Origin: an uncultured Candidatus Saccharibacteria bacterium
GTDB lineage: Bacteria; Patescibacteriota; Saccharimonadia; Saccharimonadales; Saccharimonadaceae
Direction of reading: 5' to 3'
Assembly (NCBI GenBank): GCA_947307225.1
Contig: CAMZIL010000005.1
Location: forward strand, 1-64,000
DNA length: 64,000 nt
Positions 1 through 64,000 of the stretch are shown here, in pieces (position 1 is the first letter of the stretch; the number at the start of each line of letters is the position of its first letter). A program made the position numbers and the translations under genes. The notes under the pieces were generated by a model that made no database searches, was not told the DNA's origin, and saw only the letters and a list, made by a program, of their open reading frames with translations.

Positions 1-7
1 CGAGTCG

Positions 8-104
8 GATGGTTTTCGGAGGCTCTACGGAGGCTACGGCCGAGTAGAAGCAGCGTCCGCCCGTGACGACGGGCCGGGCGACTGCTGCGCCTCTGAAAAC
101 CATC
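8..104 (+). ncRNA. Candidate structured element (long hairpin with conserved core), copy 1
   Basis: GATGGTTTTCGGAGGC (8-23) pairs with GCCTCTGAAAACCATC (89-104), one G-U. Inside are a GGC-UACG-GCC hairpin and a CCCGU-GACG-ACGGG hairpin. Shares core motifs with 62692-62812. Strand and transcription not proven. Confidence 0.5.
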
Positions 105-126
105 TGACGAGAGCAGCCTTTTGAGG

Positions 127-132
127 TATAAT
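127..132 (+). promoter_or_regulatory. Putative -10 (TATAAT) 6 nt before the desulfurase ATG
   Basis: GGTATAATTACAACATG. Confidence 0.55.
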
Positions 133-138
133 TACAAC

Positions 139-1287
139 ATGATTTATCTAGATTACGCTGCCGCAACGCCGCTATCACCAAAAGCTAAGCAAGCTATGCT
201 GCCTTATTTTGATGAGAAGTTTTTCAATCCATCGGCTGCATATTTGCCTGCAACGGAAATTCGTCGCGAATATGAATCGGCGAAGGGCGAGATTGCGCAT
301 GTTATTGGCGCAAAAGGCGCGGATCTAGTGATGACTTCTGGTGCAACCGAGGCAAATAGCCTTGTTTTTGCGACTGTTCCGGACGATGCTGAAGTTTTAA
401 TATCCGCCGTCGAGCATCCATCGATTCTAGAAAATGCAAAGCAGAAAAACTACCAAGTAATTGCTGTCGACGAAACGGGCCGAATCAATCTTGATGATTT
501 CAAGCAAAAACTCACGCCGCGCACGCAACTAGTTTCGGTTTGTCTTGCTAGTAGCGAACTCGGCACGATTCAGCCACTAAGCGATATCGCGCGCATTATT
601 AACGATGAGCGAACGCGCCGTGCATTCGCAGGCGAAAAGACCCCGCTATATTTCCATAGTGATGCTTCGCAGGGCCTTGGCCTAATGGAGGTAAAAGTCT
701 CGCGCCTCGGCGTGGATCTTTTGACGATTAATGCCGCGAAGGTATATGGTCCGAAGGGAATCGGTGCGCTCTATGTTGGACATAATGCCCGTATCAAACC
801 TCAGGTTCATGGCGGTGGTCAAGAGATGGGATTGCGTAGTGGGACGGAAAACGTTCCTGCGACGATCGCATTTGCGACAGCGATTCTTGACGCAGAAAAA
901 CATCTTGCTGGCGAGCGTAAACGTCTCGGCGATTTGCGCGCGAAATTCAAAAACCTTCTTGCCGAAAAGATCGATGGTATTGAATTTCTCGGCAAAGAAA
1001 AAACTCAATTAGCAAACTTCCTACCAATTACCATTCCGGGGCTAGATGCGGAGCGCCTAATATTCGCGCTCGAGGATCGCGGCGTCTATCTTTCCACCGG
1101 TGCCGCCTGTGCAGCAAGCAAAGGCGAAAAATCTCCGACTCTCCGTGCAATTGGCTTAAATGATTCTCGAATCGCTGGTTCTTTGCGTATTACACTTGGT
1201 CGCCCAACAACCGAAGAGGATGTTATCGCGGCTGCAGACGTAATCGCAGACATCGTTTCTAGCGAGCGAGCTCGTCTCGCAAAATAA
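139..1287 (+). CDS. Cysteine desulfurase (NifS/IscS family, class V aminotransferase)
   Basis: IYLDYAAATPLS...TSGATEANSLV...SDASQG...NAAKVYGPKGIGALYV...GGGQEMGLRSGTENV...STGAACAASKGEKSPTLRAIG. ATG at 139 preferred over the upstream TTG. Confidence 0.93.
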   Translation: MIYLDYAAATPLSPKAKQAMLPYFDEKFFNPSAAYLPATEIRREYESAKGEIAHVIGAKGADLVMTSGATEANSLVFATVPDDAEVLISAVEHPSILENAKQKNYQVIAVDETGRINLDDFKQKLTPRTQLVSVCLASSELGTIQPLSDIARIINDERTRRAFAGEKTPLYFHSDASQGLGLMEVKVSRLGVDLLTINAAKVYGPKGIGALYVGHNARIKPQVHGGGQEMGLRSGTENVPATIAFATAILDAEKHLAGERKRLGDLRAKFKNLLAEKIDGIEFLGKEKTQLANFLPITIPGLDAERLIFALEDRGVYLSTGAACAASKGEKSPTLRAIGLNDSRIAGSLRITLGRPTTEEDVIAAADVIADIVSSERARLAK

Positions 1288-2040
1288 TTACCAGTGTCTT
1301 GTATTGAAGTTGTAGCCGCCGCCGGCGCTGCCATTTCTGCGCTGCAGTACTCTGCCGCGTGCATCGTTGCCGTTCATAGCGTTTTGGCGCAATTGTTCAA
1401 GCTGTTCGTCGCTGATTTCTAGGCCGTTATCGTCATCATCATCGCCATCACCGCCGCCGGCTTCATTACCGTTCATTTCGGAAACGGTCGAGTTGCGTTT
1501 GTCGGAAATACGGTTCTTTGCGGCCTGCGCTTTTTGGTCGCGACTCTCTTTGGAAGATTGCTTGCTTGCGCAGTTGTCTTCGTATAGGACGCCCTCTGCC
1601 TTGTTATAGAGAACCAATGCTTCGTCGTATTTCTTGAGGACGCGCGCTTCGTCGCCCTGAGCCTCAATACTATAGGAAAGATTTACGCGCACCTGGCAAA
1701 TTTTATCGCTAGGCGGAACGTTCTTGATGCTTTCGCGCAACTCCTCTTCGGCCTTTGCGTTTTCGTTATTTTTTAGGTAAGCGGTGCCGGCATTATAGTA
1801 AGCAATATATGGCTCAAGCAGGTTGGCATTCTTATGAATTTGGCTTAGACCGATAATAAAGTCGCTCTTTTCGTTGTTGTAATTAATGCCAAAAAGCGCG
1901 TCAAACACGGCCGGGCGAAGGAAGAATAATCCGCCGGCGATGAGCAAAATCAAAGGCAGAGCAGCGATAGAAAATAGCTTGCGGCGACGATGTTTGCGGA
2001 CACCTTCCTGGTCGAGAATTCTAGGATCTAGATTGATCAT
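1288..2040 (-). CDS. Membrane-anchored TPR-like protein of the Bat-like operon
   Basis: N-terminal TM, TPR-like helices (YYNAGTAYLKNNENAKAEEELRESI), acidic C-terminus; overlaps the upstream VWA gene. Confidence 0.6.
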   Translation of the reverse strand: MINLDPRILDQEGVRKHRRRKLFSIAALPLILLIAGGLFFLRPAVFDALFGINYNNEKSDFIIGLSQIHKNANLLEPYIAYYNAGTAYLKNNENAKAEEELRESIKNVPPSDKICQVRVNLSYSIEAQGDEARVLKKYDEALVLYNKAEGVLYEDNCASKQSSKESRDQKAQAAKNRISDKRNSTVSEMNGNEAGGGDGDDDDDNGLEISDEQLEQLRQNAMNGNDARGRVLQRRNGSAGGGYNFNTRHW

Positions 2041-3032
2041 TTTACTACCTTCCTTTCGAGCAATATTACGCCAAGTACAGCCGAGAAATCATACATGAGT
2101 ATTGCGAATGCGGCAATCATTGGAATCCAGTAAAGCTCTGCGCTAACGCGCGCGGTCTTGTCGGACTTTTTGTAGGTGATAGACGGACTAGAGAAGCTAT
2201 TAATACTGTCGAATTTGTCGGAAGAAGAAATGCGGCGATAATATGGCAACCCGAGCTTGTCGGCGATCGTGGTAAGATTTGTTTCGTTTAGCTTCGAGAT
2301 GTGCGGAGCGCCGGTCGCTGGGTCGGTAATCGTAGAGCGAGTTACTTCATTGTTGTAATCAACTTGGTGGACCTCGCCGCCATTGAGTGAGCCATAGCCG
2401 ATAATTGCGCCTCCGGCAACGAGGGAGCTAAGATCGCTCGGGATGCTGGTCGAATTTTTGTCATCTTCGCCATCGGTCATAACGATGAGAATGTTTGCTC
2501 GCTCTGGGAAACGCTTAGCGTACTTCTTGATGCGAGTATAGGAATACTTGAGTAATGAGGACAGATCGGAATCCATTGTGAGCAAGCTGTTCTTTGGCGA
2601 CAATGAATTGATGAAGGAGCTTGCCGTAGTTGAGTCATTCACGAGTGGCATTGCCTGATAAATGTTGTAGTCCATCGTCGTGATGCTGAAGCGTGAACCG
2701 GCAAATAGCTTTACGATTTTTTGCATGTCTTCAGAAGCAACCTCGTAACGATACTTACCATTCATATCTTTCGTCGCCATACTGCCGGTGTTGTCGACTA
2801 CAAAATGGACGTTCAGGTTGCTGAGGTTTCGCTCGGCAGTATCTGTGCCGATTGCTGGGCGCGCGAGCGCAATGACGAGCAGGGCGGCAATGCCGATACG
2901 GCGGAAAATATATGCCTTGCGATATTTCTTTTTAATAAGGCAGAATACCGTAGCCGTCAGTATTGCGACAATGAGAATAATGAATATAAATAGCGGAATT
3001 GATGAGACGAATATCATAGACGCAGCCTCCAT
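2037..3032 (-). CDS. VWA-domain membrane protein (BatA/BatB-like)
   Basis: VDNTGSMATKD MIDAS-like motif, flanking TM segments, operon context. Confidence 0.75.
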   Translation of the reverse strand: MEAASMIFVSSIPLFIFIILIVAILTATVFCLIKKKYRKAYIFRRIGIAALLVIALARPAIGTDTAERNLSNLNVHFVVDNTGSMATKDMNGKYRYEVASEDMQKIVKLFAGSRFSITTMDYNIYQAMPLVNDSTTASSFINSLSPKNSLLTMDSDLSSLLKYSYTRIKKYAKRFPERANILIVMTDGEDDKNSTSIPSDLSSLVAGGAIIGYGSLNGGEVHQVDYNNEVTRSTITDPATGAPHISKLNETNLTTIADKLGLPYYRRISSSDKFDSINSFSSPSITYKKSDKTARVSAELYWIPMIAAFAILMYDFSAVLGVILLERKVVK

Positions 3033-3991
3033 AATAATGCAATCATAACGATGAAGCTGACTGCGGAAATAATCAGCGCGATGTCTGGAGAATCGACGTA
3101 TGAGATTTCGGAGTTGCCGGCGACTTTAGCTGCTTCCTGGGCGAGAACTTTGTTGATGATATTGCTTGAAATCTCGGTCCCATTGAATATCAATGTGCGG
3201 AGATTGTAGAATGAACCACCGGTTATGGCGACCGCATTTTGGAATAGTCTTTCTTGTTGGCTAGTTGAACTGTAATTAATAGAGATGCCATAGAAAGTGA
3301 TGTTGTAGCGTTTAGCGAACCTTGCGGCCTGGTTAATGTCGACTGTTTCGCTCGAGCTGGCATAATTATCGGTTGCGATGATTAGGCTCTTATGACGGCC
3401 GTCGTCTGAGTCGAGGTTGAAACTATTGATGCATCCGACAACGCCGTCGCCGATCATCGACACGGATTTGCCCATAACAGCAACGGAATAATCGGAGAAG
3501 TTTTTAATCAAGTCTTGGATAATTTCCGCAACCGCATCGTAATCATCGGAAAGCGGGATGAGGTTTGCCGGAACGCCGTCGAAGATTGTCAGACCCACGC
3601 GTTGGCCATGGAGACCGTCGATAGTTTTCATGAATAATTCGAGGAGAGAGGCTTGATATGAGCTCATAGAGCCACTCACGTCCAAACAGAGTACGACGTC
3701 GCGACTTTCGTTCTCGTCATTATGCTCCTCGCGTGAGGTCGGGCGAGCGGCCGCGATAGTGAATGAGAAAGTCGAAATAAGGAAACAGACGCAGGTGAAA
3801 ATTAACAAAAGGCGATAGCGTCTAACGGCGCGGCGATAAGCTGGAAGCATCTTGATCGTATGCGTGTGCGCAATAACCGCGACATTCTTCAAGCTGCGCT
3901 CGTGGCTGTGTTTGCGGTAGCGCGCCCAAACTGCGAATACGATTGCCGCAATGATGATTGGTGGGAGGAAGATAAACCAGGCGTAACGCAT
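3014..3991 (-). CDS. VWA-domain membrane protein (BatA/BatB-like)
   Basis: LCLDVSGSMSSYQ MIDAS motif (DxSxS), N- and C-terminal TM. Confidence 0.78.
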   Translation of the reverse strand: MRYAWFIFLPPIIIAAIVFAVWARYRKHSHERSLKNVAVIAHTHTIKMLPAYRRAVRRYRLLLIFTCVCFLISTFSFTIAAARPTSREEHNDENESRDVVLCLDVSGSMSSYQASLLELFMKTIDGLHGQRVGLTIFDGVPANLIPLSDDYDAVAEIIQDLIKNFSDYSVAVMGKSVSMIGDGVVGCINSFNLDSDDGRHKSLIIATDNYASSSETVDINQAARFAKRYNITFYGISINYSSTSQQERLFQNAVAITGGSFYNLRTLIFNGTEISSNIINKVLAQEAAKVAGNSEISYVDSPDIALIISAVSFIVMIALLWRLRL

Positions 3992-3992
3992 A

Positions 3993-4472
3993 TTACTGCT
4001 CCCTCACAATCTTGCGCGCATTTTCGGCGGCGCTTGCCACGGAACCTTGTTCGAGCGTGTCGAACTCGTCTGGGTAGTAACTATCAACGAGCTCGGCGAG
4101 CTTCTTGTAATTCGTCTTCTTGAGATCATTCAGGGTCATAATATCAGCGTGGAAGCCCATCGCCTCGTAGAAGAATAGACGCACAATAAGGCTGAGCTGC
4201 TGATGACACTGTGATGCCTTGATTTGGCGACGTTCGTAGCGTTCGACGGAAGCATCGATCATCTTGAGATATTTGTCGCGGAGGACATTCATATTGATGA
4301 CCTTCGGCGCATTAATCTTTAGAGTATCGATGGTCTTGATATCTTTCTTACGCGTGACGTAAATGATGAGGAAAATAATGACTGCGGCGATTGCAAGTAA
4401 TAAAATGCCGACAAAAATCCAGACTGGAGAATAAGTAATTGGGCCATAAAATGTCGTGTTAGCGTCGGACAT
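3993..4472 (-). CDS. Small membrane protein of the Bat-like operon
   Basis: One TM then a helical cytosolic domain; lies between the DUF58 and VWA genes. Confidence 0.5.
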   Translation of the reverse strand: MSDANTTFYGPITYSPVWIFVGILLLAIAAVIIFLIIYVTRKKDIKTIDTLKINAPKVINMNVLRDKYLKMIDASVERYERRQIKASQCHQQLSLIVRLFFYEAMGFHADIMTLNDLKKTNYKKLAELVDSYYPDEFDTLEQGSVASAAENARKIVREQ

Positions 4473-5346
4473 GCTTCTGCTCCTCTAGCATACCGATGAT
4501 GCGTGGTATGGCATGGTTAACGCTATCGACGAAACAACAAACAATGCCAATGCGACGCAAAGTTTTACGAATGCCGATGCGCTGCGCCTCGCGGTACTCT
4601 GCCTCCGCTTTCGCAATCTTCTTGTTCTGTCTAAAGAAGTGCGATAGACGCATCTTGCCGTCGATATCAACCGCATCGTAATCGGCCAAAAGTTCGTTCG
4701 TCAATGGGGAATCCTCGACGACGATAAACATGATTTCATGACGGGCATGTAGCTTGCGTACGAGCTCGGTATCGATTTTACTGATACCCTCAGCGTCGCT
4801 CATGACGATCATAAAGCTGCGTTCGCGGTAGGTTTTTGAAACATAAGTAAGTAGGGAATTCAGATCGCTTTCCGGTGCATTGAGGGCCATAGACTTTGCG
4901 TACTTGTCGAGGAAGTTCTCGATATACGCCGTATCTTCCTTGAGCATGTAGCGCTTGTTTTCGCCCTTGTTGCCGTAAATCATGCCGACCAAATCACCGT
5001 GGTGCTGAGCGATGTAGGCCATTACGCCAGCACAGAAAGTTGCGACTTCCTGTTTACTCTCGCCACTCGGCGCAAGCGTAGCCATCGTGTTGCCATTGTC
5101 GGCCACGAGCAAAATATTGTGTTTGCGAACGGCAATGTAGCGGCGAATCATGACTGAACGCGAACGCGCGGTTGCCTTCCAGTCGATATCCTTAACGTCG
5201 TCGCCGTAGTTATACTCGCGCAAGTCGTCAAAATCCAGGCTGCGGCCCTTAAAGACGGAGCCGTAGTTGCCGGTCAAGACATTCCTCACGCGTCGCTGCG
5301 CGAAGATGTCCATCTTTTTTCGAACTTTTACGAGATAACTTGGCAT
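4459..5346 (-). CDS. DUF58 domain protein
   Basis: GSVFKGRSLDFDDLREYNYGDDVKDIDWKATARSRSVMIRRY is the typical DUF58 block. Confidence 0.85.
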   Translation of the reverse strand: MPSYLVKVRKKMDIFAQRRVRNVLTGNYGSVFKGRSLDFDDLREYNYGDDVKDIDWKATARSRSVMIRRYIAVRKHNILLVADNGNTMATLAPSGESKQEVATFCAGVMAYIAQHHGDLVGMIYGNKGENKRYMLKEDTAYIENFLDKYAKSMALNAPESDLNSLLTYVSKTYRERSFMIVMSDAEGISKIDTELVRKLHARHEIMFIVVEDSPLTNELLADYDAVDIDGKMRLSHFFRQNKKIAKAEAEYREAQRIGIRKTLRRIGIVCCFVDSVNHAIPRIIGMLEEQKHVRR

Positions 5347-5362
5347 TTTTCCCTTGGTTTAA

Positions 5363-6361
5363 CTATGGTGTTTGAATTTTGCTAAAGATTGCGTCGATGA
5401 TTGCTTCTGGATGGACGTCGTCTGCGGCTGCTTCGAAGTTTAGGAGGACGCGATGGCGAAGAGCGGCGTGGCGCAATTGTTTAACATCGTCAGGCGTGAC
5501 ATAACCACGGCCATTGAGAAGAGCGAGCGCCTGTGCGACCTGCAAGAGTGCGATGCCGCCGCGTGGGCTGACGCCGTATTCAACGTAGCGCGCGAGCGTT
5601 GCGTCGATAATAGCGCGTGGGTTGCGGGTTGCAGTGACGATGTTGACGATGTAATTCTTGATCGAGTCGTCGACCGCGATCATCTTTGCGTATTGCTGCA
5701 ATTTCTTTACGTCTTCAATTGAGACCTTGTCTTCTGGGCCGAGCGCAGCGGTCGTTTGACCGGTAATCGTGTAGTTCAAAATCTGCATCTCTTCATCGCG
5801 AGTAGGATACTGAACGACCTCTTTTAGAAGGAAGCGGTCGAGCTGAGCCTCCGGAAGCTCATAAGTACCTTCTTGTTCGATTGGGTTCTGAGTTGCGAGC
5901 ACAACGAATGGCTCTGGCATCTTGTACATAACGCCACCGACAGAAACCTGGCGTTCCTGCATTGCCTCGAGCATAGCGGACTGAGTCTTCGCGCTCGAGC
6001 GGTTAATTTCATCGAGGAGAACAAAGTTTGCATGTACTGGACCGATCTTCGTATCGAAGCTGCCAGTATTGTAGTTATAAATCTGAGTACCAATAATATC
6101 GCTTGGAAGCAAATCTGGCGTACACTGAACGCGGCTGAAAGTACCGCTCGATGCTTCGGCGATTGTCTTTGCGGCGAGCGTCTTTGCGAGGCCCGGTACG
6201 GATTCGAGCAAGATATGCCCGCCCGCAATCAATGCGACTTCCATCGCGAGCTTTAGCTCTTCCTGGCCAACAACTTTCTTGCTATATGCTGCGCTGAGCT
6301 TGTCTATTATGGTTTTTGCTTCGGCGAGTTCGCGTTCGCCTAATGGGTTGCCTTGGTTCAT
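5363..6361 (-). CDS. MoxR-family AAA+ ATPase
   Basis: GGHILLESVPGLAKTLAAKTIA Walker A-like, DEINRSSAKTQSAMLEAMQERQVS, ATQNPIEQEGTYELPEAQLDRFLL. Confidence 0.93.
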   Translation of the reverse strand: MNQGNPLGERELAEAKTIIDKLSAAYSKKVVGQEELKLAMEVALIAGGHILLESVPGLAKTLAAKTIAEASSGTFSRVQCTPDLLPSDIIGTQIYNYNTGSFDTKIGPVHANFVLLDEINRSSAKTQSAMLEAMQERQVSVGGVMYKMPEPFVVLATQNPIEQEGTYELPEAQLDRFLLKEVVQYPTRDEEMQILNYTITGQTTAALGPEDKVSIEDVKKLQQYAKMIAVDDSIKNYIVNIVTATRNPRAIIDATLARYVEYGVSPRGGIALLQVAQALALLNGRGYVTPDDVKQLRHAALRHRVLLNFEAAADDVHPEAIIDAIFSKIQTP

Positions 6362-6374
6362 ATTTTCTCCTCTC

Positions 6375-7034
6375 TTATGCCCAATACAAACTTATATTAT
6401 TTGCCATATTAATTTTGTCGTCCTCGGAATAATTGTCTGGCTGATCGAAATAGTGCGAATCGTCAAAGAAGTTATTCTGTAGGACGTCCATGTAAGTGCA
6501 GCCGTCGGTATCAATCAGGAATTTATCGGAGACGGCCGATGAAATATTGCCCGCAGCGCCAGTAATAACGGTTGGCGTGTAGGCTTTCAGAATATTAAGT
6601 GCAACTTGAATTTGGAATGAGGTCTGCAAAATGTCCGCGAAGAGCAAGACATTGCGATTATTGAACGCGGCGAGGTCGAACTGCGGGTTCGGATCGCGTT
6701 CGCCGTTAATCTCGGAAAAAGCCTCGCGCTTGCGCTCCTCGATGATACTCATAAAGTCGCTCGAAATGTATTCGTATTCGCTTTGAGAAATATCTGGGTT
6801 TAGCACGAATTCGCCCTTTGGCGTAATAGCGCCAAGGTTGCGGGTAATATCGAATGGGTCTGCAATCTCAGCGTACTGCAAAACATAGATATAGGCATGA
6901 AGATTTGCGGCCAGCTCAATGCAGGAAAGCAGGGAGCTTTTCTTGAGACAGAAAATAATCGACTCATTGTCTTTGTACTGAGTCAACCTAGTAGCTAATT
7001 GATCGCCCAAAGCCTGTCGGCTAGGATAGAACAC
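6375..7034 (-). CDS. Phosphoribosyltransferase-like protein (divergent)
   Basis: SRQALGDQLATRL..., NVLLFADILQTSFQIQVALNIL resembles a degenerate PRPP-binding loop. Confidence 0.45.
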   Translation of the reverse strand: MFYPSRQALGDQLATRLTQYKDNESIIFCLKKSSLLSCIELAANLHAYIYVLQYAEIADPFDITRNLGAITPKGEFVLNPDISQSEYEYISSDFMSIIEERKREAFSEINGERDPNPQFDLAAFNNRNVLLFADILQTSFQIQVALNILKAYTPTVITGAAGNISSAVSDKFLIDTDGCTYMDVLQNNFFDDSHYFDQPDNYSEDDKINMANNISLYWA

Positions 7035-7091
7035 ACCACCTCCACTAATATTACTTATGTATATTTTAGCATGCAGGAAGTGCTTATGTAT

Positions 7092-7120
7092 TATTGACTT
7101 TTAGGGAAAAGTGTGATATA
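7092..7120 (+). promoter_or_regulatory. Sigma70-type promoter TTGACT-N17-TATAAT
   Basis: TTGACTTTTAGGGAAAAGTGTGATATAAT upstream of the small secreted protein gene (approximate coordinates). Confidence 0.65.
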
Positions 7121-7180
7121 ATAGTAGGATGTAGCTCGTTGTTAGGGCCTAGCCCTCACCCCGAAAGGAGGTAGATAACT

Positions 7181-7618
7181 ATGAAAAAATTGTTATCTAT
7201 AATCATGCTACTCGTTGTTTTAAGTATTATGCCTGCGAATGAAGCGTATGCTTGCCAGGGTTGTGGTTGCGGTTGTGATCAATGTAAAACCGGTGATGTC
7301 CCGGTCGTGACAATAAAAACCAAGACCAATCAATTCAAAAAGAAGACCAAGGCTCTCTTGAAGCCGGTCAAATCTTATGGCAAGAAATACGGTTGGACCG
7401 TGAAGACTGAAGTAATCAAAAAGACTTCGAAGAAATACTACACAAAAGTAGTCTTCAACTGTCCGGACATGCACTGCTATATGGACGTTGTCATTCGCGC
7501 CACCAAGAAAAACGGCAAAGTCACTGCCGAGTGGTGGTACAAACAAGACGGCAAGTGGTATAGAACCACGTCGGAAGGCATGAAAAAATCACTAGCCGAA
7601 TATGGCTACAAGAAATAA
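7181..7618 (+). CDS. Small secreted cysteine-rich, lysine-rich protein
   Basis: Signal peptide MKKLLSIIMLLVVLSIMPANEAYA then CQGCGCGCDQC; RBS AAAGGAGG. Confidence 0.7.
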   Translation: MKKLLSIIMLLVVLSIMPANEAYACQGCGCGCDQCKTGDVPVVTIKTKTNQFKKKTKALLKPVKSYGKKYGWTVKTEVIKKTSKKYYTKVVFNCPDMHCYMDVVIRATKKNGKVTAEWWYKQDGKWYRTTSEGMKKSLAEYGYKK

Positions 7619-7628
7619 TAATTAAGAG

Positions 7629-7657
7629 GTCGGGTCAAGACAAAGACCCGGCTTTTT
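7629..7657 (+). terminator. Rho-independent terminator
   Basis: GGTCGGGTC...GACCCGGCTTTTT. Confidence 0.75.
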
Positions 7658-8683
7658 CTAGGCGATAATTCCGCCGCCGATGCAGACGTCGCCGCGGTAG
7701 AATACAACCGATTGGCCCGGCGTAAGAGATTTTTGTTCGTCGGCAAAACTGAGTTGGCCGGTTGCGCTGTCGTAATCTGCGGCAACAAGCGGCGCGCGAT
7801 GGCGAATGCGTGCCTCGATATTATGACCATCGTCTCCGCCGCGCAAAACGACATCCTTTAGTCGGATTTCTTTTTTCCAAAGCGAAAGAGCATTGAGATT
7901 GCGCGAAACATAGACGATATTCGCAGCGATATCCTTGCGTACAACGTAATATGGCAGGCCGTCTTTTAGATTTAGGCCATGGCGTTGGCCGAGTGTGTAA
8001 TAAATCGCGCCATCATGTGTGCCGACGACCTTGTCGGTCTCGAGTTCGCGGATTTCACCCGGTTCCGTCTCGATAAATTCGCCAAGAAAGTCGCGCATAT
8101 TTGCCTCGCCGACAAAACAGACACCCATCGATTCTGGCTTGTGCGCTACAGCTAGGCCGATCTTTTCTGCGAGCGCCTTCACCTCTGGCTTTAGCATGTC
8201 GCCAACTGGGAAAATCGTGCGCTCAATCGCGTCCTCGGTGATACGGTAGAGAAAATAAGTCTGATCCTTGTTCTCGTCGCGCGCCTTAAGCAGCTGACGG
8301 CCAGAGCAACGGGCGTAATGACCGGTCGCAATTGCCTCAGCACCCTGCTCGAACGCGGTTTCGGCGAAGAGTTTGAACTTGATCTCCTGGTTACACATAA
8401 TGTCCGGATTTGGCGTGTTGCCTTTTTGGTATTCGGCTAACATATAATCGACGACTTTCTGTTTGTATTCGGTCTCAAAATCGAATACGCGGAAATCGAT
8501 GCCGAGTTTCACGGCGACGCGCTTTGCGTCTGCGAGATCTTCGGCCCAAGGGCACTTCATGCCAGGGAGATTTTTACTCCAGTTTTTCATGTAGACGCCG
8601 ACGACCTCGTGGCCTTGCTGCTGCAAAAGATAGGCTGAAACAGCCGAATCCACGCCGCCGGACATGCCTAGAAAAACTCTCAT
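7658..8683 (-). CDS. mnmA: tRNA-specific 2-thiouridylase MnmA
   Basis: FLGMSGGVDSAVSAYLL, NPDIMCNQEIKF, MGVCFVGE. Confidence 0.95.
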   Translation of the reverse strand: MRVFLGMSGGVDSAVSAYLLQQQGHEVVGVYMKNWSKNLPGMKCPWAEDLADAKRVAVKLGIDFRVFDFETEYKQKVVDYMLAEYQKGNTPNPDIMCNQEIKFKLFAETAFEQGAEAIATGHYARCSGRQLLKARDENKDQTYFLYRITEDAIERTIFPVGDMLKPEVKALAEKIGLAVAHKPESMGVCFVGEANMRDFLGEFIETEPGEIRELETDKVVGTHDGAIYYTLGQRHGLNLKDGLPYYVVRKDIAANIVYVSRNLNALSLWKKEIRLKDVVLRGGDDGHNIEARIRHRAPLVAADYDSATGQLSFADEQKSLTPGQSVVFYRGDVCIGGGIIA

Positions 8684-8701
8684 GAAAATATATTATACAA
8701 T

Positions 8702-9397
8702 CTAATGGTTGTCGTTGCAAGTAATGCTACCGTCGCTCAATTTGTAGAGCATGGCGAATTGGCGTTTGCCGCTAGCAACGGTCAAAGAACCGTCATCGCC
8801 GCCGTCGCACTGTGCATAGGTGTAAACGCGGATACCGTGGTCGCGCTGTACGGACGCCTTTTTGGCGTAGGTTAAATTACCTTCATAGACGAAGTAATAT
8901 GGCTGACCGTCTGGATCGCGGAATTCGTTGCCGCAGCTGTCGTCAGCTTGCTCTGGCGTGTCGGCCGTGCACTTATTGTCGATATAACGCCTGACCCACT
9001 TTTCGTTTGTTGTGCCGCTATCCCATGGTGTTTTGCCATTATTATTGGCTTGGAAATCGTTCGCAGCAGTCAAGAAGCGAGAGATGTCGTCTTCGCGTTG
9101 TACATCGTCTTCGCTTTCGTCGTTTGTGCTTGGCTTTGGTAAATCTGGCATGCCAGGTATGTCGATGTCACCAAGGAGCTTTTCGACGCATTCTTCTTTG
9201 CTGATTTCTTTTGTCGGCGGCTCTTTCCTGGCGGCAAGGACAATTATCAGGGCGACCGAAACGCCAATGAGGGCGAGAATAGTAATGACTAACGCTACGA
9301 TTAGCCCGGTATTAGATTTTTTCTGAGTTGGTGCAGCCGGCGCGGTTTGCATTACTGGCGTGGCCGGTGCTGGCGACGTAAAAGATTGTTGTTCCAT
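8702..9397 (-). CDS. Hypothetical single-TM protein with Pro/Ala-rich N-terminus
   Basis: MEQQSFTSPAPATPVM..., TM LIVALVITILALIGVSVALIIVLAA; start set at 9397 by a -10 (TATATT, minus) 6 nt upstream. Confidence 0.6.
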   Translation of the reverse strand: MEQQSFTSPAPATPVMQTAPAAPTQKKSNTGLIVALVITILALIGVSVALIIVLAARKEPPTKEISKEECVEKLLGDIDIPGMPDLPKPSTNDESEDDVQREDDISRFLTAANDFQANNNGKTPWDSGTTNEKWVRRYIDNKCTADTPEQADDSCGNEFRDPDGQPYYFVYEGNLTYAKKASVQRDHGIRVYTYAQCDGGDDGSLTVASGKRQFAMLYKLSDGSITCNDNH

Positions 9398-9470
9398 ACC
9401 ATAAATATAACATAAGCGTTTAGGCTCGTCCCCTCTAGCGTTCATCTAGAAAATATGTTAAAATATACGC

Positions 9471-10628
9471 ATGTTTGTTGATACGGCGAAAGTTTATATT
9501 AAAGCCGGCAAGGGTGGCAACGGAGCTATCTCTTTCCGACACGAAATCTACATCCCTAAAGGCGGCCCAGATGGTGGCGACGGCGGTAAAGGCGGTGATG
9601 TGGTTTTTGTGGCCAGCAAAGACTGTGATACTTTGATTGATTTTCGCTTTCAACCAAAACTTATTGCCGAGGATGGCAAGGCCGGTTCGGGCCAGAAATC
9701 CAGCGGCAAATCCGGCAAAGACCTCGAAGTTGAGGTTCCGATCGGCACCGTCGTTAAGCGTGATGGCGAGATTGTTGCTGACCTGACTTTTGACGGCGAT
9801 CGCCAAATTGTCGCTCATGGTGGCGACGGCGGTTACGGCAACTGGCATTTCCGCAGCTCTACGCGCCAGACGCCAAAGATTGCTGAGCTTGGCAACCCAG
9901 GTGAGTCTTTTGATGCTGAACTCGAATTGAAGCTTCTCGCCGACGTCGGTCTCGTTGGCTTCCCGAATGCCGGCAAATCTACTTTTCTTTCTGTCGTTTC
10001 TAATGCAACTCCAGAAATTGCCGATTATCCATTTACGACCATTACGCCGAATCTTGGCGTTGCAAAGGTTGACGATCATGCGATTCTGATTGCGGATATT
10101 CCAGGCCTCATCGAGGGCGCTTCCGACGGCAAAGGTCTCGGCGATCGTTTCCTCCGTCATGTTGAACGCACCAAGGTTCTTTTGCATCTAATCGATGTTT
10201 ATTCCGAAGATGCCGGCAAAGCCTATAAAGATATTCGTGGTGAGCTCGAAAAATACTCCAGCGAACTTGCAGGCCGTCCAGAAATTGTTGCGTTAACGAA
10301 GTGTGAGGGTCTCGACGAGGAGCTCGTCAAAATGCAGATGCAGGCTATCCTAAAAGAGAATCCTGAGGCAAAGATTTTTGCAATTTCCAGCTCCGCGCAC
10401 CAGGGCCTAACCGAAGTTTTGCGTGAACTTTGGAGCGTGATTGAGGCTAGCCGCAAGGTTGACGAGCCGGAAGTAATTGCCGAAGAAGAGGAAGATATTC
10501 CAGTCATTACGCTCGAAGTGAAAGAGCAGAAACGCCGCGCGCATCACCAGAAATATCAGCTCGGCGAGCGCAATTCTATCCAGCAGCTCGATCCGCAAAC
10601 TGATTACGGCGACGACTACGAAGAATAA
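9471..10628 (+). CDS. obgE: GTPase Obg
   Basis: MFVDTAKVYIKAGKGGNGAISFRHE, Gly-rich Obg fold, GFPNAGKST, DIPGLIEGAS. Confidence 0.96.
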   Translation: MFVDTAKVYIKAGKGGNGAISFRHEIYIPKGGPDGGDGGKGGDVVFVASKDCDTLIDFRFQPKLIAEDGKAGSGQKSSGKSGKDLEVEVPIGTVVKRDGEIVADLTFDGDRQIVAHGGDGGYGNWHFRSSTRQTPKIAELGNPGESFDAELELKLLADVGLVGFPNAGKSTFLSVVSNATPEIADYPFTTITPNLGVAKVDDHAILIADIPGLIEGASDGKGLGDRFLRHVERTKVLLHLIDVYSEDAGKAYKDIRGELEKYSSELAGRPEIVALTKCEGLDEELVKMQMQAILKENPEAKIFAISSSAHQGLTEVLRELWSVIEASRKVDEPEVIAEEEEDIPVITLEVKEQKRRAHHQKYQLGERNSIQQLDPQTDYGDDYEE

Positions 10629-10636
10629 AACACCAC

Positions 10637-10665
10637 TTGACGACTAAGCATAAACGTGATACATT
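10637..10665 (+). promoter_or_regulatory. Promoter TTGACG-N17-TACATT
   Basis: TTGACG 10637-10642, 17-nt spacer, TACATT 10660-10665; start predicted near 10672. Confidence 0.7.
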
Positions 10666-10671
10666 AGTTGC

Positions 10672-10823
10672 AAGCTGGTACGCTCTGCGGGGTTCCACTG
10701 AAAAATGTGGACAGTGTGGAGACTAGATACAAAAATAAAAACAGCGGATTAAAACAAACATGCTTTGTGCCCCTGGGTGGGCGCGTAGCAGCTTTAAAAA
10801 ACTCCCGATCGCGGGAGTTTTTT
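10672..10823 (+). ncRNA. Unassigned structured small RNA with its own promoter and terminator
   Basis: 11/12 bp closing stem AAGCUGGUACGC / GCGUAGCAGCUU (10672-10683 / 10783-10794), inner GGGG/CCCC, hairpin UCCAC-UGAAAAAU-GUGGA, then a terminator. Confidence 0.65.
10796..10823 (+). terminator. Rho-independent terminator
   Basis: AAAAAACTCCCGATCGCGGGAGTTTTTT; symmetric, may serve both strands. Confidence 0.85.
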
Positions 10824-11412
10824 AATAGTATCTAACAATCAGCAGGCCGCCGGCGCGGATTTGATACGGCTCCTCGTCGGCCCAGTTAATAATTGTACTA
10901 GGAAGGCTGCCGCCGGAATGACCGCGAATCACGCCGTCGATACTCTTCATGCGCGTTTCGACCTCGCGCGAGTGGTTGCATGGCACCTCGCCGCGTGGAT
11001 TTGCGCTCGTTACGAGCAGTGGACCAGTTTCTTTTAGAAGATCCAACATATATTTATGTGCCGGAATACGGATGCCAATCGTATCGAAATTATTAAAATA
11101 GACGTGCTGGAAATCCGGGCGCTTTTTCAGGACTAGGGTAAGCTCGCCAGGGAAGTAGCGGCGCGCCAGATTCATATGTCGGCGGTCGATTTCGGCATAT
11201 TTTGGAATATCCTTTACGCTCGGAAGCATCATCGTTAGGATTTTACCACTATCTACCGGGCGTTCTTTTAGGGTCAAAAGTTTAAGAATTGCAGGTTCGT
11301 TGTCGAGGCGAACGGCGAGGCCATAAACAGTTTCCGTCGGGACAGCCAAAACCCCACCCCTATTAAGGGTGGCGATTGCGCCTTCCATGTCGTCTTGAGC
11401 AATAATCCTCAT
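10822..11412 (-). CDS. Threonylcarbamoyl-AMP synthase (Sua5/YrdC/TsaC family)
   Basis: GGVLAVPTETVYGLAVRLDNEPAI, PLLVTSANPRGE, PSTIINW. Confidence 0.92.
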   Translation of the reverse strand: MRIIAQDDMEGAIATLNRGGVLAVPTETVYGLAVRLDNEPAILKLLTLKERPVDSGKILTMMLPSVKDIPKYAEIDRRHMNLARRYFPGELTLVLKKRPDFQHVYFNNFDTIGIRIPAHKYMLDLLKETGPLLVTSANPRGEVPCNHSREVETRMKSIDGVIRGHSGGSLPSTIINWADEEPYQIRAGGLLIVRYY

Positions 11413-11421
11413 AACCCTCTA

Positions 11422-11463
11422 ATTATAGCACACTTTGCGAGAAAAGTCAAGAGGTGCTACAAT
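11422..11463. promoter_or_regulatory. Overlapping divergent promoters (sua5-type minus / serpin plus)
   Basis: Minus TTGACT-N17-TATAAT; plus -10 TACAAT begins 7 nt after the minus -35. Confidence 0.6.
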
Positions 11464-11503
11464 AGTGCTAACGTTTATTAACTAAAGGTCAAAAGGAGAC
11501 TTA

Positions 11504-13291
11504 ATGGACGAAGAAAATAATCCGGTAAATCCATTCAGCGATGCTCCAGCTGCGCCAGAAACGCCAGCAGAGCCAACTGTGGAAGAACCAATTGCTGCAG
11601 ATCCGGTTGCAGAAGCAGAACCAGTTGCAGAAGCCGAACCAGTAGAGTCGGCGGAGCCTGTAGCACCAGTCGAACCAGAAACGCCAGTATCAGAGGGTAA
11701 GCCTAGCGATACCGTCGTTACTATTCCGGCAGATAAAAAGAGTAAAAAACCAGTCATCGCCCTCGTTCTCGTCCTCTTAGTTTTGGCTTGCGGCGGCTTC
11801 GGCGCATGGTGGTTCCTAAATAACCAGGGTGGCAAGCAGAGCAACGATACCGAAAAAACGGCTAGCTCTGAGGAAATCTCCAAACTTCGTCTCACTGGCA
11901 ATGGCCTAAGTGACTTTGACCTAAAGTTCCTCAAGCTTAACGATGATGAGGTCAATAAGGTTTATAGCCCACTATCAATCAAATATGCGCTAAAGATGCT
12001 TTCCGATGCAGCTGATGGCGAGACCAAGACGCAGATCGATAATCTCGTCGGCGATTACAAGCCAAAAGCTTACATCGATAGCCAGAACCGCTCTCTCGTT
12101 AATGCATTCTTTATTTCGAATGATTACAAGAGCCAGATTCTCGATAGCTATATTAGCGGCCTAAAGACTAACTACAATGCTGACGTTGTTTATGACGATT
12201 TCAAGACGGCAGCTCCAATCAATAACTGGATTAGCAAGAAGACCTTCGGCATCATCAAGAACATGCTTTCCGACGAAGATGTTAGCCAGCTCAACTATGC
12301 GCTCGTCAACGCACTTGCAATCGATATGAACTGGACCAACCGCATTCAGTGTGCATATAACGAAGACAGCTCCAAGAATATCCCAAGCAAGGACTATGAT
12401 GTCGATTATCGCCATGAGAAATATAACGATATGGTCAACTGCGTCGATCCAAGCAACAAAGACAGCTACAAGAGTGTTGACTTCAACGGCGGTAAGGCAA
12501 AATCCCTGACAATCGCTGCAAGCGTCAACAAGTACGATATCGTCAAGGAGCTCGGCGAGAGCAAGATTCGCTCGACGGTCAAGCCAAAATATGAGCAATG
12601 GCTAAAGTCTGGCGACGCAACTAGTGAGGCCGAGAAAGATGCCGATAAATATCTCGATGGTTACATCCAGGAGCTAAAGGATAACTATGGCAAGGTTGAT
12701 GATTCTACCGACTTCGCATTCGCAGATAACGATGGCGAAAAAGTCTTCGCAAAGGATCTTCAGACCTATAGCGGTTCTACTCTCCAGTATGTCGGTATTA
12801 TGCCAAAAGAGAAAGATCTCAAAGAATACATCAGCGGTCTTACCGCAGAGGGTCTCACCGAGACTATCGGTAGCCTAAAGACTATCAAGAAAGAAAACTT
12901 CAAAGACGGTGTTATCACCCAGATCCACGGTACTGTCCCTGTATTCAAGTACAACTACGACATGCCGCTCAAGGATAATCTTCAGAATCTCGGTATCAAC
13001 GATGTCTTTGGCAAAAACTCAAACCTTTCCAAGATGACCAAGCAGGAAGGTGCCCGCATCGACTCCGTCAAGCACTTTGCTGACATCGAATTCTCGAACG
13101 ATGGTATCAAGGCTGCAGCTGCAACTTACTTTGGTGGTAAGGGCAACGCTGGTAGCTTTGACTATCTATGGGATGTTCCTGTAGAGAAGATCGACTTGAC
13201 CTTCAACAAGCCATACATGTATATTATCCGCGACAAGGATACCGGCGAGGTTTGGTTCACGGGTACTGTTTACAAGCCAACCGAGTATTAG
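11504..13291 (+). CDS. Serpin-family protein with N-terminal Pro/Glu/Ala-rich region and TM anchor
   Basis: SPLSIKYALKMLSDAADGETKTQI, hinge NDGIKAAAAT, C-terminal FNKPYMYIIRDKDTGEVWFTGTVYKP. Confidence 0.88.
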   Translation: MDEENNPVNPFSDAPAAPETPAEPTVEEPIAADPVAEAEPVAEAEPVESAEPVAPVEPETPVSEGKPSDTVVTIPADKKSKKPVIALVLVLLVLACGGFGAWWFLNNQGGKQSNDTEKTASSEEISKLRLTGNGLSDFDLKFLKLNDDEVNKVYSPLSIKYALKMLSDAADGETKTQIDNLVGDYKPKAYIDSQNRSLVNAFFISNDYKSQILDSYISGLKTNYNADVVYDDFKTAAPINNWISKKTFGIIKNMLSDEDVSQLNYALVNALAIDMNWTNRIQCAYNEDSSKNIPSKDYDVDYRHEKYNDMVNCVDPSNKDSYKSVDFNGGKAKSLTIAASVNKYDIVKELGESKIRSTVKPKYEQWLKSGDATSEAEKDADKYLDGYIQELKDNYGKVDDSTDFAFADNDGEKVFAKDLQTYSGSTLQYVGIMPKEKDLKEYISGLTAEGLTETIGSLKTIKKENFKDGVITQIHGTVPVFKYNYDMPLKDNLQNLGINDVFGKNSNLSKMTKQEGARIDSVKHFADIEFSNDGIKAAAATYFGGKGNAGSFDYLWDVPVEKIDLTFNKPYMYIIRDKDTGEVWFTGTVYKPTEY

Positions 13292-13300
13292 GAAAACAAA

Positions 13301-14878
13301 ATGTCTAAACTTCACTATGATGGGCCTGTCGTCCTCGTCGTTCTCGACGGGGTCGGCATCCGCGAAGATTCTAGTTTTAATGCCGTCAAAAAGGCGCACC
13401 TAGAAACCTATAATCACCTCTTAGAGGACTATCCATGCGCCGCCATTAATGCAAGCGGCAAATGGGTCGGTATCCCGGACGGTGACATGGGCAATAGTGA
13501 AGTTGGCCACAACGCAATGGGCGCTGGAGAGATTGTTCTCCAGCGCAGCGCTGCGGTCGAAGAAGAAATCATGGGCGGCAAGGCGTTCTCTGAGCCGGTT
13601 TGGCAAGATACGGTTCGCCGCGTCGTCGATAATGATTCGACTCTTCATTTCATGGGTATTTTCAGTGATGGAAATGTCCATTCAAATATCGCTCATCTCG
13701 AGAAGATGCTCGAGCAGGCACAAAAAGACGGCGTCAAACGCGTGCGTATTCATGCATTGATTGATGGCCGCGATGTCCCGCCTCAGAGCGAGCCAAAATA
13801 TATTCAGCGTATTGAGAAATTTGTCGAGGATCTCGGCAATCCGGACTATAAAATTGCGAGTGGTGGTGGCCGTATGGTTATCACTTGCGATCGCTATGAA
13901 AATGACTGGGGAATGGTCGAGCAAGGTTGGCGCACGCACGTATTAGGCGAAGGCCGTCAGTTCGCGTCCGCTACTGAAGCGGTTGAAACATATCGCAAAG
14001 AACAGCCAGGTCTCCAGGATCAATATATGCCAGCATTTGTTGTTGCTGAAAATGGCCAAGCCATCGGCACGATTAATGACGGTGATGCACTTATTTATCT
14101 AGATTTCCGCGCAGACCGCGCAATCGAAATCACTCAGGCCTTCACTTACGACGACTTTCCACATTTTGATCGCATCCGTCGTCCAGACATTCGCTTCGTC
14201 GGCATGACGGAGTATAACGAAGACCTTCATGTCCCGCAATATACTCTCGTAAAAACGCCAGAGTTCAAGCACTCGCTCACGAAACATCTTTCCGGTCTCG
14301 GCATTCGCCAATACGCTATCTCCGAAACGGTCAAATACGGCCACATTACCTACTATTTCAATGGTAATTCCTACGATATTCCAGCCGGCGAAGTCGAAGA
14401 AGAAATTCCTTCCTACAAAGAGCCATTCAATACTCGCCCATGGATGAAATCGGCTGAGATTACCGATCGTTTGATTGTTGCTATTGAGAGCGGTCAGTTC
14501 GATTTTCTCCGCGTCAACTATCCTGGTGGTGATATGGTTGGCCACTTTGGCGAGCTCGAGCCTACGATCATTGCTATGGAGGCAATTGATGTCTGTCTAA
14601 AGCGCATCGTCGAAGCGGTCAACAAGCTTGGCGGCGTCACGATTATTACGGCCGACCATGGCAACGCCGAAGAGCTTATTGATGAGCAGGGTAGTCCAAA
14701 AACCTCTCATACGACCAACAAGATTCCGTTTGCGATTATTGATGATACTGAAAACCGCGACAAATACCAGCTCGCGGATGGCGAGTTTGGCCTCGCGAAT
14801 GTCGCTTCGACCGTCGCTGACCTTCTTGGCGTCGAGCCGGACGAAGCTTGGCTGCCATCGATTATTACGATAAAATAA
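13301..14878 (+). CDS. gpmI: 2,3-bisphosphoglycerate-independent phosphoglycerate mutase
   Basis: VVLVVLDGVGIRED, MGNSEVGHNAMGAG, TADHGNAEEL. Confidence 0.96.
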   Translation: MSKLHYDGPVVLVVLDGVGIREDSSFNAVKKAHLETYNHLLEDYPCAAINASGKWVGIPDGDMGNSEVGHNAMGAGEIVLQRSAAVEEEIMGGKAFSEPVWQDTVRRVVDNDSTLHFMGIFSDGNVHSNIAHLEKMLEQAQKDGVKRVRIHALIDGRDVPPQSEPKYIQRIEKFVEDLGNPDYKIASGGGRMVITCDRYENDWGMVEQGWRTHVLGEGRQFASATEAVETYRKEQPGLQDQYMPAFVVAENGQAIGTINDGDALIYLDFRADRAIEITQAFTYDDFPHFDRIRRPDIRFVGMTEYNEDLHVPQYTLVKTPEFKHSLTKHLSGLGIRQYAISETVKYGHITYYFNGNSYDIPAGEVEEEIPSYKEPFNTRPWMKSAEITDRLIVAIESGQFDFLRVNYPGGDMVGHFGELEPTIIAMEAIDVCLKRIVEAVNKLGGVTIITADHGNAEELIDEQGSPKTSHTTNKIPFAIIDDTENRDKYQLADGEFGLANVASTVADLLGVEPDEAWLPSIITIK

Positions 14879-14882
14879 AAGC

Positions 14883-15575
14883 ATGAACGTATTAGCAATT
14901 GTGATTACGGCAAATATCGTCGCAACGCTGGCGATTTTTTGCGGCCTAAAATTATTCGATATTGGTAGCGATTTTGCAGACATGATAAAGAAATACGGTG
15001 TGTTTCTTGGCATTATCTTTGCTTTTGTGGCGATCTTCCATTTTCTCATCCGCGACGCGGTGGAGATTTTGGACATTGATTACGTTATCTGGACGATCTT
15101 GATTAGTACGGTCGGCTTCTCGTTTCTCGGCTTCATTACCTCTATTCTGAAGAATCTCTTGCTTGAGTTCCGCGAAAAGAAAAAAGGCAAGAAGCGCGTA
15201 CCGATTTACTCCGCAATGGGGCTTTGTGCAATCGATCTATTTATGGGCATCGTTGCTGGCGCTGCGGCTGGTATTTGTTTCGTTGTGAACTCCGGCACAG
15301 GCGTCATCATGCTTTGTGCTCTTAGCCTCTTAATTCTCATTCGCAAAGTCGCAACGATTCGCTATTATCAGGACGCGAAGATTCGTCGCGAAGTAAATCT
15401 CGCCATTCTTATTCCGTCCCTCTGCGTATCTCCGATCGTAGCAATTCTTGTCTATCTCTGGGGCGCTGAGCGCTATGCCTACATTGGCGTCTTCCTTGCT
15501 ACGGCCATCGGTTACCTTGCCTACATTTGCCTCTATCATCTGTTAATCATTGTAAAAAGCATTAAAAAACGCTAA
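14883..15575 (+). CDS. Polytopic membrane protein of unknown function
   Basis: Multiple hydrophobic segments. Confidence 0.6.
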   Translation: MNVLAIVITANIVATLAIFCGLKLFDIGSDFADMIKKYGVFLGIIFAFVAIFHFLIRDAVEILDIDYVIWTILISTVGFSFLGFITSILKNLLLEFREKKKGKKRVPIYSAMGLCAIDLFMGIVAGAAAGICFVVNSGTGVIMLCALSLLILIRKVATIRYYQDAKIRREVNLAILIPSLCVSPIVAILVYLWGAERYAYIGVFLATAIGYLAYICLYHLLIIVKSIKKR

Positions 15576-15587
15576 ACTAATATCATT

Positions 15588-16427
15588 ATGCAGATCAAGA
15601 AAGCTATCATTCCTGTTGCGGGTTGGGGTACTCGCCGTCTCCCTATCACTAAAGTAATCGAAAAAGCTATGCTGCCAATTGGCAACCGTCCACTAGTTGA
15701 TTATGTCGTGGAAGATTGCGCAAAGGCCGGCATTGAGGATGTCTATATCGTCATCGACGAAAAACCATTCTCACAGATCAAGGCTTATTACGAAGAAAAC
15801 GAAAAGTTAAATAATTACCTCGTTGCTCGTGGTAAAGCCGATAAGGTTTCGCTCGCAAATACTCAGCGCCCGGGCATGACAATCCATTTTCATTGCCAGA
15901 AAGACGTTGACGCTCGCTACGGCAACGCTTGTCCAGTTGCCCAGGTCGTAGAAGAATACGACATCGACGAGCCGACAGTTGTTCTTATGGGTGATGACTT
16001 TATCTACAATGCTGATGGCTCTTCTGATCTCGTTCGCTTGATGGAATGCGTAAATGATACTTCCGATTCCGCAATGCTCGCAACTGAAATCGATCCAAAC
16101 GACGTCGAGAAATATGGCGTGCTCAAGGTTGAGGACGGCATTCTAACTGGTATTTATGAAAAGCCAAAGAAAGAGGAGGCTCCAAGCAACCTCATTAACG
16201 TCAGCAAATACATCATGTCACCTGCGCTACTAAAGCGCATCGTCGATTACTGCCACGAGAATGATTTTGGTCCTGGCGACCAAGAGTATCTCATCACCGA
16301 TCCGATTATCGACCGCATTAAGGCTGGCGAAAAGATTCACGTCAAACCAATTCAGGGTGAATATCTCGATGGCGGCTCCGCAGAGGGCTGGCTCCACGCA
16401 AATAACGTAGTTTGCGGCGGTAAATAA
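15588..16427 (+). CDS. galU: UTP-glucose-1-phosphate uridylyltransferase
   Basis: KKAIIPVAGWGTRRLPITKVIEKAMLPIGNRPLVDYVVE. Confidence 0.95.
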   Translation: MQIKKAIIPVAGWGTRRLPITKVIEKAMLPIGNRPLVDYVVEDCAKAGIEDVYIVIDEKPFSQIKAYYEENEKLNNYLVARGKADKVSLANTQRPGMTIHFHCQKDVDARYGNACPVAQVVEEYDIDEPTVVLMGDDFIYNADGSSDLVRLMECVNDTSDSAMLATEIDPNDVEKYGVLKVEDGILTGIYEKPKKEEAPSNLINVSKYIMSPALLKRIVDYCHENDFGPGDQEYLITDPIIDRIKAGEKIHVKPIQGEYLDGGSAEGWLHANNVVCGGK

Positions 16428-16645
16428 TGCAGATTTCTGTGCGCGTTAAACCTGGCGTAAAGGGTGCGACGCGCCTTGAAAAACAAGAAGACGGCAGCTA
16501 TGTCGCCTTTTTGCATGCCCGCGCTCATGACGGGGAGGCGAACAAGGCTTTGCTTGAACTGATTTCCGACGAGTTTAAAGTGCCAAAAACTCAGATTGAA
16601 ATTGTTGCTGGCGCCAAGTCGCGCGACAAAGTCATTTCGTTATAA
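16427..16645 (+). CDS. DUF167/YggU family protein
   Basis: ISVRVKPGVKGATRLE...VFLHARAHDGEANKALLELISDEF...IEIVAGAKSRDKVI-type sequence. Confidence 0.8.
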   Translation: MQISVRVKPGVKGATRLEKQEDGSYVAFLHARAHDGEANKALLELISDEFKVPKTQIEIVAGAKSRDKVISL

Positions 16646-16723
16646 AAATAACCATAAAAAGCATCTACAATAATTAGCCACGAGCATGATAAAATAGACA
16701 TTAGTAAATAAGTGGAGTTACTA

Positions 16724-19678
16724 ATGAAAAGAATGAAGCGCCAAAGCGTTTGGCGAAGCAGGGCTTATGTGCTGTCTGTATTAGTATTTACAGTCAGTTT
16801 TATTACATCTCTCGCTTCAACTACTTCCGTAATTGCGGAAGCAGCAAAATTTAAAATTAAAGCAGCTGAAATTACTACAATGTCGGCTGGCGCAACTGGT
16901 GCTATCACCGGGTTCGACGATTCAACAATCGCGAGCGAGGTGTCTTTCTATAAGCTTAACGACAGTGCAACTTTCAAGGTAACGCTCGAGAATACCGACT
17001 CAGTTGACCATGTCATTAAGGGTATTTCCGATAATAATTCGAACGAAAACATCTCGTATTCTTATGATAATCACGCAGATGAAACCATTACGGCTGGCAG
17101 CGCATTCGACTTTGTCTTTACGGCTAAATATGTTAAGTCCGTGGCCGACATGAGCAAGCGCGCTCAGAGTCTAAGCGTCGAGTTCGCAATCCAGTTTACA
17201 GACATCGCTGAGCCAGAGACTATTAGCATCACTCCAAATACGCACGACGGTATAACGGGCAGCGTCATTATTCTTTCTATTTCGTCGCTCGGCCTAATTG
17301 TCTGCGCAGTTATTTTCATCAAGAATCACAAGCAGTCCACTAAGGCTCTCGGTGTCGCAGCGACTGTTATTGCGGCGGCTGTTATCGCTACGAGCGTCAG
17401 CGCTATTGCTACTGAAGTAAACTCCTTTACTCTAACTACGAACTACGGCCTCTACGACAAGGTCGTTGTCAGTTATGGCGATAATGACTATATTGTCGAC
17501 TACGGCAAGACACTCGAGGAAGCTGATGAAATTGAGATTCCGGGCGTGACTGGCCAAAGCTTCGTCGGCTGGCAGGACGAGGATGGCAACGATATTGATC
17601 CTACGGCTCCAATTACTGAAGACATTACAATTTTTGCCAAGACGAATATGAATCATTACTCAATCGCCTTCGATAAAAACGAAAGTGCTGCTACTGGCGA
17701 GATGAATTCGCTCGATGCTATATATGGCACACCTGTCACTTTAACTGGCAACGCATTTTCTTGGACTGGCCACACCTTCGCTGGCTGGGCCACCACGCCG
17801 ACTGGTGATGTCGCTTACGCGGATGGGGAAGAGGTCAATAATCTTACTGCCGAGAATAACGGCACAGTCACGCTTTATGCGAAGTGGGAAGATGAGACTC
17901 TCGTTCTTAACTTTAACGGTAATGGCCGCAAATTCTCTAATGGTGCGGGCGTAAATACTGTTAAGGTAACCGGCACCTGTGGTGATTCTTATACTCGTGC
18001 ACGTCAGAAATTCTCACATACACCTAATATCGATGACAATGGCGTACGCAACGGCGACTACGCGACATACATCCAAGATATCGATGTCGTTACGTTCCCG
18101 GGCGCCGCAAAACTTCATGCGGAAATCCAGTATAGCACTCAGACAGATAAAGATTGGCTATATGTTATTAAGGGCGTGTATACTGGCACGGTGTCGCAGT
18201 ATATATATGACAGCAATAAGCTCGCTGGGTATAATGGCGGGAATGACACTATGCGGACGGCATCTTTGGATATTCCAGGCGACACTGCATCCTTTGTCTT
18301 CTATTCGGATTACATGACTAACTATTATGGCTATTATGCAGTGATTGAGGCCTACGACGAAAACGATAATCTCATCGGTAGCCCGGTCGCAGACTGTAAT
18401 CGCGAGGTTTATTCTGGCGCATTCGAAGACTTGCCGACTGGCAACTATTTCTTCAAGGGGTGGTCTGAGGACATTAATGATGAGAGAGGCCTATATACGA
18501 ATATGGCCGACATTCGCGATCATGTTCCAGGCGTAGTTGGCCAAACTAAGACTCTCTATGCAATCTATGAGCAGCTTTATACTATAAAGTACGACGGTAA
18601 TGGTAGTACTACCGGTACTATGGGGGAAGCATTTACGAAGAGCGGCATGCATAAAGGCGAGTACTATTATTTGAACGCACCTAATTTCCTGCGCGACGAT
18701 TATGGCTTCATTGGTTGGAGTATGGATAAAAATGCTCAGCCGGGTGGCAGCTCAAAGATTTATGGTCCGAACGAGATGATTACGCTTAATCAGACCATTA
18801 CGGACGGCGCCGTGAATGACGGCGAAATCATCATGTATGCAATTTGGGCGCCGAAGAGTACGACCTATACCTTGCAGACCTTTAATGCGACTACGTTTGA
18901 GCTGACGAATCCGAATACGACCATAACGGCATTGACGGATACGCGCGATGGCCAAACCTATGCTGTTGCAAAATTGGCAGACGGCAAATGGTGGATGATT
19001 GAAAACTTGCGCTTCAACCCGACGGGCAAGGAATTGAATGATGAGAATACGAACCATCCAACTGCGTCGTTTGTAAACACGGCGAAGAATCTTACTACTC
19101 TAACAACTCCGGCTGCATGCGGCGATGATGGCCAGTATACCTCCGGTTGTATTAACAAGTATTCGCTTTTGATTTCCGATATTAATTCCGAGAGTACTCC
19201 TTCGCCAACGGCGACGAGTGGTCAGACCTATGAGTTTGGCGCACACTATAACTGGTACACTGCTACGGCTGGAAATGGTGCATATAGTGTCACGAACTTT
19301 AATGAAGTCACGGGTGATCTTTGCCCAGCTGGCTGGCGCCTTCCATCTAATCATTATACTGATTCGACCAAGTCTGATTTCTCGCAGCTTGATTTGGCGC
19401 TTGGCGGTAATGGCGCTATTCAATATCACGGCAATTATTCCGAAACGGAAACAAGCTATCCGAACAACTTTACCTATGCCGGTAAAGCTATCAGCCGCGT
19501 TAAAATTGAAGTCGGGCAGCGTAGTACTAATGGACAATACTGGGGCAGAACTAGTGGCCGCTCGGAAGAGTACGCCTCCTACTATCTCGTATCAATTTCG
19601 AAGAACGATATCCATTATTCTGACCAGGGGTATTTAGCGAAATCTTCATATCTTCCAATCCGCTGTCTAGCGCAGTGA
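16724..19678 (+). CDS. Large secreted/membrane surface protein with InlB-like beta repeats and a C-terminal Fibrobacter-succinogenes-major-domain-like region
   Basis: Signal peptide; internal TM pair; Y-x-GW-x-DE / LYAKW repeats; DGQTYAVAKLADGKWWMIENLRF...CPAGWRLPS. Confidence 0.8.
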   Translation: MKRMKRQSVWRSRAYVLSVLVFTVSFITSLASTTSVIAEAAKFKIKAAEITTMSAGATGAITGFDDSTIASEVSFYKLNDSATFKVTLENTDSVDHVIKGISDNNSNENISYSYDNHADETITAGSAFDFVFTAKYVKSVADMSKRAQSLSVEFAIQFTDIAEPETISITPNTHDGITGSVIILSISSLGLIVCAVIFIKNHKQSTKALGVAATVIAAAVIATSVSAIATEVNSFTLTTNYGLYDKVVVSYGDNDYIVDYGKTLEEADEIEIPGVTGQSFVGWQDEDGNDIDPTAPITEDITIFAKTNMNHYSIAFDKNESAATGEMNSLDAIYGTPVTLTGNAFSWTGHTFAGWATTPTGDVAYADGEEVNNLTAENNGTVTLYAKWEDETLVLNFNGNGRKFSNGAGVNTVKVTGTCGDSYTRARQKFSHTPNIDDNGVRNGDYATYIQDIDVVTFPGAAKLHAEIQYSTQTDKDWLYVIKGVYTGTVSQYIYDSNKLAGYNGGNDTMRTASLDIPGDTASFVFYSDYMTNYYGYYAVIEAYDENDNLIGSPVADCNREVYSGAFEDLPTGNYFFKGWSEDINDERGLYTNMADIRDHVPGVVGQTKTLYAIYEQLYTIKYDGNGSTTGTMGEAFTKSGMHKGEYYYLNAPNFLRDDYGFIGWSMDKNAQPGGSSKIYGPNEMITLNQTITDGAVNDGEIIMYAIWAPKSTTYTLQTFNATTFELTNPNTTITALTDTRDGQTYAVAKLADGKWWMIENLRFNPTGKELNDENTNHPTASFVNTAKNLTTLTTPAACGDDGQYTSGCINKYSLLISDINSESTPSPTATSGQTYEFGAHYNWYTATAGNGAYSVTNFNEVTGDLCPAGWRLPSNHYTDSTKSDFSQLDLALGGNGAIQYHGNYSETETSYPNNFTYAGKAISRVKIEVGQRSTNGQYWGRTSGRSEEYASYYLVSISKNDIHYSDQGYLAKSSYLPIRCLAQ

Positions 19679-19687
19679 TAGATACGT

Positions 19688-19719
19688 AAAAAAAGAACCG
19701 CTTAAAGCGGTTCTTTTTA
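19688..19719. terminator. Bidirectional terminator
   Basis: AAAGAACCGCTTAAAGCGGTTCTTTTT. Confidence 0.8.
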
Positions 19720-20892
19720 TAGGATTTTTTCGTCTTTAATCTCGTCTGGCAAATAGTTCTTGTCGAGCTTGAAGCCGGCTTCCCATTTTTGGCCTTCGCC
19801 AAAGCCGAGCTCTTTCATGAGCTTCGTTGGGGCATTGCGGAGCCAAATCGGCACTGGCAAGCCCATCGTGCGGCGCGCCAAATCTTGCGCCTTGTACCAA
19901 GCATCGGTCGTCTCGCGGGACTTCTTTGCCTTCGCAAGCGCAGTTGTGACGTGCGCGAGAATGAGACCACTCTCTGGCATACCGATTCGCTCGACCGCCA
20001 TGAAAGCATTGAGCGCAAGGTCGAGTGCACCGTTGCCGGCTAGACCAATATCCTCGGAAGCGAAAATCACCATGCGGCGTGCGACGAACTTCGGATCTTC
20101 GCCGGCATTCAGCATGCGCGCGAGATAATACAGCGCCGCATCGGCATCGCCGCCACGCATCGATTTAATAAACGCAGAAATATTATCGTAATGATTGTCA
20201 CCTTTTTTATCGTAGCCTGGGACTTTGCGACCGGCCGCTTCGAGTACTTCCTGCACGCCAACTTTTTGCGAGAGGCTGAGCGCAAGTTCGAGATCGCCAA
20301 GCGCAGAGCGGGCGTCGCCGCCAGACAGTTCGGCGAGATAATCGATCGCCGCGGCGGTCACGCGCTTCGTGGCCTTTTCAGCCTTAATCGCGCGCTTGAG
20401 GACGGTAATAATATCGTCTTTGCTGAGATGCTTCACGGTGACGACACGGCTGCGAGAAAGTAGCGGGGAAATCACCTCAAAGCTCGGGTTCTCGGTCGTC
20501 GCGCCAATGAGGGTAATCAGGCCAGATTCGACATGCGGTAAAAATGCATCCTGCTGCGCCTTGTTGAAACGGTGGATTTCATCCACGAACAGCACGGTGC
20601 GCTGCTTTAGATTCCAGTTTCGGCGAGCCTGTTCGACGACCTTTTCGACGTCTTTTTTACCGCTCGTCACCGCGGAAATCTCAACAAAATCCGCCTTGAA
20701 CTCATTCGCAATAATGCGCGCGAGTGTTGTCTTGCCGGTCCCTGGAGGGCCCCAGAAAATAATGTTTACTGGCTCTTGTTTACGGACGATTTCGGTCAAG
20801 ATTTTGCCATCGCCAATAATATCATCTTGTCCCACCACCTCATCGAGCGTCTTTGGACGCATTCGTTCAGCGAGCGGGATTCTATTGTCCAT
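19717..20892 (-). CDS. rarA: Replication-associated recombination ATPase RarA/MgsA
   Basis: PLAERMRPKTLDEVVGQDDI, WGPPGTGKTTLARIIA, FVDEIHRFNKAQQDAFLPHVE. Confidence 0.95.
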   Translation of the reverse strand: MDNRIPLAERMRPKTLDEVVGQDDIIGDGKILTEIVRKQEPVNIIFWGPPGTGKTTLARIIANEFKADFVEISAVTSGKKDVEKVVEQARRNWNLKQRTVLFVDEIHRFNKAQQDAFLPHVESGLITLIGATTENPSFEVISPLLSRSRVVTVKHLSKDDIITVLKRAIKAEKATKRVTAAAIDYLAELSGGDARSALGDLELALSLSQKVGVQEVLEAAGRKVPGYDKKGDNHYDNISAFIKSMRGGDADAALYYLARMLNAGEDPKFVARRMVIFASEDIGLAGNGALDLALNAFMAVERIGMPESGLILAHVTTALAKAKKSRETTDAWYKAQDLARRTMGLPVPIWLRNAPTKLMKELGFGEGQKWEAGFKLDKNYLPDEIKDEKIL

Positions 20893-21880
20893 ATTTTTCC
20901 TTCATAACGCGCTTAGCTTCGCGTAGGATTGCGAGTTCGCGGACAGTAAAGAACTTCATTTGGTAGATTTTGTCGCTCGTGTCGATCGCCTCTAGCGCGC
21001 TGATAGCGGCATCAATATCGTCATACCATTCTAGCTGGAAACCGTCCTCGATTTCGTCCTCCATCAGATTGGCGCCAACGAACTTGCCGGCGCGTGCAAT
21101 GAATGCGTAGGATACATTATATTGGGTGAATTTATGGCGGGTTTCGTGCGTGTAGCCAAGCGGAATAATATCGTGAATCTCGTAGCCGGCTTCTTCGTGG
21201 ACTTCGCGACGGAGCGCCTCTTCGATTAACTCGCCCTCGTCGATGCCGCCGCCGGGCAGCTTGTAGCAGCCGCGGTTCGTGGAGTTGATCAGGGCAACGC
21301 GGCCATTCTCGTCAAACATGACAGCGCGTGCTGCGGTGCGCGTAATGAAACTTGCCTCATCGCCGTCTTCTGGTAGACCGAAATCTTTATCGCGGAAGCG
21401 CGCGATGCAGTGGTCCGGCGTGTAGTTTACTTTGTAATCTTTCAATTCATTATGCTCGTCGTAGCGGAAATAAGAATCCGTTTTCTTTCCACGCAAAGCG
21501 TCTGGCATCCAATGGATGGCGTCACTCCACATTTTGTTGTACGGAATATCGTTGACCGAGCACCATTCTGGCGCGAGCTCAGGCGTTTCGGTCGGCTCGC
21601 CCTCAAAATCATCGGAAACATAGACATGCATGATATCGGTTTCAGGCTGGCCCTTATAATAAAGATCGCGGAAAATAACCTGCGCAACCTCTTCGCAAGC
21701 GTTCACCTTGATGCCGACCTCTTCGGCGGTTTCGCGAATTGCGGCCTGTTTTGGCGTCTCGCCTGGCTCGACTTTTCCGCCGGGCGTCACAAGCTTGCCG
21801 GCGCCAAAACCAGTCTTCTTTACGCCGAGTAAAACCTTGCCGTCGCGCCTCAAAAGCGTCTGCGCCAAATGTCTAATCAT
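20882..21880 (-). CDS. Tandem (double) Nudix hydrolase
   Basis: Two Nudix boxes: GGKVEPGETPKQAAIRETAEEVGI and GGGIDEGELIEEALRREVHEEAGYEI. Confidence 0.88.
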   Translation of the reverse strand: MIRHLAQTLLRRDGKVLLGVKKTGFGAGKLVTPGGKVEPGETPKQAAIRETAEEVGIKVNACEEVAQVIFRDLYYKGQPETDIMHVYVSDDFEGEPTETPELAPEWCSVNDIPYNKMWSDAIHWMPDALRGKKTDSYFRYDEHNELKDYKVNYTPDHCIARFRDKDFGLPEDGDEASFITRTAARAVMFDENGRVALINSTNRGCYKLPGGGIDEGELIEEALRREVHEEAGYEIHDIIPLGYTHETRHKFTQYNVSYAFIARAGKFVGANLMEDEIEDGFQLEWYDDIDAAISALEAIDTSDKIYQMKFFTVRELAILREAKRVMKEKYGQ

Positions 21881-21889
21881 AATCCTCCT

Positions 21890-22558
21890 CTAGGCGCCAA
21901 GTGGCCTAGTTCTTAAGATATATAATACCCCATTTACGAAGCCCCAGTCCAGGCTGATCGGCTCACCAATCGCCTTTTCGGCCTTACGTATTGCACGGTA
22001 AAGCGTCTGGACTTGTTCAGCCTCTAGGTAGGTCTGCTCCTCGTCGCTTTCAAGCGAAACGGTGCCGTCGCGCTTGTCTAGAAGTATCATCTCTGGCTCA
22101 TCGTCGTCGCCGAGTACACTGTTGCTGGCCCAGAGGCTGGTTTCGATTAAGACCTCGTCATGAGCCCCGGTATATGGGTTTTGCGAATAAATCGTGCCCA
22201 TGAGCTCGCCGTCCAGATATTCCTGAACAATCACGGCGCAGGGCTGCCAACGCTTGGCGGCATCTGCCTGCAGGGAAATAACGGTGTCAATCAATTCGTC
22301 GCGCGCAACCGGAACTCTAACTTCGCCTGCCAAATTATCCGGAATTGGGGAAGTGCGAACGACGCATTTATCGAGCTGCAATCTGTCATATTCGCGCAAA
22401 ATCTCGTTACTCAGACCGTATCCGACGTGCTTGTCGATTGGTATGACAAAGCCGCGCGCGATTTTTAGCTCGGTGCGCATGGTTTTTGCGAGATATGATC
22501 CCAGTTTGCCGACGATCTTCACGTCGTCGCTAGAATCGAGCATTAACAGATTGCCCAT
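21890..22558 (-). CDS. Stand-alone PEP synthase/PPDK-like nucleotide-binding domain
   Basis: VRTSPIPDNLAGEVRV..., VIVQEYLDGELMGTIYSQNPYTG, LDWGFVNGVLYILRTRP. Start at MGNLLMLDSS. Confidence 0.6.
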   Translation of the reverse strand: MGNLLMLDSSDDVKIVGKLGSYLAKTMRTELKIARGFVIPIDKHVGYGLSNEILREYDRLQLDKCVVRTSPIPDNLAGEVRVPVARDELIDTVISLQADAAKRWQPCAVIVQEYLDGELMGTIYSQNPYTGAHDEVLIETSLWASNSVLGDDDEPEMILLDKRDGTVSLESDEEQTYLEAEQVQTLYRAIRKAEKAIGEPISLDWGFVNGVLYILRTRPLGA

Positions 22559-22565
22559 GGGGTAT

Positions 22566-22609
22566 ATTATACCATAGATATTGACTTTTTTGGCATTTTG
22601 TGCTATAAT
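22566..22609. promoter_or_regulatory. Overlapping divergent promoters
   Basis: Plus TTGACT-N17-TATAAT (22581-22609); minus extended -10 TATGGTATAAT ends 9 nt from the plus -35. Confidence 0.6.
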
Positions 22610-22627
22610 GAATATATTCCCATTATG

Positions 22628-22652
22628 TGGCTCTGGGAGAGCCAAGATTTTT
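22628..22652 (+). promoter_or_regulatory. Leader hairpin followed by U-run (possible attenuator)
   Basis: TGGCTCT GGG AGAGCCA AGATTTTTT. Confidence 0.5.
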
Positions 22653-22674
22653 TCAAAGAAAGGATGGTAGCTTT

Positions 22675-23313
22675 ATGGCAACATCGATTAACGAACTGGA
22701 ACTCAAGGTACAGGCTGCTGAGGAGAAATTCTCACAGCGTTCAGATGATCTCGCGGAGGCTCAGGCAAATCTGGCTAATGCCCAGAATGCGTTCAGACTC
22801 GCGCAGCAGAATGAAGGTGAGGCTCGTAAGCAGCTCGACGAGGCCAACAAGGCTCTCGCGGCAGCAAAGGCGGCTCAGGCACAGCTGAAGGAGGATATCG
22901 AGAAGGCCTCGGAACGACCGGCGCCGGTAATCTCAGCGGAAGCGGCGATCGAATCATTCGAGAGCAGTCAGCAGAGATACAGTATCACGGCGGAGGAGAT
23001 CTTCGCCGGCAAGCCGATTCCTCCCGCACAGCCCGCCCCGCAGTCCGTGGTCGCCCCCGTCGTAGAGACCCCTAAGAAGTCTCAGACGACGGTCTCGGCA
23101 GCAGAGATCTTCGCGGCTGCAGAGAAGGCTCCGGCTCCTCAGGCTGTTGAACAGGCGCCTGCGCCTGCACCCGTCGTTGTCGCCGAAGCAAACGACGAGG
23201 CAGCCGAAGAGGAAGCTGAAGAAGGTGAAGACGACGAATCTGAGTCGGCCACCAAGACGAGTCTTCTCGACGTAGGTCGTAACTACTATAACGACCCCGA
23301 CGAGATTGAGTAA
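22675..23313 (+). CDS. Coiled-coil protein with Pro/Ala-rich and acidic C-terminal region
   Basis: Heptad-rich N-terminal half; ATG at 22675 with RBS AAAGGATGG. Confidence 0.65.
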   Translation: MATSINELELKVQAAEEKFSQRSDDLAEAQANLANAQNAFRLAQQNEGEARKQLDEANKALAAAKAAQAQLKEDIEKASERPAPVISAEAAIESFESSQQRYSITAEEIFAGKPIPPAQPAPQSVVAPVVETPKKSQTTVSAAEIFAAAEKAPAPQAVEQAPAPAPVVVAEANDEAAEEEAEEGEDDESESATKTSLLDVGRNYYNDPDEIE

Positions 23314-23348
23314 TCCCTCAAACAAGAACCCATCCACCGCGTAAGCAA

Positions 23349-23382
23349 AAAACCACTGCAGTCTGACTGCGGTGGTTTTAAT
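23349..23382. terminator. Terminator between convergent genes
   Basis: AACCACTGCAGTCTGACTGCGGTGGTTTT. Confidence 0.65.
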
Positions 23383-23396
23383 TTTGCCCAAAATTA

Positions 23397-24137
23397 TTAA
23401 GCTTTGAAGATATTTTTGATATCGTTTGGAAGCATAATTACGGTCTTCTGGCTTGGATCGGAAGAGATCTTTTCAAGCGTTTGAAGAGTACGGATTTGGA
23501 TACCGCCTGGCGTATTGGCGAGCAAGTGTGCAGCCTCGGCAACGCTCTTTGCAGCAGATTTTTCACCTTCTGCAACGATGATTGCGGCGCGGCGCTCGCG
23601 CTCAGCCTCTGCCTGCTTTGCCATGGCGCGCTTCATATCGCCTGGGAGCTCGATGTTCTGGAGCTTCACGTTCTCGATGTCGATACCCCACTTATCGGTT
23701 TCCTTGTCGACGATCTCCTTGATCTGGGCGGAAATCTCATCACGCTTTGAGAGGAGCTCATCAAGCTCGAAGTTACCGGTGATATCGCGGAGAGCAGCCT
23801 GCGCGAAGTTGGTGGTTGCATAGATGTAGTTCGTAGTCTCGAGCAAAGCCTTTGCTGGATCTAGTACGCGGAAGTAGACGATAGCATCGACGCCGACCGT
23901 GACGTTATCCTTGGTGATGACTTCCTGCTTTGGCACGTCGATAGGCGTGGAACGTACATCGACGCGAGACATGGTCTGTAGATATGGGATAATCACACGA
24001 AGACCTGGCTGCTTGATGCCGGTGTATTTACCAAGCGTAAAGACGACGCCGCGCTCGAATTGGCGCACGACGCGACAGCCTGGCAGGATCACGAGCAGGA
24101 TCACGAAGACGATTACAGTTAATATTACCGCTGGCAT
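23397..24137 (-). CDS. SPFH/Band 7 (stomatin-like) protein
   Basis: GCRVVRQFERGVVFTLGKYTGIKQPGLRVIIPYLQTMSRVDVR. Confidence 0.93.
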   Translation of the reverse strand: MPAVILTVIVFVILLVILPGCRVVRQFERGVVFTLGKYTGIKQPGLRVIIPYLQTMSRVDVRSTPIDVPKQEVITKDNVTVGVDAIVYFRVLDPAKALLETTNYIYATTNFAQAALRDITGNFELDELLSKRDEISAQIKEIVDKETDKWGIDIENVKLQNIELPGDMKRAMAKQAEAERERRAAIIVAEGEKSAAKSVAEAAHLLANTPGGIQIRTLQTLEKISSDPSQKTVIMLPNDIKNIFKA

Positions 24138-24183
24138 TATAACCTCCTTTTTTCTTTATTCTATTATAGCAAAAATCTTAAGT

Positions 24184-24903
24184 TTATTTGGTCGACAAAC
24201 CGGCATCCATCATGCGTTTGACTTCTTTGTAGTCGTTGTCGGTATTCCAGTTCCCGGCAAAACCGCTAGTCTTAAACTTGTCGAATACGAAATATGGCAC
24301 GCCGCCATTGGTTTTTGACAACGCCTTTTTAGTATTAGCATCAAGCTCCTTGGCTGTCTCGTGGTTCTCCATACAGCTGACAAGCTTGTCGCGGTCGATG
24401 CTTTCTAGGCCGTCGGCAATATCGTAGAAGTAGCCGTTATCTAGATTTGGGATCTTTTCGGCATAGCGATCGACGCCGATACCTTTGGAGTGATAATCGG
24501 CATATAGCTTTGCGATTAAGGCGTAGTAGTAGCTCCAGAAATCACCTTGCTTTGCAGCGCAATAGGCCGCCTCGCCAGCTGGTCGGCTATTATCGGAGTG
24601 GCCGTTCTCGTAGTTCATGTCGGTGACGCGAATCTCGAAGAGAACATTATGGTTGTCGATGTATTCCTTTTTCCAGCTATCATAATGCGCTGAAACGGCA
24701 TCGGAGAACTTGTCGCAGTACGGGCAAAAGATGTCAGTATACATCGCGAAATGATGTTTTGCGGTCTCGGCGTTACCGATTGTCATCTTATCGTTCCAGG
24801 ACGTCATGTCTGGTGGCGCTGGATTAAGCGCATTGAAGATGATGATCCCAAAGAATAGCCCTACGACGGCTACTAAAAGGCCGATTCTAATGGCTTTTTG
24901 CAT
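24184..24903 (-). CDS. DsbA/thioredoxin-like thiol-disulfide protein, membrane anchored
   Basis: Single N-terminal TM; MYTDIFCPYCDKFSDAVSAHY; GGVPYFVFDKFKTSG. Confidence 0.8.
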   Translation of the reverse strand: MQKAIRIGLLVAVVGLFFGIIIFNALNPAPPDMTSWNDKMTIGNAETAKHHFAMYTDIFCPYCDKFSDAVSAHYDSWKKEYIDNHNVLFEIRVTDMNYENGHSDNSRPAGEAAYCAAKQGDFWSYYYALIAKLYADYHSKGIGVDRYAEKIPNLDNGYFYDIADGLESIDRDKLVSCMENHETAKELDANTKKALSKTNGGVPYFVFDKFKTSGFAGNWNTDNDYKEVKRMMDAGLSTK

Positions 24904-25498
24904 GTTCCTCCTTGTAGTTCTTGCTGCTAATTATAATGTAGTTGATATAACCTAAGCGTACGATCGTGAATAGTAGTAGGCCGAATGCCAGGATCATGAA
25001 GATTAGGCTGATTGTCTCGGCGAGAGCGACTGCGCTAGCGCCCGCAATGGCGGAGAGTAGAGGTGTTAGAAGGCCGACTCCGCAGCTTGGGCAGCCCAGG
25101 GCGATAAAGCCGAGAATGGCGCCGACGCCACCGGTGCTAGCTCCGTCGAGGGCATGATTTTTCTCGCGGTTGCGCCAAGCAAAGATGAGCTGCATGATAA
25201 CGATCGCCTGGAATAGCGATAAGAAGACAATTGTTAGCCCATAAAGAGAAGTGAAGTTCTCTAGCATCGCTGGAAATATGCGCCCCATGACGTCAAGTTT
25301 GTCGCCAATGCCAAGCCCGGACCAGATCAATTGCCAATTACTGTCGCCATCTCTAAAAAAGGTAAAAATATAGAGAACAACGATGAAGCTGACGATAAAA
25401 GCACATAGGTATTTTGGTCGCTTTAGCAGATAGCCTGCGCTAACAAGCGCAAACTTGCTACGATCCGCAATCGTCTCGACTATTTTTCGGATTGCCAT
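24887..25498 (-). CDS. Polytopic membrane protein with GCPSCG motif
   Basis: Hydrophobic segments plus LGCPSCGVGLLTPLLSAIAG; overlaps the neighbouring dsbA-like and superoxide reductase genes. Confidence 0.6.
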   Translation of the reverse strand: MAIRKIVETIADRSKFALVSAGYLLKRPKYLCAFIVSFIVVLYIFTFFRDGDSNWQLIWSGLGIGDKLDVMGRIFPAMLENFTSLYGLTIVFLSLFQAIVIMQLIFAWRNREKNHALDGASTGGVGAILGFIALGCPSCGVGLLTPLLSAIAGASAVALAETISLIFMILAFGLLLFTIVRLGYINYIIISSKNYKEEHAKSH

Positions 25499-25872
25499 AG
25501 GCCGTGGATGTTGCAGAACGCGTATGCGCGAACTTTACCGTTGCCAGACATCTTTGAGAACTTTACGACTGGTGGGGTAGTGACGCCAAGCTTCTGAATC
25601 TCGACACGCTCACCATCGGTAAGAGCGATCCACTCGACGCGATGCTCTGGGGTCATTGGGTGGAGTTGTAGGCCAACCTGTACCTCAGTATCGTTCTGAT
25701 TGAGCTCAATAATCGGAGCATGCTTTTCGCTACCTTCTGTGCCATGAATGTGATCAAGAATCTCCATGTCGGAACCACAGCAAGTAGGGCGGACATTCGG
25801 ATCGACCATCACAAACAATAAATTACCGCAGGTATTGCAACGGTAAAACTTTAAACCCTCTTGATCTTCCAT
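25480..25872 (-). CDS. Desulfoferrodoxin / superoxide reductase
   Basis: CNTCGN...PTCCGSDM (center I), EKHAP, LHPMTPEHRVEWI, CNIHGLW (center II). Confidence 0.93.
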   Translation of the reverse strand: MEDQEGLKFYRCNTCGNLLFVMVDPNVRPTCCGSDMEILDHIHGTEGSEKHAPIIELNQNDTEVQVGLQLHPMTPEHRVEWIALTDGERVEIQKLGVTTPPVVKFSKMSGNGKVRAYAFCNIHGLWQSEK

Positions 25873-26034
25873 AAACCTCCTTAATTACTTATATTTTACC
25901 GTACTCTTTGTGCTTTTTCCACTACCACTTTGGATTATTATTTCACACTACTTTTTTGAAAAGTCAATAGATTTTGGATTTCTACCCCTGTTAATTCCTA
26001 AAATATCATAGAATAAATATAGAAAAAGTCAAGG

Positions 26035-26063
26035 TTGACGCCAAAAGCGCTTGCGTATAAAAT
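26035..26063 (+). promoter_or_regulatory. Promoter TTGACG-N17-TAAAAT
   Basis: TTGACG 26035-26040, TAAAAT 26058-26063. Confidence 0.65.
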
Positions 26064-26068
26064 ATACG

Positions 26069-26152
26069 CAGAAGGTGTGCATCGGACGGAATGTTGAGAG
26101 ATCCGCCGGATGCGAGAAAAATGAGCCCAATCTGCGAAGGGCTTATTTTTAT
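26069..26152 (+). ncRNA. Unassigned small structured RNA ending in a terminator
   Basis: Stem GCAUC/GAUGC with inner CGGA/UCCG; terminator AUGAGCCC-N10-GGGCUUAU followed by Us. Confidence 0.55.
26121..26152 (+). terminator. Rho-independent terminator
   Basis: ATGAGCCCAATCTGCGAAGGGCTTATTTTT. Confidence 0.65.
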
Positions 26153-26189
26153 TCCTAGCTGGCTATTTTATATGCTAAAATAATCTCAT

Positions 26190-26263
26190 GGCGCGTTGGC
26201 GGAGCAGTTACGCAGAGGTCTGCAAAACCTCGTAGACCAGTGCAACTCTGGTACGCACCTCCA
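26190..26263 (+). tRNA. tRNA-Cys (GCA), CCA encoded
   Basis: Anticodon arm GAGGU-CUGCAAA-ACCUC, acceptor GGCGCGU/ACGCACC, U73, CCA. Confidence 0.9.
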
Positions 26264-26282
26264 AGATTATTTAGGTATCTTT

Positions 26283-26369
26283 GCCCGAGTGGCGGAATTG
26301 GTATACGCGGCGGACTTAAAATCCGCTTCCTTTACCGGATTATGAGTTCGAGTCTCATCTCGGGCACCA
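26283..26369 (+). tRNA. tRNA-Leu (UAA), CCA encoded
   Basis: Acceptor GCCCGAG/CTCGGGC, long variable arm, anticodon loop with TAA, T-loop TTCGAGT. Confidence 0.95.
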
Positions 26370-26415
26370 GCAATGGCATTACGCCAATAATAATAATTAA
26401 AAGGGGCATTTTTTT

Positions 26416-26922
26416 ATGAATGAACAACCTGCAGCCGCACCGGCGAAGAAAAAGAATGAAAAACTAACCGGCTGGCTCGGTACCTATGTCGTTATGACTG
26501 TTATCGGCGTAGCGTATTCTCTTATTAGCATCTTTAAAAACAACTCCGAAGTTCTCTCAGAGTGCAATGGCGCAAAGTTGTCGCTCGTGAAGAAGTTCTG
26601 CGACGAAGTCACTGGCCCAATCGGTCTCGAGATGACGATGATCATTATTATCGCTATCTTGGCAATTATTGGCGTCGTACTCGTCTACAAGCGCAAAAAG
26701 ATCTCCATCCCATATGTAATTGCATTCGAGGCAATCGTCTTGGCTTGGAACATCATTGATTTTGCGATGGCAATGTCAATTCTTGGCCCATGGGGCGAGA
26801 AGCTTCATACTAACTTGACTTCAGGCCTTGTCAGCAGCCTCGTTATCTCGATTGTGTCTGCATGTATCTGGATTCCATTCTTCATCTTCTCGAAGACTGC
26901 GAAAAAAGAGCTCAATCAATAG
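26416..26922 (+). CDS. Polytopic membrane protein of unknown function
   Basis: About 4 hydrophobic segments; RBS-like AAAGGGG. Confidence 0.6.
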   Translation: MNEQPAAAPAKKKNEKLTGWLGTYVVMTVIGVAYSLISIFKNNSEVLSECNGAKLSLVKKFCDEVTGPIGLEMTMIIIIAILAIIGVVLVYKRKKISIPYVIAFEAIVLAWNIIDFAMAMSILGPWGEKLHTNLTSGLVSSLVISIVSACIWIPFFIFSKTAKKELNQ

Positions 26923-26929
26923 TAGCGGA

Positions 26930-26960
26930 AATATTCCTCGGAAACGGGGAATATTTTTTG
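26930..26960 (+). terminator. Rho-independent terminator
   Basis: AATATTCCTCGGAAACGGGGAATATTTTTT. Confidence 0.75.
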
Positions 26961-26971
26961 TCTTTCGAAAA

Positions 26972-26986
26972 TGAAAACCATTTTCA
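26972..26986. promoter_or_regulatory. Candidate Fur/Zur-family operator
   Basis: Perfect inverted repeat TGAAAA-CCA-TTTTCA immediately upstream of the fur-family gene; its right arm overlaps the -35 region. Confidence 0.55.
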
Positions 26987-27015
26987 AATTAAGAAAAACG
27001 TACTAAAATAGATTT

Positions 27016-27411
27016 ATGACATACAATACTCGCCAAAAAGCTCTGATTACGAAAATTATCTCTGAACAGAGCCAGGAATTTACCGTCAAAGATATCTATA
27101 ATGAGTTGATTCGCTTAGGCGAGGAAGTTGGCTTGACGACGATTTATCGCGTGGTAGACGAGCTGCTCGAGGCAGGTAAATTGCGTAAAAATATCTCGGC
27201 TGGCGGTATTGTGCGCTATCAGTATCTAGAAGAATGCGGCCACTCCGGCCACTGCTACCTTAAATGTGGCAATTGCGGCCGACTCGAGCATATGGATTGC
27301 CGCTTGGTGAAGCAACTCATGCAGCATGTTGCCGAAGAACATGGCTTTGAGGCGGACGAGCGCCAGATTATTATTAATGGTAATTGCAAGAAGTGCTGCG
27401 AGGCGAAATGA
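27016..27411 (+). CDS. Fur-family metalloregulator (probably Zur-like)
   Basis: TTIYRVVDELLEAGKLRKN, HCYLKCGNCGRLEHMDC; heads a znuABC-type operon. Confidence 0.88.
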   Translation: MTYNTRQKALITKIISEQSQEFTVKDIYNELIRLGEEVGLTTIYRVVDELLEAGKLRKNISAGGIVRYQYLEECGHSGHCYLKCGNCGRLEHMDCRLVKQLMQHVAEEHGFEADERQIIINGNCKKCCEAK

Positions 27412-28343
27412 AGAATCTGTTCAAAAACGTCGGTCTCCTCGCGTTTAGCTTTATATTTATTATTTTGGTGGCAGTTTTCTGGCCAAAAGAGGCATCAAAA
27501 GATGCTCAGATTATTTCTACTAGCTTTGTTGGTTATGACTTTACGCGCGCAATAGTTGACGATAAGAATAATGTCTCGATGCTCATGAAGCCTGGTGCAG
27601 AAATGCACGAATATGAACCGACGCCGCAAGATATTATCAATATCAAGAACGCGAAACTCTTTATATATATTGGCGGCGAGTCGGAAGAATGGGTTGAAAA
27701 CCTTCTTGCGGACAATGATGTGCCAGCTGAGCGCCGTCTGCGCCTCATGGATTTCGTCGATCTGAAAGTCGAAGAAGAAAAAGAAGGCATGGAAACGGAA
27801 GAAGAGGGCGAGGAAGAAGAATATGATGAACACATTTGGACCAGTATCCCGAACGCGATAAAAATGATTAACGCTATCCGCGAAAAACTGTCGTCCATCA
27901 CTGCCGAAAAGGGCAATATCTATAAGGAGAATGCCGATTCATATATCGCGCGCCTTTCCGCGATCGATAAAGATATCCGCGCGACAGTTGCGGCAAAGAA
28001 TAATCGTACGCTCATCTTTGGCGACCGTTTCCCATTTCGCTATTTCGTCGACGAGTACGACCTAGATTATTACGCAGCATTTCCTGGCTGTTCAGATCAA
28101 ACCGAGGCTAGCGCCAATACGATTTCCGTGCTGACGAAAAAGGCAAAAGAGCTCGGCGCAAAAGCAATTTTCAAGATTGAGATGACGAATGACCGTCTGG
28201 CAAAGACGATTGCCGAAGAAGTTGGCGCCGAAGTATATACGCTCCATGCGGCGCATAATATTTCGGAGGAAGAGTTCAATGGTGGGCTATCATACGCGGA
28301 TATTATGGAGAAAAACGCAGAAACGCTAAAGGAGGCTTTATAA
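27408..28343 (+). CDS. znuA: Metal ABC transporter substrate-binding protein (ZnuA/TroA family)
   Basis: GAEMHEYEPTPQDI, DEHIWTSIPNAIKMI, RTLIFGDRFPFRYFVDEYDL. Confidence 0.88.
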   Translation: MKNLFKNVGLLAFSFIFIILVAVFWPKEASKDAQIISTSFVGYDFTRAIVDDKNNVSMLMKPGAEMHEYEPTPQDIINIKNAKLFIYIGGESEEWVENLLADNDVPAERRLRLMDFVDLKVEEEKEGMETEEEGEEEEYDEHIWTSIPNAIKMINAIREKLSSITAEKGNIYKENADSYIARLSAIDKDIRATVAAKNNRTLIFGDRFPFRYFVDEYDLDYYAAFPGCSDQTEASANTISVLTKKAKELGAKAIFKIEMTNDRLAKTIAEEVGAEVYTLHAAHNISEEEFNGGLSYADIMEKNAETLKEAL

Positions 28344-29023
28344 TGTCGACGATTCTCGAGTTAAAGAAACTCAGTCTCGGCTTTGGCGAGAATAAAGTTA
28401 TTAGTAACGCCAATCTCTCGATCGAAAGTGGAGATTTTGTCTGTATTGTTGGCGCAAATGGCGCCGGTAAGAGCACCTTGGTCAAGGCGATTTTGGGCCT
28501 TATCAAGCCACTGTCTGGCGAAATCGAGTATCGAAATGGCCTCGCGCACACCCAAATCGGCTATTTGCCGCAAGAAACGCGTCCGGACAACAATTTCCCA
28601 GCCACGGTCGAAGAAATCGTGCTGTCTGGCTGTCTTGGGCATATGGGCTGGAAGCCGTTTTATTGTCATAAAGAAAAGCAGCATGTAAAGCGCAGCCTAA
28701 AGACGCTTGGTATTAATGATTTAGCCGGCAGAAGTTTTATGGACCTGTCGGGCGGCCAAAAACAAAAGGTGCTACTCGCCCGTTCGTTGTCGGCTACTAC
28801 CAAGATGCTCATTTTGGACGAGCCGTCGAATAACCTCGACCATAAATCGCGCAGAGATTTCTACAGGACACTCAAGACCCTTAATCGTGAACGCGGCTTG
28901 ACGATCCTGATGATTACGCACGATCTCGATGCTGACGACCTAATTGGCAATAAAATCATCGCTATTAAGGAGGGGAGCGCTCGAATGGTGGCGACGAAAG
29001 ATTATTTGGAGGAATTGAAATGA
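28343..29023 (+). CDS. znuC: Metal ABC transporter ATPase
   Basis: GANGAGKSTLVKAILGL, LSGGQKQKVLLARSL, LILDEPSNNLD. Confidence 0.92.
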   Translation: MSTILELKKLSLGFGENKVISNANLSIESGDFVCIVGANGAGKSTLVKAILGLIKPLSGEIEYRNGLAHTQIGYLPQETRPDNNFPATVEEIVLSGCLGHMGWKPFYCHKEKQHVKRSLKTLGINDLAGRSFMDLSGGQKQKVLLARSLSATTKMLILDEPSNNLDHKSRRDFYRTLKTLNRERGLTILMITHDLDADDLIGNKIIAIKEGSARMVATKDYLEELK

Positions 29024-29826
29024 TTATCGAAATGCTTAGTCTTCCATTTATGCAACGCGCACTCATCGTTGGTCTATTGATCGCAGTTTGTGCGGCGCTT
29101 GTTGGTGTTTCATTGGTTTTGCGCCACAATTCGATGATTGGCGACGGCCTTTCCCATACGGCATTCTCGGCCTTTGCGCTCGCGACTGTGTTTGGCTTTT
29201 TGCCGCTCGCATTTGCTTTACCGGTCGTCATTGTTTCTTCGTTTTTCGTCCTGCGTCTTAGTAAAAACCGCAAAGTTCATGGCGATGCGGCGATTGGCGT
29301 TTTGTCTGCGTCCAGCCTCGCCATCGGCACCTTTGCGATTTCGGTTTCAAAAGGCGTGAATATCGACCTGAATAGCTACTTATTCGGTAGCATCTTATCT
29401 GTTAGTTGGCTCGATGTGCTATATAGCGCAATTCTTGCCGTGATTGTTATTGGCCTGTATTTATTTGCCTATCATCGCATTTTTGCGATCACATTTGATG
29501 AAGATTTCGCGAAGTCCGTCGGTGTAAAAACGGAAGTTTATGACGCAATTTTTGCCATCATCTGCTCGGCCGTCATCGTTCTTGGCATGCGCCTACTTGG
29601 TTCGCTCCTCATTTCGAGCCTAATAATCTTCCCAACATTAACCGCCATGCGTATGAGCCGCACCTTCAAGGGTGTCGTGGCGATGTCGGCAGCCGTTTCT
29701 GTCGTGGCATTTTTGGCGGGTCTATTTGCATCATATATTACGGCAGCACCGACTGGCGCAACGGTCGTTCTAGCGAACCTCGTCATCTTTATTTTCGCCA
29801 CGATTCTCGGCAGAATCACAAAATAG
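29020..29826 (+). CDS. znuB: Metal ABC transporter permease
   Basis: FMQRALIVGLLIAVCAALVGVSLVLRHNSMIGDGLSHTAF (ABC-3 family). Confidence 0.92.
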   Translation: MIIEMLSLPFMQRALIVGLLIAVCAALVGVSLVLRHNSMIGDGLSHTAFSAFALATVFGFLPLAFALPVVIVSSFFVLRLSKNRKVHGDAAIGVLSASSLAIGTFAISVSKGVNIDLNSYLFGSILSVSWLDVLYSAILAVIVIGLYLFAYHRIFAITFDEDFAKSVGVKTEVYDAIFAIICSAVIVLGMRLLGSLLISSLIIFPTLTAMRMSRTFKGVVAMSAAVSVVAFLAGLFASYITAAPTGATVVLANLVIFIFATILGRITK

Positions 29827-29878
29827 CTTTAGAATTACTAGCATTTCCGTCATCCTTGTGCTATAATCAATTGCAGTT

Positions 29879-29954
29879 GCGGGTTTAGCTCAGTTGTTAG
29901 AGCGCTTCCTTGCCAAGGAAGAGGTCGAGAGTTAGAGTCTCTTAACCCGCACCA
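29879..29954 (+). tRNA. tRNA-Gly (GCC), CCA encoded
   Basis: GCGGGTT/AACCCGC acceptor, CTTCC-TTGCCAA-GGAAG anticodon arm, CCA. Confidence 0.93.
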
Positions 29955-29984
29955 TTTTTTATGTCTAAAGAAAAAAGCCCCGAA

Positions 29985-31166
29985 TTACTTCGGAGCCTTT
30001 TTGTTGAGGCGCAATGCGACTGGAATTGCGATTGGCAGGAAGATAACGACCGTCGCTAATAACGCGTAGCGTACGTCGACGTCGGCTGCACGGTTAATAA
30101 TCCAGACCGCACCGATGTATAGTAACTGCGCGCAGACGCGGGCGAACGATTCTACCGACGCCTGTTCTTCTGCTTTGGTGTTTTCCTTAACCATTGGCAT
30201 CGCCGTTGCGGAAGTCCAGCCCTGTGCCATGCCAAACAGTGCATAGAGCCATACTGTTACGATATTGAGCTGGAAGAACATGACTAAGCTTGCGGTGCTT
30301 ACGAGCGCAATCGGGATCATGAAGTTCTGCCAGTCCTTTAATTTCGTAGCGTGCTTCTGCGCGATATAGGCGCTAGCTGCGGCGGCGACGTAATTAATGC
30401 CCCAGCCTACCGATACGACGCTGAGCGGAACGCCTACGGCGAGCATCAACGGCGTAAAGACCCAGATGATGCCGTGCGTCGATTCGCGCGCGATTGCATA
30501 TGCGATGATGCGGATGCGAAGCTGAGGCTTGCGCACGCTTTCGACGACAATGCCGCCCATCTGCTTCAGGGCGCCTCTCTCACTCTTTACGATGCGCGGG
30601 CTATCGTCTTTGACGAAGAAGCTCAAGATCGCACCGATGAACAGTGTGACGCTTGAAAGTCCGATAGCAAGGCGGAAATTGATCGCGCCAATTGGTCCGC
30701 CAAGCAACATTAGAGCTAGAGTGGCAATCTGCATCCACATTGCTGTCGACGCAAACTTACGCTTAAAGTAGTCGCCGGAGCGATCCTTTTTGTCGCAGAA
30801 ATGCTTGAGTAAGCTCGAATCGACGCCCTGCGAAAAGGCGATACCGATACCGAACATCGTCTCACACAATGCGACCTGCCAGAAAGTCTGGACTTGCGAA
30901 TAGCAGAGCAGCGTGATTGCGCAAATGAGGTCACCAATAATGTTGGCCCACTTGCGACTAAAACGATCTGCCACCCAGCCGAGCGGAATGTTGAGGATCA
31001 TCACGACGATCGTGAATACCATCTGCGAAAGTGCGATTTCCTCTTGGTTCAAACCTATGCTAAGGAAGAAGGGTGTCATGATTGCCATAGAAAGCAATCC
31101 TGCAGTCACCACGGTCTCGAGCATCACGAGACGAATGTTTCTTTTGGTTTCTCTTTCGTTTTGCAT
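29985..31166 (-). CDS. MFS transporter
   Basis: 12-TM-like profile, GWVADRFSRKWANIIGDLI loop motif. Confidence 0.85.
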   Translation of the reverse strand: MQNERETKRNIRLVMLETVVTAGLLSMAIMTPFFLSIGLNQEEIALSQMVFTIVVMILNIPLGWVADRFSRKWANIIGDLICAITLLCYSQVQTFWQVALCETMFGIGIAFSQGVDSSLLKHFCDKKDRSGDYFKRKFASTAMWMQIATLALMLLGGPIGAINFRLAIGLSSVTLFIGAILSFFVKDDSPRIVKSERGALKQMGGIVVESVRKPQLRIRIIAYAIARESTHGIIWVFTPLMLAVGVPLSVVSVGWGINYVAAAASAYIAQKHATKLKDWQNFMIPIALVSTASLVMFFQLNIVTVWLYALFGMAQGWTSATAMPMVKENTKAEEQASVESFARVCAQLLYIGAVWIINRAADVDVRYALLATVVIFLPIAIPVALRLNKKAPK

Positions 31167-31283
31167 ATTATGCCTCCTATTATAAATGAACTTAGCCGCC
31201 TAGTTTTTATACGGCTAGAGGAGTCTCAAAACGGCTTTTTATCTAGACAAGCTGCTTTGAAACTCGTCTAGATTTACAAGAAT

Positions 31284-31385
31284 TTAGACAGTTTCTGTGC
31301 TACCGCCCCAGAGCATGCAAAGGAGACCGTAAATGGCAACGGCCTTTGTAGCTAGGAACTGGTAGTTAGAAAACTCTCTAATCAT
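31284..31385 (-). CDS. 33-aa putative small membrane protein
   Basis: MIREFSNYQFLATKAVAIYGLLCMLWGGSTETV; predicted promoter TTGACT-N17-TATGGT 6 nt upstream of ATG. Confidence 0.4.
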   Translation of the reverse strand: MIREFSNYQFLATKAVAIYGLLCMLWGGSTETV

Positions 31386-31391
31386 ACTTTC

Positions 31392-31433
31392 ACCATAGCA
31401 TAAACGAGATGAAAAGTCAATACGTGGTATAAT
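31392..31433. promoter_or_regulatory. Overlapping divergent promoters (small ORF minus / htpX plus)
   Basis: Minus TTGACT-N17-TATGGT; plus extended -10 GTGGTATAAT begins 7 nt from the minus -35. Confidence 0.6.
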
Positions 31434-31440
31434 AATACAT

Positions 31441-32305
31441 ATGGCAGTTTCCATGCGCAGGCAGATCGCGCAGAATAAACGCAACACTATTTTTATAATC
31501 ATTGTTTTTGTGGCCTTCATTTCGCTCATCGGCGGGATTTTTGCCTGGCTGAACGGAAATGTCGGGATTCTATTTTCATTCATGGCTGTATCGGCAATTT
31601 ACGTGCTTATTCAGTATTTCTTGGCAGATAAATTAGCAATTCTTGGCACCGGCGCGCACCAAATCGAAAAGGTCGAGAACCCGCGCTACTACAAGATTAT
31701 CGAAGGGCTAGCAGAAGATGCTAATCTCCCAATGCCGAAAGTCTATATTATCGAAGATTCGGCGCCGAACGCGTTTGCGACCGGTCGCGATCCGCAGCAT
31801 GCATGTGTCGCGGCTACAACGGGCTTACTCGAAATCATGGACGACAAAGAACTCCGCGCCGTAATGGGGCACGAAATGTCGCACGTAAAGAATTATGATA
31901 TTCGTGTTGGCATGATTGTCTTTGGTCTCGCAGCTGTGGTTGGTCTCATTTCCGATATGGGTCTTCGCATGCTATTCTGGAGCGACCGCGACGAAGAAGA
32001 TAATTCTCCGATCGGCGTTCTATTTGCGCTTATTACTCTGATCTTGGCGCCGTTTATCGCCACCCTCATCAAGCTTGCCGTTTCGCGTCAGCGCGAGTAT
32101 CTCGCCGATGCTTCGTCGGCTGACATGACGAGCACTGACGATATGATCAGCGCTTTGCGTAAACTCGATACTCATCACCGCCCGATGCGTCAGCAGAACG
32201 TGGCAGCAGAGGCTCTCTTTATTGCGGGGCCACTCAAGAAATCCGTTATTAGCAAATTATTCGCCACCCATCCACCACTTGAGGCGCGCATAGAAAGGTT
32301 AGAGA

Positions 32306-32319
<14 letters not shown>
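31441..32319 (+). CDS. htpX: HtpX-like M48 membrane metalloprotease
   Basis: VMGHEMSHVKNYDIR, EYLADASSADMT, LFATHPPLEARIERL. Confidence 0.94.
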
Positions 32320-35333
<3,014 letters not shown>

Positions 35334-35747
35334 ATGAAGGTTTTTGTCGCGGCATCTAGTAGTTTTTGGGATAAATTGCCAGCTATCAAGGAAAAACTCG
35401 AAGCACTTGGCCATGAGGTAATGCTGCCATCGACCGTCGAGGATCCGGAGCTTGAAGAGCGCACTTGGAAGAAAAGCGACGAAGCGCATGTAGAGCTGAT
35501 TCGTAAACTATTTGAGGATAGCGAAGAGCGTGTCGGCAAGTGGTGCGAGGCTTTTTATCTTCTAAACTACGAGAAACATGACACGCCAGGCTACGTTGGT
35601 GGTGCCGCCCTGATTGAACTATACATTGCTCACCGCGAGCGCAAGAAGATTTTTATCGAAAACGACGTCTATCCAGGCCCAATGTATGATGAAATTATGG
35701 GGTTTGGCCCAACTTTTATTCATGGTGATTTAAAGAGGATTAAATAA
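35334..35747 (+). CDS. Nucleoside 2-deoxyribosyltransferase-like (Rossmann) protein 1
   Basis: KVFVAASSSFWDKLPAIKEKLEALGHEVMLPS; GGAALIELYIAHRERKKIFI. Confidence 0.55.
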   Translation: MKVFVAASSSFWDKLPAIKEKLEALGHEVMLPSTVEDPELEERTWKKSDEAHVELIRKLFEDSEERVGKWCEAFYLLNYEKHDTPGYVGGAALIELYIAHRERKKIFIENDVYPGPMYDEIMGFGPTFIHGDLKRIK

Positions 35748-36154
35748 TGAAAATATGTATTTGCTGTAGTTTAAGTTTTCCAAACGAAGTCAATAAAGTC
35801 GCCGACGAATTGCGCGCGCTCGGCCACGAAGTACTTTTGCCGCACGGCATTATTATTCGCGCTATCGAGCAGCCAGATTTTGATCCTGTCGCCGCAAAAC
35901 ACGATGGCGGCTATGATGCGATGGGTGCACATTTTGCAAAGATTCGCGAGTCTGATGCGATTTTGGTCTGCAACTTCACGAAAAAGGGCATCGAAAACTA
36001 TATCGGCGCCAATACCTTCCTCGAAATGGGCCATGCCTATGCGCTCGAAAAACCAATTTACGTCCTGAATAAACTCCCAGACCAGGCATATATTAATGAT
36101 GAGCTCAAAGCCTTCGGCACGATTGAGCTAGACGGCGACTTGACGAAAATTTAG
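35747..36154 (+). CDS. Nucleoside 2-deoxyribosyltransferase-like (Rossmann) protein 2
   Basis: KICICCSLSFPNEVNKVADELRALGHEVLLP; DAILVCNFTKKGIENYIGANTFLEMGHAYALEKPIYVL. Confidence 0.6.
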   Translation: MKICICCSLSFPNEVNKVADELRALGHEVLLPHGIIIRAIEQPDFDPVAAKHDGGYDAMGAHFAKIRESDAILVCNFTKKGIENYIGANTFLEMGHAYALEKPIYVLNKLPDQAYINDELKAFGTIELDGDLTKI

Positions 36155-36182
36155 CTCTATCGAGTAGAGACTTTTTTGTATA

Positions 36183-36209
36183 TTAGCACTCTTGCATTGT
36201 GAGTGCTAA
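36183..36209. promoter_or_regulatory. CIRCE element (HrcA operator) at clpC
   Basis: TTAGCACTC-N9-GAGTGCTAA exact. Confidence 0.95.
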
Positions 36210-36227
36210 TTGTCTATAATAGGGGTT

Positions 36228-38702
36228 ATGGTAGACGAATTTAGTGAAATTATGAACCATCTCAGCGAAAATGCACGCTTTGCGTTGCAGAAAGCTGACT
36301 ACTATTCCAAACGCTATAACCAAGGCTATATGGGCACCGAGCATCTATTGATGGGTATTATGGCTCAGGATACTTCTACAGGCGCAATGATTTTGGCTGG
36401 CGAGGGCATTGATCTCGATCAAATCGAGCGCGCCCAGGGCAAGGTCGCAGTCGATGTTCCTGCCGCTCCAATGGCCATGATGTCTCTTTCCGAAGCAACC
36501 GTCCTAACCCTTCGCATGTCTTTGAATTTTGTCCGCGAAAATGGGCTAGATATAGTTGGCACGGAGCATATTGTTTATGCGCTTTTGCGTCAGCCAAATT
36601 CTCGTGCAGGCGTTTTGCTAAGCCAGCTCGATGTAGACCTGACGAAGGTTGCAGAGAGCATTGAAGAATTGATTGAAAAGCAGGCCGATGAGGCAAAGCT
36701 CGAAAAGCAGAAACTTAAGGCTGGCAAGCGTCCAACCTTCCGCTGGCTTACGAAATTCGGCACCGATCTTACGAATGAAGCAAAACAGGGCAAACTTGAT
36801 ACTGTTATTGGCCGCGACCAAGAAATTGAACGCGCTATAACCGTACTTTGCCGCCGCACGAAATCTAACCCAGTGCTAATCGGCGAGGCGGGCGTCGGTA
36901 AGACTGCAATCGTCGAAGGTCTTGCCATGCGTGTCGCAAAAAACGATGTTCCTGGCGCCCTTATTGGCAAACGCATTTTCCAAATTGACCTCAGCTCCGT
37001 TGTTGCCGGCACAAAATTCCGTGGTGAATTTGAGGAACGCATTAAAGGCATTATTGATGAGGCAGTTAGTGACGACTCAGTGATCCTCTTTATCGATGAG
37101 CTCCACTTGCTCGCTGGCGCCGGCAGTGCAGAAGGCAGCATGGATGCGGCCAATATTCTGAAGCCAGCGCTCGCTCGCAATAGCCTAAAACTTATTGGCG
37201 CAACGACGCTCGATGAATATCGTAAGAACATCGAGAAGGATAAGGCGTTGGCGCGTCGTTTCCAGACCGTCATGGTCAATGAGCCATCTCCGACTGTCAC
37301 GCTCCGCATTCTGAAGGGCATCAAAAAGCATTACGAAGAATACCATCAAGTTACTATTTCGGATGAGATTCTCGAAGAGGCAATTAACCTTTCCGAGCGC
37401 TATATTTCCAGCCGCTTCATGCCGGACAAAGTAATTGACGTAATCGATGAAGCTAGCGCGATTGCGCGCGTTTCGCTCGATAAAGCTGGTGCTAGCGTCT
37501 ATAAGAAAAACAAAATTGAGCTTGGCGATTTGCAGGAAAAAATCGAGGCTGCTGCAGAAAAAGAAGATTACGAAAAAGCTGCCGAATATAAAACCCGCGC
37601 TGCTCAACTTCAGGAAGAAATTAAGAAGCTTGAAAAAGCGAACAAGGATCTCGATAAAGCGCCTGCTGTTACGAGCGAAAATCTCGCTGCGGCGATTAGC
37701 CTAAAGACCGGCATCCCAGTTAGTCGCGTTCGCGGTTCAGAGCAGGAACTGCTCATTAATCTCGAAAAACATCTACAAAAAGAAATCATCGGTCAGGACG
37801 ATGCAATCAAAGCCGTTTCGAAGGCGATTCGTCGCGGTCGTTCCGGTATTGCAGACTTGCATCGCCCAATCGGCTCATTTATCTTTATGGGCCCAACCGG
37901 CGTTGGCAAAACCGAACTCGCAAAAACCATTGCGCGCGAAGTATTTGGTGGTGATGATGCGCTGATTAAAATCGATATGTCCGAATTCGGCGAAAAGCAC
38001 AACGTTGCTCGCCTCGTCGGTGCGCCAGCTGGTTATGTTGGCTACGAAGATGGCGGTAAGCTTACCGAGCAGATTCGCCGTCGTCCATATTCTGTCGTGC
38101 TCTTTGATGAGATCGAGAAGGCTCATCCGGAAGTCTTTAACATCCTTCTCCAGATCCTCGAAGACGGCTCCTTGACTGACGGCCAAGGCACGAAAGTAAA
38201 ATTCAATAACTCGATTATTATCCTGACGAGCAACCTCGGTGCCGAGGATATGTATCGCGAATCAGAACTTGGCTTTGCGGCAAAAACGAAGCATGATGCA
38301 AAGGAACTCGCGGCCGAGCACGAGGCAAACGAAGCGGCCGCCATGAAGGCTTTGCGTAAGCTAATGCGCCCAGAACTCGTAAACCGTTTTGATGCGATCG
38401 TGACCTTTAATGCACTCAGCGAAAAGAATGTCGAAAAGATCTTCGACAACATGATCGAGGATTTAAAGAAACGCTTGTCTGCAAAGTCTATTGGCCTAGA
38501 ATTAACTCCATCTGCCAAGAAGCATCTCATTGAAAAAGGCTATGACGTCAAAAATGGCGCTCGTCCGCTTCGCCGTACGATTGAAGACGAAGTTGAGACT
38601 TTGCTTGCTGATAATATTCTCGCCGGCAAACTTGATAAAGGCGACATTGCGAAGATCGATTATCGCAAGGGCGAATTTGTTTTGACGCGCACGCACGAAT
38701 AA
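36228..38702 (+). CDS. clpC: ATP-dependent Clp protease ATP-binding subunit ClpC
   Basis: Clp N domains, [33 protein letters not shown]-like middle region. Confidence 0.95.
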
Positions 38703-38726
38703 AACGTTTGTGCTAAACTATAGACA

Positions 38727-39842
38727 ATGACACCAGAGCAAAAGCCGGGTTTTTCTGAAAGCGATAACGGCATAGTTTTGAATAATGATGAGGCTCAGCG
38801 CGTTAATATGGCGCCAGCTCAGGCTACTCCTGCGCCACAACCGCAGACTCAACCGCAATCAGATAATAAGCGCAAGAATCCAGCGAAGCTAATCGTTTCG
38901 CTTTTGGTGATTGCAGCGCTCGGTTTTGCGATCTCGCAGATTAATTTTACGGCTATCGTTGATAATATTACGGCCATCGGCTATGAAGCGCCGGCGGACT
39001 TGCAGAAGATAATTGATGATATCGAGCTGACGGATGATGGCATGCGCATATTAAAAGCGACGCGCCCAGAATTGCAGGGAGCGGACGATTTTAATAACAG
39101 CTGCCTTAATGATTCTGGCGAGTACTCTGTCCTCGGCTGCTATTCCTCGAATCGGGTATTTGTTTACAACATTTCGGAAGAATCTCTCGATGGCATTCGT
39201 CAGACTACCTTGGCGCACGAGTTCCTTCATGCGGTCTGGCACCGCATGAGCCAGGGCGAGCGCGAAGAACTCGGCAAAGCCCTTCGCGAGATTTACGACA
39301 ACAATGAAGCCATCAGGGAACACATGAATAATTATGAAGATGGCAGCAACAATTATAACGAGTTGCATTCGGTTATCGGGACGACCGTTAAGCGGGATGA
39401 TTTGCCGGAAGTGCTCAAAAAACACTACGCTAAATACTTCAAAAATCCGTCAAAACTGGTAACCTATTACGATAAGTACTACGCAAGCTACAAGCAGGCA
39501 TCTACGCGTATAAAAGAGCTAGAGCCGTTGATCGAAAAGCGCCGCACTACGCTTAAAGAAATGGAAGAAAAGTATACAAAAGATAATGATCAGTTGACGA
39601 AAGATATTAACGATCATAATGCTCGCGCGCGCACGCCGAACGGGTACTCGACCGTAGAGGAATTTAATAATGCCTATTCGGCGCTTGTTGACCGCAAAAA
39701 TAAAATGACCGCCGATTATAGGGCGCTTAATGAGTATCTAGAAGAAACAAACCGGCTAATTGATGAATATAACAATAATGCTCTTCGTATGAACAAGTTT
39801 CAAGAGAGCATTAACAGCCGCGTCGGCGATAAGGAAGATTAG
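38727..39842 (+). CDS. Membrane-anchored protein with HExxH motif (putative metallopeptidase)
   Basis: Single TM then [17 protein letters not shown]; coiled-coil C-terminus. Confidence 0.6.
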
Positions 39843-39865
39843 CACTCTTGCATTTCGAGTGCTAG
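39839..39865. promoter_or_regulatory. CIRCE element (HrcA operator) at clpP
   Basis: TTAGCACTC-TTGCATTTC-GAGTGCTAG; overlaps the stop codon of the upstream gene. Confidence 0.9.
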
Positions 39866-39882
39866 TCGTTTATACTGAAAGT

Positions 39883-40467
39883 ATGAAAAATTATTTGGTT
39901 CCAACGGTTATTGAAGAAAGTAATCGTGGCGAGCGCGCCTATGATATTTACTCACGCCTTTTGAAAGAGCGTGTAGTATTCTTGGGTGAGGACGTGAATC
40001 CGTCCACGGCTAATATTGTCATTGCGCAGCTATTGCACCTCGCATACGAGGATCCTAAAAAGGACATCAAACTTTATATCAACTCTCCTGGTGGTTCCGT
40101 TTATGACGGTCTCGCTATTATTGATACGATGAATTACATTGAGCCAGACGTTCAAACGATTGGTATCGGCTTGCAGGCTTCAATGGGCGCAATGCTTCTA
40201 TCTGCTGGCGCCAAGGGCAAACGCTTTGCTTTGCCAAACTCCCGCATCATGATTCATCAGCCAAGCTCCGGCACCGAGGGCAAGATTACCGATCAGGAAA
40301 TCGCACTTCGTGAAGGCGTTTATCTAAAGAAGGTTCTCGCTGAGATGTTTGCAAAAAATACCGGCAAATCTCTCGCCCAGGTTGAGAAAGACATGGATCG
40401 CGACAATTGGATGTCCGCCAAAGAGGCTAAAGAATACGGCATCATCGACGAAGTTATTGAAAAATAG
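39883..40467 (+). CDS. clpP: ATP-dependent Clp protease proteolytic subunit ClpP
   Basis: [44 protein letters not shown]. Confidence 0.96.
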
Positions 40468-40477
40468 CCAAGAAAAA

Positions 40478-40512
40478 ACACCCGAGTTTCCGGTACTCGG
40501 GTGATTTTTTTA
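40478..40512. terminator. Terminator between clpP and a convergent gene
   Basis: CACCCGAGTTTCCGGTACTCGGGTGATTTTTTT. Confidence 0.8.
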
Positions 40513-41157
40513 TTCATACATATCGAAGTCATCAATCTCTTCGCCGTCAGGGTATGCATAATATGCTGCAATCTCTGCGTCGATGAGTTCGTTGAGCTCC
40601 GCTTGCTTATCCGCCGGCGACGTCAGCAATCGAAGTTGGCGATAAATGTAATCGAGCTCGTCAAAGCCGATTTGATATTCATGTTCTCCGATTGAGGTTT
40701 TCATTACGAAATCCGTAGGGTCGCCGTGTTCCGTGAAGTTATCCCAGGATCCATCGCCGCGATTTCCGATATAGATGAGATCTCCGCTGATAAATCCGTT
40801 TTTAGTGCAAAGTATTTGAATGCGAAAATCGCTTTCCGCATCGTAGTCAATTGGCGTAATGATAATGTCGCCAAGACTATTGAAGGTCCACTGCGCTCCG
40901 CAGGTCTCTATAAAAAGACCCATGTCAAAGCTGTCTTCCGTTGCAAAGCTTGTTTCATCTTTTCCGAGCATGCGCTCGTAGCTTTGCTGCTTTAACTCAG
41001 CTGTCCGATTTTTGGCAATTTCTGCCTGCGTCGGCTCTTCAGAAATGACATCACTAATGTCGGGCTTTTGAGGCTCGTCATCGCGAATCCGTTCAATGGA
41101 ACATGCAGTGGTGCAAAGGCAAAGTAGAACTAGTAATAAAACTAGGGTTTTCTTCAT
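40510..41157 (-). CDS. Hypothetical lipoprotein
   Basis: MKKTLVLLLVLLCLCTTACSIERI lipobox. Confidence 0.7.
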   Translation of the reverse strand: MKKTLVLLLVLLCLCTTACSIERIRDDEPQKPDISDVISEEPTQAEIAKNRTAELKQQSYERMLGKDETSFATEDSFDMGLFIETCGAQWTFNSLGDIIITPIDYDAESDFRIQILCTKNGFISGDLIYIGNRGDGSWDNFTEHGDPTDFVMKTSIGEHEYQIGFDELDYIYRQLRLLTSPADKQAELNELIDAEIAAYYAYPDGEEIDDFDMYE

Positions 41158-41242
41158 TTTTTTCTACCTCCATATTTGCGCGCATACCTCAGTAAAAACT
41201 TCCGGATAAGTAGTTAAAGGGCCTTGCATACGCAATACACTA

Positions 41243-41284
41243 ATTATACCACAAGCGGCTTAAAATGTCAATGCGTGCTACACT
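41243..41284. promoter_or_regulatory. Overlapping divergent promoters (lipoprotein minus / radA plus)
   Basis: Minus TTGACA-N17-TATAAT; plus extended -10 GTGCTACACT begins 7 nt from the minus -35. Confidence 0.6.
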
Positions 41285-41290
41285 ATAGGT

Positions 41291-42652
41291 ATGGCAAAAT
41301 CCAAAGCAAAATTTGTCTGTCAAAACTGCGGCACTAGCTACGCAAAGTGGGCTGGTCGCTGCGAAAATTGTGGCGAGTGGAACACTTTGCTCGAGCAGGA
41401 GGTTCCGACCGAGGCCGAGGCAAAATCTGCCCTCGCGAAAGGCGCAATTTCTGGCAAAAAGCTCGCGGCGGTTTCAATCAATGAAATCGAGCCCTCCGAT
41501 GCTGGTAGTCGTCTAAAAACTGGCTTCCCGGAGCTTGATAATGTTCTCGGCGGTGGCATTTTGCTTGGTGGCGTAGCACTCCTAGCCGGTCAGCCTGGCA
41601 TGGGTAAGTCTACGATTTTAATGCAGATTTGTGCGACCATTTCTAATGCGGGCCGCAAAGTATTGTATGTTTCTGGCGAGGAATCGGCCGGGCAGGTAAA
41701 GATGCGCGCGATTCGCCTAGGCGCCAGTTCCGATCAGCTGCATTTTGCTAGCTCGTCTTCCGCAAATGATATTGCGAAAACTATCGAAGAGGACGGCTAT
41801 GATCTCGTTATCGTCGACTCGATTCAAACTCTTAGCATGGCCGAGATTAGCTCTGCGCCGGGCACGGTTAGTCAGGTTAGCAACTGCGGCAATCTGATTA
41901 TTCGCGCCGCGAAAAATAGCGGTACGGCCGTCATTATTGTTGGTCATGTTACAAAAGAGGGCACGCTTGCTGGTCCGAAGGTTCTCGAACATCTCGTTGA
42001 TGTAGTTTTGAATTTTGAGGGCGATCGCTACGGCGGCTTCAAGACGATTCGTGCAGTCAAAAACCGCTTTGGTTCTACGAATGAGGTTGCGATTTTTGAG
42101 ATGGCATCCGAGGGGCTCGTTGAGGTCAAGAATCCGTCCGAGGCGCTCCTTTCCGAACGCCAAAATACTGACGGCAGCATCATTATGGCAACAATCGAGG
42201 GCACGCGTCCGCTCCTCGTCGAGATTCAGGCGCTCGTCAATTCGACGAACTTTGGTTATCCAAAACGTACGGCTTCTGGTTTTGATCTCAACCGCCTTAA
42301 CCTTCTAATCGCCGTGCTCGAAAAGCGCACTAAACTTAAACTCCAGGATAAAGATATTTTCATTAACGTTGTTGGCGGCATGAAGCTCAACGACTCGGCG
42401 GCCGATTTGGCGATTTGCATGGCAATTGCTAGCGCCGCGGCTGGCCGCAAACTCGATGACAATCTAGTCGTCTTTGGCGAGGTCGGTCTCGGCGGGGAAA
42501 TTCGCTCCGTCATTGCGCCAGACCGTCGCATCGCAGAGGCAAAAAAGCTCGGCTTTAAAAATGCAATCGCGCCGGCGACCGTCAAAGACAAGTTTGTCCT
42601 GCCGGTCAAAGACCTCCGTTCTGCACTCGTGAAATACATGAACAACAAATAA
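41291..42652 (+). CDS. radA: DNA repair protein RadA
   Basis: CQNCGTSYAKWAGRCENCGEW zinc finger, GQPGMGKST, KNRFGSTNEVAIFEM. Confidence 0.96.
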   Translation: MAKSKAKFVCQNCGTSYAKWAGRCENCGEWNTLLEQEVPTEAEAKSALAKGAISGKKLAAVSINEIEPSDAGSRLKTGFPELDNVLGGGILLGGVALLAGQPGMGKSTILMQICATISNAGRKVLYVSGEESAGQVKMRAIRLGASSDQLHFASSSSANDIAKTIEEDGYDLVIVDSIQTLSMAEISSAPGTVSQVSNCGNLIIRAAKNSGTAVIIVGHVTKEGTLAGPKVLEHLVDVVLNFEGDRYGGFKTIRAVKNRFGSTNEVAIFEMASEGLVEVKNPSEALLSERQNTDGSIIMATIEGTRPLLVEIQALVNSTNFGYPKRTASGFDLNRLNLLIAVLEKRTKLKLQDKDIFINVVGGMKLNDSAADLAICMAIASAAAGRKLDDNLVVFGEVGLGGEIRSVIAPDRRIAEAKKLGFKNAIAPATVKDKFVLPVKDLRSALVKYMNNK

Positions 42653-42748
42653 TGTTGCAATAAATACAACGTTTTATTGCGCTAATGTATAGACGCGAGC
42701 ATCACAAAACATTAAAATAAGTATAAGTATTAAAAGTGGAGTGTATTT

Positions 42749-45067
42749 GTGAAACGGAAGGGTGTTTTCTGTGTCTTTGTTGCGTCGATTTTGGCGTTGG
42801 CATTGTCGGTCTGCAATGTAAAAAGCGTTTTTGCGGACGAAGTTTTTAATGTAACTGGCGCAACAATCAAGAGTGCGTCGGCTGGCACGGCTGCTTCGAT
42901 CGAGGGCATTAACGGCAATGAAATCACGAGCAATGTAAAGTTCTTGGCGGTAAACGACAACCTTACCTATTCGATCAAGATTAAAAATAATAGCGGTCAA
43001 AAAGTTCGCCTCATTTCCGTCACTGACGATAATGATGTCGACATCCTGTCTTATGAATATAACGCGGCGCCAAACTACGTTTTTGCCGCCGATAGCGAAT
43101 ACGAATTCACTCCAAAAGTCACATATTTACAAAGCGTCACCACTTGGACCGATCACGAACAGTCATTTACTGTAAAATTCACTTTTACTTACGAAATTGT
43201 TACCGAAACCGGCAGCAGCACGACTGGATCTTCGGATATTACGCTCGGCACTAACCCGAAAACCAATGATAATATTCTTGGTTCTGTAGCCATCCTCGGT
43301 TTATCGATCGCCGGCCTAATCGTTGCCGTAGTTCTATTCAGGCGCGGTAAAAACAAAGCAAAAACACTTGTGGCCGTCGCGGCAATCGTTGCGGTTTCTG
43401 GCGTTGCCGTTCAGGGCGTGTTTGCTGATGGAAACAGCTTCGATGTCGATCTCGTCATCAATTACACTTTTGATAATATCAACCGAATTACGTACGAAGG
43501 CCTCACTACTTCGGAAGAAGCGTTCGTGCACAATCCAGACGCTTACCAGCCTGGCAAGCAAGAGATAACTATCAATAATCCATCGTCGCGCACCGAATAT
43601 GAGTTCGCGGGATGGACCGGTAGCAATGGCAATACGCCAACCAAGCAGTTAGTAATTCCGACGACTGCAACTGGAGATTTGCACTATATCGCAAATTGGA
43701 CCCCAATTGCATATCCGATCACCCTTCATCTTGAAGGTGGCACTTTGGAGCAGATGCCGCCAGATACCTATACTTACGAATCGCCAGATATCCAGATTGG
43801 CGTGCCGACCCGTCCAGGCTTCGTGTTTATGGGATGGTCCGGTACGAATATCCCGAACGTTACCATGGCCTACAAGATTCTTCACAATAGCTCTGGCGCG
43901 CTCGAGTTTACCGCGAACTGGTCGCCGATCAAGTATAACGTTTACTATGCTGGCCTCGATAATGAGGGTTCGGATAACTACATCACCGGCTCGATCGATC
44001 CGCATCTAAATATTGGCTACAACGAAGAGTTCACATTGAGAGATAACGGCTTTACTCTCAACCATCCGGACAATAACTACAGGTTTGCCGGCTATCATCT
44101 AAGAGATGTTCATTTGAACCAGAGTCTTGGCGACTATCAGCCGGGTGATACTTTGAAGAATCTCAACTCGGAATACAATGGCGTCGTAGAGGTTACGCCA
44201 ATTTGGGAGTACCTCGGACCGAAATTGAAGGTAGGCGACATCGTGAACTATCGCCCGAATGTCTCAGACGCAAACGGCACGGCATTTAGTACGCCATATT
44301 CCTATACGGCAGCCACGACGCTAACTGGAGCAAGCAGTAATCAGACCTTTAGCTCCAATAATAATATGGGCCAATGGCGCGTCTTGGAAATTGCTGACGA
44401 CGGCACGGTTACCTTGATCGGTAATACGACATCTAACCTCCAGCTAAAGGGCTTTACTGGCTTCTATGGCGCAAGTGACGTGCTAGAGGGCGCCGCATCG
44501 GTGTATGGCCACGGCTTTGGCGCAGTCAGCGCAAGAAGCTTGAATATTGATGATTTCGTGAAAAATATCACTAACCCGTCTGCGCTGAAAAATACTACTC
44601 AGTACGGACAGCCTCGAAATACTAGATACGGCTTTGATCGTACTCTGCCTACCGAGCTATCGACGAGTGTTGACGAAAATGGCTTTACTCATGTTGAATA
44701 TGGCGCATTAACCAGTGTTGGGGCACAAACTACATTCGCGATTACGGTTACTCGTCTCTCTAACTACGGTGGCGCTAGAGGGAATATGAAAAACGAAAAC
44801 GCGTACACGGTACTCTTTAGCGGAGGCTGGGGCAGCACGGGCGCATGGATAAATCATCGCGGCGTCGATCCGATCAGTCAGCAGGCAGAGTATGGTCTTG
44901 AGATTATTCAAAGCAATAACATTCTTCACAAGTCACTCAAATCTGTTGGCGTCAGCCCACGCGATAATGCGCAAAGTTTCCGCGTAGCTCCAGTCGTGAC
45001 TATGCGTTCGGATGCTATTTATACTTGGGATGACGTCTGGCTAAGGTGGAATATTAGCGTAGAATAA
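42749..45067 (+). CDS. Large surface protein, paralogue of 16724-19678 in its N-terminal half
   Basis: Signal peptide, TM pair at about residues 180-225, InlB-like repeats, C-terminal VGDIVNYRP...WRVLEIADDGTVTLIG domain. Confidence 0.75.
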   Translation: MKRKGVFCVFVASILALALSVCNVKSVFADEVFNVTGATIKSASAGTAASIEGINGNEITSNVKFLAVNDNLTYSIKIKNNSGQKVRLISVTDDNDVDILSYEYNAAPNYVFAADSEYEFTPKVTYLQSVTTWTDHEQSFTVKFTFTYEIVTETGSSTTGSSDITLGTNPKTNDNILGSVAILGLSIAGLIVAVVLFRRGKNKAKTLVAVAAIVAVSGVAVQGVFADGNSFDVDLVINYTFDNINRITYEGLTTSEEAFVHNPDAYQPGKQEITINNPSSRTEYEFAGWTGSNGNTPTKQLVIPTTATGDLHYIANWTPIAYPITLHLEGGTLEQMPPDTYTYESPDIQIGVPTRPGFVFMGWSGTNIPNVTMAYKILHNSSGALEFTANWSPIKYNVYYAGLDNEGSDNYITGSIDPHLNIGYNEEFTLRDNGFTLNHPDNNYRFAGYHLRDVHLNQSLGDYQPGDTLKNLNSEYNGVVEVTPIWEYLGPKLKVGDIVNYRPNVSDANGTAFSTPYSYTAATTLTGASSNQTFSSNNNMGQWRVLEIADDGTVTLIGNTTSNLQLKGFTGFYGASDVLEGAASVYGHGFGAVSARSLNIDDFVKNITNPSALKNTTQYGQPRNTRYGFDRTLPTELSTSVDENGFTHVEYGALTSVGAQTTFAITVTRLSNYGGARGNMKNENAYTVLFSGGWGSTGAWINHRGVDPISQQAEYGLEIIQSNNILHKSLKSVGVSPRDNAQSFRVAPVVTMRSDAIYTWDDVWLRWNISVE

Positions 45068-45120
45068 AACGGGGTTGAGCCTTGCATCTCCCTCTAATCT
45101 GTGGTAAAATAAGCGACAGT

Positions 45121-45387
45121 ATGATTACAAAAGATAACAAAGCCAAGGCTATTAAGAAGCTTGCCCGCAGCGACAAAGATGTCGGCTCTCCAGAGGTTCA
45201 GGTTGCTATTTTGACTGAGCGCATCAAGGAAGTTACCGAGCACGTCAAGGCAAACAAGCACGACTTTATGGCAAAGCGTGGCCTCATCCAGATGGTTGGC
45301 CAGCGCAAAAAGTTGCTCAAGTACCTCGAAAAGACTGATTTCGAAACTTACAAAGCAACTGTCGCCAAACTTGGTCTTCGCAAATAA
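45121..45387 (+). CDS. rpsO: 30S ribosomal protein S15
   Basis: DVGSPEVQVAILTERIKEVTEHVKANKHDFMAKRGLIQMVGQRKKLLKYL. Confidence 0.97.
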   Translation: MITKDNKAKAIKKLARSDKDVGSPEVQVAILTERIKEVTEHVKANKHDFMAKRGLIQMVGQRKKLLKYLEKTDFETYKATVAKLGLRK

Positions 45388-45393
45388 AAAGAA

Positions 45394-45424
45394 CCAGCTC
45401 GCCTCATCGGAGAGCTGGTTTTTT
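45394..45424 (+). terminator. Rho-independent terminator
   Basis: AACCAGCTCGCCTCATCGGAGAGCTGGTTTTTT. Confidence 0.75.
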
Positions 45425-45441
45425 CGTGGAGAAATGTGCTT

Positions 45442-45987
45442 TTAACAGGTTGCAAGGGAATCGGCCAGACGCATTGAGACGTTATCGAGGTCTTTTGCTG
45501 ACGGGCTTAAGTCTGCGGTTTCTGCGATCTCTCGCAGGATGACCTGAACTTCCTTTACGGCGGCATCGAGTGCCGTGGACTTGTTGCTGTTACTGCAGCG
45601 ACTGTCGATTACGAAGTTCAAGAAGCTTTGTTCATCTTCGCGACTGACGAACAATGTGACAAACTGCCCGGGCTGTTTATCCTTCTTTGCCTTTTTGCGG
45701 AATCTTTTCCAGTAGGCGTCGATGATTGCCTGTTCTGTTTGGCGGGGCATAACCCCACTTACAACAAGGCGACGCGTGCAGCTATTACTGTCATCGTCGG
45801 CGATCAGCGAACATGGGAAGAGCTGCAGCCTCGTCGAATTACTCTTGGAATCGTATAGATACCTCATTGTAACCGGCATGTTCTGACGCGCCTCTTCGAA
45901 AAGTTCTGACGCCTTTTCTGCTGGGAAAACACCTCTGATGGCGATTTCCGTCCTTGTGCAAACTGCTAAATCCGTGAAAAAATCCAT
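45442..45987 (-). CDS. Hypothetical protein
   Basis: Intact ORF with consensus minus-strand promoter TTGACT-N17-TATAAT near 46063-46091. Confidence 0.6.
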   Translation of the reverse strand: MDFFTDLAVCTRTEIAIRGVFPAEKASELFEEARQNMPVTMRYLYDSKSNSTRLQLFPCSLIADDDSNSCTRRLVVSGVMPRQTEQAIIDAYWKRFRKKAKKDKQPGQFVTLFVSREDEQSFLNFVIDSRCSNSNKSTALDAAVKEVQVILREIAETADLSPSAKDLDNVSMRLADSLATC

Positions 45988-46062
45988 TATTCTACCTCCT
46001 CTAGAATTTTGGTCGCTTACCTCTTATAAAACAAAAAAGTCCCATAAGTAGGCACATTTCTA

Positions 46063-46104
46063 ATTATAGCACAAACAGTATAAAAAGTCAATGTGTGATA
46101 TAAT
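46063..46104. promoter_or_regulatory. Overlapping divergent promoters (hypothetical minus / pnp plus)
   Basis: Plus extended -10 GTGATATAAT begins 7 nt from the minus -35. Confidence 0.6.
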
Positions 46105-46124
46105 AGAGGCAGCAAATAATATAT

Positions 46125-46191
46125 CGAGAAAATGATAGATATTTTCTCGCAAATATTGCGATAGAATACTTATTATTTTCTCGAGGAAAGG
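46125..46191 (+). promoter_or_regulatory. pnp leader with alternative pairing
   Basis: CGAGAAAAT (46125-46133) can pair with ATTTTCTCG at 46141-46149 or 46175-46183; the second copy abuts RBS AGGAAAGG. Confidence 0.5.
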
Positions 46192-46200
46192 CAGTTTTTG

Positions 46201-48384
46201 ATGGACATCATCAACCCAAGCGGCAAGAAAACCTTCAAGCTTGAGACGGATTTTTGTGGTCGCAAGCTCGGTCTCGAAGTAAACCGTGTCGGTTTTCGTA
46301 CCACTTCATCAGTATTAGTCACTTATGGCGACACCGTCGTGCTCGGTTCCGTCGTAGTTGGCACCAAGCCAGTCGTTCAGGATTTCTTCCCACTTTCGAT
46401 TGACTACGAAGAAAAGTACTACGCTTCCGGCAAAATCAGCAGCAGCAAGTTTATTAAGCGTGAAGGCAAGCCTTCCGATAACGCAGTCCTCGTTGGCCGT
46501 CTTATCGATCGCCCAATTCGTCCGCTCTTCCCGAAGGGCTATCGCCAGGAAATCCAGGTTGTTACGACCGTTCTTTCCATGGATCCAAACTTCCGCCCAG
46601 ACGTTATTGCCATGATCGCCGCATCGAGCGCTTTGATGCTTGCTGGCGTTCCATTTGATGGCCCAATCGCAGGTCTCCGCATCGGTCGCGTCAACGGTGA
46701 GTACAAGGCATTCTTGACTCCAGAAGAACGTGAAGCTTCCGATCTTGACCTCGTCGTTGCTGGCAAAGATTCCGGCATCACCATGGTTGAAGCTGGCGCA
46801 AATGAAGTCCCAGAAGACGTCATCGTCGGCGGTCTTGAATGGGGTCTAAAGATGATTCAGCCTGCTATCGCGCTTCAGAACGAGCTCCGCGAGAAGGTTG
46901 GCGTTGAGGAGAAAGAATACACCCTCATTCTTCCTAGCGAAGAAGCCCAGGCGAAGGTTGATAAGTGGATGGAAGGCAAACTCGGCCCAGAACTCCGCAC
47001 TCAGAACACTGTCGAGCGCAATAACCTTATCGATGAAATCCGCTGGGCAATGCACGATGAATTCTCTCAGGAGATCACCGACGAAGAAGCTGGCATCACC
47101 GATAAGATGACTGATGAAGAAAAGACCAATGCTCGCACGCATTACTACGATGAGCATTTCCGCGCAGAATATAATGATGCATTCGAGCTCGCCGTAAAAC
47201 ATGATGTTCGCAAGCATATCATCGAAGAAGGTGTTCGCCCAGATGGCCGCAAGCTCGACGAGGTCCGCCCACTCAGCTCTCAGGTCGGCATTTTGCCACG
47301 CTGCCACGGCTCCAGCCTCTTTACTCGTGGTGTTACTCAGGCTATGAACATCGTCACTTTGGCTCCACTCAGCTACGCTCAGCTCGTAGATACGATGGAA
47401 GTCACCGATGGCACTCGTCGCTATATGCATCACTACAATGCACCTGGTTATACGGTTGGTGAGATTTCTCGCCTTGGTAGCCCGGGTCGTCGCGAAGTTG
47501 GCCACGGCTATCTCGCAGAGCGCGCGCTCATGCCAGTTCTTCCTAGCGAAGAAGAATTCCCATATGCAATCCGCAGCGTCACCGAGATTATGTCTCAGAA
47601 CGGTTCGACTTCTATGGCTGCAACTTGTAGCTCCTGTCTCGCTCTTATGGATGCTGGTGTCCCACTCAAGCGCCCAGTTTCCGGCGTTGCTATGGGTCTC
47701 ATGATGGACGGCGACAAGCCGTACGTCCTTACTGACCTTATGGATGCTGAGGACTTTGCTGGCGATATGGACTTCAAGGTCACCGGTACTACCGAAGGTG
47801 TCACCGCACTTCAGATGGATATGAAGGTTCATGGTCTCCCAGTCGAAGTTTTGAAGCAGGCAATTGCTCAGGCACACGAAGGCCGCATGTTTATCTTGAA
47901 TCACATGCTTAGCGTTCTCGCTGGCCCACGCGACCATCTCAGCCCATACGCTCCACAGATTGAAAAACTCATGGTCAATCCAGACAAAATCGGTACGATT
48001 ATCGGTAAGGGCGGTGAGACCATCAACAAGATTACTTCCGAAACCGGCGCAGAGGTCAATATCGAAGAGAATGGCCTCGTTACGGTTGCTGCAACTGATG
48101 CCGAAAAGATCAAGAAAGCTATGGACTGGATTAAGTCTCTCGTTGAGGAGCCAGAACCAGGCAAGATTTATACTGGTAAAGTTGTCTCGATCAAGGACTT
48201 TGGCGCATTCGTTAATATTCTCCCAGGTATCGACGGTATGCTTCACATCTCCCAGATCTCTGATCATCGCCTCGAAAAGGTTACTGACGCTCTCCAGGTC
48301 GGCGACGAAATCAAGGTTCGCCTTGACGCAATCGACGATAAGGGCCGTCTCAGCCTCTCGATGAAGAACGTCGATCAGAAATAA
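46201..48384 (+). CDS. pnp: Polyribonucleotide nucleotidyltransferase (PNPase)
   Basis: RNase PH repeats, KH (GTIIGKGGETINKI), S1 (YTGKVVSIKDFGAFVNI). Confidence 0.97.
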   Translation: MDIINPSGKKTFKLETDFCGRKLGLEVNRVGFRTTSSVLVTYGDTVVLGSVVVGTKPVVQDFFPLSIDYEEKYYASGKISSSKFIKREGKPSDNAVLVGRLIDRPIRPLFPKGYRQEIQVVTTVLSMDPNFRPDVIAMIAASSALMLAGVPFDGPIAGLRIGRVNGEYKAFLTPEEREASDLDLVVAGKDSGITMVEAGANEVPEDVIVGGLEWGLKMIQPAIALQNELREKVGVEEKEYTLILPSEEAQAKVDKWMEGKLGPELRTQNTVERNNLIDEIRWAMHDEFSQEITDEEAGITDKMTDEEKTNARTHYYDEHFRAEYNDAFELAVKHDVRKHIIEEGVRPDGRKLDEVRPLSSQVGILPRCHGSSLFTRGVTQAMNIVTLAPLSYAQLVDTMEVTDGTRRYMHHYNAPGYTVGEISRLGSPGRREVGHGYLAERALMPVLPSEEEFPYAIRSVTEIMSQNGSTSMAATCSSCLALMDAGVPLKRPVSGVAMGLMMDGDKPYVLTDLMDAEDFAGDMDFKVTGTTEGVTALQMDMKVHGLPVEVLKQAIAQAHEGRMFILNHMLSVLAGPRDHLSPYAPQIEKLMVNPDKIGTIIGKGGETINKITSETGAEVNIEENGLVTVAATDAEKIKKAMDWIKSLVEEPEPGKIYTGKVVSIKDFGAFVNILPGIDGMLHISQISDHRLEKVTDALQVGDEIKVRLDAIDDKGRLSLSMKNVDQK

Positions 48385-48399
48385 CAGCATAAGCATTTA

Positions 48400-48438
48400 A
48401 AATATCTAGAATAATATTGTATTGTTCTAGATATTTTT
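48400..48438 (+). terminator. Rho-independent terminator of pnp
   Basis: AAAATATCTAGAA...TTCTAGATATTTTT. Confidence 0.75.
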
Positions 48439-48483
48439 GTGATATGATTACATTAAATATAACTTAAAGGAGAATAGTTATCT

Positions 48484-49185
48484 ATGGCTACTAATGCAGT
48501 AGTTGATCCAATCAAAATGCCTAAGATGAAAGTAGACAACAAATTCATCGCAGGCGTCAATGCAGCATGTACCTCTCTAGCCGTTTTCTTTGGCTGGATG
48601 GCGATCTTTGCTGGCATCGCAAGCTTTACTAAAGAAGGCTGGATTGTCGGCCTCCCACTAGTTGACACCATTTTTGGTGCAAACTTCGGTGGCTTCTATG
48701 AAGGTAGCGTTAGTATTGCCTTCCTAGCAACCAGTATCCTTTCACTAGTCTTCGCTCTTATCGGCCTCATTGCGGCTCGCAAGATCACCGATATTGATGC
48801 AATGAAGAGCTCCTGGAAGTGCACCCGCAACGTCTTCGTTGCTATCGCTGGCATCGAAGTTCTAAAGATGGTTATCCTTGCTATCTACGCTCTCGCTGGT
48901 ATTGGCGAAAAAGCTGGGGTAAAGCAGGGTTATCTCTGGCTTAACGGCTTCCTATCCAACACGCTTGCGGCTATCGGTGCATGCGCAGTAGCATACATTG
49001 CTCACATGATTGCACAGGGCAAGACCCAGGTTCTCAGCATCATGCGCTTCGTCGCTCTTGGTGTTGCTGGTGCTGCTTTCGTTATCGCTCTTATCTCGAC
49101 CTTTGTTAACTTCTACAGCGGTTGTGCAAAGGACGATTACAAGTGCCTTTACGAAGAGGCAAAAGCCAAACTCAAAAAAGACTAA
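48484..49185 (+). CDS. Polytopic membrane protein of unknown function
   Basis: About 5 hydrophobic segments; RBS AAAGGAG. Confidence 0.65.
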   Translation: MATNAVVDPIKMPKMKVDNKFIAGVNAACTSLAVFFGWMAIFAGIASFTKEGWIVGLPLVDTIFGANFGGFYEGSVSIAFLATSILSLVFALIGLIAARKITDIDAMKSSWKCTRNVFVAIAGIEVLKMVILAIYALAGIGEKAGVKQGYLWLNGFLSNTLAAIGACAVAYIAHMIAQGKTQVLSIMRFVALGVAGAAFVIALISTFVNFYSGCAKDDYKCLYEEAKAKLKKD

Positions 49186-49199
49186 CTAAATAGTTAACA

Positions 49200-49231
49200 A
49201 AAAAGAGAAGCGCATATGCTTCTCTTTTTTA
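49200..49231 (+). terminator. Rho-independent terminator
   Basis: AAAAGAGAAGCGCATATGCTTCTCTTTTTT. Confidence 0.75.
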
Positions 49232-49249
49232 TGCTATAATTTAAGGTAT

Positions 49250-51469
49250 ATGGCACAGAAAAAGCGAGGTAGAAAGCGCAAGTCCACTAAAGAAGAAGTT
49301 CCAAAACATGAACTTCCTGGTGGTTTTTGGCGCCAAGCGTTGGCAATTCTTTTCTTAGTATTTGCAGTAACTTTTGTAGCAATGTGGTTTGGCGCTGGCC
49401 AAAACGCAGTCTTTTTGCAGTGGCTAAAGGACGCCTGTGATCACGTATTTGGTTATACGACTTATCTATTTCCGTTGATCTTTATCTACATCGCCGTCAT
49501 GATTTTCCGCGCGCCGGGCAACCGCGTTGATGCGAGTGTCTGGATTGCGTCTGGCTTGATGATTTTCTGGTTCTGCGGCATCTTTGGTGTCGGCAGCTAC
49601 AATACGCCGAACTCTACGGGCGGTGTTATCGGCGACTATATGAACTCGTTTGCTGTAAAGAACCTCGGTAGCGGCGTTTCGATCATGATTTATATCGTTC
49701 TTATTCTGATCACTGCGCTATTTATGTACGCCGAGACTCCACTCGCGCTCTTCCGCAAGATTGCCTCGATTTTCAAGACGAGCAAGGATGGCGAAGATGC
49801 CGAGAATGCTCGCGTCATGCGCAAGATCAAGGAAAAGGCCGACAAAGAAGAGCCTAGCGAACTAAAGATTGTCGCTAATGTCCCGACGGTCGATCATAAG
49901 AACGATCGCGAAGAGCCTCCACTTAAAAAGAAGGGGATGGAAGAAGTCAAAGTTAGCGAAGAACCAATGGCGCTCGTTGCAGTTTCTGATCCAAACTGGA
50001 AGATGCCACCAATGGATTTGCTTAACAAAAAGACTACGCCGGCTGACCCAGGCGATACCGAAGCAAATGCTCGTATTATTCGCGAAACGCTCGCGCAGTT
50101 TGACATCGATGTGACGGTTGAGGGTGCAAATCTTGGCCCACGCATTACGCAATATACACTTCTTCCTCCTGCTGGCGTCCGCGTCAACAAACTTCTCGCG
50201 TATGACAAAAACCTCGCAATGGCACTTGCCGCGGATAAGATTCGTATTGAGGCACCAATTCCACGCACGAATATGGTTGGCGTCGAGGTACCGAATATTA
50301 CCCCAGCCAGCGTTGGCCTACACGAGCTTCTACGTTCCGCTGAATGGCGCAAGATTATTCAGGACAAGCCGCTTGCATTTACGGTAGGTAAGGATATTGC
50401 TGGCCAGGTCGTCGTTGGCGATCTCGCAAAGATGCCTCACCTCCTCATTGCAGGTACTACCGGTTCTGGTAAGTCCGTCATGACGAACGTTCTCATTAAC
50501 TCGTTGCTTTACCATAACTCTCCAAGCGACCTAAAGCTTATCATTGTCGATCCAAAGCAGGTCGAAATGGCGGCGTATGAAGATATTCCGCACTTGCTCG
50601 CGCCGGTTATTAATAGTACCGACAAGGCACTTAGCGCAATGAAGTGGGCAGTGGGCGAAATGGAAAAGCGCTACACCTTGATGAGCAAAGAGCGCGTCAA
50701 GAACATTATCGACTACAACGCAAAGATGGCCGAACAGGGCGGTACCGTCTTGATCGAAGACGAAGATGGCAATCCGCAGGAACATAACCAGGGCAAGATG
50801 CCGTATATTGTTGTTATCGTCGACGAGATGGCGGACCTTATGATGACCGCCGGCAAAGAGCTCGAGATGCTTATTGTCCGTATCGCACAAAAAGGCCGTG
50901 CAGCGGGTATTCACCTCGTCCTTGCAACCCAGCGTCCAGAAGTTAAGGTTGTTACTGGTCTTATCAAGGCCAACATTCCGGGCCGCATCGCCTTCGCAGT
51001 GAATAACGGTGTCGACTCGCGCGTTATGTTGGACTCAATGGGCGCAGAAAAGCTTCTTGGTTCTGGTGATATGCTATTCCTTACGACCGAAATGATGGGT
51101 AAGCCTCGCCGCGTTCAGGGTGCCTTTGTTAGCGATAAAGAAATTGGCAAGATTGCAGACTTCCTCCGTCAGCAAGCTCCGCCACAATATAACGAAGAAG
51201 TCACTTCCCAGACGGTCTCCATGCCAGGTATGCCAGGCATGGGCGGTTCCGGTGAAGGTGGTGGCGATATTGAGCGCCAGGCGGCAGAGATTGCTATTCG
51301 TGCCGGTAGGCTTTCGACTTCGCTCTTGCAGCGCCAGCTCCATATTGGTTACGGCCGTGCAGCCTCGATTATCGATGAACTTGAAGCTAAGGGCGTAGTT
51401 GGCCCAGCGACTGGCGGCAACAAGCCACGCGACGTCTTGATCACTTCCATCGACGAATACCCAGGATAG
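49250..51469 (+). CDS. ftsK: DNA translocase FtsK/SpoIIIE
   Basis: 4-TM N-terminus, LLIAGTTGSGKSVMTNVLINSLLYH, gamma-like winged helix C-terminus. Confidence 0.95.
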   Translation: MAQKKRGRKRKSTKEEVPKHELPGGFWRQALAILFLVFAVTFVAMWFGAGQNAVFLQWLKDACDHVFGYTTYLFPLIFIYIAVMIFRAPGNRVDASVWIASGLMIFWFCGIFGVGSYNTPNSTGGVIGDYMNSFAVKNLGSGVSIMIYIVLILITALFMYAETPLALFRKIASIFKTSKDGEDAENARVMRKIKEKADKEEPSELKIVANVPTVDHKNDREEPPLKKKGMEEVKVSEEPMALVAVSDPNWKMPPMDLLNKKTTPADPGDTEANARIIRETLAQFDIDVTVEGANLGPRITQYTLLPPAGVRVNKLLAYDKNLAMALAADKIRIEAPIPRTNMVGVEVPNITPASVGLHELLRSAEWRKIIQDKPLAFTVGKDIAGQVVVGDLAKMPHLLIAGTTGSGKSVMTNVLINSLLYHNSPSDLKLIIVDPKQVEMAAYEDIPHLLAPVINSTDKALSAMKWAVGEMEKRYTLMSKERVKNIIDYNAKMAEQGGTVLIEDEDGNPQEHNQGKMPYIVVIVDEMADLMMTAGKELEMLIVRIAQKGRAAGIHLVLATQRPEVKVVTGLIKANIPGRIAFAVNNGVDSRVMLDSMGAEKLLGSGDMLFLTTEMMGKPRRVQGAFVSDKEIGKIADFLRQQAPPQYNEEVTSQTVSMPGMPGMGGSGEGGGDIERQAAEIAIRAGRLSTSLLQRQLHIGYGRAASIIDELEAKGVVGPATGGNKPRDVLITSIDEYPG

Positions 51470-51486
51470 TATGCTATACTATCTTT

Positions 51487-52728
51487 ATGAAACTTAGTCA
51501 AACATTTGCGAAAACTACCAAGACTGCTCCTGCCGATGAGATGAGCGAGAGCGCAAAACTTTTGATTCGCGCTGGTTATATCTACAAAGAGATGGCCGGT
51601 GTCTATGATTACTTACCGCTTGGTATGCGTACGCTTGATAACATTATGCAGGTTATCCGCGAGGAAATGGACGCTATTGGCGGCCAGGAACTAAAGATGA
51701 CCGCACTGCAGCCGCGCGACGCCTGGGAGGCTAGTGGCCGCTGGAGCGATGATGTTATGGATGTTTGGTTTAAGACGAAGCTAAATGCTGGCGGCGAACT
51801 CGGCCTTGGCTGTACACACGAAGAGCCGCTTACTCGCCTAATGAAGTCGTATATTTCTAGCTATAAGGATTTGCCGGTTTATGCATATCAGTTCCAGACG
51901 AAGTTCCGCAATGAGCTTCGCGCAAAGTCTGGCATTATGCGTACGCGCGAATTCATGATGAAGGACCTTTATAGCTTTAGCAAAAACCGCGAAGAGCACG
52001 AAGCGTTCTATGAAAAGTGCGCGGAAAGCTACAAAAAGATCTTTAACCGTCTCGGTATTGGCAATGATACCTTCCGTACTTTCGCAAGTGGTGGTGCGTT
52101 TAGTAAGTATTCTGACGAATTTCAGACTCTCTGTGAGGTCGGCGAGGATATTATCTATCTCGATCGCGAAAAAGGTATCGCCGTTAACGAAGAAGTATAT
52201 AACGATGAGGTCCTCGCAGATCTCGGTCTAGACAAGTCGAAGCTCGAGCAGTGTAAAGCAGCTGAAGTTGGCAATATCTTTACTCTTGGTTATCGCTTTA
52301 CGGACGCACTTGACCTCTGCTATAACGACGAAAATGGTCAGCGTCAGAAAGTCTTCATGGGCAGCTATGGCATTGGGCCAAGCCGCGTCATGGGCGTTAT
52401 CGCCGAGAAGCTCAGCGATGATAAAGGTCTCGTCTGGCCAGAAGAAATTGCACCGTACAAGTATTACGTCGTTGCAATTGGCGATAAGGCAGCCGAAATC
52501 GCAGAAGACCTACATAATAAAGCACCTGAACAGATTATTCTCGATGATAGAAAAAATGCGCGCAATGGCGAAAAGTTTGCGGATGCAGATTTACTCGGCA
52601 TTCCATACCGCATCGTCATTAGCGACAAGACTTTAGCAGAAGATAAAGTCGAAATCAAAAAGCGCACCGAATCAGAAACAAAACTCTTGCCTTTGTCAGA
52701 TTTTATTGCTAAACTAGTGCAGAAGTAA
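51487..52728 (+). CDS. proS: Prolyl-tRNA synthetase (short form without editing insertion)
   Basis: RAGYIYKEMAGVYDYLPLGMRTLDNI, GCTHEEPLTRLM, GIGPSRVMGVIAE; only 413 aa. Confidence 0.93.
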   Translation: MKLSQTFAKTTKTAPADEMSESAKLLIRAGYIYKEMAGVYDYLPLGMRTLDNIMQVIREEMDAIGGQELKMTALQPRDAWEASGRWSDDVMDVWFKTKLNAGGELGLGCTHEEPLTRLMKSYISSYKDLPVYAYQFQTKFRNELRAKSGIMRTREFMMKDLYSFSKNREEHEAFYEKCAESYKKIFNRLGIGNDTFRTFASGGAFSKYSDEFQTLCEVGEDIIYLDREKGIAVNEEVYNDEVLADLGLDKSKLEQCKAAEVGNIFTLGYRFTDALDLCYNDENGQRQKVFMGSYGIGPSRVMGVIAEKLSDDKGLVWPEEIAPYKYYVVAIGDKAAEIAEDLHNKAPEQIILDDRKNARNGEKFADADLLGIPYRIVISDKTLAEDKVEIKKRTESETKLLPLSDFIAKLVQK

Positions 52729-52772
52729 CAGTAAATTTTCCTAAATTTCTGGGGTACAGGGAGGATATTTTT

Positions 52773-53219
52773 ATGGCAAAGACAGTTGATATTACCGCTG
52801 CCGGTCGCGCAGAACTAGAGAAAGAGCTCGAAGAACTTAAAGCTCGTCGTCCTGAGATTGCAGAGAAAATCGCAACCGCTCGCTCATACGGCGATCTTAG
52901 CGAAAACGAAGATTATTCTGCAGCTCGTGGTGAGCAAAAGGTCATTGAGGGCCGTATTCTTGAAATCGAAGATATCCTTCTACACGCAAAGATTATTAAA
53001 TCTGCAAAAAGGGAAAAGGTTGCTATGGGTTCGACCGTCACGCTCGAATCTGATGGCAAAAAGAACACTTATACGCTCGTTGGCGCCGTTGAGGCTAACC
53101 CACTTGAGGGTAAGATCAGCAACGAATCGCCAATCGGTGTAGCAATTTTTGGGAAAAAAGTTGGTGAGGAAGTAAAGCTTCCAAACGGAAAGATTTTCAA
53201 AGTTTCCGAGATTAACTAA
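52773..53219 (+). CDS. greA: Transcription elongation factor GreA
   Basis: ARSYGDLSENEDYSAARGEQKVIEGRI; SPIGVAIFGKKVGEEV. Confidence 0.96.
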   Translation: MAKTVDITAAGRAELEKELEELKARRPEIAEKIATARSYGDLSENEDYSAARGEQKVIEGRILEIEDILLHAKIIKSAKREKVAMGSTVTLESDGKKNTYTLVGAVEANPLEGKISNESPIGVAIFGKKVGEEVKLPNGKIFKVSEIN

Positions 53220-53311
53220 AGCAACTCATCAAAGTTTAATTAACAGAGATACGCTAACATAAAAATTAGCGTATTTTTGTGCAATAATAAAAAATAAGAG
53301 AGGTGGATTTT

Positions 53312-55108
53312 ATGACAAAAACATCCAAAAAGGAGCGCAAATCGGCCTTTCGTCGGACGCTCCATTACTACGGAATTGTATTTAAAAAATACAAATTCTA
53401 CACCCTTGGCTCGATCCTGGCCACGCCTTTGGTAGTGCTAGTACGCGCCACGCTCATTCCGCTCATTTTTGCAAACATGATTGACCAGATTGCGGCGGGA
53501 ATTCCAAACGACCAAATCATTCCAGTCCTATTGCCACAAGGCATCGCCTTGCTCGCATGTCACATTATTGGCTCCTGCATTCTCGGTTGGCTCCGCGTTT
53601 ACTGGGTTTGGAATATGGAACTCAAGGCTATGTATGACCTTGCAACGATGTGTTTCGACACAGTCTGCACGCAGTCGATGCAGTTCCACTCTGATCGCTT
53701 TTCCGGGTCACTCGTTTCGCAGACAAACAAATTCATCGGCGCCTTTGAACGTTTCTTTGACGTCGTGATCTTTGACATTCTGTATCTTGTCTCGTTGCTT
53801 GTGTCGATGATGGCCGTGCTTATTCCGCGCGCGCCATGGTTTGCATTGGGCTTGATTGTGTTCATTATCCTCTATGTCCTATGCTCGGCACTTTGCTTCA
53901 AAAAGATTGCGCACCTTAGCCGCGAATGGGCCGAAGCAGAGAACAAACAGACCGGTCAGCTCGCTGACTCAGTCTCGAACATTCTCTCGGTCAAATCGTA
54001 TGGTCGCGAAGCGCACGAACGCCATCGCTACGCCAACTTTAACCGTGCTAGCATGAACGCGGGCTTTGCGCAGATGCGTGCCACGATGAAACGCGACATG
54101 GGCTTCAACTTGGTCAACATCGGCATTATTGCAATTATCGTTGTATTTATGATGGCCGGTCAGCCAATCTTTGGTCTTTCGGTCGCAACTCTCATCATTA
54201 TCGTGAACTACTCCATGACGATTATGGGCGAGCTCTGGGATGTTAATAACATCTTCAAGAACATTAACCGCGTCTTTGGTGATGCTTACGAAATGACGAT
54301 GATTCTCGACACGGAAAAGGCCGTTGTTGATGTGCCTGGCGCCAAAGAGTTGGTCACTAAAAAAGGCGAACTCGAATTCGACAACATTCGTTTCCAGCAT
54401 CATGATGCAAAAGAAGCAATTTTCAATGATTTTAATCTCGATATCAAACCGGGCGAACGCGTCGGCCTAGTCGGCGTCTCCGGTTCTGGCAAGACCACTC
54501 TGACCAAACTGTTACTTCGCTTTGCGGATGTCCAGGCTGGTGAAATCCGTATTGATGGTCAGAACATTGCCAAGGTCCAGCAGGTATCGCTACGCGAAAA
54601 CATTGCTTATGTGCCGCAGGAGACTGCACTATTCCATCGCACGATTGCTGAGAACATTGCATATGCACGCCCGGATGCTTCAATGGAGGAAATCCTCCGC
54701 GCATCCAAGCTTGCGAACGCGCACGAATTCATTAAAGATTTGCCAGACGGCTACGAAACGCTCGTCGGTGAGCGCGGCATTAAGCTTTCTGGTGGTCAGC
54801 GCCAGCGCATCGCAATTGCGCGCGCAATCTTGAAAGACGCGCCAATTCTTGTGCTCGATGAGGCAACTTCCGCGCTCGACTCTGAGTCCGAGGCGCTCAT
54901 TCAGGACGCTCTCGTAAAGCTCATGAAGGGGCGCACGAGCATCGTGGTCGCACATCGCCTTTCGACGATTGCGAGCCTCGATCGTATTATTGTTCTTGAT
55001 GGCGGTAAGATCATCGAGCAGGGCACGCATTCCGAGCTCATTGCAAAGGGTGGTGCCTACAGCAAGTTATGGTCGCGCCAGTCTGGCGCCTTCCTCGACG
55101 GAGAGTAA
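53312..55108 (+). CDS. ABC transporter, fused permease/ATPase
   Basis: VGVSGSGKTTLTKLLLRF, LSGGQRQRIAIARAIL, six-TM N-terminal domain. Confidence 0.93.
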   Translation: MTKTSKKERKSAFRRTLHYYGIVFKKYKFYTLGSILATPLVVLVRATLIPLIFANMIDQIAAGIPNDQIIPVLLPQGIALLACHIIGSCILGWLRVYWVWNMELKAMYDLATMCFDTVCTQSMQFHSDRFSGSLVSQTNKFIGAFERFFDVVIFDILYLVSLLVSMMAVLIPRAPWFALGLIVFIILYVLCSALCFKKIAHLSREWAEAENKQTGQLADSVSNILSVKSYGREAHERHRYANFNRASMNAGFAQMRATMKRDMGFNLVNIGIIAIIVVFMMAGQPIFGLSVATLIIIVNYSMTIMGELWDVNNIFKNINRVFGDAYEMTMILDTEKAVVDVPGAKELVTKKGELEFDNIRFQHHDAKEAIFNDFNLDIKPGERVGLVGVSGSGKTTLTKLLLRFADVQAGEIRIDGQNIAKVQQVSLRENIAYVPQETALFHRTIAENIAYARPDASMEEILRASKLANAHEFIKDLPDGYETLVGERGIKLSGGQRQRIAIARAILKDAPILVLDEATSALDSESEALIQDALVKLMKGRTSIVVAHRLSTIASLDRIIVLDGGKIIEQGTHSELIAKGGAYSKLWSRQSGAFLDGE

Positions 55109-55130
55109 AAAAGATGGTAAAATATAGGTT

Positions 55131-56561
55131 ATGGCAACTCTAAAAGATTTTCGCGATGAAAGAATTCGCAAACTAAATGAATTAAAAGAAGCGGGCATTG
55201 ATCCGTATCCTGCGCACTCCAATCGCGACACCAAGATTGGTGACATTTTAGAGCACTATGATTCTTATGCCGACAAAGACGTTTGCGTAGCTGGCCGTAT
55301 TGCGAGTATTCGCAGTTTCGGCAAGCTCGCATTCGTCGTCGTCGAGGATGATTCTGGCAAGATTCAGATTTTCTTGAAAGATGACGCTGCGAAATTTACC
55401 AAGGAGCTAGATACTGGGGACTTCCTCGAGGCTTCTGGCAAAGTTGGGCAAACTAAAACTGGCGAAATATCGGTCTTCTGCGATATGCCGCGTATTTTAA
55501 CGAAGGCTTTGCGCCCACTTCCTGGCCGTGATGGTTTCACAAATAAGGAAGAGCGTCTACGCCGTCGTTACGTTGATATGGCGGTAAATCCTGAGGTACG
55601 CGAGCGCTTTGTGCGTCGCGCAAAATTTTGGACCGCAACTCGCCAGTTTTTAAATGATCACGGTTTCGTCGAAATCAATATTCCAGTTCTAGAAACGACG
55701 ACCGGTGGCGCCGATGCAAATCCATTTGTTACACATATGGATGCGCTCGACCAAGATTTCTATCTCCGCATTTCGCACGAGCTTCCACTAAAGCGTCTTA
55801 TTGGCGGTGGCTATGAGCGTGTTTATGATATTGGTCCACGTTTTCGCAACGAGGGCATGGATGAGGAGCATCTCCCAGAGCACATTGCGATGGAGTCTTA
55901 TGCTGCCTACCAAGATTATGAAGAGGGCATGGACCTCTACGAAGAAATGATTAAATATGTCTGCAAAGAGACTTGGGGTACGCTTCAGTTTGAGCATGAT
56001 GGCATGAAAGTCGATCTCGATTGCAAGTGGCCACGCATCAGCTATGCAGACATTCTCCGCGAAAAATTCAACGTCGATGTATTCAATCCAGATCTTGAGC
56101 AGGTTAAGGGCATTCTTCGTCAGAACGGCGTCAAGTATGACGATTCGATGGGCGCTGGTCGCTTGCTAGACTATCTCTGGAAGATTATTCGCAAAGAATC
56201 TGCTGGTCCATTCTGGCTAATTCATGAGCCAGTTGAGCTTTCGCCACTCGCAAAGAAGCATGAGGCAGATCCTCGCGTTACTGAGCGCTTCCACCCAGTT
56301 ATCTTCGGCACCGAGATGGGTAACGGTTATTCCGAGTTGAATGATCCACTTGATCAGCTCGAACGCTTTGAAAAACAGCAGGCTATGCGTGATGCTGGCG
56401 ACGCTGAGGCGCAGATGCTCGATATGGACTTTGTTGAAATGCTTGAATATGGCATGCCTCCAACTTGTGGTTGGGGTAACTCCGAGCGCAACTTCTGGCT
56501 CTTTGAGGGCGTTTCTGCTCGCGAGGGTGTACCATTTCCTCCAATGCGCCGTGATAACTAA
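55131..56561 (+). CDS. lysS: Lysyl-tRNA synthetase (class II)
   Basis: GIDPYPAHSNRDTKIGDIL, FRNEGMDEEHLPEHIAMESYAAYQDYEEGMDLYEEMI, GVPFPPMRRDN. Confidence 0.96.
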   Translation: MATLKDFRDERIRKLNELKEAGIDPYPAHSNRDTKIGDILEHYDSYADKDVCVAGRIASIRSFGKLAFVVVEDDSGKIQIFLKDDAAKFTKELDTGDFLEASGKVGQTKTGEISVFCDMPRILTKALRPLPGRDGFTNKEERLRRRYVDMAVNPEVRERFVRRAKFWTATRQFLNDHGFVEINIPVLETTTGGADANPFVTHMDALDQDFYLRISHELPLKRLIGGGYERVYDIGPRFRNEGMDEEHLPEHIAMESYAAYQDYEEGMDLYEEMIKYVCKETWGTLQFEHDGMKVDLDCKWPRISYADILREKFNVDVFNPDLEQVKGILRQNGVKYDDSMGAGRLLDYLWKIIRKESAGPFWLIHEPVELSPLAKKHEADPRVTERFHPVIFGTEMGNGYSELNDPLDQLERFEKQQAMRDAGDAEAQMLDMDFVEMLEYGMPPTCGWGNSERNFWLFEGVSAREGVPFPPMRRDN

Positions 56562-56576
56562 GACATATTTCTAGAA

Positions 56577-56613
56577 AAGTGCCAAAAATAAAATCCTTAT
56601 GCTTTGGCGCTTT
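56577..56613 (+). terminator. Rho-independent terminator of lysS
   Basis: AGTGCCAAA...TTTGGCGCTTTTTTG. Confidence 0.6.
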
Positions 56614-56637
56614 TTTGTTTTGCGCTAGACTGGGCGC

Positions 56638-57504
56638 ATGAGTTATATAAAGACAAATATCGACCATCCGTTTCTAAATATATTGGAGTGCTGTGGCGGA
56701 AATTCCGAGCTGAATCAGCCCGTCAAATGACTATGGTATCAGGGCAAGCTGCCAAACCCGAGGCCGCCCGTTGTGGCAATTGTTGGCGCGCGACGCTGCA
56801 CGAAATATGGTGAGGAAATCGCGTACCGCGCCGCGTATGAGTTGGCAAAACGTGGCGTCGTGATAGTTAGTGGTATGGCGTACGGCATTGACGCCTGCGC
56901 GCACCGTGGATGTCTCGATGCTGGCGGCGTCACGGTAGCGGTTTTAGGAACCGCGATCGACCATTTGTATCCGCGCAGTAACCTCGGCCTCGCAAAACGT
57001 ATTCGCGAAAAGGGTGCGATTATATCTGAATATGGCCCCGGATTCGAAACGAGAGCCTATAATTTTCAGGTTAGAAACCGCATCGTGTCCGGGTTGGCGG
57101 ATGCCGTGCTAATTGTCGAGGCGTCTAATAGCTCTGGCACACTTGGAACTTATGAAATGGCCATAAAACAGGGAAAGGACATCTTCGTGGTGCCGGCCGA
57201 TATTACGCGCCCCATGTCGGCCGGCACGAATCGAATGTTGCGCGAAGGCGCCAATCCGTATATCGACGAGACAGATATATTGGCGAGCCTTGGTATAAAA
57301 TTTGATAACAAGAAAGAGCGCGACTTGAGCGCACTGAGCGAGCTAGAGGTTCGAGTTTATGAAGCGATAAGGGGCGGGAATCAAGTGGCAGATGATATTG
57401 TGAGAAAACTAGACATTTCAGTAGTAGACTTCAATTGCGCAATCACAACGCTTGAGCTCGGAAAATATGTCGTGCCAGTAGGGCAGTCGTGGGCAGTTAC
57501 ATAA
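56638..57504 (+). CDS. dprA: DNA-processing protein DprA with in-frame UGA at 56728-56730 (possible pseudogene, internal start at 56773, or readthrough)
   Basis: MSYIKTNIDHPFLNILECCGGNSELNQPVK-UGA-LWYQGKLPNPRPPVVAIVGARRCTKYGEEIAYRAAYELAKRGVVIVSGMAYGIDACAHRG. Confidence 0.8.
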
Positions 57505-57528
57505 TGCTTATGCTATAATATGTGGTAT

Positions 57529-58440
57529 ATGGCAAACAAAGTAATGATTGTCGGTACTGGTAACGTCGGCATGAGCTATGGCTACGCACTCGTTCAACAG
57601 CGCACCGGCGTAAACGAATTAGTTTTAGTAGATATCAACACTGAAGATGCTGAGGGTGAGGCAATTGATTTGCGCGATTCGCTCGCCGTCGCGCCGAGCT
57701 ACCTAAAGATTTCCTCCGGTAGCTATGCAGATGCTACCGACTGCGATATTGTCGTCATTACGGCTGGCATTCCACAGAAGCCAGGTGAATCCCGCATGGA
57801 TCTGCTCAAGAAGAATGCGGCAATCTTCAAGGATATGGTTGGCCAGATCATGGCATCCGGCTTTGACGGTATTTTCCTCGTAGTCAGCAACCCTATGGAT
57901 GTCTTGACCTATCTTACTTGGCGTTATTCCGGTCTGCCACCAGAGAGAGTAATTGGCTCCGGCACGGTACTCGATTCTGCCCGTTTGCGCTTCCGCCTAT
58001 CTCAGCGCCTACATATTCATCCAAAGAACATTCATGCTTACCAGGTTGGCGAACACGGTGATACCGAGTTTGCACTTTGGAGCTGCGCAAATGCCGGCGG
58101 TCAGCCAATTATGGATTTGATTAGCAATGACGATCGTCTGGAAATTGAAGATTATGTCCGCAATGAGGCGTATACGATCATCGAAAAGAAGGGTGCGACT
58201 TATTATGGTATCGGTAGCTGTCTAGCTATGATTACCAACTGTATTTTGAATGATGAAAACCGCATCCTCTCGATTAGCAACTACGATGCATTGAGCGATA
58301 CTTACAATGGCTACCCAGCTGTGCTTGGCCGTAATGGTGTTGTGCGTCGCCTCGGTCTACAGATTTCTGCCGACGAGCAGATCCGCCTAAATGGTAGCAT
58401 CCGCGCGCTTCAGGCTGCAATCAAAGAAGTCTCTGAGTAG
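57529..58440 (+). CDS. ldh: L-lactate dehydrogenase
   Basis: VMIVGTGNVGMSYGYALVQ, VVSNPMDVLTYLTWRYSG, YQVGEHGDTEFALWS. Confidence 0.93.
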   Translation: MANKVMIVGTGNVGMSYGYALVQQRTGVNELVLVDINTEDAEGEAIDLRDSLAVAPSYLKISSGSYADATDCDIVVITAGIPQKPGESRMDLLKKNAAIFKDMVGQIMASGFDGIFLVVSNPMDVLTYLTWRYSGLPPERVIGSGTVLDSARLRFRLSQRLHIHPKNIHAYQVGEHGDTEFALWSCANAGGQPIMDLISNDDRLEIEDYVRNEAYTIIEKKGATYYGIGSCLAMITNCILNDENRILSISNYDALSDTYNGYPAVLGRNGVVRRLGLQISADEQIRLNGSIRALQAAIKEVSE

Positions 58441-58442
58441 TC

Positions 58443-58471
58443 TTGACTTTTTCGCATGAGTGTGCTATAAT
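58443..58471 (+). promoter_or_regulatory. Consensus promoter TTGACT-N17-TATAAT
   Basis: TTGACTTTTTCGCATGAGTGTGCTATAAT. Confidence 0.75.
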
Positions 58472-58494
58472 AAAAATATATACATTACTTCAAG

Positions 58495-58525
58495 AATGAC
58501 CACCTGGGATATGGTGGCCATTTTT
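58495..58525 (+). terminator. Promoter-proximal terminator hairpin
   Basis: AATGACCACC-TGGGATAT-GGTGGCCATTTTT. Confidence 0.7.
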
Positions 58526-58566
58526 GTGGTTTTGCAAAAACACTAAAAACATTGTAGAATATGGGC

Positions 58567-59340
58567 ATGGAATTATTTTTTATTATTGTTCTCTTGGCAA
58601 TTTTTGCTGAGACGAGCGTACTGACTGTACGCGAATTGACGCGTCGTCGCACCCCTGCAAAAAGTGCGCGCCGCAAGCTCTTTGTAGATACATCAACACT
58701 AATGGATGGCCGCATCCTCTCGGTCGCCAAAGCTGGTTTTCTAGGCGACGAGGTTTTGATTCCACGCTCGGTAATTCGTGAACTCCAGCTTCTGGCCGAC
58801 GGAAGCGACAGTGAAAAACGTGCACGCGCTCGTTTTGGCCTTGATGTTGTTAATGAACTCGAGCGTGTCGAGTTGGCGGATGTCGAGATCTTCCAGGATG
58901 AGGGTGAACGCGTAAAAGTCGATGAGAGACTTTTGTCGTTGGCAAAAGAATATCATGGCATTATTTTGACGAACGATTTTAACCTCGCGAAGGTTGCCGC
59001 AACCGAGCACATCGACGTCATTAATATCAACGAGTTAGCTCAGGGCTTGCGCAGCGAATATCTGCCGGGTGACAAGCTAAACGTCAAAATCATCTCTGCT
59101 GGTGCAAACCCGCATCAGGGCGTCGCCCACTTGCCGGATGGCACGATGGTTGTCGTGGATAATGCTGAGCGCTATGCTGGTAAAAATCAGACCGTAGAGA
59201 TCGAATTTGTCCGCTATTTGCAGACTGCTGCGGGCAAGATGATGTTCGCAAAACTAACGGACTTGAAGCCGCGCGAAAAAGCGCAAAAACCGAAAGGTCG
59301 CGGCCGACAAATTAAGAAACGCAGTATTGTAAAGAAATAA
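58567..59340 (+). CDS. PIN/TRAM domain membrane protein (YacL-like)
   Basis: KLFVDTSTLMDGRILSVAKAGFL, GIILTNDFNLAKVA, C-terminal TRAM-like region. Start at the second ATG, favoured by TTGCAA-N17-TAGAAT 6 nt upstream. Confidence 0.88.
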   Translation: MELFFIIVLLAIFAETSVLTVRELTRRRTPAKSARRKLFVDTSTLMDGRILSVAKAGFLGDEVLIPRSVIRELQLLADGSDSEKRARARFGLDVVNELERVELADVEIFQDEGERVKVDERLLSLAKEYHGIILTNDFNLAKVAATEHIDVININELAQGLRSEYLPGDKLNVKIISAGANPHQGVAHLPDGTMVVVDNAERYAGKNQTVEIEFVRYLQTAAGKMMFAKLTDLKPREKAQKPKGRGRQIKKRSIVKK

Positions 59341-59372
59341 AAAATACACCCTCCGAGCGAGGGTGTATTTAG
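59341..59372. terminator. Terminator between convergent genes
   Basis: AAATACACCCTCCGAGCGAGGGTGTATTT. Confidence 0.8.
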
Positions 59373-59376
59373 TTGG

Positions 59377-62121
59377 CTATTGTTTTTTCCAGCTAGAGCT
59401 TGCCGCGTAGCCGCCGGAGTCTGTGATGCGGACGGTCACGTCGGTTGGTTCTTCGTCGGAATCGTAGCGGATTTCGCCACCGCTGGCGCCGAGCTCGCCG
59501 CTCTTTACGGCTTTACCGTTCACGGAAATCGTATAGTTGCGGAGCGAGAAGCGACCGTTCTGTGCCTGCGCGATAATCGTCCATGGGCCACTGCCGGTGA
59601 CGTTTAGGCTCGAGACGTTTGGTCTTGCGTCGTTGCAGGTATGAACATCATCTTCGTTCTCGGTGTCATAGCCGCTTGCGTAGTAAATCGTCTTCTTCGT
59701 CATTGGATCGATAATCTTCGAGACGGTGACGTCGATACGAGTTTCGGCAGGAGTACAATCCGTTGCTTTCTTCTTGGAGACGGAGTCGAAGGTCATAGTC
59801 TCATTGGAAATACCGGAAGACTTAGTCTTGTTGTACCAGCTTGGCCAAATATCGCTGTGGCCGTTAACGCTCATGTGCTGGAAGCCAGCTGGCTCTTTGA
59901 TTTTATCGCCAGACTTCCACTTGCCATCGGCACCATAAACTTCGGAGTGAATGCGATCGATGTAGTTTGCGCTGATGCGGAAAGCGACATCGTGTCCACC
60001 ATTCGAAACTGCGCGACCATCATGGTTACCGTTCCAAATTGCGGTTGCGACTACTGGAGAGTATGAAAGCAACCAGGAGTCCTTTGCCTTACCGCCACCG
60101 TTATCGGTAGTACCGGTCTTTGCAGCAAACCAAGTCCTTGAGCTATAGAAACCAGCGCGATTATAGAGACCGCCGAAGGTGAAGCGACGGGAGTTGATAT
60201 CGGAAAGAATGCTTGTAACCATGTAGGCGACCTGAGGATCGACGACGCGAGTGCCGGCCGTATCGGTCCAGGATTCGATGACGTCGCCTGTTGCGTTCTT
60301 GACTTCGAGAATGTATGCGAGCTCCTTGTAGACGCCGCCACGTGCGAGCGAAGCGTACGCGTTTGCGTGTTCGACTGGGCGGACGCCGCAACCACCACCG
60401 ATTGCCATAGAGAGGCCGGCGGTTTCGCCGTTGGCGCAGTAAGAAATATCACCGAGCTTGTGTGCGATGTCAAGGCTGTTATCGATGCCGTTAATATATA
60501 GGGCTTTGACGGCAGGAATGTTTAGGGAACCAGCAAGTGCCTGACGAATCGTAGTATTGCCATAGAACTTACCAGAAGCGTTGCGAAGCTTACAGCGACC
60601 AACGTTACCGGAACAATAAAGCTTATCGATGTTCTCATCGCGGAGAACGGTGCCAGGTGCATAGTTAATGCCGCTGCGCTGGACGAATAGCGGGGCATAG
60701 TCGAGGATCGGCTTGATGGACGAAGCAGGCTCGAGCAAAGAAGTTGCTGCGTTAACCTGACCGTAGCCAGCCTTATTCCAATCGTAGCTACCGACCATTG
60801 CGATGACCTGAGCGGTCTCGACGTCGACGGAAACAAGCGTTGCGTTATCGGACCTGTTCATGTAGAAAATCTTCGAACCTTCTTTGACGGCATTTTCACC
60901 AATCTTCTGTGCGCGATAATCGAGCGTAGTCTTGATCGTGAAACCACCTTCGCGCATGGTCTTAATGCCATACTTAGCTTCAAGCTGAGATTTAACTTCG
61001 AGGACGAACCAAGGCGCCTTCATGCCGGCATACTGGTCAGCCTCAGGCTTGATACGGGCAATAATATCGATGCCTTTCGCCTCTTCGGCTTGTTCTTTCG
61101 TAATGTAGCCCATGTCGACCATGGAGTTGAGGACCTTGTGCTGGCGCTTGATGAGCGCTTCGTGACCTGCGGCATAGTATGGATTAAAGCGAGCAGGGTT
61201 GTTTGGAATGGCTGCGAGAAGGGCGGATTCTGCGAGATCGAGATCCTTTGCGCTCTTGCCGAAGTATGTCTGGGCGGCTGATTCGACACCGTTACGGCGA
61301 CCGCCATATGGGGACTCGTTCAAGTAGAGCGTGATAATCTGCTCCTTGTCGTACATTTTTTCGACCTCGATTGCGAGGATAGCTTCCTTGATCTTGCGTG
61401 GAATACCACCAAGACCACGGTCTTTTGCCTCATCGGAGAAGTAAACCTGCTTGATCAGCTGCTGCGTCAAAGTCGAACCACCCTGAACCTGTTTGCCAGT
61501 AAGTGTCATATATGCAGCACGGATCAAAGCGCCAAAGTCGACGCCCATGTGGTTATAGAAGTTCTTGTCCTCAATAGCAACAGTAGCTTGGCGCATATAG
61601 GTTGAAATATCGCCACCATCAACGACTAGACGATAATCGCCACTACCTTTATCTTCCCAAAGGACTTCGCCGTTGCGGTCGAGGTAGGTGTTAACGGTAT
61701 CCTGGACGCGGCTAGCGAGCTCTTCTGGGTCAATTTCAGCCAAATCTTTCTTGAAGTATAGGAATAGGCCGCCAATCGCGATAATAACGAGTAATACAAA
61801 AGCAATAAAAATCTTTAGTAGACGAATCTGGTTGTCTTTGGAGAACCACCACTTAAAGAAGCGGTCCGGTCTGAGGCGCGCCAAAAAGCGCAAAAATGGA
61901 TTTTTTGGTAGTTTTGCTAATTCTTCTGCCTTTTTGCGCGAGCGCTGATCTTTTTTGACGCGGCGCTTGTAGGCGAGATTAGAATATAGCTTCATGCCAT
62001 TTTTCGAAGAAGAGGACGACTCGGTGCTCTTTGGTTTTTGAGCTGCCTTGTCTGCTGCTTTCGCAGTCTTTTTCTTCGTTATGGCCTTTTTGATATTACT
62101 CGCAGTTTTCTTTATTGCCAT
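59377..62121 (-). CDS. Penicillin-binding protein 1A (transglycosylase/transpeptidase)
   Basis: AIEDKNFYNHMGVDFGALIRA, GGSTLTQQLIKQVYF, LEPASSIKPILDYAP, AAKTGTTDNGGGKAKDSWL. Confidence 0.95.
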   Translation of the reverse strand: MAIKKTASNIKKAITKKKTAKAADKAAQKPKSTESSSSSKNGMKLYSNLAYKRRVKKDQRSRKKAEELAKLPKNPFLRFLARLRPDRFFKWWFSKDNQIRLLKIFIAFVLLVIIAIGGLFLYFKKDLAEIDPEELASRVQDTVNTYLDRNGEVLWEDKGSGDYRLVVDGGDISTYMRQATVAIEDKNFYNHMGVDFGALIRAAYMTLTGKQVQGGSTLTQQLIKQVYFSDEAKDRGLGGIPRKIKEAILAIEVEKMYDKEQIITLYLNESPYGGRRNGVESAAQTYFGKSAKDLDLAESALLAAIPNNPARFNPYYAAGHEALIKRQHKVLNSMVDMGYITKEQAEEAKGIDIIARIKPEADQYAGMKAPWFVLEVKSQLEAKYGIKTMREGGFTIKTTLDYRAQKIGENAVKEGSKIFYMNRSDNATLVSVDVETAQVIAMVGSYDWNKAGYGQVNAATSLLEPASSIKPILDYAPLFVQRSGINYAPGTVLRDENIDKLYCSGNVGRCKLRNASGKFYGNTTIRQALAGSLNIPAVKALYINGIDNSLDIAHKLGDISYCANGETAGLSMAIGGGCGVRPVEHANAYASLARGGVYKELAYILEVKNATGDVIESWTDTAGTRVVDPQVAYMVTSILSDINSRRFTFGGLYNRAGFYSSRTWFAAKTGTTDNGGGKAKDSWLLSYSPVVATAIWNGNHDGRAVSNGGHDVAFRISANYIDRIHSEVYGADGKWKSGDKIKEPAGFQHMSVNGHSDIWPSWYNKTKSSGISNETMTFDSVSKKKATDCTPAETRIDVTVSKIIDPMTKKTIYYASGYDTENEDDVHTCNDARPNVSSLNVTGSGPWTIIAQAQNGRFSLRNYTISVNGKAVKSGELGASGGEIRYDSDEEPTDVTVRITDSGGYAASSSWKKQ

Positions 62122-62172
62122 TACCTAATTATACAACATTAACCTTAAATGCCCACAACAAAATGCTCATCG

Positions 62173-62670
62173 TTATACGATAATTTGTTGAAAAATGCCT
62201 GTTTCGCGATACTTTTTGTAGGCTTCTATAATCCGCGCGGCGTTTTCGCCAAGCGGGGCTCTGTCGATGTCTTTTAGCTTCACCCAACGCTTTTCGCTGA
62301 TTTCTTCAGTATCAGTCAATTCGGTCTCGTCGAAATGTTCGCAAACAAATACGAGCGTAAAAGGCCTAGTATTGTCGCCGTTCGGGTAGTGAAGTTTATT
62401 ATTTGGTCCGGAGACAGAAGCGAACGGGATCAAATCTTTTTCTTGCGCAACAATTCCGGCCTCCTCCAGAAGCTCGGTCTTTATGGCGCTTTGCCAGCTA
62501 TCGTTGATTTCGACGTGGCCAGACGGCAAGGTCCAGCAGCTGAAGTTGTTGTTATATACAAGGCAAACCTTATCATCACGAACTGCAACGGCGTCAACAG
62601 TCGCCACAATCAATTCGTCGTGACCAATTTTCTGGCGAATTGTCCAGACATGACTTCCAACATAGCCCAT
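62173..62670 (-). CDS. Nudix hydrolase
   Basis: LPSGHVEINDSWQSAIKTELLEEAGI (degenerate Nudix box). Start at MGYVGSHV, because the longer ORF runs into the intergenic hairpin. Confidence 0.75.
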   Translation of the reverse strand: MGYVGSHVWTIRQKIGHDELIVATVDAVAVRDDKVCLVYNNNFSCWTLPSGHVEINDSWQSAIKTELLEEAGIVAQEKDLIPFASVSGPNNKLHYPNGDNTRPFTLVFVCEHFDETELTDTEEISEKRWVKLKDIDRAPLGENAARIIEAYKKYRETGIFQQIIV

Positions 62671-62691
62671 ATATAAATAATATAGCATTTT

Positions 62692-62812
62692 AGAGTTGCG
62701 CCGTATGCCTACAAGGAGCTCGCGCAGGCCACGGCCGAGCGTGAGGAGCAAGCTACCCGCGATGGTGGGCTAGCTCGACGACGTTCTCCTTGCGGGTATA
62801 TGGCACAACTCT
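62692..62812 (+). ncRNA. Candidate structured element, copy 2
   Basis: About 27-bp outer stem with 2 mismatches (62692-62718 / 62786-62812); inner GGC-CACG-GCC-GA and CCCGC-GAUG-GUGGGC motifs matching the core of 8-104. Confidence 0.5.
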
Positions 62813-62837
62813 GTATCTGATGGTATAATAATTAATT

Positions 62838-64000
62838 ATGAGCCATTATGATCCACTAAAAATCGAAGAAAAATGGCAAAAACGCTGGGAAGAAGAGCAG
62901 CCTTTTGCCGCCAAAGACAACGATAATCGGCCAAAGATGTTCCTCGCCGAGATGTTCCCATATCCATCTGGCGCAGGTCTCCATGTTGGTCACGTCCGCA
63001 ACTTCAGTATCGTTGACTGTCTCGCGCGTTTTTATACGCAGCAAGAGATGAACGTTCTTCGCCCATTTGGCTATGATACTTTTGGTCTTCCAGCAGAGAA
63101 CTATGCAATTAAAACTGGCATTTCTCCGCAAGAAGTGACGAAGACGAATATTGATAACTTCCGCAAGCAGGCGAAACGCCTCGGCTATGCAATCGACTGG
63201 TCTCGCGAAATCAATACCTCCGACCCGGCATACTACAAATGGACTCAATGGTGCTTCCTTCAGCTCTTCAAGAAGGGGCTAGCTTATCAGGCAGAAAACT
63301 ATCAGTGGTGGTGCCCGGTAGATCAGACCGTGCTTGCAAACGAGCAGGTCGAAAATGGCTGCTGCTGGCGCTGTGGTCACGAAGTCGAAAAGAAAAAGAT
63401 GAAGCAGTGGTTCTTCAAAATTACTGCCTATGCCGATGAATTGCTTGACGAAATTGATTCGCTTGATTGGCCAGAAAAAATCAAGACCATGCAGAAAAAC
63501 TGGATCGGCCGCAGTGAAGGTGCTGAAGTTGATTTCTTGATCAAAGATCATAAAGAAACCGTTCGCGTCTTTACGACTCGTCCGGATACGCTATTTGGCG
63601 CAACCTTCCTCGTCCTCGCTCCAGAGCATCCGCTCATTACGAAGATAACTTCTGAAGATGCACGCAAAAAGATGACTCAGTATTGCAAGGATGCAATCAA
63701 GAAATCTGAAATTGAGCGTCAGGAAAACAAAGAAAAGACAGGCGTCTTTACGGGCGCATACGCAATTAACCCAGTCAACGGCAAGGAAATTCCAATTTGG
63801 GTCGCCGACTATGTTCTCAGCGGCTACGGCACTGGTGCGATTATGGCCGTTCCTGCTCATGATGAGCGCGACTATGAATTTGCAGAAAAGTTTGATCTTC
63901 CAATCGTGAAAGTTATTGAAAAACCAGAAGACGTCGACGACGATTCGAAGTGCTATCACGGCGAAGGCAAGATGGTGAACTCCGAGCAGTTTAATGGTAT
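62838..64000 (+). CDS. leuS: Leucyl-tRNA synthetase, 5' part (runs off the window)
   Basis: MSHYDPLKIEEKWQKRWEE, FPYPSGAGLHVGHVRNFSIVD, YQWWCPVDQTVLANEQV. Confidence 0.96.
   Translation, partial: MSHYDPLKIEEKWQKRWEEEQPFAAKDNDNRPKMFLAEMFPYPSGAGLHVGHVRNFSIVDCLARFYTQQEMNVLRPFGYDTFGLPAENYAIKTGISPQEVTKTNIDNFRKQAKRLGYAIDWSREINTSDPAYYKWTQWCFLQLFKKGLAYQAENYQWWCPVDQTVLANEQVENGCCWRCGHEVEKKKMKQWFFKITAYADELLDEIDSLDWPEKIKTMQKNWIGRSEGAEVDFLIKDHKETVRVFTTRPDTLFGATFLVLAPEHPLITKITSEDARKKMTQYCKDAIKKSEIERQENKEKTGVFTGAYAINPVNGKEIPIWVADYVLSGYGTGAIMAVPAHDERDYEFAEKFDLPIVKVIEKPEDVDDDSKCYHGEGKMVNSEQFNG

Follow-up and report, generated by a model that had tools for sequence, protein, structure and literature searches.

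The hairpin-forming sequence at the beginning of the window (the whole stretch of 64,000 nucleotides analysed here) is likely to be a copy of a palindromic element that is dispersed, mobile and probably selfish. It is a member of a large family without an existing name. The predicted minimum free energy of the first 120 nucleotides is -76.3 kcal/mol, compared with a mean of -44.6 kcal/mol for shuffled sequences (z = -8.38); none of 200 shuffles folded as well. The fold bore out the hairpins described in the original prediction, and the outer arms (20 nt each, 90% complementary) run slightly beyond the extent of 8-104 given there. Since position 1 of the window is also the first base of contig C5, the 5′ arm of this copy is probably cut short. 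The features of the two copies are listed in Table 1.

Table 1. Positions of the element copies and of the neighbouring sequence features in the window
Feature	Position	Strand	Basis or remark
Copy 1, 84-position model match	15..97	+	Covariance model R1, 92.5 bits
Outer stem of copy 1, 5′ arm, location-specific	4..23	+	Inverted repeat and fold
Outer stem of copy 1, 3′ arm	89..108	+	Inverted repeat and fold
Hairpin A: CUAC, GGA-GA internal loop, GGC-UACG-GCC	25..47	+	Fold
Hairpin B, apical CCCGU-GACG-ACGGG at 60-73	about 50..88	+	Fold
TATAAT box for cysteine desulfurase, shortly beyond copy 1	127..132	+	
Cysteine desulfurase gene (Aminotran_5), neighbour and not part of the element	139..1287	+	ATG at 139
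Copy 2, model match	62711..62793	+	47.5 bits with R1, 69.1 bits with R2
TATAAT box downstream of copy 2	62824..62829	+	Ends 8 nt ahead of the ATG (62838)

The earlier claim that the hairpin with the conserved core is repeated was confirmed by the covariance model, which placed a second copy near the other end of the window. This copy was missed by simple sequence patterns, and only the covariance model located it. Its stem runs about 20 nt beyond the model match on each side. The gene starting at 62838 is probably an aminoacyl-tRNA synthetase gene, leuS by the motif FPYPSGAGLHVGH. Both copies lie directly upstream of a TATAAT box, as had been described, and the boxes end 6 nt (copy 1) and 8 nt (copy 2) before the ATG. 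In genome G032 the site of copy 2 (L203, upstream of a leuS-like gene) is without the family element and bears a structured insert of another kind, in which there are CGTTTCC-GGAAACG hairpins.

Elsewhere in the window there are two CIRCE-like sites (TTAGCACTC-N9-GAGTGCTAA) at 36182-36218 and 39838-39874. They are situated ahead of a ClpB/ClpA-like gene at 36210 (NCBIfam) and near 39859, respectively, their sequences suggesting HrcA heat-shock control. The protein encoded by 16712-19678 is 988 aa long and has a FISUMP domain (TIGR02145) at its C terminus.

Two covariance models were used for searching: R1 was built from five genomic copies and R2 from 80 copies. The model E-values are rough and the genomes compared are drafts. 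To judge from the small genome sizes and from how diverse the families are, these bacteria would be Patescibacteria, probably Saccharibacteria. R1 found seven copies in the genome of the window (1.07 Mb, 50 contigs). Among the 61 relatives searched, the element was present in 24 of the 37 genomes of the same genus, with 1-10 copies in each. Searching the bacterial family with R2 revealed the element in 52 of 199 genomes, representing 16 of 61 genera. The highest copy number among the matches listed was at least 22 per genome, all per-genome counts obtained with R2 being lower bounds, as the filters passed no more than 22 candidates of each genome to scoring. Of 381 genomes sampled across the phylum, 12 matched, and these include weak matches in other families, in which hairpin A (GNAG...CGAG) and the long arms are kept and hairpin B is different. 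Several copies are located at contig ends (G000:C5:1, the end of G000:C18, G008:C49:76, G010:C26:10 and G027:C1:267), which suggests that the long hairpins break the assembly. Phage, plasmid and viral collections contained no relative of the element at the sensitivity used, and a phage or plasmid origin was rejected because these collections held no similar DNA. A literature search, conducted mostly outside the subscription journals, found no such elements described for these bacteria.

The 84-nt core forms a three-way junction, whose secondary structure is conserved and covarying. In the alignment of 80 distinct copies 28 of the 30 base pairs showed two-sided changes, and 94.8% of the alignment cells were paired. 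The covariation score was 0.765 versus 0.233 in shuffled alignments (none of 500 shuffles reached the observed value), and the covariation was lost when the pairing partners were slid. The most conserved signature is GNAG...CGAG in hairpin A. The loops of hairpins A and B also covary: CG at the end of loop A is accompanied by NNCG in loop B in 56 copies and CU by NNAG in 18 copies, whereas CG in loop A together with A in loop B occurs in only four copies. On a tree constructed without the loop columns, about 15 changes were counted in loop A and 16 in loop B, with 12 falling on the same branches; these counts are approximate, given the noise in a tree built from sequences of 80 nt. The simplest reading of the sequence data would be a tertiary contact between the two loops. 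Past the ends of the model, the outer stem contains 74 G.T but 25 A.C pairs, an excess indicating that one of the strands is the folding one. Folding of one strand is expected of RNA or single-stranded DNA, and not of a symmetric cruciform.

Several of these properties would also be expected of a structured regulatory or processing RNA. In such a case the sense strand would be transcribed by read-through or from other promoters, it would fold and affect RNA stability or expression, and the covariation would reflect selection on the RNA. The strong covariation including the loop-loop contact, the purine-rich GNAG/CGAG internal loop and the excess of G.T over A.C pairs on the sense strand are consistent with this explanation. 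So is the occupation of the same sites in different species (the 3′ end of rpoD, upstream of dnaG, and groES-groEL), a pattern that points to vertical persistence over a long time and perhaps to a function for the host. On the other hand, the element had no match among the 4227 Rfam families at either gathering or permissive thresholds.

The genomic placement of the copies provided further arguments against an RNA. The genes flanking the 80 copies are divergent in 24 cases, convergent in 19, and co-directional in 18 and 11; the remaining copies are at contig ends. Location in 24 divergent spacers and the lack of a fixed partner gene do not favour a regulatory or processing RNA. Upstream of the copies the sense TATAAT sequence (sigma-70 type consensus) was not enriched: five were found between -250 and 0, compared with about 10 expected. 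This failure to find an upstream sense promoter argues against a regulatory RNA and also against the separate transcript considered in the original prediction. Downstream, within 50 nt of the copies, there are 32 sense TATAAT boxes. Where such a box precedes a start codon, the distance is 6-8 nt in 23 of 23 cases, implying that mRNAs without a leader are frequent in the lineage, and that the element is upstream of, and outside, the transcripts of these genes. The suggestion that copy 1 does not form the 5′ UTR of the cysteine desulfurase mRNA is thus supported.

A -10-like box was found not more than 60 nt from the stem end in 38 of the 45 copies that have a co-directed downstream gene. In 42 of 56 decided cases the nearer gene lies on the 3′ side of the element, compared with 14 on its 5′ side (Wilcoxon p = 1.3e-5). 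Both observations would be compatible with a cis-acting role at the DNA level, in which a cruciform or hairpin ahead of promoters would serve to insulate or tune transcription or to bind a nucleoid protein. However, the proximity of the 3′ side holds for promoters and stop codons alike, and placement is equally tight against the stop codons of converging genes. Moreover, the presence of the element is patchy, differing between close relatives, coding sequences are invaded in other genera, and a strand-symmetric cruciform should not yield more G.T than A.C pairs. We consider a cis-acting role of this kind quite improbable.

The very stable stem and the many copies at gene ends are reminiscent of a bidirectional intrinsic terminator, but a T-tract (at least 5 T in 8 nt) followed the stem in only 5 of 80 copies, compared with 4 in a control stretch. 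Divergent spacers and spots immediately upstream of promoters are also occupied. The lack of the T-tract and the placement upstream of promoters refute the terminator interpretation for most copies, and its probability appears negligible. The same T-tract result, along with the use of divergent, convergent and co-directional spacers, contradicted another option of the original prediction, namely that the structure is the 3′ end or terminator of an upstream transcript. Of the options offered there, it was the DNA-level element that gained support, in the form of a dispersed family, which is apparently mobile and enters coding sequence as well.

In the window's genus no long ORF spans the element (0 of 80 copies). 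In genera g34, g49, g83 and g26 the element was found in frame inside long ORFs, in both orientations and in several frames. The host proteins, as identified by Pfam and NCBIfam, are a UvrD/PcrA-like helicase, LeuRS, a Mur ligase, FemAB, Der (two genera), TilS (two genomes), a Pyr_redox protein, ValRS, IleRS, PolA, TopA and MetRS. In the helicase, Der, ValRS, IleRS, PolA and TopA the family match extends on both sides of the element. The helicase contains two insertions, both encoding the peptide PQTRCRPTLSSQDGRTSFSPVGCERSE. Both inserts are absent from the helicase orthologs of G125 and G069, the latter having a short unrelated insertion at one of the two insert sites, and the G150 ortholog lacks the insert at the one site covered. 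In a LeuRS-like ORF carrying the element (L175) residues 425-538 match a NUDIX domain, which sits between the editing and the anticodon-binding domains. In-frame insertion in either orientation is difficult to reconcile with a structured regulatory RNA, and we regard that explanation as unlikely.

The outer arms have a different character from the core. In the window's genus they are unrelated between copies, yet complementary inside each copy: the 60-nt flanks beyond the core had a median local score of 36 within a copy versus 14 between copies. The gapped extension of the stem past the model has a median length of 39 nt. The arms often reach the upstream edge of the -10 box of the neighbouring gene, and they can include an inverted copy of the adjacent promoter sequence. 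The arm at L090 holds the last codons of rpoD plus their inverted copy. Another arm holds the ribosome-binding region, the start codon and the first codons of groEL plus their inverted copy, and at the lepA site coding ends are present in both arms. At L051, L081 and L095 extra units consisting of the 5′ arm and the 5′ part of the core, partial or complete, are stacked on the 5′ side. The stacked units look as if new copies formed repeatedly at the 3′ boundary.

Comparison of genomes whose flanking sequences are 94-98% identical showed that some copies are 96-99%, others only 63-70% identical. Divergent copies in near-identical flanks differ by up to 15 two-sided pair changes. Template switching during replication yields block-wise, pairing-preserving rewriting (PMC8794818). 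The block-wise rewriting of the copies fits such a process, and part of the stem covariation may therefore be mutational. Covariation between the loops is not expected from template switching. It is likely that the arms are renewed by this mechanism.

Simpler rules for the origin of the arms did not hold. The assumption that the arms are always pre-existing palindromes of the target was unsupported in divergent promoter regions. One relative has an empty hairpin where another genome carries the element, and this may be a deletion. That the arms always consist of native flank plus its inverted copy fits the rpoD, groEL and dnaG sites; the partly shared arms in G118 and G189 indicate that this rule is not general. 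A strict 5′/3′ polarity of the native sequence proved to be just a tendency.

Mobility is suggested by near-identical units. G189 contains a 137-nt and a 200-nt unit, each present twice, with 98.5% identity and unrelated flanks. In G165 one helicase gene contains two cores, separated by about 700 nt, which are 95.8% identical over 95 nt, and their arms are wholly different, each pair being self-complementary. A site that carries the element in G032 has no core, only a short hairpin in G008, where the flanks are about 97-98% identical. The G008 site may be empty or may have lost the element by deletion, and many cases of absence may be deletions rather than empty sites. Target-site duplications were not recognised, the boundaries being hidden by the inverted arms.

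Transposition of a REP/REPIN- or MITE-type element by a known transposase would agree with the size of the element, with its intergenic spread and with the head-to-head pairs, as in REP dimers (PMC3733652). However, the Y1 transposase (Y1_Tnp, PF01797) was found in none of the 15 bearers tested, and within the genus it was found only in G005 and G021, both of which lack the element. This result largely refutes RAYT-driven movement. Furthermore, the arms are not shared terminal repeats, and we consider transposition of this type very unlikely. Reverse transcriptase is absent from most bearers and was rejected as the mover for this reason. No other gene that would mobilise the element turned up.

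We propose that the mobile palindromic element moves as DNA or via a folded single strand, and that it would be mobilised by some host or trans-acting enzyme. The folded core would stall polymerases, then fold-back (template-switch) synthesis would build the arms from local sequence and repeatedly re-match them. In the window's genus copies would persist only between genes, beside promoters and gene ends. A bolder interpretation, which we put forward as a tentative and rather doubtful one, is that the family represents a new class of mobile elements. In such a class the folded core would be the sole inherited part, and the arms would be self-made by fold-back copying of the local target, each copy thus being a self-recopying site-specific palindrome. 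Elements of this class would invade essential genes, occur phylum-wide and use a dedicated enzyme.

Among known systems the closest in behaviour are the Rickettsia palindromic elements (RPE) and their Wolbachia relatives (WPE). RPEs are palindromes of about 100-150 bp, which are intergenic or inserted in frame in conserved genes (PMC3767692, PMC2229807, PMC10969869). The element described here shares with them the self-complementary structure, the size of about 100-150 bp, the multi-copy occurrence, the reduced host genome and the in-frame insertion in pre-existing ORFs. It appears to work like an RPE, the likeness meant here being one of behaviour. It differs in coming, as we infer, from another bacterial lineage, in having a three-way-junction core with a covarying loop-loop contact, in its site-specific arms, which can take up sequence of the neighbouring gene, and in being strictly non-genic in the window's genus. 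In-frame palindromic invaders have been known mainly from Rickettsia and Wolbachia, and a second case, apparently unrelated, from another lineage of bacteria with reduced genomes would point to a general phenomenon. An element that stays outside genes in one genus and is inserted in many essential genes elsewhere offers a natural experiment on insertion tolerance.

With the REP/REPIN/BIME sequences associated with RAYT the element shares the dispersed, extragenic, palindromic character and the head-to-head pairs, which are made of two different subtypes. REPs are 20-40 bp long, whereas the core of the element is much larger (84 nt), and the bearers tested lack the Y1 transposase gene. MITEs such as ERIC, Correia/NEMIS and RUP are similarly small, non-coding, non-autonomous and hairpin-forming. 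In contrast to MITEs, the arms of the element are not a shared terminal inverted repeat (they are partly shared in G118 and G189), and neither a parent element nor target duplication was recognised.

The creation of stems and the maintenance of their perfect pairing by arm-to-arm copying are known from hairpin evolution by template switching (PMC8794818). The element described here also carries a warning that striking base-pair covariation can partly be produced by mutation, and not by RNA selection alone. Inverted repeats inside genes have been described as the coding palindromes of nematomorph mitochondria (PMC6649704). The difference from both of these systems is that in the present family the process seems to be tied to a core that is conserved and spreads.
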